DNA from: an uncultured Alphaproteobacteria bacterium | GTDB lineage: Bacteria; Pseudomonadota; Alphaproteobacteria; CAAHEQ01; UBA3637 | Length of the DNA: 35,079 nucleotides | Assembly (NCBI GenBank): GCA_947586835.1 | Contig: CANPXT010000002.1 | Coordinates: 87,009-122,087, forward strand | Direction: 5' to 3' | In this document: positions 1-35,079 of the stretch, piece after piece | Layout: each line of letters begins with the position of its first letter | How positions within the stretch are numbered: position 1 is the stretch's first letter | The notes under the pieces: generated by a model | What the model saw: only the letters and a program-made list of their open reading frames with translations | The model's database searches: none | Told to the model about the DNA's origin: nothing | Made by a program: the position numbers and the translations under genes

Positions 1-562
1 ACATTTGAGCCGAAACAATTGTGGCAACCGTAAAATCTTCCTGCGATGTCAATTTAACACCTTGCGGTAATTGAATTGAAAAGGCGGTAATGGAATCGCC
101 CAATTCGGCTTTTGATAAATCAATCGTAAAGGCTTCCGGAATATTATCGGCTTTACATTTAGCTTCAATCGTTCTGTGAACAACGTTCAATAAGCCACCC
201 AACTTAATACCCGGTGCAATTGCTTCATTTTCAAACCGCAAAGGAATATCCAACGTTAATTCGGCATTTTGAGCAATGCGCAGAAAATCAATGTGCATCG
301 GCTTGGAAGAAACGGGATGTTTTTGAATATCTTGACACAAGACATGATTATTTTGTCCATCAACAACCACGTTAAATTGACGTGTCCATAAACCTTTTTT
401 GCCCATTTCGGCGACGACGACTTTTTCTTCCAGAGCAATAATTAACGGCTCTTTTTTATCTCCGTAAATAACGGCAGGAACAAACCCTTCACGACGTTTT
501 GCGCGAGAGGCCCCCTTACCAGCTTTTTCACGTTTAACTGCATTTAATTGTGTAATTTTCAT
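1..562 (-). CDS. rplY: 50S ribosomal protein L25 (TL5/CTC type), 3' end outside window
   Basis: The minus-strand frame from ATG at 562-560 is open for 187 codons and leaves the window at base 1. The N-terminus (MKITQLNAVKREKAGKGASR) and the following VPAVIYGDKKEP stretch are typical of L25, the 5S-rRNA-binding ribosomal protein. Later segments (HIDFLRI, LDIPLRFENE, GGLLNVVHRTIEAKCKADNIPE) match the longer TL5/CTC form with a C-terminal beta domain. An AAGGA Shine-Dalgarno lies about 8 nt before the ATG. The gene has its own promoter and an intriguing leader hairpin (separate entries). Family assignment is firm; only the C-terminus is missing. Confidence 0.95.
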   Translation of the reverse strand, partial: MKITQLNAVKREKAGKGASRAKRREGFVPAVIYGDKKEPLIIALEEKVVVAEMGKKGLWTRQFNVVVDGQNNHVLCQDIQKHPVSSKPMHIDFLRIAQNAELTLDIPLRFENEAIAPGIKLGGLLNVVHRTIEAKCKADNIPEAFTIDLSKAELGDSITAFSIQLPQGVKLTSQEDFTVATIVSAQM

Positions 563-585
563 TGTATCAATCCTTAAAAATAAAT

Positions 586-625
586 AAAAAAACGAAGGAA
601 ATCCTCCAGGGGTGAAAAACCTTCG
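586..625 (-). terminator. Terminator-like hairpin in the rplY leader (candidate attenuator)
   Basis: Reading minus, CGAAGG (625-620) pairs with CCTTCG (598-593) and is followed directly by seven T (592-586). The hairpin sits between the rplY promoter and its start codon, and no other minus-strand gene lies upstream that it could terminate. Just before it, CGTTTT and AAAACG can form an alternative small hairpin. Attenuation is inferred. Confidence 0.5.
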
Positions 626-650
626 ACGTTTTCTCTTAAAACGCGAGAGG

Positions 651-679
651 AGTTTACACCTTTTTGATTTGAATTGCAA
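651..679 (-). promoter_or_regulatory. Predicted sigma70 promoter of rplY
   Basis: On the minus strand TTGCAA (674-679) is followed after 17 bp by TAAACT (651-656). Transcription would begin near 644, giving a leader of about 80 nt before the rplY ATG. Confidence 0.5.
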
Positions 680-728
680 GAATTATTTTCAAAAAAAGCG
701 AAAAATAAGGTAAAATCGAAAATAAATC

Positions 729-757
729 TTGCATTTTGGAAAAAAATGCGGTAAGAA
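729..757 (+). promoter_or_regulatory. Possible tRNA-Pro promoter
   Basis: TTGCAT (729-734), 17 bp, TAAGAA (752-757), placed about 13 bp upstream of the tRNA-Pro 5' end. The hexamers are imperfect; position is the main support. Confidence 0.35.
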
Positions 758-770
758 AGAAAAATGCAAG

Positions 771-847
771 CGGAATGTAGCGCAGCCTGGTAGCGCACAC
801 GTCTGGGGGGCGTGTGGTCGCGGGTTCAAATCCCGCCATTCCGACCA
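771..847 (+). tRNA. tRNA-Pro (GGG)
   Basis: A 77-nt cloverleaf: acceptor CGGAATG pairs with CATTCCG, the D arm is GCGC..GCGC, the anticodon stem CACGT/GCGTG encloses loop CTGGGGG with anticodon GGG (805-807), the T arm is GCGGG-TTCAAAT-CCCGC, and CCA is encoded. The CGGnnTGTAGCGCAGCCTGGTAGCGC start is typical of bacterial proline tRNAs. Confidence 0.97.
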
Positions 848-853
848 GTTATT

Positions 854-885
854 AAAAAAGTGCCTGAAAATGGCACTTTTTTTTT
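854..885. terminator. Intrinsic terminator between tRNA-Pro and the polysaccharide operon
   Basis: GTGCC (860-864) and GGCAC (872-876) form a stem flanked by A6 on the left and T9 on the right. It can therefore work for tRNA-Pro on plus and for the convergent glycosyltransferase operon that ends at 933 on minus. Confidence 0.8.
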
Positions 886-932
886 AAAAAAATCATATAT
901 TATGATAAAAACTTCAATAAAATAAGCTTATT

Positions 933-2927
933 TTATATGTATTTTTTCATGATTAATCGTGCAGATTTAATCTTTTGCCGATATTGCTTTTTCTTTTCAC
1001 GATATTTTTTCCGCTTTTTCCCGAAAGTAATTTTTGATAAAAGTTTATAACGATAATATTTAAAGCAATTTTTTCTATATTCAAAAACAAGCTTCATCGA
1101 TTGCATATTTAATAAAGCTGACAAATTTAAAATAAACTGTTCATAATAAACAGTCTGTCGGGCATATTGCCACCAAATTTCGGCTAATTTTATATCATGA
1201 TTTTTCCACGGCTTAATTGATGACGCATAGTGTATTATGTAAGGTGCATTATATGCCGCCATATATTTCTCATAAATCTTAATATCTATTTGACAATTCA
1301 AATCTTTTATATAATAAGGAATTTGCCACATAACGTTCCATTTAAAATCAAGCTTTTTATAGTGTCCGTCAATAACGGCATTTAAAATACATTGATCAAC
1401 ATAGACAGGTTTTTTGATTTCTTTTAGTTTCTCAATACATTTTGTTGTAAAGTTTTGTTGCAACAATTTCGGAATATCCAATATTAGCACACCGGCTTGA
1501 AAATAATCTTTCGGATTTTGCATGTGTAATGTATTTCTTAAATAATCTTTTGCATTTTGATTACCAATCAACACATCATTTTCAATACATCGTAAAACCT
1601 CGACATCGGGAACGGCACCAACAGCATACCCGTCCAGTGAGCACTGATACAATTCGGCTATGTCATTATGAATGGCAATATCACAATCAAGATAAACTGC
1701 TTTACCAAAATTTTTTAACATTCTGGGAACAAAAAATCTACAATACGTTGAAATGCTAAAATATCCATAGCAGTAGAAAACAGACCGCGTTATTTCTTTC
1801 AGATAAGGCGTAACGTCAATAAAAGTTATTCTAATATTTTCAGCATTATCCGGAATAAGTTGCTTTAATAACTGTTTGTTATTCTCTGTAATATGCTCAT
1901 CAATTACAAAAATATCGTAATTTTTCTCAGGAGAACTGTTATATATAAGAGATTTTATAGCAACAGCAAGATATGGCACATAATTATTGTCAGATGAAAA
2001 AATTACCGGCACATTGTTCTGTTTAAAGGAAGGTTGAATTTCTTGAGGAATATCCGTATATTCCTCGAAAAGGGAATACTTTTCTTTTATGGATATATTC
2101 TCTTTCTTTTTTAATTGAGTTATATAGATTCCTGTTACTCTCTCTGCCAAATACGCATAAATTCGCTGTTTTATGATATTTCTGTCAGAAATATCGATTC
2201 TTTTTTCCATTTCAAAGAAAATACCAAATAAAAATTTACAGTAATCATCGAATATATTCCACCTCATCACAAACATATTCCAAAAATAATGCTTATGCGA
2301 GTTCATATATTCTTTTGCGCTTTCGCTGTATTCGGGAAATTTTTCATCTATCACATCCAAAACACATTCCAAATCACTTAAAACATGTTCCCTTTTGTCA
2401 TTAGCATATTGTTCATACACGGAAATATTATATTCTACAGGTTTCGCAATCAAAACATCTGCTTCATCAACTGCTTTAATAATTTGATCTTCTGAAAATA
2501 AAACCGACAAATCTTTATCAAATAGACAGTAAATTTTATATTCGCTTTGAGGTGCAAACCACGGATTATTTACATACTGATTTTGCTTAGAATCGTCAAA
2601 AATAAATTGCCTTCTGTAATGCATAAATCCAACATACTTTGGATTATCTAAGGCTTTGCGATTTTTCCAAGCCCAGTATATACTTGTAACTTCATTATAA
2701 AAACGATTCTTCTCGGAAATATTATCACCGGTATCATCACCAATCATAGTATCTTGTAACCACTTGTAAGATGTGGAATCAATTGTTCCATCTTTTGATG
2801 GTTTTTGTGCGACGGCGCGTCCTGCATGAATTGGAGTTAAAATTTCATTTTTCAATAATACAGCCGGTTTATGATATGATACTAGTATTTTGATATCTTT
2901 TTCTGATAAGTGTTCTGCACTTTTCAT
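933..2927 (-). CDS. DUF4422 - glycosyltransferase family 8 fusion protein
   Basis: This 664-residue protein has two catalytic-looking halves. Residues ~12-240 match the DUF4422 capsular-polysaccharide family (ILVSYHKP near the start, then FYNEVTSIYWAWKN and KYVGFMHYRRQF). Residues ~305-570 are a GT8 glycosyltransferase: VPVIFSSDNNYVPYLAVAIKSL, then YLDCDIAIHND with the metal-binding DxD as D414-C-D416, then FQAGVLILD and the late IIHYASSIKPW. The last ~45 residues are strongly basic, consistent with a membrane-peripheral tail. GT8 enzymes transfer hexoses from UDP- or related sugars, matching the neighbouring ugd, galE and UDP-xylose synthase. The start ATG overlaps the upstream stop (ATGA) and is preceded by AAAGGA. 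It is the last gene of the operon. The acceptor is unknown. Confidence 0.85.
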   Translation of the reverse strand: MKSAEHLSEKDIKILVSYHKPAVLLKNEILTPIHAGRAVAQKPSKDGTIDSTSYKWLQDTMIGDDTGDNISEKNRFYNEVTSIYWAWKNRKALDNPKYVGFMHYRRQFIFDDSKQNQYVNNPWFAPQSEYKIYCLFDKDLSVLFSEDQIIKAVDEADVLIAKPVEYNISVYEQYANDKREHVLSDLECVLDVIDEKFPEYSESAKEYMNSHKHYFWNMFVMRWNIFDDYCKFLFGIFFEMEKRIDISDRNIIKQRIYAYLAERVTGIYITQLKKKENISIKEKYSLFEEYTDIPQEIQPSFKQNNVPVIFSSDNNYVPYLAVAIKSLIYNSSPEKNYDIFVIDEHITENNKQLLKQLIPDNAENIRITFIDVTPYLKEITRSVFYCYGYFSISTYCRFFVPRMLKNFGKAVYLDCDIAIHNDIAELYQCSLDGYAVGAVPDVEVLRCIENDVLIGNQNAKDYLRNTLHMQNPKDYFQAGVLILDIPKLLQQNFTTKCIEKLKEIKKPVYVDQCILNAVIDGHYKKLDFKWNVMWQIPYYIKDLNCQIDIKIYEKYMAAYNAPYIIHYASSIKPWKNHDIKLAEIWWQYARQTVYYEQFILNLSALLNMQSMKLVFEYRKNCFKYYRYKLLSKITFGKKRKKYREKKKQYRQKIKSARLIMKKYI

Positions 2928-3670
2928 ATGAATATCCTTTCAAACTTATAAACTTTCGTATCTTTTCTGATATTTTTGGGTCGAAACTCGGATAAAATTA
3001 CCTTTCCACCCCGCAAATCCACATACTGCGGGCTTGTCGCTTGAGTAAACGGAGCAAAATGATCGATTACCCGAACGAAAAAGTTTGTATCATTATCTAA
3101 ATTTTTTAAAACATTGATATTTTCTTTTGAGACAATAATTAACAAAGAGGCATTATTTGCAATTTTTTGAATTGTTTGAAAAACCTTTTGAACAAAAACC
3201 CTCAACTCTTCATTTTTATATTCACAAAAATGCGGATGAATTCCTAAAATATAAAGTTTTGACTCTTTTGAACGTGCCACATGTATAAACTTATCAATCA
3301 AATATTTAACTCTGGAAATTGTATCTTGTTTTTCCAGTTCTATTTTCGTTTCATCCGGTTTTCCGTCTGTATCTAAAAGTTCAGCAGGTGCTTTTTGCCC
3401 ATGAAATGTGATATTGGTAACCTGACAATGCCACATATTGCATTCTCTCCATTCTTCTATTTCGCCGGAAAAAATTAATTTGGGGTTTTTCAAAACTTTT
3501 ACCAAACTTTTCGCCGGAACAGCCGCCCAAGACAACAAAGAGCTATCAACCGCTCCGATATGTTCTTTTATCTGATACATTATTTCACAATTCATTCCGA
3601 TTGAAATAATATAATCATAGATATGTTTTTTCTTGCTTATTTTTTCTAAAATTTTTCTGAATATTTGCAT
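2924..3670 (-). CDS. DUF1796-like putative papain-like cysteine peptidase in polysaccharide operon
   Basis: A 248-residue protein. I start it at ATG 3670-3668, which overlaps the galE stop (TAATG) and has GGAGG about 6 nt upstream; a longer in-frame start would run 75 nt into galE and has no such site. The N-terminal IISIGMNCEIMYQIKEH...SLLSW pattern (Gly, Cys, then Ser-Trp) resembles DUF1796 proteins, predicted papain-like peptidases often found in capsule and LPS clusters. LYILGIHPHFCEYKNEELR lies mid-protein, and HFAPF near the C-terminus could hold the partner histidine. There is no signal peptide, so it should be cytoplasmic. Its end overlaps the next gene by ATGA. Family recognition is by motif only; catalysis has not been established here. 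Confidence 0.65.
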   Translation of the reverse strand: MQIFRKILEKISKKKHIYDYIISIGMNCEIMYQIKEHIGAVDSSLLSWAAVPAKSLVKVLKNPKLIFSGEIEEWRECNMWHCQVTNITFHGQKAPAELLDTDGKPDETKIELEKQDTISRVKYLIDKFIHVARSKESKLYILGIHPHFCEYKNEELRVFVQKVFQTIQKIANNASLLIIVSKENINVLKNLDNDTNFFVRVIDHFAPFTQATSPQYVDLRGGKVILSEFRPKNIRKDTKVYKFERIFI

Positions 3671-4638
3671 TAATACCTCCGATTTAATTCCCAATTCCAA
3701 GCAGTTCGAATAATCTCTTTTATATCGGTATAGGAAGGTTTCCAACCTAAAATTTCTTTTGCTTTCAAGTTGGCGGCAAATAATTTTGCCGGATCTCCCG
3801 CGCGACGCGGTGCATATTCAACCGGACATTTTTTTCCGCTCACTTCTTCGGCTGCCGTGATAATTTCGCGCACCGACGTACCGATTCCCGTTCCTAAATT
3901 TACACAGCCGTTATATGTGCCCAATTTTTCAAGTGCCAACCGATGCGCAAGCGCCAAATCTTCCACATGAATATAATCGCGAATACATGTACCGTCCGGC
4001 GTATCATAATCTGTTCCGAATACCTGAATATTTGCCCGTTCGCCTTTAACAGCCTTTAAAACAAGCGGAATAAGATGCGTTTCCGGTGTATGACTTTCGC
4101 CGATTGTTCCATCGGCAGAACAGCCTGCCGCATTAAAATAACGCAAAGCGATATGCTCTAACTGATATGCTTTTTCATAATCTGAAAAAATCTGTTCAAT
4201 CATTAATTTTGTGTGTCCGTACGGATTAATCGGATTTTGCGGATGATTTTCATCAATCGGGGTATAAATCGGCTCGCCGTATGTGGCACAAGTGCTTGAA
4301 AAAACAATTTTCTTCACATGATGCATTAACATAACATTTAACAAATTCAATGTTCCGATAACATTATTAAAATAATATTTTTCCGGCTCTTTAACACTTT
4401 CACCCACATAAGCAAATGCGGCAAAATGAATAACAGCTTCAATTTTGTTGGTTTCAAACAATTTTTGCAACGAAATTATATCCGCCAAATCGGCATGAAC
4501 AAACTTTGCACGCGAATCAACCGCCTCATAATGCCCATATATCAAATTATCTGCCACGACAACCTGATAACCGTTATCCAACAAATGTTTGACCGTATGC
4601 GATCCGATATATCCGGCGCCACCCGTAACTAAAATCAT
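3670..4638 (-). CDS. galE: UDP-glucose 4-epimerase
   Basis: A 322-residue extended SDR enzyme interconverting UDP-glucose and UDP-galactose with bound NAD. The nucleotide-binding GGAGYIGSH is at residues 6-14, the D30 region follows beta-2, the active-site FSSTCATYGEP contains S115, and YGHTK gives catalytic Y140 and K144. IRDYIHVEDLA and the C-terminal ILGWKPSY are typical of GalE. Length is slightly below E. coli GalE (338). The start ATG overlaps the upstream acyltransferase stop (ATGA), so the operon is translationally coupled. It probably supplies UDP-galactose for the GT8 enzyme downstream. The related UDP-glucuronate epimerases cannot be fully excluded. Confidence 0.92.
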   Translation of the reverse strand: MILVTGGAGYIGSHTVKHLLDNGYQVVVADNLIYGHYEAVDSRAKFVHADLADIISLQKLFETNKIEAVIHFAAFAYVGESVKEPEKYYFNNVIGTLNLLNVMLMHHVKKIVFSSTCATYGEPIYTPIDENHPQNPINPYGHTKLMIEQIFSDYEKAYQLEHIALRYFNAAGCSADGTIGESHTPETHLIPLVLKAVKGERANIQVFGTDYDTPDGTCIRDYIHVEDLALAHRLALEKLGTYNGCVNLGTGIGTSVREIITAAEEVSGKKCPVEYAPRRAGDPAKLFAANLKAKEILGWKPSYTDIKEIIRTAWNWELNRRY

Positions 4639-5705
4639 TCAGTCTCCTTTTGAAAATATTTTATGACCTGCGGAACCAATTTTTTTTCAATAATATGATA
4701 TTCAAAAATGCCTATCAATATGACCCCCCCCCCGCAAAAAAGCGAATAAATTGAACCACTTAATCCAATATCACGATGGGTCCACAAAACAGATACACAC
4801 ACAATATGACTCACAAAAATCGAGTATGTATATCTGGATATATATTGTATTTTTTTATATTTATTTAATGCATAAGAAATATATCCTGCCGAATGATCCA
4901 TTAAAATTAAAAGAGCAGAAAAAATAAGCTCTGTTTCCCAAAAACTGAAACGGCTGGAAGAAACAATATACTTTAAAACACACCAAAGAAAGAACAATTC
5001 AATAATTGTAAAAATCAATCGCAAACTTAATTTGTCGGAAACCTTAAAATGTTCGGACAAATATGCTGCTATTATACCTAATCCCATGCTGTAAATACCG
5101 CGAATAAAATCGGTACATATAACGGTATAGTAAGTTGACATAAACTCATACGGCGCATGAAATTTCAAACAAGCCGTTAAATAAATTAAAATACCTGTCC
5201 ATAAAAATGCATATTTCGATTTATGACAAAATATACCAATATATAACAAACTGCACCAAAAATAAGTTGACACATACCAATCACCCCAACCGGTGGCTTG
5301 TTCGGGTAATCCAATGCCGGCCGTTAAGCTAAAAATAAGCGGAAAGCGATATAAATAGTGTTTATCGATGAAAACGGTACACATTAAAAAAACGAATAAC
5401 AAGGCCGGAAATAAGCGCAGGTAAATTTTTTTTATCAACTCTGTGATATTTCGGGTTGATTGTAATCTTTTATACAGAAAAAAGCCACCGATTATAAAGA
5501 AAAACTCCACTCCAAACCATGTGTGCGTTTCTCTTGTATGCAGGAACCGTAAGACAGAATCCTTTACATCGGGATACAATTCCATCATATGCCCTAAAAT
5601 AATGAAAAAAATAAAAAATACGCGTAAGAACTCAACGGCATAAATTCTATTTTTTGTTTCTGTCATACTTTTAATCATCTGATAAATCTCACAATCCGTT
5701 ATCAT
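4635..5705 (-). CDS. Acyltransferase 3 family membrane protein (polysaccharide O-acyltransferase), G10 tract in frame
   Basis: About 350 residues with roughly ten hydrophobic helices. The N-terminal IYAVEFLRVFFIFFIILGH and HTWFGVEFFFIIGGFF are hallmarks of acyltransferase family 3 (OafA/WecH-like), whose conserved His lies in the first helix. Such proteins acetylate or acylate surface sugars in the inner membrane. The ATG at 5705 overlaps the ugd stop (ATGA); in-frame ATGs at residues 10 and 14 are alternatives because no start has a strong Shine-Dalgarno. Near the C-terminus a run of ten G on the coding strand (4724-4733) encodes Gly-Gly-Gly. As given the frame is intact, but a one-base change either way hits a stop within a few codons. 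Confidence 0.85.
   Translation of the reverse strand: MITDCEIYQMIKSMTETKNRIYAVEFLRVFFIFFIILGHMMELYPDVKDSVLRFLHTRETHTWFGVEFFFIIGGFFLYKRLQSTRNITELIKKIYLRLFPALLFVFLMCTVFIDKHYLYRFPLIFSLTAGIGLPEQATGWGDWYVSTYFWCSLLYIGIFCHKSKYAFLWTGILIYLTACLKFHAPYEFMSTYYTVICTDFIRGIYSMGLGIIAAYLSEHFKVSDKLSLRLIFTIIELFFLWCVLKYIVSSSRFSFWETELIFSALLILMDHSAGYISYALNKYKKIQYISRYTYSIFVSHIVCVSVLWTHRDIGLSGSIYSLFCGGGVILIGIFEYHIIEKKLVPQVIKYFQKETE
4724..4733 (-). repeat. Homopolymeric G10 tract inside the acyltransferase gene (contingency locus candidate)
   Basis: Ten consecutive C on plus (G on the coding strand) in an AT-rich genome. Loss of one G gives GGG TCA TAT TGA; gain of one gives GGT CAT ATT GAT AGG CAT TTT TGA. Both remove about the last 35 residues. 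Confidence 0.8.
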
Positions 5706-7012
5706 CCGATTGACGGTACGCCGATGCCGCGATATTTAAAGCCGTTGTTTTTAGCCTCGACAGAATTAATTAAATTCCGACAATCCACAATCACCTTATG
5801 CCGCATTAACTGTCCGGCTTTTGCTAAATTTAATTCCTTAAACTCTTGCCATTCGGTCAAAATTGCAACCACATCAGCCTCTTTCAAACACGCATACATA
5901 CTGTCGGCATAGGTTATTTTATCTCCCAGCAGATAACACGCCGTCCCCATTGCTTTCGGATCATATGCCGTTATATGTGCGTTCATTTCCAACAAATGAG
6001 AAATAATTTCTATGGCCGGACTTTCTCGACAATCATCCGTTCCGTCTTTAAACGCCAATCCCAAAACCGCTATTTTCGGATTTTCTATTCCTTTCACGGC
6101 TTCCATGATTCGCTCGGCCATTTCTTGCTTACGTTTAATATTTCCATCAACCGTTGCCTTGATTAAGGTCATTTCCACATCGTTCTGACGCGCCATATAT
6201 GCCATTGCCATGGTATCTTTCGGAAAACAACTGCCTCCGAATCCCGGACCGGGATTTAAAAATCGTGCGCCGATTCGGTTATCTAACCCGATTCCTTTTG
6301 CCACTTCATTAATATCCGCACCGGTTTTTTCACAGAAGTTTGCCATTTCGTTAATGTAATGAATTTTCATTGCCAAAAACGCATTAGATGCATATTTTAT
6401 TGTTTCACTCGAACGCCGTTTTACAAACAACATCCGCGTTTTTCCTTCAAACGGCTTATATAATTCTTTAATGACATCTCTTGCCTTTTGCGTGTTTGCC
6501 CCGACTATTATTCTGTCCGGATGAAAAAAGTCGTAAACGGCAAACCCTTCTCGCAAGAATTCCGGTAAAGAAATCACGTCAAAATCGGCAAACGGATTCT
6601 TTTTGGAAATGAGCGCTTCTATATCATCTCCCGTTCCGACCGGTACCGTCGATTTTGTGGCAATGAGCGTATATCCCGTTAAATATTCCGCCAGTTCCGT
6701 TGCCGCCGCGTGAATATATTTCATATCGGCTTCTTTCGTTACCGGATGCGGCGGCGTTCCCACCGCTATAATTACCAATTCTGCCCCTTCTATTCCCTCT
6801 TTCATGGACGTGGTAAAATGAATGCGTCCCGCTTTCACGTTTTTATGAAACAGCTCTTCCAATCCGTCTTCATATAACGTGATTTTACCCGCTTGCAACG
6901 CTTCAATTTTCTTCGGCTCCCTGTCTATGCATATCACATCGTTTCCCAGCTCCGCTAATCCGACTCCTGTCGGTAATCCCACATATCCCGTTCCGATTAT
7001 TCCGATTCTCAT
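5702..7012 (-). CDS. ugd: UDP-glucose 6-dehydrogenase
   Basis: A 436-residue NAD-dependent dehydrogenase converting UDP-glucose to UDP-glucuronate in two oxidation steps. GIIGTGYVGLPTG at residues 4-16 binds NAD. STVPVGTG (121-128), LPEFLREG (149-156, containing the conserved Glu) and GPGFGGSCFPKD with catalytic Cys262 are all present. The C-terminal AVLGLAFKDGTDDCRESPA is the UDP-binding domain signature. It starts one base after the UDP-xylose synthase stop and overlaps the acyltransferase start. Its product is the substrate of the preceding gene, so the pair makes UDP-xylose. Length and all key residues are normal. Confidence 0.96.
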   Translation of the reverse strand: MRIGIIGTGYVGLPTGVGLAELGNDVICIDREPKKIEALQAGKITLYEDGLEELFHKNVKAGRIHFTTSMKEGIEGAELVIIAVGTPPHPVTKEADMKYIHAAATELAEYLTGYTLIATKSTVPVGTGDDIEALISKKNPFADFDVISLPEFLREGFAVYDFFHPDRIIVGANTQKARDVIKELYKPFEGKTRMLFVKRRSSETIKYASNAFLAMKIHYINEMANFCEKTGADINEVAKGIGLDNRIGARFLNPGPGFGGSCFPKDTMAMAYMARQNDVEMTLIKATVDGNIKRKQEMAERIMEAVKGIENPKIAVLGLAFKDGTDDCRESPAIEIISHLLEMNAHITAYDPKAMGTACYLLGDKITYADSMYACLKEADVVAILTEWQEFKELNLAKAGQLMRHKVIVDCRNLINSVEAKNNGFKYRGIGVPSIG

Positions 7013-7013
7013 T

Positions 7014-7976
7014 TTACTTTTCTCCCTTATATAACTCGATTTGTGTTTTGAAATAAGCGATTGTTTTATCTAATCCTTCACTTAATTTTATGCAGGGCTC
7101 CCATCCTAATTTGTTTTTCGCCAATGTAATATCCGGACGCCGTTGTGTCGGATCATCGGACGGCAAATCTTTATACACAATCTTTGATTTTCCGCCCACT
7201 TTTGCCACAACCATCTCTGCCAACTCTTTGATTGTAAATTCTTCCGGATTGCCCGTATTCACCGGTCCCGTAAATCCGGCCGGTGAGTTCATCATGCGAA
7301 TCATCACTTCTGTTAAATCATCTACATAACAAAACGAACGCGTTTGATTACCCTGCCCGTATATGGTTATATCCTGCCCGCTCAACGCCTGACAAATAAA
7401 GTTTGAAACGACGCGTCCGTCATTCGGATCCATATTCGGTCCGTATGTATTAAAGATGCGAATTACTTTTATATCGACACCTTCATGCCGATAATAGTCA
7501 AAAAACAAACTTTCCGCACATCGCTTGCCTTCGTCATAGCACGCCCGAATTCCGATCGGATTAACATTGCCCCGATAACTTTCAACTTGCGGATGAACAA
7601 GCGGTTCACCATATATTTCCGATGTCGATGTCTGCAAGATTCTCGCCTTGTGCTTTTTTGCCAATTCCAACATATTTATGGCACCGATGACACAGGTTTT
7701 CGTTGTTTTTATCGAATAACTTCCCTGATATGCCGGCGGAGAGGCAGGACACGCCATGTTATAGATTTGATTTATCTCTTCTTCTGTTTCCAACGGCTCA
7801 CATATATCATGTTCAATAAAGGTAAAGTTCGGATGATTAATAATGCTTTCAACATTCCTCATTCGTCCCGTGTAATTATTATCAACACAGATAACTTTTT
7901 CTCCGTTCTTAATTAACCGAATACATAAATTAGAACCTAAAAATCCCGTTCCTCCGGTTACTAAGATTGTTTTCAT
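7014..7976 (-). CDS. UDP-glucuronate decarboxylase (UDP-xylose synthase), SDR family
   Basis: A 320-residue extended [13 protein letters not shown] (7-16) is the NAD motif. [10 protein letters not shown] (75-84) and STSEIYGEP (117-125) are characteristic of UXS enzymes, and Y147-DEG-K151 is the catalytic pair. RIFNTYGP and [15 protein letters not shown] follow in the expected order. It decarboxylates UDP-glucuronate to UDP-xylose in the cytoplasm, drawing on the adjacent ugd. The AAAGGAG Shine-Dalgarno about 9 nt before ATG 7976-7974 supports the start. It is the first gene of the operon that runs to 933. A plain dTDP-glucose dehydratase is less likely because of the ACPASP motif. Confidence 0.92.
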
Positions 7977-8100
7977 CTGAACTGCTCCTTTCTTATTGTC
8001 TGTAAACAGGCTTTTTCTTTATGAACCATTTTTAAAATTTTTTATTTATATTTAAACAATTTTTTCCTGTCTTAAATCTCCGTTTAAACAGTGTTTTTTC

Positions 8101-8128
8101 AGTATATACAAAAAAAAACAAATAGCAA
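8101..8128 (-). promoter_or_regulatory. Possible promoter of the polysaccharide operon
   Basis: On minus, TTGCTA (8123-8128), 16 bp, TATACT (8101-8106), about 125 bp before the first start codon. The -10 box is good; the -35 box is partial. Confidence 0.4.
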
Positions 8129-8189
8129 GCTGTTTTTTCTTGCTTATTTAAAATCTGTGCGCTCTTTTTTCATAAAAAACAACAAAAAA

Positions 8190-8215
8190 GCCTGCTTGAA
8201 AACAGCAGGCTTTCT
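8190..8215 (-). terminator. Intrinsic terminator of tRNA-Asn
   Basis: On minus, GCCTGCT (8210-8204) pairs with AGCAGGC (8196-8190) and is followed by a T6 run, starting ten bases after the tRNA-Asn CCA end. Confidence 0.85.
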
Positions 8216-8220
8216 TCTAA

Positions 8221-8295
8221 TGGCTCCAGCGGTAGGGCTCGAACCTACGACCGATCGGTTAACAGCCGATTGCTCTACCACTGAGCTACGCTGGA
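8221..8295 (-). tRNA. tRNA-Asn (GUU)
   Basis: A 75-nt cloverleaf on minus with acceptor TCCAGCG/CGCTGGA, D arm GCTC-AGTGGTA-GAGC, anticodon loop CTGTTAA (anticodon GTT), T arm GTAGG-TTCGAGC-CCTAC, discriminator G and encoded CCA. Confidence 0.97.
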
Positions 8296-8309
8296 ACAAC
8301 TCTTTTTCT

Positions 8310-8336
8310 CTTATACCTTTTTTTTGAAAAAATCAA
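8310..8336 (-). promoter_or_regulatory. Possible tRNA-Asn promoter
   Basis: On minus, TTGATT (8331-8336) and TATAAG (8310-8315) are separated by 15 bp, about 15 bp upstream of the mature tRNA end. Spacing is a little short. Confidence 0.4.
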
Positions 8337-8400
8337 GTCTTTTTTTTAAAAAATGTTATTTTTTTTAAAAATACTTGTAAATTATATCGAATAACGTTAT

Positions 8401-8431
8401 AAAAACACCGTCCGACAACAATCGAACGGTG
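8401..8431 (-). terminator. Terminator of the 262-residue gene
   Basis: On minus, CACCGTTCGA (8431-8422) pairs with TCGGACGGTG (8415-8406) with one mismatch and is followed by five T. It starts about 25 bp after the stop codon at 8456. Confidence 0.8.
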
Positions 8432-8455
8432 CTTTAATCTGCGGATAAGCGTTCT

Positions 8456-9244
8456 TTATCGCGTATGGGTTAAAACTTCTTTGGGTAAGCGCACCATTTT
8501 CATTTTTATTGCATTTTTTTGAATATCCTGACGCTCGTTTTCCCTTAACCGAACCCCACTCATCTCATTTAAATATTGCCGCCAACCGCTTGAGCGGGCA
8601 TAGTGCGTCACATATGTTGCAAAGCGACGTTTTTGCGCAAATGACATACGAGAAAAATCGATATTACCATCGGCCGATTTCGGTAACCGTAATGCAAAAT
8701 TTTTCTTTTCAATCAATGCTTTTTGATATTTCGTATACGGCCCGTGCACCGGTATTGTTTCATACATTTCATCATTCAATAACCAGTGTTGCACCTGCCG
8801 AGAAAGTTTAGCTGCCAAAGACATCATGGTTACATGATTTGCCTTTAAATTATTTTCAATAAACGAACGACGATGTTCCGTTTCTTTCTTGCGATTTTCT
8901 TTTAAATTTTTACGCGTTTGTTCCAACACATTCGTCAACATATCAATCGGCGATAACAACATAATTTCCATCAGAGCAAAAACCAAATCATCCGGCTTTT
9001 TAATCGATTCCATCTTTTTCAATTTTTCTAATCCCTTTTCAAGGACTTGATTCCAATCAATCGTGGATAAATCTTCTTTACGCATTGAAACTTCATCTAA
9101 ATAACCGTTTTCTCCGACAGGTAAACGCAACGTTTCATAAAGCTTTCGGGCTTTTTCTGCTTCGGCCTTATTTTCAAGCTGTCTCTTTTTTTCAGTTTGT
9201 TCGGAAGTTAAATCACTGATTGTTTCTTTTTTTCTTTGTTCCAT
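8456..9244 (-). CDS. Unknown 262-residue protein sharing a domain with the 645-residue protein at 17.8 kb
   Basis: I do not recognise a named family. Residues ~52-258 align along their length with residues ~270-480 of the protein at 17835-19772: NGYLDEVSM against NGYFDKVPV, LLSPIDMLT against LLAPMDMMT, FIENNLKAN against FIESNLKSN, WLLNDEMY against WLLNDPEY, GPYTKYQKALIEKKNFA against GPYSKYEQALKEKRDFA, and MSFAQKRRFATYVTHYA against MSRAQKKRYTTYMTHYA. The N-terminal 50 residues are charged and probably coiled-coil. There is no signal peptide or membrane segment. Start ATG 9244 has a strong AAAGGAGG site and its own promoter and terminator, so it is monocistronic. The relative lies next to VirB6-like genes, so a role linked to that system is possible but unproven. 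Confidence 0.8.
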   Translation of the reverse strand: MEQRKKETISDLTSEQTEKKRQLENKAEAEKARKLYETLRLPVGENGYLDEVSMRKEDLSTIDWNQVLEKGLEKLKKMESIKKPDDLVFALMEIMLLSPIDMLTNVLEQTRKNLKENRKKETEHRRSFIENNLKANHVTMMSLAAKLSRQVQHWLLNDEMYETIPVHGPYTKYQKALIEKKNFALRLPKSADGNIDFSRMSFAQKRRFATYVTHYARSSGWRQYLNEMSGVRLRENERQDIQKNAIKMKMVRLPKEVLTHTR

Positions 9245-9271
9245 TGCTTACCTCCTTTACGCTTATTTATT

Positions 9272-9299
9272 ATTATACCATATTTTGTAAAGAAGTCAA
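9272..9299 (-). promoter_or_regulatory. Sigma70 promoter of the 262-residue gene
   Basis: On minus, TTGACT (9294-9299), 16 bp, TATAAT (9272-9277). The short leader carries AAAGGAGG before the ATG. Confidence 0.75.
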
Positions 9300-9312
9300 C
9301 ATCTTCTTTATT

Positions 9313-9340
9313 AAAAAAAGGCGCCTGTAAAACAGGCGCC
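9313..9340 (-). terminator. Terminator of the candidate small RNA
   Basis: On minus, perfect 8-bp stem GGCGCCTG (9340-9333) / CAGGCGCC (9327-9320), 5-nt loop, then seven T (9319-9313). It lies upstream of the promoter for the 262-residue gene, so the two transcripts are separate. Confidence 0.85.
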
Positions 9341-9453
9341 TCATGAAAGAGGAACTCATAAAAAAAGGGGGGGGACGTTCTCTCTTTCACTAGACAATGT
9401 TGAACTAAAACATAGGGAGACTAACATGTTCAACATCATCATCTCAATCTCAT
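9313..9453 (-). ncRNA. Candidate small regulatory RNA with C-rich loops
   Basis: A strong minus-strand promoter (9460-9488) and a strong terminator bracket about 141 nt with no convincing ORF; the best is 28 codons with no good ribosome site. Three hairpins can be drawn. The first pairs ATGTTGAAC with GTTCAACAT (9436-9428 with 9405-9397), with CTCCC in its 22-nt loop. The second pairs TGAAAGAG-GAAC with GTTC-CTCTTTCA (9389-9377 with 9355-9344, one bulge), and its loop holds C8 then T7. The third is the GGCGCCTG/CAGGCGCC terminator (9340-9320) with a T7 tail. C-rich loops that pair with Shine-Dalgarno sequences are known from alphaproteobacterial Cuckoo RNAs and staphylococcal RsaE-type sRNAs. 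Expression and targets are inferred. Confidence 0.65.
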
Positions 9454-9459
9454 AGTTAC

Positions 9460-9488
9460 TGTATAACACTGTATTCAAAAATTGTCAA
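9460..9488 (-). promoter_or_regulatory. Strong sigma70 promoter of the candidate small RNA
   Basis: On minus, consensus TTGACA (9483-9488), exactly 17 bp, TATACA (9460-9465). The start site should be near 9453. Confidence 0.75.
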
Positions 9489-9776
9489 CACATTTTTAAA
9501 AAATATTTGACAAATGATGCAATTATTTTATAAATATATGAAAAATTTATTCTTTTTTAATCATTTTTTTTAATAAGCTTCCCATATTTTTATTCAAAAA
9601 CTTAATATTTTACTAACTTGTTCCCAAAAATGAATGATTTTTATATTAAAAAACGAATCGTCTTTATCGGAAAAAAAATTTACCATAAAAACCAAACAAA
9701 AAGAAAAAAACAAATTATTGAATTATATAAAAAATAAAAAAACTTATCTTCAAAAACTCATTGTAAACGCATTTTT
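9489..9776. other. AT-rich intergenic stretch, no gene seen
   Basis: About 290 bp with very high A+T and stops in all frames. I see no convincing ORF, RNA or repeat. It separates the small RNA promoter from the end of the site-2 protease gene. Confidence 0.5.
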
Positions 9777-10454
9777 TTAAAAACCCGTCAACATGCCGAT
9801 TATTTTCATAAATAACGGGAAAAGGGTATTAATAAACCAACCCAACACGTTAATACCAAAAAACGGTAATATAAAAATCAACAATAACAACAGCATAAAA
9901 CCGTATTTTTCCGTTTCTTGATATTTTCCGCTGAGCCGACGCGGTAACAGTGAAGCTAAAACACGCCCGCCATCAAGCGGTAAAATCGGAAACAAATTGA
10001 AAATGCCTAAAACAACACTTAATAACACACCGTTATAAACATTTTGCGCAATCCATATACCGATAAACGAATCGACCGCAACAAACGGTAAAATTAAACG
10101 CGCAAAAATAACAAATCCGATTGCCAGTAAAAAGTTTGTAACCGGTCCGGCCAAAGCAACCAACCCCATATCTCTTTTCGGATGATGCAATGCATTAAAA
10201 TCAACGGGAACAGGCTTTGCCCACCCAAACAAAACAGGTGCTTGAATTGCCAACAATAAAAGCGGAAGAAGCACCGTTCCCACTAAATCTATATGATCAA
10301 ACGGATTTAAGGTTAATCGTCCGGCTCGCAATGCTGTTTTATCACCTAATTTTAAAGCGATAAATCCGTGTGCAACCTCATGCAAAATCAACGAAAGCAA
10401 CAGTGGCAATACCCACGTTGTTAAAGTATAAATGATATTATCGACACCGAACAT
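9777..10454 (-). CDS. Site-2 protease family (M50) membrane metalloprotease
   Basis: A 225-residue integral membrane protein of the short S2P class. The zinc motif HEVAH is at residues 25-29 in the first helix, followed by GFIALKLGDKTA. NPFDHIDLVGTVLLPLLLL and AGPVTNFLLA occur mid-protein, and NLFPILPLDGGRV carries the third zinc ligand Asp. About five hydrophobic segments are visible. These enzymes cleave substrates within the membrane; no PDZ domain is present, and the substrate is unknown. The ATG begins one base after the stop of the upstream SPOR-domain gene, so the two are probably co-transcribed. Confidence 0.9.
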   Translation of the reverse strand: MFGVDNIIYTLTTWVLPLLLSLILHEVAHGFIALKLGDKTALRAGRLTLNPFDHIDLVGTVLLPLLLLAIQAPVLFGWAKPVPVDFNALHHPKRDMGLVALAGPVTNFLLAIGFVIFARLILPFVAVDSFIGIWIAQNVYNGVLLSVVLGIFNLFPILPLDGGRVLASLLPRRLSGKYQETEKYGFMLLLLLIFILPFFGINVLGWFINTLFPLFMKIIGMLTGF

Positions 10455-10455
10455 T

Positions 10456-11631
10456 CTATTTAACCGGCATACAATCTTGCTTATGAGCTTTCAGTTTACC
10501 GCACAATTCCGCAGCCGCTTCGCGCGAAGCGAATGAGCCGACTTTTAACCGATAAAATTGACCTTTTCCGGCAATGGTTGCCGTTTCAATTTCATGAGGT
10601 AATCCCGAAAGCATTGCTTTTTGCTGTTGCTGAATTTTTAACCAAGCTTTTTCCACGGCTGCTTTGTTGTTGGAGGCAAACAACTGCACACGCCAAGCAC
10701 CTTTTTGAACTTTTTTCGCAGCATTTTCAGCTGTACTATTGACCTTTTCTTCTTTCTTAACGCTCGGTTGCGCTATTTGAACCGGCTCAATTTTCGGTTC
10801 GGGATTTTTGATAACTTCCGGCACGGGGGTCGGCTCAACCGTCTGAGCTGATTTCGGCTGTATTTGTACAGGTTTCGGTTGGAGAACCGACTGTTGTGCA
10901 GGCTGTTGCTGTACAGGCTGTGGTTGAACAACCGATGGACGGGTAACCGGCTGTTGATCGACCGGTGCCGGCTGATTTTTTTGTTCTGTCGGCTGAACTG
11001 CTGCCGGCGATGCTTCATCTAACGGATTAATCGGCTTTACGGCATTCATATCAACAAACTTTTGTTCCGGTGTATTATCTTCAATGGACAAAATTTGCGG
11101 CATAACGGGCTTTTCGGGTTCGGGAAACAAACTTTCAACCTTAGCCGCCACATTTTCAGAACGAATACGGTTATAAACCAGTTTATCTTGATCGGGAATA
11201 TTAATACCGCCGGCCTTTTCGGGTAATTCTTTAATTACAACCGGTTCCGCGGTTATGGTCACAACTTCACTCATATCTTCCGGCTCATTATTAAAAATAA
11301 AAAAGCCCGCCAAAACAACCGCCAAAATACCGGCAAACAATGTCAATCCGATCAGGTGGATTTTCATGGAAGAAAACTTTTTTTCTTCCATGAACGACTC
11401 GTTCAATACAGAATCACTTGCAAACGGTGATGTAAACGGAGTATCAGAATCGGATTGCAAATCGGCAAAAGCACTGTTTAGAGCTGATTCGTTCCGATTC
11501 GTCTGTTCGGTGGACGTTATCGACTCGGATGACGTATTTTCAGCCGTTTGTGAGGTTAAATTTTCAAATGTCGGCTCACGACGATGTGTTAAATCTTCCG
11601 AAATTTCTCTGATTTTATCGAACTCATCCAT
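10456..11631 (-). CDS. SPOR-domain membrane-anchored protein
   Basis: A 391-residue protein with a Ser/Thr-rich cytoplasmic N-terminus (~1-90), one membrane segment (IGLTLFAGILAVVLAGFFIF, ~94-113), a long Pro/Gln/Val-rich periplasmic linker (~190-305, many PVQ/QP repeats), and a C-terminal SPOR domain (~312-391; WRVQLFASNNKAAVEKAW and FYRLKVGSFASREAAAELC). SPOR domains bind peptidoglycan lacking stem peptides and direct proteins to division septa, as in FtsN and DedD, so a cell-division or wall role is likely. A GGAG site precedes ATG 11631. It sits directly upstream of the site-2 protease gene. Assignment to a specific SPOR protein is not possible from sequence alone. Confidence 0.85.
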   Translation of the reverse strand: MDEFDKIREISEDLTHRREPTFENLTSQTAENTSSESITSTEQTNRNESALNSAFADLQSDSDTPFTSPFASDSVLNESFMEEKKFSSMKIHLIGLTLFAGILAVVLAGFFIFNNEPEDMSEVVTITAEPVVIKELPEKAGGINIPDQDKLVYNRIRSENVAAKVESLFPEPEKPVMPQILSIEDNTPEQKFVDMNAVKPINPLDEASPAAVQPTEQKNQPAPVDQQPVTRPSVVQPQPVQQQPAQQSVLQPKPVQIQPKSAQTVEPTPVPEVIKNPEPKIEPVQIAQPSVKKEEKVNSTAENAAKKVQKGAWRVQLFASNNKAAVEKAWLKIQQQQKAMLSGLPHEIETATIAGKGQFYRLKVGSFASREAAAELCGKLKAHKQDCMPVK

Positions 11632-11741
11632 AAAAAAACTCCTTTTTTATACAATTTAGTTGAAAATAGCACAAAAAGACACCTTAAATCAAGAACTATT
11701 TTCATTTTATAAAAAAAATTATAAAAACAATAAAAAAACTC

Positions 11742-11770
11742 TTGACGATTTTTAAATTATAAGATATAAA
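11742..11770 (+). promoter_or_regulatory. Sigma70 promoter of tRNA-Leu
   Basis: TTGACG (11742-11747), 17 bp, TATAAA (11765-11770), about 20 bp before the tRNA. Confidence 0.75.
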
Positions 11771-11789
11771 ACAAATTACTTTCTACCAC

Positions 11790-11878
11790 GCGGATATGGC
11801 GGAACTGGTAGACGCAACAGACTTAAAATCTGTTGGGACTTTGCTCCCGTGCCGGTTCGATTCCGGCTTTCCGCACCA
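11790..11878 (+). tRNA. tRNA-Leu (UAA)
   Basis: An 89-nt class II tRNA. Acceptor GCGGATA-type start pairs with TTTCCGC-type end with A discriminator and CCA. Anticodon stem ACAGA/TCTGT holds loop CTTAAAA with anticodon TAA (11824-11826). A long variable arm (TGGGACTTTGCTCCCG) precedes the T arm GCCGG-TTCGATT-CCGGC. Confidence 0.97.
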
Positions 11879-11907
11879 AAAAACCTTGGAAAACCAAGGT
11901 TTTTTTT
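11879..11907. terminator. Bidirectional terminator after tRNA-Leu
   Basis: AACCTTGG and CCAAGGTT form a stem with an A4 loop (11881-11902), preceded by A and followed by T8. It follows tRNA-Leu directly and can also end the convergent VirB6-like operon. Confidence 0.85.
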
Positions 11908-12059
11908 ATATTTTTTCTTTTAAAATTATTTTTTAAATAATTATATCGTTTCTGATCCGTTTTCAAGGCTTTAAAAATATAAAAAAGGAAATAGAGCCAC
12001 GGAACAATTAAAACTTTATTTTTAATTATAACATAACTTTTGTTTCGAATAATCAATTA

Positions 12060-14099
12060 TTATTTATTTTGATTATTTCCTGATGACTTTTTATTTTCCG
12101 ATTCTTTATCTTTTACGCCAAAGACATTTTGATTGATAATTTTAGCAGCAGATTCGGTATATGTTCCCTTCGCGCTTGCTTTACTGCTTTCTTTTGGCAG
12201 ACTATTCTGAATTTTTTCACGCGTTTTGGCATAACTTGACGACACTAAGCCGGCAGTAGCTCCCACACCGGCAGCGCCTAATCTTGCCATACCGCCCAGA
12301 CCTTTCCCTGCCGTTTGAATACCCATTATCACCTCATCCGACACGGCTTGTCTGTTTAACCAAGCATCTAAAATACGCTCAACCAAAAGAGACGTATTGT
12401 TTATGATTGTAATGGAAATCAATGCATAAACAAGCAATAGCAATATGGCATGCGCCGGAGACATACCGATCAACTCATCAACGGCAAAATCAATTAATTT
12501 TTCCGTTAACCCGGAGAAAAATGAACCATCGTCATCACTTTTCGGCTGAAACAATTCGGCACCCGTAAAGGCATCCATTACGGTTGTAGGCGAACCGGAA
12601 ATAATTCCCCAACCGATGGCCAAACCTACTTTTCCGGACAGCATATTGCTGAGACCAATCATCACCAACGCCACATTTAAAGAAAGAGCAATTAATGTTC
12701 CCAGTGCATGCAAAACCAAAGCCCACGCATTTTTCACATATTCACGCGTTGCTTTAAAGACAAAAGCAACCATCCAGAAAGGCAACAAAATAACAACAAA
12801 CCCCAGCTGAATAACGGATAAGATAATATGATACGCAATCATAAACATAATAAGCGAAAAGATTAAGACAATAACGGCACCGGCCAACAAAGCTCCGATA
12901 CGCGGTATGCCGAAAGATGAATTTCCGCCGACAGACGTACTGTCACTGTTCGATTTTTGCGATATGCCCGAAAAACAAGCAAGCCCCTGACCTAAACTAA
13001 TCATCGGCGCAACTTGGTGATAAACCGTACAAACGGTACACAACAAGCCGTTGATTGAGGCTTGATCCAAAAACGCCGTTGTATCATCCGATATATTATT
13101 CATATTATTACAATATTTGCATGTCGGATTTACACCGCCGGTAACAATTTTTTGTAAAATATTTAACGCTTTGCCGGCTTTTTTTGCTTCCACACGTCCC
13201 GCATCGGAAAAAACCTGCGTTAATCCTGCCGTATACTGTACAAAGGGCGAAATGGTATATTTATATATTTCCGGAACAGGCAAATGCAAAAAGGCGGCAA
13301 TAATCAACACCAGAATAGTTTTATTCAAAACATTCGTTAAATATTCCGAAATACGCGCAAAACCAAACTTTCCGAAAAACGCTAACGTCACATAAGCCAA
13401 CCACAATAAAAACAAACCACCCATTAAATTCAGCGCCGCCATTTTCATAACCGGGTAAGAAGCTTGGGCAATTTCTTGAATGGCGGTAATGACCAACGCC
13501 GTTACATCACACGGCCAACAGGAATCTTTATTAAGAATATTTTTTACAATACTGGCAATAGGGCTGCATCCCGTTGCCATACTGCTATAAGCTTTTCCCG
13601 CAATTTCATTATACTTTACGGCATTTTCACAATCGGTGCTGAATTGATTTTGATAGTCGGTATTTTGACAGGCAATAACGGCTCGAGATGCCCAGTATGC
13701 CGTTTCGGCATTGACGGTCGGCGCGGTTTCGCCTTTCATAATACTATCATACTGGCTCAAAGCCGGATCATTTTTGGCTTGTTGGGAAAAACTGTTAATC
13801 CAGCTTTTATAATCCTCCAGTTTTTCCTGTTGTCCGTTTACGCTGACACTAATATCATCTGCCAATGCGACAGAAGGCAAAAATGAAAATACCGTAACAA
13901 CAGCTAATCCGATAAAGAGAAATAACTTATACCGCCGCGTTTTTACTAACAAATAAACACATGCACCGCCGCCAATCAAAAGTGTTAAAGCAAAACAAAT
14001 CCAAAACACGGTTTCTCCGTCTCCCAAATTCAGTTGAGAAAGCGTCATTCCAACACTTATTAAGAAAACAAAGAAGAAAAGTCGAAGAATATGTTTCAT
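12060..14099 (-). CDS. VirB6/TrbL-like type IV secretion membrane protein, paralogue 3
   Basis: A 679-residue polytopic protein, third and last of the minus-strand set. Two helices (~7-24, ~30-52) and a third (~59-80) ending in a signal-peptidase-like SVALADD precede a Cys-rich soluble region. The core starts at CWPCDVTALVITAIQEIA, followed by several helices (MGGLFLLWLAYVTLAFF, ILVLIIAAFLHLP, and a long ALLAGAVIVLIFSLIMFMIAYHIILSVIQLGFVVILLPFW block) and a final helix near ~570-590. The hydrophilic C-tail has KTREKIQNSLPKES. This layout, and the CW(P/F)C motif shared with the next two genes, suggests the VirB6/TrbL inner-membrane channel component of T4SS. AAGGAG lies in front of ATG 14099. 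Extra cysteines (CKYCNNM, CTVC) suggest disulphides in a periplasmic loop. Family call is moderate. Confidence 0.65.
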   Translation of the reverse strand: MKHILRLFFFVFLISVGMTLSQLNLGDGETVFWICFALTLLIGGGACVYLLVKTRRYKLFLFIGLAVVTVFSFLPSVALADDISVSVNGQQEKLEDYKSWINSFSQQAKNDPALSQYDSIMKGETAPTVNAETAYWASRAVIACQNTDYQNQFSTDCENAVKYNEIAGKAYSSMATGCSPIASIVKNILNKDSCWPCDVTALVITAIQEIAQASYPVMKMAALNLMGGLFLLWLAYVTLAFFGKFGFARISEYLTNVLNKTILVLIIAAFLHLPVPEIYKYTISPFVQYTAGLTQVFSDAGRVEAKKAGKALNILQKIVTGGVNPTCKYCNNMNNISDDTTAFLDQASINGLLCTVCTVYHQVAPMISLGQGLACFSGISQKSNSDSTSVGGNSSFGIPRIGALLAGAVIVLIFSLIMFMIAYHIILSVIQLGFVVILLPFWMVAFVFKATREYVKNAWALVLHALGTLIALSLNVALVMIGLSNMLSGKVGLAIGWGIISGSPTTVMDAFTGAELFQPKSDDDGSFFSGLTEKLIDFAVDELIGMSPAHAILLLLVYALISITIINNTSLLVERILDAWLNRQAVSDEVIMGIQTAGKGLGGMARLGAAGVGATAGLVSSSYAKTREKIQNSLPKESSKASAKGTYTESAAKIINQNVFGVKDKESENKKSSGNNQNK

Positions 14100-14108
14100 G
14101 TTTTCTCC

Positions 14109-15434
14109 TTACCCTGCCGGTTTTTGATTTTGAGGCGGTCGTCCTTGATTGGCCTGCTCCGCCGCACTCAATCCGCGCGATTGACTTTCTTTCGACGGCT
14201 CCGTGATGTCTTTCATGAGTCCTTGCGTGGCGCCCATTGCTATCGATGTGCCGACAGCACCTCCGACGCCGGTTCCTGCCAAAGCAAAGCCACCCAAAGC
14301 AATTCCGATATTTTTGCCGATATTAATAGCACGCGTAATACCTTGCAACATCATGGAACGGTTAATATCGCCCACCAATTTCGAGGAAATATTCGGAATA
14401 TCGTTGGACATACGGAACATAATATATGTTAAAGCACAGAATGCCAAAAACTGATCTTTCATATTTTTCAAATTCATCATTAAAAGCGGGTCGGTTAAAA
14501 TTTTACCCGGCGACAGAATATTGTCTGAAAACACCTGCACTACGTGAATCATGACTGCCATATAAATGCCCGTGACCACAATCTGCCCCATGGAAACAAA
14601 CAGCACTTTCCACATGGGCGTTACATAAACTTTAGTGGACGGAAACACATATAACACCAATGTTAACGGGAAAAAGATGATAACAGCCCCCAACAAAGCA
14701 AATGCTTCAATAAACAACAACGGAATAACCAACATTAAATAGAAGAAAACGGCCGTCACGAATAAACCCAACACAACCAGAGTGGGATCTGACTTAAAGA
14801 TCATGTGCACGCCCAAGCTCATACCGCCGTGGAAGCCGACATAAATGCGGTACACCAAATCTTGTATTTGTCGACCGATATTTTCCGTAAAAATACTCGA
14901 AGATGTAGCAATATCACCAATATAAACATGACCCGTTGCCAAACTTTTGGATATGGTCGGACTTGCAAACATCACATTTAACGTTAAGTCAATAAAACCT
15001 TGCAAAACGGTTGTGACAATTAAATCCAAAAAATACATCGTATAGTCTTTTGAACCGATAATAACGGCCACAACCATGGCTTTAAAAAGAACCGTTGCCA
15101 TATTACTGACAAAATCTTTTAAATTCGGCTCCTTAATCGAAGCAACCAATTTCCCGACCGTAAAACAAATCCAAAACAATAAACCGATACCCAATATTAA
15201 CAAAGCATCGTCGCATAAGGCGGGATAAACTTTCGTAACAATATCTCCGATAGCTTCCCATATAACCTTATACATGGTGCACGGCCAACAGTTTTGCTCT
15301 TTGGCCAACATAAGCTCTGTAATAGTTGAGGCATTAATATTCGTATCACAACCGCCCAACAACAGAAGCGGAAATAAAATTACCCCTTTGGAAAGTTTTT
15401 GTAAAAAGCAACGAAATTTGTTCAAATAAATCAT
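14109..15434 (-). CDS. VirB6/TrbL-like type IV secretion membrane protein with lipoprotein signal, paralogue 2
   Basis: A 441-residue protein. The N-terminus ends in a lipobox (LLLLGGC, Cys29), so the mature protein may be lipid-anchored on its periplasmic face. CWPCTMYKVIWEAIGDIVTKVYP then begins the shared core: helices at LLILGIGLLFWICFTVGKL, FKAMVVAVIIGSKDYTMYFLDLI, VVLGLFVTAVFFYLMLVIPLLFIEAFALLGAVIIFFPLTLVLYVFP, and a glycine-rich end (GIALGGFALAGTGVGGAVGTSIAMG). AGGAAAG precedes ATG 15434. It lies 23 bp after the preceding gene stop and 9 bp before the next start, with the next Shine-Dalgarno in the gap. A lipidated VirB6-like protein is unusual. Exact pairing with a T4SS type is not possible because no ATPase or core-complex gene is in the window. 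Confidence 0.65.
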   Translation of the reverse strand: MIYLNKFRCFLQKLSKGVILFPLLLLGGCDTNINASTITELMLAKEQNCWPCTMYKVIWEAIGDIVTKVYPALCDDALLILGIGLLFWICFTVGKLVASIKEPNLKDFVSNMATVLFKAMVVAVIIGSKDYTMYFLDLIVTTVLQGFIDLTLNVMFASPTISKSLATGHVYIGDIATSSSIFTENIGRQIQDLVYRIYVGFHGGMSLGVHMIFKSDPTLVVLGLFVTAVFFYLMLVIPLLFIEAFALLGAVIIFFPLTLVLYVFPSTKVYVTPMWKVLFVSMGQIVVTGIYMAVMIHVVQVFSDNILSPGKILTDPLLMMNLKNMKDQFLAFCALTYIMFRMSNDIPNISSKLVGDINRSMMLQGITRAINIGKNIGIALGGFALAGTGVGGAVGTSIAMGATQGLMKDITEPSKESQSRGLSAAEQANQGRPPQNQKPAG

Positions 15435-15457
15435 TCGCTTTCCTGTTATCTTTCAGG

Positions 15458-16978
15458 TTATTGTCCGTTTGTTGTTTGCCCGGTGTTCGTTGTTTGGGTG
15501 TTCGTTGTCTGCCCGCTTGTTGACTGTGGCGTATAAGTATTTTTGGGAGCAGCCTTTGATGTTGAAGTATTATCACTGCCACTACCGGTAAACACATCCA
15601 TAATACTTTCTTTTTCTTTCAAACCAAATACGCCTCTAACCATATCACTACCCGTTTTACCGACCGATTGAGCCGTTTCATAACCCGCACCGGCAAACGC
15701 TTTTGATAAACCAAGCATTGTACCGCCAGCAGCAGCACCGCTCGCAATGGCAGCACTGACGGCAGCAACCATATTATCAGCCGATTGCATACCGTAAACG
15801 CTGGTAATACGCGTCGCCAACTCGGGCGCCGATTTCAATAATTCACGACACAGGAAGCCCAAGGCAAGCGTTAACAAAGTATTTGAAGAGAACGCACTGG
15901 CTTTTTTACCGGCAATTAAATCGTAACCCGGAATCATGGAAGTCAAAATATCATCGGCATTCGGAAGCATATAACCCAAAAGCTGCAAGACCAAAGCCGC
16001 CAAAATACCGAAAATCATAATTGACAAACAGGAATGAATAAACATATCCCATGCTTTTTTGGTATATTGCGCCGTAACGGGAAACACCCATAACACAACC
16101 CAAAACGGCAACAAAGCCAAAACAAATGTCAATTGAATCGCCATATTAATCACTTGGAACGGAACCGTTATTAATAAAGTTGCAAACGATAAAAAGACGA
16201 CACCGCCCGACAGGAAACTACTGACATCATAGAATACAACGGAAGATAAGCCACTTAAAACAATTAACACCAATCCGACAGCCAACCCGACAACCAAGTT
16301 CGCCGAAATTTTGGCGACAATGGCAATTAAACTATCGACTAACGCACTGTTGATAAAAGCACCGCTCGAGTTGTCTCCCGGATTTGTCGTTGCCCAAGCG
16401 GTAATAGCATTCTCGGCTTGCGCTCTGGCTCCGGCCGCATCATTGGTATAATCAAGCATTTTATCCACTTGCCTGTAAATTTTATTATCAACATGCACAT
16501 TATCCAACACATTTAAGGCAAACTCGGCAGAATAAGCCACAAACGGCGTAATAATGGTATCAACGATAAACGGCGCGGAAGTCAAAATGACCGCTGCGAT
16601 AATAACGCGCCCCAAAACTTTAAACATTTCGCCCATAAATTGCATTAAATCAACTTCTTGCAATTTAACCACCATGGCACCCACTTTGAAAGCAATGAAA
16701 AATAATGTACCGACACCCAACATTAACAACAAAACACCTTCTGTTTTGTCATAAACGGCACTGGCTATTCGATTGGCACTCTCTAATAATGTTCTGATAA
16801 TCGGGCAAAACCAACACCAGTTATTCAAACCGCTGTCAAAACCCAAAAGGCTCATAACGGCCTTAAAAATTGTTCCACCGATTTTTGTTAACCAACTGGT
16901 TGCTTGTGCCGAAAAAGGCACAAAACATAAAAGTGTTAAAATACAAACGGTTAATGCAAGAAAAAGACGTTTTTTCAT
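15458..16978 (-). CDS. VirB6/TrbL-like type IV secretion membrane protein, paralogue 1
   Basis: A 506-residue protein with a clear Sec signal peptide (MKKRLFLALTVCILTLLCFVP, cleavage after SAQA). CWFCPIIRTLLESANRIASAVYD is the same motif as CWPC in the two downstream paralogues, and is followed by helices GVLLLMLGVGTLFFIAFKVGAMV, VLGRVIIAAVILTSAPFIVD, LVVGLAVGLVLIVLSGLSSVVFY and a further block to VLWVFP. A Thr/Gln/Asn-rich tail (TNTQTTNTGQTTNGQ) ends the protein. It is first in a three-gene minus operon with its own promoter; AAGGGG precedes ATG 16978. VirB6-like proteins form part of the T4SS inner-membrane channel. Rickettsiales are known to carry several VirB6 copies in a row, a similar arrangement. 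Confidence 0.65.
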   Translation of the reverse strand: MKKRLFLALTVCILTLLCFVPFSAQATSWLTKIGGTIFKAVMSLLGFDSGLNNWCWFCPIIRTLLESANRIASAVYDKTEGVLLLMLGVGTLFFIAFKVGAMVVKLQEVDLMQFMGEMFKVLGRVIIAAVILTSAPFIVDTIITPFVAYSAEFALNVLDNVHVDNKIYRQVDKMLDYTNDAAGARAQAENAITAWATTNPGDNSSGAFINSALVDSLIAIVAKISANLVVGLAVGLVLIVLSGLSSVVFYDVSSFLSGGVVFLSFATLLITVPFQVINMAIQLTFVLALLPFWVVLWVFPVTAQYTKKAWDMFIHSCLSIMIFGILAALVLQLLGYMLPNADDILTSMIPGYDLIAGKKASAFSSNTLLTLALGFLCRELLKSAPELATRITSVYGMQSADNMVAAVSAAIASGAAAGGTMLGLSKAFAGAGYETAQSVGKTGSDMVRGVFGLKEKESIMDVFTGSGSDNTSTSKAAPKNTYTPQSTSGQTTNTQTTNTGQTTNGQ

Positions 16979-17014
16979 TGATTTTTCCCCTTAAAAATTA
17001 ATCCTTATACTACT

Positions 17015-17043
17015 ATATTACACCATATTTTTAAAAAAAACAA
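17015..17043 (-). promoter_or_regulatory. Promoter of the VirB6-like operon
   Basis: On minus, TTGTTT (17038-17043), 17 bp, TAATAT (17015-17020), about 37 bp before the start codon. Confidence 0.5.
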
Positions 17044-17075
17044 CACTTTTTAGTAGATTTTTTAAAATTTATGTT

Positions 17076-17081
17076 TATACT
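17076..17081 (+). promoter_or_regulatory. Possible -10 box for the 211-residue gene
   Basis: TATACT with a weak -35 region (TAGATT, 16 bp upstream), about 58 bp before the start. It faces away from the VirB6-like promoter, so the two operons are divergent from a ~160-bp region. Confidence 0.35.
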
Positions 17082-17139
17082 GAAAGAAAAAGTTCATTGA
17101 AACGGTTGAAAATCAACAAATCCGAAAGGGAGAAGCAAA

Positions 17140-17775
17140 ATGGCGGCAAATGACATTTTATTTGATTTATATTCCAGACTCTACGCGCAACGCAGTGTTT
17201 TAACGGCTGCGCCGGAGTTAACCGTTGACATTACGAAATACGAAGTTCAAAATTTTCCGTTGCCGTTGGTTGAAAAAGAAGCGGGAGCCATTGCCTCTTA
17301 TTTATGTAGTGTCAAAGACATCAACACCTGTGAAGTGAAAGATATCTTGCGCATTGTGCAACAAAACTATACCGATCAGCCGTTTTGGAAAGATATTATT
17401 TTGGATTATATGGAATTCAAGCTCAAACAACAAGAAGAAACACTTTATAAACGCAATGTGGAGTTATTGAAAGAAACCACGCGCGTACTGAATGAAATTC
17501 GGCAGGAAGAGAATCGTCGAAAAGAGTTGGTACGCACTTTCGGTGATCAAATTAACGCACAACATTTTCGTATTGATGCCTATAAATTGATGACAAGTTA
17601 TTTTATCATGTATCGAAAAGATGCCAAAAAAGCTTATGATACGCTGATTTCCAACCCGGCCTATTTTTCGCCGATCATAACAACCGATTCAACCGGAAAT
17701 ACCGTACTTTCACCGGATACCGCCAAAGAAGAAAACGCAAAAATCGCCAAATTTCTGAAAGGACTTAAAATATAG
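17140..17775 (+). CDS. Unknown 211-residue soluble protein next to the VirB6-like operon
   Basis: Not recognised. GGGAGA lies upstream of ATG 17140. There is no signal peptide or membrane helix, so it should be cytoplasmic. Residues ~85-130 (LKQQEETLYKRNVELLKETTR region) are charged and helical, likely coiled-coil. The C-terminal part contains YKLMTSYFIMYRKDAKKAYD, which resembles a helical adaptor rather than an enzyme. It is followed after 59 bp by a strong promoter and the 645-residue gene. Position, divergent from three VirB6-like genes and co-directional with two other unknown genes, suggests a chaperone or accessory role in the same system; that is inference. Confidence 0.75.
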   Translation: MAANDILFDLYSRLYAQRSVLTAAPELTVDITKYEVQNFPLPLVEKEAGAIASYLCSVKDINTCEVKDILRIVQQNYTDQPFWKDIILDYMEFKLKQQEETLYKRNVELLKETTRVLNEIRQEENRRKELVRTFGDQINAQHFRIDAYKLMTSYFIMYRKDAKKAYDTLISNPAYFSPIITTDSTGNTVLSPDTAKEENAKIAKFLKGLKI

Positions 17776-17778
17776 CGT

Positions 17779-17806
17779 TTGACAAGCCGTAAAAATATGC
17801 TATAAT
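17779..17806 (+). promoter_or_regulatory. Strong sigma70 promoter of the 645-residue gene
   Basis: TTGACA (17779-17784), 16 bp, TATAAT (17801-17806), beginning four bases after the previous stop. AAGGAG follows 8 nt before ATG 17835. Confidence 0.85.
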
Positions 17807-17834
17807 AAAAAATAATTTTCAAGGAGAGATAATA

Positions 17835-19772
17835 ATGGCAAATGCGTTCATCAGTCATCAGCAATTGGAACAAATGATTGCTCAAAACGAAGTTGATTTA
17901 ACGGAAGCAATGAAATATTGTCCCGAAGCGGTGCGTAACATACAAGTTAAAAACGTAACCGAAGCAATCAACTCGGGAGATCAGGGAAAATTAAGTGTAT
18001 TGGCACAACAAATACCCAATATGCAAAATTTGGTATCAGCCATACAAAATCAACAACATCTGCAACGATTGAAGAAAGTAATTCCCCTGATTAACCAAAT
18101 TGATAACAAAAAGGAAAAAGGCAAAACATTATCACCTGACGAAACAAACCACCTCGCCCAAAAATCGGCGTGGGTCGATTGGGCCAAAAACCAATATCCG
18201 CAAGTTTTTGAAAAATCCGAAAACACAAATGTTAATCGTTTACAAATAACACCTGAAAACGAATCGCGACAAAACGTAACGCCGACGGTTAACGCATCAA
18301 ATGCACAAAAAATTCCCCAACAGAAGCAACCGACGGTTAACACATCAAACGCACAAACAATGCCTCAACAAAAGCAACAGACGGTTAACACATCAAACGC
18401 ACAAACAATACCCCAACAGAAGCAACAGACGGTTAATGCACCCGAAACACAAACAATACCCTTGCAGCAACCCAAAGTATTTCCGTCGGAAGAAAAACCG
18501 CTGTCACCGGAAGAAATAAATGCAGAAGTGAACAAGGGTATCGAAATTCAGTCCGCATTGAAAGCAGGCATTACCGAACCGGACAAACAAGCAGCCGATT
18601 TAGCCGATGTTAAAGAAGCTTTTAACGTTAGAGAAAGTAACGGCAATAACGGTTATTTTGACAAGGTGCCCGTTAATAAAGATGATTTAAAAACCATTGA
18701 CAGTTCAAAAATCTTCGAAAAAGGTTTAAGTCGACTTGAAAAGATCGGATCCGGAAAAAATCCGGATGAGTTGGTTATGCAAGTTATGGAATTGGCTCTT
18801 TTGGCACCGATGGATATGATGACCGAATGGCTGAATCAAATCAGCGCCAACATGAAAGAAAATAATAAAATTCGGCAATCAAAACGAAATGAATTTATTG
18901 AATCGAATTTAAAAAGTAACAATTTAAGTATGCCAAAACTGGCAGCCATTTTATCGCATGACACACAAGAATGGCTTTTAAACGATCCCGAATATAAAAA
19001 GCTTTCTCCAAACGGACCTTATTCCAAATATGAACAAGCATTAAAGGAAAAACGTGACTTTGCGGCCGAATTACCGAAAAACGGAAACGGTACGATTAAT
19101 TTTGAAAAAATGTCGCGCGCGCAAAAAAAACGCTATACGACCTATATGACTCATTATGCGCAGGTACCGCCTTTTAAAAATTATGCTTATGAAGTGACAG
19201 GCATTTCTTTAATGGGTAAAGAATTAAAAGAAATGGCAACCCAAGCGGCGAAAATGAAAACGGTTCAAGTTGCGCAACATCAACAACCGGCACCGCAACC
19301 TAACACCGTAGCACCGCAACCTAACGCCGTGACACCGCAACCTAACACCGCGACACCGCAACCTAACACCGCGGCACCGAAACCTAACACCGCGGCACCG
19401 CAACCTAGCGCCGCAGCCCCGCAACCTAGCGCCGCGGCACCGAAAATGGCACAAACATCAGAGAAAGCCAAACTGCGCGACGAAGCATTACAATCCGTTA
19501 AATTAGAGCCGCTGGAAAAGGTAACCGTTACGGGCACGCCAAAAAATCCCGTTATAAAATTATCGGACGGCACCAAAATGCCCGTTACCAATGCCAACAA
19601 AGACGCATTAACGGAAGAGACCAAACGATTAGAAGCTAAAAAGCGCAAAATCGAAGAGGAACAAGCCCAACTCAACCGACGACAACGGGATTTAAGTTCT
19701 GCACGAACGGGACGACAATCTATCAACAACATGCCAACAAACACACGCAACAACAATTCACGAGGTAGCTAA
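17835..19772 (+). CDS. Unknown 645-residue modular protein with tandem repeats (candidate secretion-system partner)
   Basis: Modules in order: a helical N-terminus (~1-125); a Gln/Asn/Thr-rich 16-residue tandem repeat (~151-212, TVNTSNAQTIPQQKQQ type); a folded ~210-residue domain (~270-480) shared with the 262-residue protein at 8.5 kb; a seven-residue APQPNTA-type repeat (~486-537); and a charged coiled-coil end (~590-625, EAKKRKIEEEQAQLNRRQRD). There is no signal peptide or membrane helix. It has its own strong promoter and good Shine-Dalgarno, suggesting high expression. The next gene starts 4 bp after its stop. Low-complexity linkers between domains are common in secreted effectors and scaffolds; with VirB6-like genes alongside, a T4SS substrate or assembly factor is plausible but not shown. 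Confidence 0.8.
   Translation: MANAFISHQQLEQMIAQNEVDLTEAMKYCPEAVRNIQVKNVTEAINSGDQGKLSVLAQQIPNMQNLVSAIQNQQHLQRLKKVIPLINQIDNKKEKGKTLSPDETNHLAQKSAWVDWAKNQYPQVFEKSENTNVNRLQITPENESRQNVTPTVNASNAQKIPQQKQPTVNTSNAQTMPQQKQQTVNTSNAQTIPQQKQQTVNAPETQTIPLQQPKVFPSEEKPLSPEEINAEVNKGIEIQSALKAGITEPDKQAADLADVKEAFNVRESNGNNGYFDKVPVNKDDLKTIDSSKIFEKGLSRLEKIGSGKNPDELVMQVMELALLAPMDMMTEWLNQISANMKENNKIRQSKRNEFIESNLKSNNLSMPKLAAILSHDTQEWLLNDPEYKKLSPNGPYSKYEQALKEKRDFAAELPKNGNGTINFEKMSRAQKKRYTTYMTHYAQVPPFKNYAYEVTGISLMGKELKEMATQAAKMKTVQVAQHQQPAPQPNTVAPQPNAVTPQPNTATPQPNTAAPKPNTAAPQPSAAAPQPSAAAPKMAQTSEKAKLRDEALQSVKLEPLEKVTVTGTPKNPVIKLSDGTKMPVTNANKDALTEETKRLEAKKRKIEEEQAQLNRRQRDLSSARTGRQSINNMPTNTRNNNSRGS
18285..18470 (+). repeat. 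48-bp in-frame tandem repeat (about 3.9 copies)
   Basis: Units at 18285, 18333, 18381 and a diverged partial unit at 18429, each encoding about 16 residues of the type TVNTSNAQTIPQQKQQ. Multiples of three keep the frame, so copy number can vary without disrupting the protein. Confidence 0.85.
19290..19445 (+). repeat. 21-bp in-frame tandem repeat (seven copies)
   Basis: Seven heptapeptide units of the APQPNTA/TPQPNTA/APQPSAA type followed by APK. A Pro/Ala-rich extended spacer between the shared domain and the C-terminal coiled coil. Confidence 0.85.
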
Positions 19773-19775
19773 AAA

Positions 19776-21056
19776 ATGGCAAAATTAAATATACAACCTA
19801 CTAAACTCATACTGACGGGTATACTATGGTTTTTAATTTATGTATGTCTCATATTGCCCGTTCTCGGTTATTTTTTGGATTTTAACTTTTTATCTGCGGA
19901 AGACTGGGGCAATCGGTATCGTGATTTCTTTAATTATAAGTGGCGCATTACTACCCTGCATGACACGCTGTTACTTTTGATGATGTTTGCTTGGATTCCG
20001 CTCGGTTTTTTCGGTTGGTATTTGTTTTATCATTTAAATTGGAAGAAGTTAAAACCGAAAGTCAAAATGAAAAAAGCGGTTAAAACGGTATTTGAGTTAA
20101 AAGAGTCGAAACCTGTTTATCATATGCCGCGCAAAATGCCTTCGACCATGCAAGTTAATCGCTATATCGCACCAAAATTGCCCAATCAAAAAGATGAAGT
20201 GGTATCCGGTGAGAAGAGCCATGCCAATTTAGCGCAAATGATTAAGCAAGCGGCAGCATTGGCTCGAAAATACAAGGTGGAAATTTTCCAACATATTCTG
20301 TTAGAAGGTTTTCGCGTACCAATGGCTATTTCAACCGATGCACGCGCTGTTTTAATTGAAATCGTCAACAAAAAAAAGGTCAACTGGTCTGTTGAATTTA
20401 CTGATGATGTAACCGCCAGCGGATGGTATTCGGAAGGCGGTGTTATGGAACGTCTCGCGCAAGATTTGATAGGTGCTTCCAAAGCGTTGGCAAAATCCGA
20501 ACCGAATTCCGAAGTTTTATCTGCCATTTTGGTCACGGACGGACGCGTTTTAAATACCAAACAAGCCGTTGAATATTTTCGTTCCAAGGGCGTTTTTCTG
20601 TTGGGCTTTAATAATGCCGAACCTAAAGATGAATTACCTGACTTAGCTTCATTTTTAAGTGCTTATTTTGATTTAAAAGACGGTGAAACCGATCCGGCAC
20701 CGCATCCGGTTGAAAAAGTGCCGATTCGCTCAACGCAAGCTCCCGCGGCTAAACAAACTACCGTCAAATCGACACCTGAAAAATCTGTCTCAAACGAAAA
20801 ACCGCAAGAAAATGTTGAAGAGTCCGATTTTGACAGTGAATTGGAACAAATTCGTGAAAGTTTAAGTGAAATTTCTCAAGAAAACGGCAATGCGAATACC
20901 CAAACGGTAACTGCAGAAAAAGCGACGCAAACTCCTGATTCTTCCGCACAAGAAGCATCACAATCAACAACGCAATCGACCCAAACAGCCAAACCGCAGG
21001 TTACGGGACTGCGTGCACCGGCGATGCCCACAACGAAACCCGCTCCCAAAGCATAA
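19776..21056 (+). CDS. Unknown 426-residue membrane protein with cytoplasmic domain
   Basis: Not recognised. Two N-terminal membrane segments (LILTGILWFLIYVCLILPVL, ~11-30, and LLLLMMFAWIPLGFFGWYLF, ~66-85) are followed by a basic stretch (KKLKPKVKMKKAVK), so by the positive-inside rule the rest is cytoplasmic. A folded region (~140-300) has alternating strands and helices (VEIFQHILLEGFRVP, AVLIEIVNKKKVNWSVEFTDD, SAILVTDGRVL, FLLGFNNAEP), loosely reminiscent of restriction-endonuclease-like folds, but I cannot confirm catalytic residues. The last ~120 residues are Pro/Gln/Thr-rich and disordered. It starts 4 bp after the 645-residue gene and ends 6 bp before pgpA, so it belongs to the same transcript. 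A membrane partner of the neighbouring system is plausible. Confidence 0.75.
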   Translation: MAKLNIQPTKLILTGILWFLIYVCLILPVLGYFLDFNFLSAEDWGNRYRDFFNYKWRITTLHDTLLLLMMFAWIPLGFFGWYLFYHLNWKKLKPKVKMKKAVKTVFELKESKPVYHMPRKMPSTMQVNRYIAPKLPNQKDEVVSGEKSHANLAQMIKQAAALARKYKVEIFQHILLEGFRVPMAISTDARAVLIEIVNKKKVNWSVEFTDDVTASGWYSEGGVMERLAQDLIGASKALAKSEPNSEVLSAILVTDGRVLNTKQAVEYFRSKGVFLLGFNNAEPKDELPDLASFLSAYFDLKDGETDPAPHPVEKVPIRSTQAPAAKQTTVKSTPEKSVSNEKPQENVEESDFDSELEQIRESLSEISQENGNANTQTVTAEKATQTPDSSAQEASQSTTQSTQTAKPQVTGLRAPAMPTTKPAPKA

Positions 21057-21062
21057 ACGGTT

Positions 21063-21569
21063 ATGACAAAACAACGCCTTCATTTTGCCGATATAAAAAA
21101 TCAGCCGATGAATGTAAAAGCGGCTTTTGTCGCAGCTACATGGCTTTTTTCCGGATTATCCCCTAAAGCACCCGGCACCGCAGGTTCATTTTTCACGCTA
21201 CCGCTTGTTTTTTTGTTAGCCCCGTTCGGTTTTTGGGGTATTTTGATCAGCGCCGTTCTTTTGTTTTTCATCGGACAACAAGCAACAAGCGTTGTTTTAA
21301 AAATAAAAAAGACGACCGATCCGGGCTATGTGGTTATTGATGAAACGGTCGGACAACTGTTAACCTTTTTATGGGTTGCACAAAGCGGTTTAATATGGTA
21401 TGATTATTTTATCGGATTCGCGTTATTTCGTTTTTTTGATATTGTGAAAGTGTGGCCGGCCTCAATCATTGACAGAAAAACACATAATGCATTCGGTGTC
21501 ATGGCAGATGATGTTATTGCCGGCTTATATGCTTCATTTGTTTTATATGGCATTCATTTAATATGGTAA
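21063..21569 (+). CDS. pgpA: Phosphatidylglycerophosphatase A
   Basis: A 168-residue membrane phosphatase that removes phosphate from phosphatidylglycerol phosphate to make phosphatidylglycerol. SPKAPGTAGSF, DPGYVVIDETVGQ (the conserved acidic motif), FRFFDIVKVWP and the final GVMADDVIAGLYA are the PgpA signatures in the usual order. About four hydrophobic helices. It starts seven bases after the stop of the upstream membrane protein and is probably co-transcribed. It is a housekeeping gene at the end of the T4SS-like run. Confidence 0.93.
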   Translation: MTKQRLHFADIKNQPMNVKAAFVAATWLFSGLSPKAPGTAGSFFTLPLVFLLAPFGFWGILISAVLLFFIGQQATSVVLKIKKTTDPGYVVIDETVGQLLTFLWVAQSGLIWYDYFIGFALFRFFDIVKVWPASIIDRKTHNAFGVMADDVIAGLYASFVLYGIHLIW

Positions 21570-21583
21570 TCAAGGAGAAAAAC

Positions 21584-21820
21584 ATGGAACAAGAAGATAT
21601 TTTGAACAACAACAATCACTTTAAACACGCCTTGGAACTTTATGCCAAAGCGAAAGGGTATCAACTCACACCGTTTGCCGATAAAATCATCAATCGATGC
21701 ATTAATGCATGTCAGGGGCATTGTCCGTGCGATGTTTCGCGGGGATTTTGTCCGTGCGGTGAACATGAGCAGGAAATTGCAACAATGGGTCATTGCCATT
21801 GCAATTTATTTAAAAAATAA
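21584..21820 (+). CDS. Ferredoxin:thioredoxin reductase catalytic-subunit-like small protein
   Basis: A 78-residue protein. I start it at ATG 21584, which has AAGGAG 6 nt upstream; an ATG at 21563 overlaps pgpA without such a site. The cysteine layout Cys-x3-Cys-Pro-Cys ... Cys-Pro-Cys ... Gly-His-Cys-His-Cys, ending NLFKK, follows the ferredoxin:thioredoxin reductase beta subunit, which holds a 4Fe-4S cluster next to a redox disulphide. Residues ~1-35 (NHFKHALELYAKAKGYQLTPFADKII) also fit that family. It is shorter than plant FTR-beta. An FTR variable subunit is not seen nearby, so its electron donor is unknown. Family call is motif-based and fairly strong. Confidence 0.8.
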   Translation: MEQEDILNNNNHFKHALELYAKAKGYQLTPFADKIINRCINACQGHCPCDVSRGFCPCGEHEQEIATMGHCHCNLFKK

Positions 21821-21834
21821 AGCAAAAAAGCCGA

Positions 21835-21864
21835 AAAATCCGACAGCATTGTCGGATTTTTTTT
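21835..21864 (+). terminator. Terminator after the FTR-like gene
   Basis: Stem AAAATCCGACA (21835-21845) / TGTCGGATTTT (21850-21860), GCAT loop and T8 ending at 21864. It closes the transcript that began at 17.8 kb. Confidence 0.85.
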
Positions 21865-21865
21865 A

Positions 21866-22354
21866 ATGGCAAGTTTACTTCCTTTCATCGATTCATATCA
21901 CACAAACCAGAATGAACAAAACAAAGCCTGTTGTGATAAAATTGTGCACAGTTTTGGCTATATTGCCGTCGGAAAGTCAGGAAATTGCTACATAAAATAC
22001 CCCTCATCTGTATAATCTTACGATAAAGAGACGTTTAAAGGGGTAAAAACATCGGAAAGCAAGAGTAAGCAAGCACAAACGCATCAAGAGAAACCAACGG
22101 AAGAAAGTGCAAATATACAGGAAAAAATGAAGCAAACGAATGATGCAAACTCTTCTGAAGAAGTGTCTTAAATACATCGACTGTCTGCAACTCCTGTTAA
22201 CGTAGAATCGCAAGCAAGAGCCCCCGCAGCATCAAAAAATAAAGTGCTCCACCGGCAATATGAAAATACTTTGCAAAAAAAACAGTGCAGAACTTATGCA
22301 AACATTAATAAACCGGCTCTGCAGGCACTCCTTCTTTTTTATACTGATTTTTAA
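21866..22354 (+). pseudogene. Probable decayed gene of about 160 codons with two in-frame TAA stops
   Basis: From ATG 21866 one frame reads on to a TAA at 22352-22354 with only two interruptions, TAA at 22013-22015 and TAA at 22169-22171. In DNA this AT-rich, a random frame should be stopped far more often. The first part (MASLLPFIDSYHTNQNEQNK) has two adjacent Cys and IVHSFGYIAVGKSGNCYIKY; the middle is Lys/Gln/Glu-rich; the end is basic. No family recognised and no Shine-Dalgarno is obvious. It ends converging on the next minus-strand gene, and the last codons overlap it by 4 bp. A chance open stretch remains possible. Confidence 0.4.
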
Positions 22355-22692
22355 TCAAAATAAGGCGCCAGATTAATCGGATAAGACACAACTTTTTCAA
22401 TCGGGACGACATAATCCCGAATCAACTGTTTTTCTTTATAATCAATTTCGGCAATGTAAATTTTTTGCGAATCTTGCAGAATTTTTTGCACTTCACTGTT
22501 TAAATAATCCAGTAATACAACATCTTTTTTATCACGATATAATAACGCGTGTTCATCGCCGTCATATAACAAATGCGGTGACTTCGGCTCACCCATTTTA
22601 ACGGATATGGCAAAAATTATTTCATTTTCCGTTGTGGGCATAGCGACATAGGCCTCTTCCTTTTCAATAAAAATCTTCGATGAGTCCTGCAC
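22351..22692 (-). CDS. Small protein of the ~110-residue repeat-cargo family (remote member)
   Basis: A 113-residue protein of unknown function starting at GTG 22692-22690, which overlaps the upstream stop (TAGTG). It aligns over its length with the proteins at 28.9 and 30.9 kb: KIFIEKEEAYVAMP against SIFIEDEKNYVAMP, ALLYRDKKDVVLLDYLNSEVQKIL against ALLLHDKNNGLILNRLDSNAQNIL, and IYIAEIDYKEKQLIRDYVVP against IHVAEIDYQKKQLKRDYIVP. The alignment supports the GTG start. No membrane segment or signal. It is much more diverged than the other two are from each other, so it is an older paralogue. It sits in a two-gene operon with the 103-residue gene. Confidence 0.8.
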   Translation of the reverse strand: MQDSSKIFIEKEEAYVAMPTTENEIIFAISVKMGEPKSPHLLYDGDEHALLYRDKKDVVLLDYLNSEVQKILQDSQKIYIAEIDYKEKQLIRDYVVPIEKVVSYPINLAPYFD

Positions 22693-23003
22693 TATTCCAT
22701 TCCTTTTTGCGAAACTTCATTGGATCTTTCAAAAACCGGATCAAAGTTATAAGAAGGCTTGCCGTATTTTTTAAAACTTTCCCCGTTTCCGAACACTTCT
22801 TTTATATCAAGCGTAAAATTAGCGTCATAACAAATCATCGCCGCCGTAAAAGCCTGAGCTTCCAATAAATTCGGCATATTGCTTTGTTCCCATGCCAAAC
22901 CGTTTGCTTGTGCCCATTCCAAGCGCGGCATTACCCCCATGGGCGAATCGGTTGTTTCTGTCTGTGTTTCCGTATCTGTCGGGGGCGTCATTTTTTTTGT
23001 CAT
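22692..23003 (-). CDS. Unknown 103-residue protein
   Basis: Not recognised. GGAG lies about 8 nt before ATG 23003. The first ~25 residues are Thr/Glu/Asp-rich and probably disordered (TPPTDTETQTETTD); the rest is predicted soluble, with WAQANGLAWEQSNMPNLLEAQAFTAAMI and KKYGKPSYNFDPVFE. No signal peptide or helix of membrane length. Its stop overlaps the GTG of the 113-residue gene, so the two are translationally coupled and likely act together. Partner function unknown. Confidence 0.7.
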   Translation of the reverse strand: MTKKMTPPTDTETQTETTDSPMGVMPRLEWAQANGLAWEQSNMPNLLEAQAFTAAMICYDANFTLDIKEVFGNGESFKKYGKPSYNFDPVFERSNEVSQKGME

Positions 23004-23066
23004 GGCAAACTCCTTTTCATCTTAATTTTATTTTATCATATTTTCTTTTCTTCGTAAAGCATTTTT

Positions 23067-24026
23067 TTAGTTTTTACTCATTTTTGTCCGCGGATGAGCC
23101 TGATCATAAACTTCCAACATATGCTCACGGTTAATTTGCGTATATCTTTGCGTTGCCGAAAGCGATGAGTGCCCCAATAACTCCTGTACTGTTCGTAAAT
23201 CACCGCCCCCCTCCAATATATGCGTTGCAAAACTATGGCGAAGCGCGTGCGGTGTAACGGTATCGGGCAAATTCAAATAGCGCCGAATATAACGCACGTT
23301 CCGCTGCACCACGCCCGCGTTTAACCGCTCGCCTCGCGATCCGACAAATAACGGCGATGAACCGATCGGTAACGGATGCACTTTTATCCATGCAAAAACT
23401 GCCTGATTGACAATCGGCAATAAAGGGACCAGTCGTTGCTTGTTGCCTTTTCCCGTAATCACAAACGCATCAGCATTTTTCGGAAAATCTTCAATATTGA
23501 GCGACAGCGCTTCTCCGATACGCAATCCGCACCCGTATAGCAAATAATAAAGAGCTTTATCTCTTTTAACCTGCCATTCTTCTTTCACAACCGCTGAAAC
23601 AGCTTCCAAAAATTCTTGCGCATCACCTATCGATAACGGATGCGGCATCATTTTTGCGGCACCACCCGTTCGCACTGACATCACCGATTGATTTTCAAAT
23701 ATTTCTTCTTTGGAACAATACTTAAAAAAATTGCGAATGGCCGACATTCCTCGCGACAAACTCGATCGCGCTATTTTTTGTCTGCTGCGCCAAACCAAAA
23801 AAGCCCGAAAGTCGGTAACGGTGAGTTTTTTTAAAGCGGATAACGTGACCTTTTCGCCCAAATGATCTTTTAAAAAGCACATAAAAGCTTTCATATCAAA
23901 ATCGTATGAATCGGTTGTATGCGTTGAAACACGCCGATCCAACAACAAATGTTTTTGCCAATTTTCAAGTAAAGAGATGGTTTTTGTGTCACAGGTTTCT
24001 TTAAAAGGGTTGTAATTTTCTTTCAT
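23067..24026 (-). CDS. xerC: Tyrosine recombinase XerC
   Basis: A 319-residue lambda-integrase-family recombinase with N-terminal SAM-like domain (~15-110, LLENWQKHLLLDRRVSTHT) and C-terminal catalytic domain. Catalytic residues are visible: R169 in GCGLRIGEAL, K193 in GKGNK, H260-x-x-R263 in PHALRHSFATH, H286 in LLGHSSL, and nucleophile Y295 in ATQRYT. All match XerC, which resolves chromosome dimers at dif with XerD. It is divergent from priA, an arrangement familiar in alphaproteobacteria. It could in principle act on other short inverted sites, but nothing here links it to the promoter inversion at 28.4 kb. Confidence 0.92.
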   Translation of the reverse strand: MKENYNPFKETCDTKTISLLENWQKHLLLDRRVSTHTTDSYDFDMKAFMCFLKDHLGEKVTLSALKKLTVTDFRAFLVWRSRQKIARSSLSRGMSAIRNFFKYCSKEEIFENQSVMSVRTGGAAKMMPHPLSIGDAQEFLEAVSAVVKEEWQVKRDKALYYLLYGCGLRIGEALSLNIEDFPKNADAFVITGKGNKQRLVPLLPIVNQAVFAWIKVHPLPIGSSPLFVGSRGERLNAGVVQRNVRYIRRYLNLPDTVTPHALRHSFATHILEGGGDLRTVQELLGHSSLSATQRYTQINREHMLEVYDQAHPRTKMSKN

Positions 24027-24069
24027 TTCTGTTATCCTTTATGAAATATTATAGGATTTTACAAAAAAA

Positions 24070-26022
24070 ATGCAACGATTATCTGTTTTATTTCCCGCTC
24101 CTTTGGATTGTTTTGATTATTTAAGCGAAATACCCCTGCCCTGCGGCACATTTGTAAGTGCACCGTTCGGGCGTAAAACGCAACTCGGCGTTGTGTGGAA
24201 TAAAACGCCCGATAACGCTTTTCCCGTCGATAAACTCAAAACGGTAACACCCTTAAATATACCGATTTTACCGCAACAAACACTTGATTTCGTCAACTGG
24301 GTTGCCGCTTACACCGTTTCACCGCTCGGCGCCGTTTTAAAAATGGTGTTATGCGCCGATATACAAAAACAAAGCAAAAAACCGCTCACTTTTTTATCTC
24401 CCCTGCCCGATTTTTCAAAAATTTCTTTTTCGGAAGCCCAAAAAAATGTCCTTCAAAAATTATCGCAAAATCTTAACGGATTTCACGTTTCTCTGCTCGA
24501 CGGTGTAACCGGTTCGGGCAAAACGGAAGTTTATTTTGAATTGTTGGCACGCTTGTTTCGAACACAAGCACAAGCTTTGGTTTTATTGCCCGAAATTACA
24601 CTCACAAGCGCTTGGCTTCATCGCTTTGAGCAACGATTCGGCGTATTGCCTGCCGTTTGGCATTCATCATTAACCGCAAAGCAGCGACGCGATACATGGC
24701 AAAGCGTTTTTACCGGAAAAGCATCAATTGTCGTCGGCGCCCGATCGGCACTTTTTCTGCCGTTTCAAAACTTAAAACTCATTGTGGTTGATGAAGAACA
24801 CGATTCTTCTTATAAACAGGAAGACGGCGTTTTATATCAGGCACGCGATATGGCCGTTGTGCGTGGGAAAATTGCCGACGCACCCGTAATTTTAGCCTCG
24901 GCAACACCCAGTATTGAAACCGTTGCAAACGTGCAAGAAAAAAAATATGCGCATATCGTTTTGCCTGAACGATTTGCCGGCGCCGTTATGCCTGATATAC
25001 TGCTCGCGGATATGCGTCAAAAAACAAAAGGCGCCGTTCGGTTTATTTCCCCGCTATTGGAAACACATTTACGACAAAATCTGGCGGAAGGCAATCAAAG
25101 CCTGCTTTTCTTAAACCGTCGGGGATACGCGCCTTTAATTTTATGTCGTGCCTGCGGTGAACGCTTAAAATGCCCGCATTGCAGTGCTTGGTTGATTGAA
25201 CATAAGCAAAAGATGAAATTGCTTTGTCATCACTGCGGATATGAACGCCGGATGCCTTCCGTTTGTCCCAAATGCGGTGCGGAAAATATGTTTGTTTCCT
25301 GTGGTCCGGGCGTTGAGCGAATTGCGGAAGAAACAAAACTTTTGTTCCCCACGGCGCGAACGGCGCTCATTACTTCCGATACGCTGACGAATATGAAAGA
25401 ATTTGATACCGTTTTGCGGAAAATGGCGCTTCATGAGCTGGATATTCTTATCGGAACACAGATTTTGGCAAAAGGACATCATTTTGCCGATTTAACGCTG
25501 GTCGGTATTATCGATGCCGATATGGGTCTTTCGGGAGGAGATTTACGAGCGGGCGAGCGAACGTTTCAATTGTTGCAACAAGTGATGGGACGCGCCGGAC
25601 GTGAACAAAAAAAAGGAACGGCAATCATTCAAACTTTTTCCCCCGATAATTTAATTATTCAAGCTCTGCAAAAAAATGATCGCACCTTGTTTTTAACGGA
25701 AGAAATGAAAGCCCGTCAACAACTCAAAATGCCTCCTTTCGGGCGATTGGCTTCTTTTATCGTCAGTTCAAAATATCAAGTTCAGGCTTATCAAACGGCA
25801 CGACAAATTGCCCTGACAGCCCCTAAAATAAGTGACTTGGAGGTTTTGGGTCCCGTGGCAGCACCGTTGAGTATGTTACGCAACAAATATCGATTTCGTC
25901 TTTTGATAAAAGCACCAAAAAACTGTCGTTTACAAAGCATTTTAAAACAATGGAAAGACACATTAAAAGTGCCTTCATGTGTTGATGTGCGATTAGATAT
26001 TGATCCGTACAGCTTTTTTTAA
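24070..26022 (+). CDS. priA: Primosomal protein N' (replication restart helicase PriA)
   Basis: A 650-residue superfamily 2 helicase that reloads the replisome at stalled forks. A 3'-DNA-binding N-terminal domain (~1-100) is followed by helicase motif I GVTGSGKTE (K151), the DEEH box (241-244), SATPS (motif III), the eight-cysteine zinc region (C-R-A-C-G, C-P-H-C, C-H-H-C-G, C-P-K-C-G) inserted in the second helicase lobe, then ILIGTQILAKGHHF and QVMGRAGRE (motifs V and VI). It is shorter than E. coli PriA (732), mainly in the N-terminal half. ATG 24070 has no strong Shine-Dalgarno. All helicase and zinc ligands are intact. Confidence 0.95.
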   Translation: MQRLSVLFPAPLDCFDYLSEIPLPCGTFVSAPFGRKTQLGVVWNKTPDNAFPVDKLKTVTPLNIPILPQQTLDFVNWVAAYTVSPLGAVLKMVLCADIQKQSKKPLTFLSPLPDFSKISFSEAQKNVLQKLSQNLNGFHVSLLDGVTGSGKTEVYFELLARLFRTQAQALVLLPEITLTSAWLHRFEQRFGVLPAVWHSSLTAKQRRDTWQSVFTGKASIVVGARSALFLPFQNLKLIVVDEEHDSSYKQEDGVLYQARDMAVVRGKIADAPVILASATPSIETVANVQEKKYAHIVLPERFAGAVMPDILLADMRQKTKGAVRFISPLLETHLRQNLAEGNQSLLFLNRRGYAPLILCRACGERLKCPHCSAWLIEHKQKMKLLCHHCGYERRMPSVCPKCGAENMFVSCGPGVERIAEETKLLFPTARTALITSDTLTNMKEFDTVLRKMALHELDILIGTQILAKGHHFADLTLVGIIDADMGLSGGDLRAGERTFQLLQQVMGRAGREQKKGTAIIQTFSPDNLIIQALQKNDRTLFLTEEMKARQQLKMPPFGRLASFIVSSKYQVQAYQTARQIALTAPKISDLEVLGPVAAPLSMLRNKYRFRLLIKAPKNCRLQSILKQWKDTLKVPSCVDVRLDIDPYSFF

Positions 26023-26031
26023 AAAAATTAC

Positions 26032-26060
26032 TTGACAAAAAACCGTTTTTCCTTTATACT
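26032..26060 (+). promoter_or_regulatory. Consensus sigma70 promoter of the 219/163-residue gene pair
   Basis: TTGACA (26032-26037), 17 bp, TATACT (26055-26060), starting ten bases after the priA stop. Confidence 0.85.
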
Positions 26061-26094
26061 TTACTTAATATCAATTTTATAAAGGGGAAAAGCC

Positions 26095-26754
26095 ATGCAC
26101 GCATATCCGAACAAATATATTTGCATTGAAAAATTGAACGGAACACTTTACAATTCATCCGTTTGGGTCGATAAAGAAGAAGTGATGCAAAAAGATTTTA
26201 AAAAGCCGGTTTTGTTATACCAAACCAAAACTTTTATCAAAAGCGGAAAAATCATCAGAACGCGTCCCATCGGTTATGCTTATGCCGGCGTTATAAAAGA
26301 CAGGTTGGTGCATCAATTATATCATGTACCCGAATTTTCTTTGAACGCCGAACGTATTCTTTTGAAAAAAGCAACAAAAGGAAACACCGCTTCCGCGCTC
26401 TATGTATTGCCGGTAGAAGATAACGCTAATCAACCGATCGGCGGATTTTTGTTTCGGCAATTGATGCACGATAACTATCCCGTCACACAATTTATCGGAG
26501 CAGTTTCTTTAAAAGATTATAAAGTTTTAAAAGAAAAAGGATTAACATCCGACAGGGAAGATACCGTTCAAAATTTTACGGCGCCCGTTTTTCCCGTAAT
26601 ACCGCAAACAACCGTTCCTTTTGCTAACGTTCATTTTGTTTCGCAACAAAACCCCAAAGAAAACATTGAGTGTTTTTTGTCGGTTCAAGTGAAAAATAAG
26701 GAACAGTGTTTTATTGAAAGATTAAGCCGAACCAAAGCGCTGGGAAGAGACTAA
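26095..26754 (+). CDS. Unknown 219-residue protein, first of a coupled pair
   Basis: Not recognised. AAAGGGG precedes ATG 26095. No signal peptide or membrane helix. Mixed strand/helix content with RPIGYAYAGVIKDRLVHQLYHVPEF, LFRQLMHDNYPVTQFIGAV, and a proline-rich stretch (APVFPVIPQTTVPFANVHF) before a C-terminal strand pair. The stop overlaps the next ATG (TAATG), so translation of the pair is coupled and the products probably meet. It has a near-consensus promoter of its own and is therefore likely well expressed. Function unknown. Confidence 0.75.
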   Translation: MHAYPNKYICIEKLNGTLYNSSVWVDKEEVMQKDFKKPVLLYQTKTFIKSGKIIRTRPIGYAYAGVIKDRLVHQLYHVPEFSLNAERILLKKATKGNTASALYVLPVEDNANQPIGGFLFRQLMHDNYPVTQFIGAVSLKDYKVLKEKGLTSDREDTVQNFTAPVFPVIPQTTVPFANVHFVSQQNPKENIECFLSVQVKNKEQCFIERLSRTKALGRD

Positions 26755-27245
26755 TGAAAATAAACTGTTCTTGGCATAAATCGTTTTTTAAATTTTTAAA
26801 ACAATTTATGATTGCTTTTTTTTGGCAAATACCGTGGCTGTTCATCATCGGCGGAAGCGTTTTTTATGCTCGTTTGCACTTAAATGATTGGCTTTCAACT
26901 TATTTTGAATTATCACTTCACCGACAAACGGCTCAAAATCTTCAAAATCGACTAAATGCGTTGCAAAATAATCTTTCCGTTTTAAACTGGCACTCAATTT
27001 CCGATTATGTGACAACCCTTTCTTCCGTCGCTTTTGCCGATGCGAAACTTTCCGTCATTCATCAAACGGTAACACTTCTCACGGGCTTTTTTGATATGAT
27101 TCTTTATCTGTTCACAATCTGGATTTGTTTCCATGCTTTTTGGCGCGCTTGCACCCGTTTTAATCAAGAAAAAACAGAACAACATATTGCCGATGCCGTT
27201 GCGGAAAAATTGCGTCCGCTTCTTACGCCCAAAGAGCCGAATTAA
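26754..27245 (+). CDS. Unknown 163-residue membrane protein, second of a coupled pair
   Basis: Two hydrophobic segments (FLKQFMIAFFWQIPWLFIIGG, ~14-34, and LLTGFFDMILYLFTIWICFH, ~105-124) flank a ~65-residue loop with heptad-like LQNRLNALQNNLSVL. The N- and C-termini are charged, the latter with EKTEQHIADAVAEKL. The topology could place the loop in the periplasm. The start codon overlaps the previous stop. It ends two bases before the convergent glycosyltransferase end. No family recognised; a membrane anchor for the 219-residue partner is a reasonable guess. Confidence 0.75.
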   Translation: MKINCSWHKSFFKFLKQFMIAFFWQIPWLFIIGGSVFYARLHLNDWLSTYFELSLHRQTAQNLQNRLNALQNNLSVLNWHSISDYVTTLSSVAFADAKLSVIHQTVTLLTGFFDMILYLFTIWICFHAFWRACTRFNQEKTEQHIADAVAEKLRPLLTPKEPN

Positions 27246-27247
27246 AA

Positions 27248-28231
27248 TTAAACAAGTGTCATCCACAAACGCGCCGGCACACTTGTTTTCATCTTAAGCA
27301 ACAAAAATAACACAACCCGATGGTGCAGTTTAAGTCCGTCATAAGAAATAATATTTTCGCGATACAATTTTTGCGTTTCCGATTGAATGAGATCAAACAA
27401 AACCTTGCGTTTTTCAATATTTTTTTGTTTGCGAACGGCTTGATTCACCATCATTTTAAAACGCCGATTTAAAATATACCGGCGTACCGCTTCCCGACAG
27501 GCCGGATTTTCTTTTTGTATACGCTCGTTTAAGTAACGAATGACCCAAATATAATTTTTAACTTTATCCGGCGTAAACGAGGTTCGCATTACCGAATGGG
27601 GATTTGAATAGTAATAATAAATCGGATAATCGGTCACTGCAACTTTACGAACTTTTTGCATTAAAAACGTGATAAACAACATATCCTCCATTAACCGAAC
27701 ACCCGGAACAAAACGTAACGCCCCAATGGCAGAGCGACGGTATAAATGCCGATTTACGTTTGTTGCAATCAGCGATTTCGTTAAATATGTTTCAAAAGGT
27801 TGATCAACAATCGTTAAATGTAACTTTCGGTCATTCAAAGGCTGAAACGCAATCGGATATTTTCGACGCGTCGGCACAATTCCCCCGCAAACAACTTCAG
27901 CATTTGTTTCGTTTATAATTTTAACACACTTTTCATAAAATTCGGGGTGAAAATAATCATCGGAATCACAAAAAGAAATAAATTCACCCGTTGCGTAATC
28001 AAGCCCGGTATTACGAGCAACAGAAACACCTTGATTTTTTTGATGAATCACTTTGATACGTTTATCTTGTCGAGCCATTTCATCAATAATTTGCCTGCTT
28101 AAATCAGTTGAACCGTCATCCACACAAATAATTTCAATATCTTTTTCCGTTTGCGCAATTACACTCTCCAAGCACCCTTTAACATATTCGGCAACATTAT
28201 AAACGGGAACGATAACGGAAATTTTCGGCAT
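27248..28231 (-). CDS. Glycosyltransferase family 2
   Basis: About 327 residues. I start at ATG 28231, giving the classic MPKISVIVPVYNVAEYVKGC opening; a start 27 nt further upstream adds nine residues without family support. GT-A features: VDDGSTD, QGVSVARNTGL, and the DSDD metal-binding motif followed by YFHPEFY. The C-terminal third is basic. It transfers a nucleotide-sugar residue, probably for surface polysaccharide, in the cytoplasm. It stands apart from the operon at 0.9-8 kb and has its own strong promoter. Donor and acceptor cannot be read from sequence. Confidence 0.9.
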   Translation of the reverse strand: MPKISVIVPVYNVAEYVKGCLESVIAQTEKDIEIICVDDGSTDLSRQIIDEMARQDKRIKVIHQKNQGVSVARNTGLDYATGEFISFCDSDDYFHPEFYEKCVKIINETNAEVVCGGIVPTRRKYPIAFQPLNDRKLHLTIVDQPFETYLTKSLIATNVNRHLYRRSAIGALRFVPGVRLMEDMLFITFLMQKVRKVAVTDYPIYYYYSNPHSVMRTSFTPDKVKNYIWVIRYLNERIQKENPACREAVRRYILNRRFKMMVNQAVRKQKNIEKRKVLFDLIQSETQKLYRENIISYDGLKLHHRVVLFLLLKMKTSVPARLWMTLV

Positions 28232-28267
28232 ACATTGATCTCTTTCAAAAAAAATCAAACTTTTTTC

Positions 28268-28295
28268 AGTATAAAGGAAAAAACCGAAATGTCAA
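28268..28295 (-). promoter_or_regulatory. Sigma70 promoter of the GT2 gene
   Basis: On minus, TTGACA (28290-28295), 16 bp, TATACT (28268-28273), about 37 bp before the chosen start codon. Confidence 0.8.
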
Positions 28296-28441
28296 ACAAT
28301 ATCTGTTTATTGTTTTTGAAAAAATATAACATTAAAAAGTAAAGCTTTTATAATGTGCGTGAATGATGTTTACAGCGAAAAAGCAAAACATTTAATAAAA
28401 AATATAAAATTAAAACAAATAGTTACTCTTATTTTTTACAC

Positions 28442-28606
28442 AAAATAAACGTACCTTTAATGCAACGATTTTTTCTTAACTTTTCAAGGGCTTATAAAAT
28501 ATTTAAAACCAAAATGAAAAGATTTAAAAATCAATAATTTATAAAAAAAATAAATTTTTTTTGCCAAAAGTAAAAAAAAGTGTTGCAAAAATCGTACGTT
28601 TATTTT
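28442..28606 (+). promoter_or_regulatory. Candidate invertible promoter element, unit 1
   Basis: A perfect 13-bp inverted repeat, AAAATAAACGTAC (28442-28454) and GTACGTTTATTTT (28594-28606), bounds 139 bp. The right end supplies TTGCAA (28583-28588) 17 bp before TATAAT (28606-28611), driving the small ORF and cargo gene. In unit 2 the sequences at the two ends of the enclosed block are swapped and reverse-complemented, with the flanks unchanged. Confidence 0.65.
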
Positions 28607-28621
28607 ATAATTAATAGTCAA

Positions 28622-28634
28622 AGAACGATGTTCT
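28622..28634 (+). promoter_or_regulatory. Operator-like inverted repeat, unit 1
   Basis: AGAAC-GAT-GTTCT beginning about ten bases after the -10 box, so overlapping the likely start site. The same motif recurs at 29412-29424 and 30617-30629. Repressor binding is inferred. Confidence 0.4.
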
Positions 28635-28686
28635 GAAACATAAAAAAAGCATTAACGCTTTAATTTAACTGTCAAGGAGAAATTAC

Positions 28687-28824
28687 ATGAGAAAATATTC
28701 AAAAACAGCACTTATGTATTTATCACATGAGCACGATTATTTTCTAAAAAAACATGTATTTATGCTTTCGAACATTTTTCTCAGGCAAACCGGAAAACAA
28801 TTCATAACCGTTATGTCTTTTTGA
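28687..28824 (+). CDS. Small ORF / leader peptide, unit 1 (45 codons)
   Basis: ATG 28687 is preceded by a strong AAGGAG. The first ~18 residues, MRKYSKTALMYLSHE and the next three, are conserved in all three units. Beyond a poly-A run the three copies continue in three different frames because of small insertions and deletions. That suggests the conserved part acts as a short peptide or leader, and the rest of the predicted protein may not be selected. It lies 71 bp before the 109-residue gene. No family recognised. Confidence 0.5.
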   Translation: MRKYSKTALMYLSHEHDYFLKKHVFMLSNIFLRQTGKQFITVMSF

Positions 28825-28895
28825 ATGGTTTTGCTTGAATTAAAATAACCCACACGTTATTTGAAAAAATATTAATAATTTAATGGAGTATTAAA

Positions 28896-29225
28896 ATGGT
28901 TCGAAAACAATCTATTTTTATTGAAGACGAGAAAAATTATGTGGCCATGCCGATGCCGGATGATCAGTTGGTCATTGCTGTTCCCGTTCAGAAAAAAGCG
29001 CTAATCAATCCGGGCATTACTTATAGCGGACAGAAAAAAGCTCTGCTTTTACACGATAAAAACAACGGCCTTATTTTAAATCGATTGGATTCAAACGCGC
29101 AAAACATACTGAAAACGGCAAAATATATCCATGTAGCCGAAATTGATTATCAAAAAAAGCAACTAAAACGTGATTATATCGTACCGGTCAAATGCGGACA
29201 AATCAAAACTGATTCTTTGAAATAG
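28896..29225 (+). CDS. Cargo protein of the repeat array, 109 residues, copy 1
   Basis: A soluble protein of unknown function without signal or membrane segment. GGAG precedes ATG 28896 by about 8 nt. It closely matches the copy at 30891 and is remotely related to the protein at 22351. Invariant features across all three are IFIE/ICIE followed by YV(A/V)MP, an LxxDK core followed by a Leu-rich helix, and IxxAEI(D/N)Y-x-x-K-Q-L-x-RDY(I/V)VP near the C-terminus. Expression should come from the candidate invertible promoter through the small ORF. An immunity, regulatory or phage-defence role would fit such an array but nothing in the sequence proves one. Confidence 0.8.
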   Translation: MVRKQSIFIEDEKNYVAMPMPDDQLVIAVPVQKKALINPGITYSGQKKALLLHDKNNGLILNRLDSNAQNILKTAKYIHVAEIDYQKKQLKRDYIVPVKCGQIKTDSLK

Positions 29226-29307
29226 TTTGCGTTTTTCAGCATAAAAAAGCGAAACATTTAATAAAAAATATAAAATTAAAACAAATAGTTACTTTTATTT
29301 TTTACAC

Positions 29308-29396
29308 AAAATTAAACGTGCAATTTTTGCAACACATTTTTTGCCTACCCTTGAAAAGTTAAGAAAAAATCGTTGCATTAAAGGTGCGTTTATTTT
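29308..29396 (+). promoter_or_regulatory. Candidate invertible promoter element, unit 2 (opposite orientation to unit 1)
   Basis: The bounding repeats are imperfect (AAAATTAAACG and CGTTTATTTT). The enclosed ~66 bp read, in reverse complement, like the two ends of the unit 1 block without its ~70-bp middle. Here TTGCAT (29373-29378) sits 17 bp before the same TATAAT (29396-29401), replacing the TTGCAA of units 1 and 3. Confidence 0.65.
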
Positions 29397-29411
29397 ATAA
29401 TTAATAGTCAA

Positions 29412-29424
29412 AGAACGATGTTCT
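29412..29424 (+). promoter_or_regulatory. Operator-like inverted repeat, unit 2
   Basis: AGAAC-GAT-GTTCT at the same distance from the -10 box as in unit 1. Confidence 0.4.
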
Positions 29425-29476
29425 GGAACATCAATAAAGCATTAACGCTTTAATTTAACTGTCAAGAAGAAATTAC

Positions 29477-29614
29477 ATGAGAAAATATTCAAAAACAGCG
29501 CTTATGTATTTATCACACGAGTACGGTTATTCTAAAAAAAACATATATTTATACTTTCGAGCGTTTTTCTCAAGCAAAACCGAAAAATCATTCATAACCG
29601 TTATGTATTGTTGA
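29477..29614 (+). CDS. Small ORF / leader peptide, unit 2 (45 codons)
   Basis: MRKYSKTALMYLSHEYGYSK matches the other units at the N-terminus. The Shine-Dalgarno is AAGAAG rather than AAGGAG, probably weaker. An eight-A run (seven in unit 3) shifts the frame of the C-terminal part. It ends 36 bp before the GNAT gene. Confidence 0.45.
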   Translation: MRKYSKTALMYLSHEYGYSKKNIYLYFRAFFSSKTEKSFITVMYC

Positions 29615-29650
29615 ATGGTTTTGTTGAACTAAAATAAGGGGAAAAATTAA

Positions 29651-30154
29651 ATGCAATATCAATTAGAAAAAGTTACTTTAGAAAAAATGGTCCAACTCTA
29701 TTCTTTTTATCAACAGATACCCGCTTCGGAATGTGGTTTTGAGAACCCGGCTTTTGGACTTTCGATCTCCGATTTTGAAGGATATCTGCAAAAAAGAATA
29801 GATTCTGCAAATGGAAAAAATTTAAAACCCGGCAGGGTCCCATCAACAGAATATATATTTTATGTAGATGGCCTCCCTGTAGGATTAGCTAGATTAAGAC
29901 ATTATTTAACAGAGGATTTACTCAAACATGCAGGACATTTAGCCTTCGCTATAGTGCCAAAATTCAGAGGTCGTGGTTTCGCCACTATATTGTTAAAAGA
30001 GGTTTTAGAGGAAGCAAGACAGAAGTGCATAAATAAAGTATTGTTAACCTGCAATCTTGATAATATCGGGAGTTACAAAACCATTGAAAAAAACGGTGGT
30101 ATTTTGGAAAAAATAGAAAATAATGAACGCTTTTATTGGATAACGCTATCGTGA
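29651..30154 (+). CDS. GNAT family N-acetyltransferase, cargo of unit 2
   Basis: A 167-residue GNAT protein. The acetyl-CoA loop is seen in LAFAIVPKFRGRGFATILLKEV (R-G-R-G-F-A), followed by the family's typical VLLTCNLDNIGSYKTIEKNGG. AAGGGG precedes ATG 29651. It occupies the position held by the 109-residue gene in units 1 and 3 and would be transcribed from the unit 2 promoter. Substrate unknown; with only sequence, small-molecule, peptide or antibiotic acetylation cannot be told apart. Its flanks and the neighbouring gene remnant suggest acquisition from elsewhere. Confidence 0.9.
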   Translation: MQYQLEKVTLEKMVQLYSFYQQIPASECGFENPAFGLSISDFEGYLQKRIDSANGKNLKPGRVPSTEYIFYVDGLPVGLARLRHYLTEDLLKHAGHLAFAIVPKFRGRGFATILLKEVLEEARQKCINKVLLTCNLDNIGSYKTIEKNGGILEKIENNERFYWITLS

Positions 30155-30496
30155 TCGATTATGACGCTCATTTTTAATTTGATTCAGATGCAGTAACTTG
30201 TTGTTGTGTCCGTTTACAACATTACAGATAAGATAGTTGACGAAGAAGTCTTTTGCTTGTTCTAATTGTGTCTTTGCTATATATTTATTTTTAGTATGTG
30301 CTTGCAGAATCGATCCCGGCTCTAATAAAATGGTTGGAATACCTTTCTCTGCAAAAACAGGGGCTTCAGAACCAAAACTGGCACCTAATATTTCATTTTT
30401 AGGGAAAAGTGTTTCAATATTTTTCAAAAACTCTGAGTTTGAATTACAAAGAAAAGATGGATATGATTTACTTACCTCAAATTTTATGCGTGATTT
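30146..30496 (-). pseudogene. C-terminal remnant of an M20 peptidase / ArgE-like deacetylase
   Basis: The minus frame from about 30496 to TAG 30146-30148 encodes ILGASFGSEAPVFAEKGIPT followed by LLEPGSILQAHTKNKYIAK and a final helix. That is the C-terminal part of M20-family metallohydrolases (acetylornithine deacetylase type), with the AH of GSILQAH as a conserved histidine. The first ~280 residues with the other metal ligands are absent. Its 5' end stops where repeat-unit sequence resumes (~30497). The stop overlaps the end of the convergent GNAT gene by 9 bp, so both probably came in one piece. Confidence 0.65.
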
Positions 30497-30530
30497 AAAA
30501 ATAATATTAATAATTTAATGAAGTATTAAA

Positions 30531-30557
30531 ATGGTTCGAAAACAATCTATTTTTTAG
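30531..30557 (+). pseudogene. Eight-codon stump of the 109-residue cargo gene, unit 2
   Basis: ATG GTT CGA AAA CAA TCT ATT TTT TAG: the 5' end and upstream spacer of the cargo gene are intact, then sequence passes straight into the unit 3 promoter block (GGCAAAAAATGA). This marks a deletion or recombination junction at about 30555. Confidence 0.8.
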
Positions 30558-30577
30558 GCAAAAAATGAAAAAAAGTG

Positions 30578-30606
30578 TTGCAAAAATCGTACGTTTATTT
30601 TATACT
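30578..30606 (+). promoter_or_regulatory. Promoter of unit 3 (same orientation as unit 1, left repeat lost)
   Basis: TTGCAA (30578-30583), 17 bp, TATACT (30601-30606). The right-hand repeat GTACGTTTATTTT is present, but the left repeat and half of the block are missing, so this copy could not invert by the same means. Confidence 0.6.
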
Positions 30607-30616
30607 TAAGAGTTAC

Positions 30617-30629
30617 AGAACAATGTTCT
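30617..30629 (+). promoter_or_regulatory. Operator-like inverted repeat, unit 3
   Basis: AGAAC-AAT-GTTCT; the arms are unchanged while one loop base differs from units 1 and 2, which suggests the arms are selected. Confidence 0.45.
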
Positions 30630-30681
30630 GGAACATAAATAAAGCATTAACGCTTTAATTTAACTGTCAAGGAGAAACTAC

Positions 30682-30801
30682 ATGAGAAAACATTTAAAAA
30701 AAACGCTTATGTATTTATCACACGAGTACGGTTATTCTAAAAAAACATGTATTTATACTTTCGAGCGTTTTTCTCAAACAAAACCGAAAAACAATTCATA
30801 A
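30682..30801 (+). CDS. Small ORF / leader peptide, unit 3 (39 codons)
   Basis: MRKHLKKTLMYLSHEYGYSK, with AAGGAG before ATG 30682. It differs at the N-terminus from units 1 and 2 (HLKKT for YSKTA) but keeps MYLSHEYGYSKK. After the seven-A run it ends in its own frame at TAA 30799-30801. Confidence 0.5.
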   Translation: MRKHLKKTLMYLSHEYGYSKKTCIYTFERFSQTKPKNNS

Positions 30802-30890
30802 CCGTTATGTATTGTTGAATGGTTTTGTTTGAACTGAAATAAACTACACATTATTTAAAAATAATATTAATAATTTAATGGAGTATTAAA

Positions 30891-31220
30891 ATGATTCGAA
30901 AACAATCTATTTGCATTGAAAATGAGAAAAATTATGTGGTCATGCCCATGCCGGATGATCAGTTGGTCATTGCTGTTCCCGTTCAGAAAAGAGCGCCAAT
31001 AAATCCGAGCATTGCTTATAACGGACAGAAAAAAGCTCTGTTTTTACATGATAAAAACAACGGTCTTATTTTAAATCGGTTGGATTCAACCGCGCAAGAT
31101 ATACTGAAAACGGCAAAATATATCCATGTAGCCGAAATCAATTATCAAAAAAAGCAACTAAAACGTGATTACATCGTACCGGTCAAATGCGGACAAATCA
31201 AAATCGATGCTTCGAAATAG
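30891..31220 (+). CDS. Cargo protein of the repeat array, 109 residues, copy 2
   Basis: The near-identical sister of the gene at 28896, with about fifteen amino-acid changes (for example ICIENEKNYVVMP for IFIEDEKNYVAMP). The same GGAG site lies before ATG 30891. Most differences are conservative and the frame is open throughout, so both copies appear to be under selection. It follows the unit 3 small ORF by 89 bp. Function unknown. Confidence 0.8.
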   Translation: MIRKQSICIENEKNYVVMPMPDDQLVIAVPVQKRAPINPSIAYNGQKKALFLHDKNNGLILNRLDSTAQDILKTAKYIHVAEINYQKKQLKRDYIVPVKCGQIKIDASK

Positions 31221-31274
31221 TTTGCGTTTTTTTGAACAAAATGCATTTTTTTCCGTTTTTGTAAATAAAATATC

Positions 31275-31303
31275 TTGTCAAATAAAAAAATTTTCGATAT
31301 TTT
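31275..31303 (+). promoter_or_regulatory. Possible promoter of the efflux operon
   Basis: TTGTCA (31275-31280), 17 bp, TATTTT (31298-31303), about 28 bp before the start codon. Confidence 0.45.
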
Positions 31304-31330
31304 ATATAAAAACAAAAAAGGATTTCGAAA

Positions 31331-32491
31331 ATGCAAAATAAGACTCATTTTAAAAATATTCATTTTTCAAAAAAAACAATTCTCTTTCTGGTGTGGAGTG
31401 CCGCCGTGTTTTATATCGGATTTTCCGTTAAATCGGCAACGGCACCCGCACCCGTTCCCCCACAGGGATTAAACACTGCCGTTATTACGGGGCAACCGCT
31501 TGAAAAAGACATTCGCCTCTTTAAAAACTTTATTGCCCGCGTGGAACCGGTTAATGAAGTTGACATCAAGCCGCAAGTTTACGGAACACTTGATGCAGTG
31601 TTGTTCGAAAACGGATCGTATGTGGAAGAAGGAACACCGCTGTTTATTATCGATAAAAGCCGTTACGAGGCAAACGTTCAAGCTGCACAAGCCGATTTGG
31701 ACAAGGCATTGGCAAATGTGACACAAATTGAAAACGATTATCATCGTATGACAAAACTTTACAAAGATAAATTTTTGGCCAAAGCCGAACTCGAACTTGC
31801 CGAAAGTAATTTGGAACAGGCAAAAGCCGCCGTCAGCCAGGCAAAAGCCAACTTAAAACTGGCACAGCTCGATTTGGAACACGCAACCATTTCCGCTCCC
31901 ATCAGCGGCTATATCGGCAAAGCACTGGTCACCAAAGGAAATTACATCGATTCATCGGCAACCACCATGGCACGTATTGTGCAAACGAATCCCGTTCGAA
32001 TCGCCTTTTCCGTCACCGATAAAGAACGCCTGCAAAAAGTATCGGGTCCGAATGAACAGTCGCCGATTAACATGCGTCTTGTGTTGGCGGATGGAAACGA
32101 AGTGGATATTCAACCTTTAAAAATATTTACGGAAAGCGAAGTTGACGAAGCCACCGCCAGCATTTTTGTTTATGTCGAATATGCAAATGAAAAGCGGTTG
32201 TTGCTACCGGGGAATATTTTAAGCGTGAAATTAAGCGATGCCGCCGAGCATAAAGTCATTCTCATTCCGCAAGATGCCGTTATGCAGGATAAAGGCGGAA
32301 AATATGTGATGAAAGTCGATGAAAACAACACGGCACATCAACAATACATTAAAGCCGATGAAAATTGGGATAATTATTACATTGTGGAAAAGGGTTTGAA
32401 TGCAACCGATACCGTTATTTTATCGGGTGCGCAAAAAGTGCGGGAAGGACAAAGCGTTCAAACAAAACCCGTGAAACCGCTTGGAGAATAA
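31331..32491 (+). CDS. RND efflux periplasmic adaptor (membrane fusion protein, HlyD/AcrA type)
   Basis: A 386-residue adaptor. An N-terminal anchor (ILFLVWSAAVFYIGFSV, ~17-33) is followed by a lipoyl half-motif (VNEVDIKPQVYGTLDAVLFENGSYVEEGTPLF), a coiled-coil hairpin (~120-180, many Ala/Lys/Glu heptads), the second lipoyl half (ATISAPISGYIGKALVTKGNYI) and beta-barrel and membrane-proximal domains ending VREGQSVQTKP. It bridges the inner-membrane pump to an outer-membrane channel. AAGGA precedes ATG 31331. It ends 3 bp before the pump gene. No outer-membrane channel gene is visible in the window. Confidence 0.93.
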   Translation: MQNKTHFKNIHFSKKTILFLVWSAAVFYIGFSVKSATAPAPVPPQGLNTAVITGQPLEKDIRLFKNFIARVEPVNEVDIKPQVYGTLDAVLFENGSYVEEGTPLFIIDKSRYEANVQAAQADLDKALANVTQIENDYHRMTKLYKDKFLAKAELELAESNLEQAKAAVSQAKANLKLAQLDLEHATISAPISGYIGKALVTKGNYIDSSATTMARIVQTNPVRIAFSVTDKERLQKVSGPNEQSPINMRLVLADGNEVDIQPLKIFTESEVDEATASIFVYVEYANEKRLLLPGNILSVKLSDAAEHKVILIPQDAVMQDKGGKYVMKVDENNTAHQQYIKADENWDNYYIVEKGLNATDTVILSGAQKVREGQSVQTKPVKPLGE

Positions 32492-32494
32492 CAC

Positions 32495-35079
32495 ATGTTT
32501 TCACGCTTTTTTATCAACCGCCCCCGTTTTGCCGTTGTTATTTCTCTCATTTTAAGCATTGCCGGGCTTGTGTGTTTGTTTAAACTGCCGGTGGCACTTT
32601 ATCCGGAAGTTACACCGCCTGAAATTTTTGTTCGTGCCAATTATCCGGGAGCCAGCGCCGATGTGATTGCCAAAACAATCGGTATTCCGTTGGAAGAAGG
32701 CATTAACGGCGTGGAAGATATGCTTTATATGAACTCCACATCGGCAGACGGCACTTATTCGCTGAATCTTACCTTTAACAGCGGTGTTGATCCCGATATG
32801 GCACAAGTGAAGGTGCAAAACCGTATTCAACAAGTCAATTCCTCTTTGCCGACGGAAGTTCAACGACGGGGATTGGCAGTGCGGCGGCGGTCGTCAAGTA
32901 TGTTGGCATTTATCACATTCTTTTCACCGAATAAAACGCATGATACCGCTTTCATCAGCGATTATGTGCAAAATAACATTCAAAAATCATTGGTAAAAGT
33001 AAACGGTGTGGGCGACGTGAATATTTTCGGCGCCAAAAAGAGTATGCGTATCTGGCTCGATTCCGACAAAATGGCAGCACTGAATTTACCGGTTTCTGCC
33101 GTGAAAAGCGCGATTGAAAGTCAAAACTATCAGCCGTCTCTCGGACAATTGGGCGTGCGTCCCACCGAAAGTGATAATCTGATGGTTTATTCTTTGCAAA
33201 CAAAAGGGCGAATCGATACCATTCAAGATTTCGGCAACATTGTGGTTCGTACCAACAAACAAGGCGGCTTGGTTCGATTAAGAGATATTGCCCGAATTGA
33301 AATCGGACAGGAAAATTATTCGCACAAATCAGCTTATAACGGCGTGGAATCGGTGCCGATGGGCATTAACTTGTCATCGGGTGCCAACGCACTGTCGACC
33401 ATGGACGGCGTTAAAAAAGAATTGGAGCGATTAAGTCAATTCTTCCCGGATGATTTTACATATATCATCAATATGGATACCACACAATACATTAACGAAT
33501 CAATTGAAGAAGTTTCCTTTACGCTCATTTTAACCTTTTTGTTGGTTATTTTGGTGTGCTTTGTCTTTTTGCAAAACAGTTGGGCAACGGTTGTACCCGC
33601 CTGCGCCATTCCCGTTTCATTATTGGGCACCTTTATCATGATGATGACGCTCGGTTATACCATTAATATGTTTACGCTTTTCGGCTTGGTGTTAGCCATC
33701 GGCGTTGTGGTTGACGATGCTATTTGCGTTGTGGAACGGGTGATGACACTGATGGAGCAGGAAAATATGACGCCGAAAGAAGCCACCATTCAAACCATGG
33801 GGGAAATTTCAGGCGCCTTAATTGCCACCACGTTAGTGTTGTTGGCCATTTTTGTACCGATTGCTTTTTTAAGCGGCGTAACGGGTAAAATTTATCAACA
33901 GTTCGCCGTTACCATTTCAACGGCAGTTTGCTTTTCAACCTTAAACGCTTTAACCTTATCGCCTGCCATTTGTTCCACGGTTTTAAAACCGCATTCGCAG
34001 GTGAATATTCGAGTGTTGCATTGGTTTAATTCGGTGGTAACGTTTTCTTCAAGGCGTTATCAGGGCATTGTGGCTCGATTAGCCCGAAAAGTGGTTCTTA
34101 TCGCACTTGTTTTTGCCGTGTTTGTCGGGTTTGCTTCTTATATGATTACGCATTTGCCGACTTCCTTTATTCCGAATGAGGATCAAGGCAAAATTATGAT
34201 TAACATTCAACTGCCCGAAGGTGCTTCTTTTAAGCGAACGGAGGAAATTGTCAATCGTGTTTCGCCGCTTTTACGTAATCAAAAAGGCGTGACGGGTTTG
34301 ATGACCATTATCGGTCACAGTATGACGGCAGGTAGCGGTGAAAATATGGCCATGGGCTTAATTTCGTTGGACGATTGGGATAAACGAACCGATCCGGAAC
34401 TTTCATCCGGTGCGGTGTTAAATCGCATTAAAGCCGAATTGGATAAAATTCCCGAAGCGGAGTTTCAATTGATGGAATTACCCGCTATTCCCGGATTGGG
34501 TATGTCCGGCGGGCTTTCGTTAAAAATTCAAGCCTTAAACGATATGGATTATAACAAGCTGGACAGCACCACAACCGATTTTATGCAAAAACTTAATCGT
34601 CAGGATAAAATCGGCTTTTCGTTTTCCAACTTTACCGCCAAAACACCGAATATCTTTTTGGAAATCGATCGGTTGAAAGCCGAATCGATGCAAGTACCGT
34701 TGACAAACATTTTCTCGGCGTTGGAAAATTATCTCGGGTCGGGATATGTCAACGATATTAACTTCGGCACGCAAGTCAACAAGGTGATTGTGCAATCCGA
34801 TTGGAAATATCGGAAAGATATTGACAGTCTGCGCAATATTTATGTGCCGAATCAAGACGGACAAATGGTTCCCTTAAATGCATTCGTATCGTTAAAACCG
34901 ATTTTATCGCCGCGACAAATTATTCGTTATAATCAATATCCGGCATCGGGTGTGACGGTTATGCCGGCGCCCTCCTCCACATCGGGTGAAGCCATGAACT
35001 TAATCGAAGAAATGGCAAAAACCGATTTGCCGCGCGAATATGCTTACGAATGGTCGGATATGAGTTATCAGGAAAAACA
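32495..35079 (+). CDS. RND multidrug efflux pump, inner-membrane transporter (AcrB/HAE1 type), 3' end outside window
   Basis: Open from ATG 32495 (GGAG upstream) to the window edge, 861 codons of an expected ~1040. The N-terminus MFSRFFINRPRFAVVISLIL and PVALYPEVTPPEIFVRANYPGA are classic HAE1. Porter domains follow, then the helix group VSFTLILTFLLVILVCFVFLQ and FGLVLAIGVVVDDAICVVERV, whose DD pair corresponds to the proton-relay Asp407/408 of AcrB. STAVCFSTLNALTLSPAICS and FIPNEDQGKIMINIQLPEGA are also canonical. It pumps hydrophobic compounds from membrane and periplasm using proton influx. Immediately downstream of its adaptor, in one transcript. Substrates unknown. Confidence 0.95.
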   Translation, partial: MFSRFFINRPRFAVVISLILSIAGLVCLFKLPVALYPEVTPPEIFVRANYPGASADVIAKTIGIPLEEGINGVEDMLYMNSTSADGTYSLNLTFNSGVDPDMAQVKVQNRIQQVNSSLPTEVQRRGLAVRRRSSSMLAFITFFSPNKTHDTAFISDYVQNNIQKSLVKVNGVGDVNIFGAKKSMRIWLDSDKMAALNLPVSAVKSAIESQNYQPSLGQLGVRPTESDNLMVYSLQTKGRIDTIQDFGNIVVRTNKQGGLVRLRDIARIEIGQENYSHKSAYNGVESVPMGINLSSGANALSTMDGVKKELERLSQFFPDDFTYIINMDTTQYINESIEEVSFTLILTFLLVILVCFVFLQNSWATVVPACAIPVSLLGTFIMMMTLGYTINMFTLFGLVLAIGVVVDDAICVVERVMTLMEQENMTPKEATIQTMGEISGALIATTLVLLAIFVPIAFLSGVTGKIYQQFAVTISTAVCFSTLNALTLSPAICSTVLKPHSQVNIRVLHWFNSVVTFSSRRYQGIVARLARKVVLIALVFAVFVGFASYMITHLPTSFIPNEDQGKIMINIQLPEGASFKRTEEIVNRVSPLLRNQKGVTGLMTIIGHSMTAGSGENMAMGLISLDDWDKRTDPELSSGAVLNRIKAELDKIPEAEFQLMELPAIPGLGMSGGLSLKIQALNDMDYNKLDSTTTDFMQKLNRQDKIGFSFSNFTAKTPNIFLEIDRLKAESMQVPLTNIFSALENYLGSGYVNDINFGTQVNKVIVQSDWKYRKDIDSLRNIYVPNQDGQMVPLNAFVSLKPILSPRQIIRYNQYPASGVTVMPAPSSTSGEAMNLIEEMAKTDLPREYAYEWSDMSYQEK

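Follow-up and report, generated by a model that had tools for sequence, protein, structure and literature searches.

Unit 1, a 165-bp promoter segment in a 35,079-nt stretch of contig CANPXT010000002.1 (the whole stretch analysed, hereafter the window), appears to be one copy of a promoter cassette of 164-168 bp that is likely inverted genome-wide by a serine recombinase related to Mpi, the master DNA invertase, with the effect of switching surface-protein genes. Judging from the sequences compared, we put the probability of this reading at about 0.85. The Mpi-like enzyme would cut inside the GTAC core of the half-sites that end the cassette, at the central TA given the mode of action of serine recombinases. 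Arm A, turned toward the gene, would supply a strong promoter (ON), and arm B would supply a weak, differently controlled promoter or none (OFF). As found in the window, unit 1 would be in the ON orientation. The features of the window discussed here are as follows, in window coordinates.

28442..28606, + strand: unit 1, predicted full 165-bp invertible promoter segment, arm A rightward to 28687/28896
28442..28454, + strand: left 13-bp inverted repeat of unit 1, AAAATAAACGTAC, half-site adjoining arm B
28594..28606, + strand: right 13-bp inverted repeat of unit 1, GTACGTTTATTTT, half-site adjoining arm A
28541..28588, + strand: arm A promoter half of unit 1, an A/T tract followed by TTGCAA (-35, 28583-28588)
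28606..28611, + strand: fixed -10 of unit 1, TATAAT, of which the first T alone lies inside the segment
28687..28824, + strand: 45-codon ORF behind unit 1, remnant of an autotransporter-family N-terminus (MRKYSKTALMYLSHE...)
28896..29225, + strand: 109-aa protein, family unknown, the first longer ORF behind unit 1
29309..29396, - strand: unit 2, shrunken 88-bp segment, arm B rightward, TTGCAT at 29373-29378, TATAAT at 29396-29401
29477..29614, + strand: second 45-codon remnant, behind unit 2
30560..30606, + strand: unit 3, arm A half-element only, TTGCAA at 30578, TATACT at 30601
30891..31220, + strand: paralogous 109-aa gene, behind unit 3

The original prediction had described units 1 and 2 as neighbouring copies of a promoter carried in opposite orientations, and its letter-level claims are borne out: the left arm of unit 1 (28453-28490) is the reverse complement of the right arm of unit 2 (29348-29385) at 38 of 38 positions, the 13-bp inverted repeat bounding unit 1 (28442-28454 and 28594-28606) is perfect, and TTGCAA (28583) and TTGCAT (29373) both lie 17 bp upstream of TATAAT. 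The arms are indeed reversed between the same outer flanks, but unit 2, at 88 bp, is no simple inverse of unit 1; by alignment it corresponds to an inverted unit 1 minus 77 internal bp, its inverted repeat is imperfect, and it is perhaps a dead as well as a shrunken copy. For unit 3 a left arm was looked for and not found, so inversion is not expected there. Unit 3 comes immediately after a second copy of the start of the 109-aa gene (30493-30606 together), likely a recombination scar, and a GNAT acetyltransferase gene (PF00583; 29651-30154, + strand) separates unit 2 from unit 3 and looks like an insertion in the array.

By itself the 13-bp repeat of unit 1 proves little, because when 28301-31300 was shuffled with dinucleotides preserved, 52 of 500 shuffles contained a perfect repeat of that length at 60-260 bp spacing, and the window holds two more such repeats, both A/T-only (9635-9892 and 11902-11999). 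That frequency, taken with the 45-codon remnants that stand behind units 1 and 2, would suit a view in which the two units are no more than promoters duplicated and diverged within an autotransporter family in decay, the repeat being fortuitous. We find this scarcely credible, since the cassette precedes other gene families in four genomes and controls with the pattern reversed gave zero; the family to which unit 1 belongs is real because the segment recurs across genomes.

The 45-codon ORFs start like the proteins behind elements C2:467, C20:455 and C22:1105 (KYSKTALMYLSHE) and then break off. The C22 protein carries PMP repeats, and two proteins with the same start in a congeneric genome (G008) carry PMP repeats plus an autotransporter domain. 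With the autotransporter starts beside units 1 and 2 decayed, unit 1 probably drives the 109-aa gene at 28896 now. A search of a large protein collection with that 109-aa protein returned three proteins: itself, its paralog behind unit 3 (85%), and one 95% identical on a 4-kb contig. A 113-aa paralog of the 109-aa proteins, with 41% identity, is encoded at 22354-22692 on the - strand, downstream of a tyrosine recombinase gene (23067-24026). The system as a whole looks live, and units 1 and 2 occupy a decayed part of it.

The rest of that system was surveyed beyond the window. Queried with 343 bp of sequence surrounding unit 1, the assembly to which the window belongs (G000; 1.317 Mb, 29 contigs, 83% complete) gave at least 40 match rows, scoring having covered 40 of the 99 candidates; the rows include the window's own units and inverted arm matches. 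Elements were defined by paired half-sites with at most four mismatches, TTGCA in at least one arm, and a length of 158-172 bp. By this rule 158 elements were found: 16 in G000, 25 in G007, 61 in G008, 51 in G009, and five (4 + 1) on two stray contigs. The 153 in the four congeneric genomes, of which parts were examined, are 164-168 bp long, and lengths over all 158 are 164 bp (3), 165 (16), 166 (88), 167 (50) and 168 (1). Stretches were picked by a match to unit 1 or to the arm A pattern, so these numbers are not whole-genome counts. Whole-genome counts of the half-site are 22, 55, 169 and 149 in four genomes of the genus and zero in the other 39 of the 43 family genomes, and the reversed half-site pattern, used as a control, is found zero times in all 43. 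Assuming two half-sites per element, G008 would hold about 84 elements and G009 about 75. Two cassette-bearing contigs, L222 and L235, are filed under Akkermansia and Gastranaerophilales MAGs and are probably misbinned. No same-strain pair was obtained via stray contigs among the matches listed (60, all to L222, 68-91% identical). A phage origin was considered and set aside, the exact arm A pattern being found in zero stretches of viral contigs.

Each cassette consists of two unlike arms, each ending in an inverted half-site around the core GTAC, while the -10 lies outside the segment. Arm A has TTGCAA as its -35 in 151 of the 158 elements and TTGCAT in seven; at the corresponding position arm B has TTGCAT (136), ACCAAC (11), TTGCAA (9) or CACAAC (2). 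A/T content over the 42 bp preceding the -35 is 81.5% for arm A, which carries an A/T tract, against 60.1% for arm B; arm A is the richer in 158 of 158 elements, three arms having been assigned by A/T content itself. The original prediction held that inversion exchanges one -35 context for another and is not a plain on/off switch. This is true of units 1 and 2; it fails for 10 of the 16 full elements of the same genome, in which arm B has ACCAAC and no TTGCA at the -35 position, so that the majority in this genome have the look of plain on/off switches. In G008 and G009 a palindrome of GGTAATTTTACC type in arm B resembled an operator, an idea that is not put forward here: of 97 rows, 15 reach five of six pairs and none reaches six.

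The gene side of each element was taken as the side with the better -10 score, and ON and OFF calls depend on that choice; two of the 158 elements are undecided as to side and three arm calls are ties. The hexamers on the gene side, TATGCT (75), TATACA (31), GTATAC (22) and TATAAT (10) of 156, are partly circular because the side was chosen by -10 score; those on the other side include TGTGCA (39), GATACA (16) and GATGCA (15). Two elements, L083 (G008 C19:9480) and L158 (G007 C21:17266), have an equally good -10 on either side and could swap expression between two divergent genes. With sides so assigned, arm A is turned to the gene in 18 elements (ON) and arm B in 138 (OFF), the remaining two being undecided.

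By sequence, then, the cassette encloses a predicted promoter element between inverted repeats, and matching loci carry it in either orientation when species or paralogs are compared. The orthologous elements G008 C6:41805 and G009 C67:6100, from two species, share flanks at 270 of 301 (90%) and 284 of 300 (95%) positions and stand in opposite orientation: their segments agree at 103 of 179 positions as they are and at 151 of 166 after inversion. The paralogs G000 C1:66 and C4:83588 share flanks at 65/65 and 293/301, with segments matching at 96/172 as is and 156/166 after inversion. In both pairs, base-by-base comparison shows that the outermost part of the repeat belongs with its flank whichever way the segment lies. 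Opposite orientations combined with an outer half that keeps to its flank point to exchange in or near GTAC. Arm labels rest on the inner bases, which makes the outer half the informative result. Of the 46 OFF elements of G009, 31 have a far-side outer half TTTTTT beside arm A, and of its five ON elements three have it beside arm B; in G008 it occurs in 13 of 55 OFF and none of five ON elements, so that the G009 result is not repeated there.

The same comparisons bear on whether the cassettes might instead be a non-autonomous, MITE-like mobile element that inserted either way and carries outward promoters. Uniform length (164-168 bp), terminal inverted repeats, many copies, and the position of several copies at contig ends would all fit such an element. 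We nevertheless judge it very unlikely: the repeat's outer portion is tied to the flank and not to the element, the segment lies in either direction between orthologous flanks that are 90-95% identical, and the commonest hexamers beside the two ends differ, with no target-site duplication, a limited test in which the side was set by -10 score.

Among the first 110 elements, 12 pairs have both flanks matching and the segment reversed; eight of the 12 involve G009 C20:16107, and one also matches unreversed. Flank matches with the same arm outnumber those with opposite arms by 1153 to 105, which may mean that flipping proceeds slowly, is biased or is opposed by selection. This excess, and the decay of units 2 and 3, would also be expected if the orientation differences were old fixed inversions or products of gene conversion, with no flipping today; homologous recombination or gene conversion between copies could be another way to swap arms. 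That nothing flips any longer seems unlikely to us in view of the half-site pairs kept in 158 copies (at most four mismatches being the inclusion rule) and of the candidate invertases present, whose reading frames are open and which have resolvase domains. An actively invertible cassette remains the preferred reading, and the original call of an invertible promoter at unit 1 gains support from the uniform length, the two orientations at paralogous and orthologous loci, the exchange inside the repeat, and the Mpi-like invertases in the genome.

The genome of the window encodes eight PF00239 proteins, six of them small, and two PF00589 proteins (tyrosine recombinases). Both of the latter, including the one at 23067-24026, look XerC/XerD-like by eye and are less likely to be the flipping enzyme. 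The six small serine recombinases match NF009949, the master DNA invertase Mpi family, two above its cut-off of 272 bits (285 and 281) and four below it (268, 264, 263 and 249), the score of 264 (263.8) belonging to a gene linked to dnaA. The inverted-repeat consensus of Bacteroides fragilis, close to ARACGTWCGT, may be like AAACGTACGT here. Matches to the Mpi family occur in 10 of 10 genomes of the genus, over cut-off in nine, and the half-site occurs in four; the family alone therefore does not predict the half-site. Side by side in G000 (C4:91346-93722, L047-L049) lie two Mpi-like recombinase genes and a large serine recombinase gene in tandem.

A tree was built from 26 near-full-length recombinases; partial matches were unused, and G004 C70, G004 C66 and G003 C38 were dropped, having been missed by the motif filter. 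One clade (support 100/98, members 81-95% identical) has one member from each of the four element-bearing genomes. It is the dnaA/hsp20-linked clade, and the only invertase clade seen in all four, although absences from G007 (77% complete) and G009 (76%) weigh little. Its nearest outsider, G001 C26, is 67-68% identical. The gene follows dnaA-like and hsp20-like ORFs in G000, G007, G009 and G001; for G008 the stretch begins only at hsp20. Pfam matches bear out the DnaA and HSP20 identities in G000 and that of DnaA in G001. The G000 protein matches PF00239, the serine recombinase domain, at 3e-30 and PF13936 (HTH) at 5.5e-5, which is under that family's own cut-off; phmmer relates it to gamma-delta resolvase (1.4e-8) and to a solved DNA-invertase (1.5e-7). 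It thus has the resolvase domain of the small serine recombinases, such as gamma-delta resolvase and the DNA invertases, and differs from them in its 235 residues, with a C-terminal end longer than the 203-position Mpi model, and in lying far from the switches on which it would act.

In G001, segments of 168, 153 and 152 bp (L066 1423-1590; L074 1395-1547 and 2777-2928) have a similar TTGCA arm and other repeats, for example AAAGGGACGTTT; one arm of these segments contains GAGTTGCA or GTGTTGCA. The differing repeats, in effect a second code within the genus, are as expected if enzyme and site diverged together. From this pattern of sequence relationships we infer that the Mpi-like gene adjoining dnaA and hsp20 encodes the best candidate enzyme. 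No half-site lies within 1.5 kb of any of the six Mpi-like genes of G000; half-sites do lie within that distance of Mpi-like genes at three G008 and G009 loci (L174, L178 and L188) and at L197, where the match covers the C-terminal part only. On G008 C15 the Mpi-like gene and an element are some 1.2 kb apart. Frames of about 220-240 aa on G009 C16, C26, C44, C49 and C2 repeatedly match the Mpi C-terminal part only and are perhaps recombinase-derived DNA binders.

By motif, a prepilin-like start follows on the chosen gene side of 114 of the 158 elements (93 large genes, 13 small, eight cut by the end of the stretch), which is an independent check of the gene side; the first ATG of the 93 large genes is a median 32 bp away. 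Other targets encode autotransporters and ankyrin proteins, and behind one cassette (L034 2146-7017, - strand) lies a gene for a 1624-aa prepilin-like protein with Mucin-2 WxxW domains. Target genes show the prepilin N-terminus and, in the one product modelled, the pilin fold that together characterize type IVb pilins. In the model a type IVb pilin fold is linked to a putative C-type-lectin fold through a Cys-rich region of poor model quality, so that folds known from type IVb pilins and from C-type lectin-like domains would stand in one protein, here in a family of dozens of paralogs. Foldseek alone gave no match at E <= 0.001, and profile A1 gave zero hits among PDB sequences. Prepilin peptidase (PF01478) was found in nine of 10 genus genomes, eight over cut-off, and was not found in G000, the assembly that is 83% complete.

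Large pilin genes rarely face arm A: one of five does in G000, one of 12 in G007, none of 42 in G008 and one of 32 in G009. In all, three of 93 do, two on a stray contig included, compared with 15 of 63 other decided elements (Fisher p 1.5e-4). For G000 the count would be one of seven with a pilin-like gene missed by the motif (C1:7053) and one that is cut (C8:64184), both OFF. Each assembly shows one orientation only, and independent switching at a low ON rate gives similar numbers, so expression of one gene at a time is put forward as a hypothesis. It is conceivable, if rather doubtful, that this gut alphaproteobacterium with its small genome practises antigenic variation in which one core-genome invertase controls near-identical invertible promoters before dozens of type IVb pilin/C-type-lectin adhesins, at most one of them in the strong orientation at any time.

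In Bacteroides fragilis, according to excerpts of two reports, the single serine recombinase Mpi inverts 13 (at least thirteen) regions (PMC4747536, PMC5903667). As these excerpts describe it, the Mpi regulon shares with the cassettes the class of small serine recombinase and the many distant invertible promoters before genes for surface structures, and the NCBIfam Mpi model matches recombinases here. The differences, again as far as the excerpts go, are the lineage, an alphaproteobacterium; the number, about 75-84 cassettes in the two richest genomes by half-site estimate against 13 regions; the form, a fixed cassette of two arms and about 165 bp that does not include the -10; and the targets, prepilin-like and autotransporter genes here and capsule operons there. 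By analogy, the system may work like the Mpi regulon, in a different lineage and with a single cassette repeated many more times.

A gut survey with PhaseFinder and PhaseFinderDC reports, in the part of its text used here, 1837 invertons in a 125-strain community, with up to 181 per genome (Mitsuokella; PMC11892184), beside which our per-genome totals are no record. Those invertons are likewise promoters bounded by inverted repeats near surface genes, one in Akkermansia lying beside autotransporter-domain proteins, and their calls rest on reads, whereas ours rest on assembly comparison. The largest repeat-homology group given in that text has 72 members across the whole community; here 51 and 61 full elements come from parts of single genomes. 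A survey of sequenced bacteria, as excerpted, lists the inversion signature in none of four Alphaproteobacteria, and it points to Moraxella bovis as a case in which gene inversion brings about pilin phase variation (PMC5903667), so pilin switching by inversion is not new as such. In the open-licence PMC literature we found nothing on invertons in Alphaproteobacteria, on invertible promoters with prepilin phase variation in that class, or on phase variation of type IV pilins with C-type lectin domains; a review answers to invertible promoters and serine recombinases in the class, and six papers answer to pilin phase variation by DNA inversion at invertible promoters.

If the proposed reading is true, global promoter inversion by serine invertases extends to the Alphaproteobacteria and is tied to an uncommon kind of target, the prepilin-like adhesins that these genomes of 1.3-1.6 Mb encode by the tens. 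The cassettes are short and uniform, so the orientation of a whole repertoire could be read from ordinary metagenome reads, which makes the expression of adhesins one at a time directly testable.
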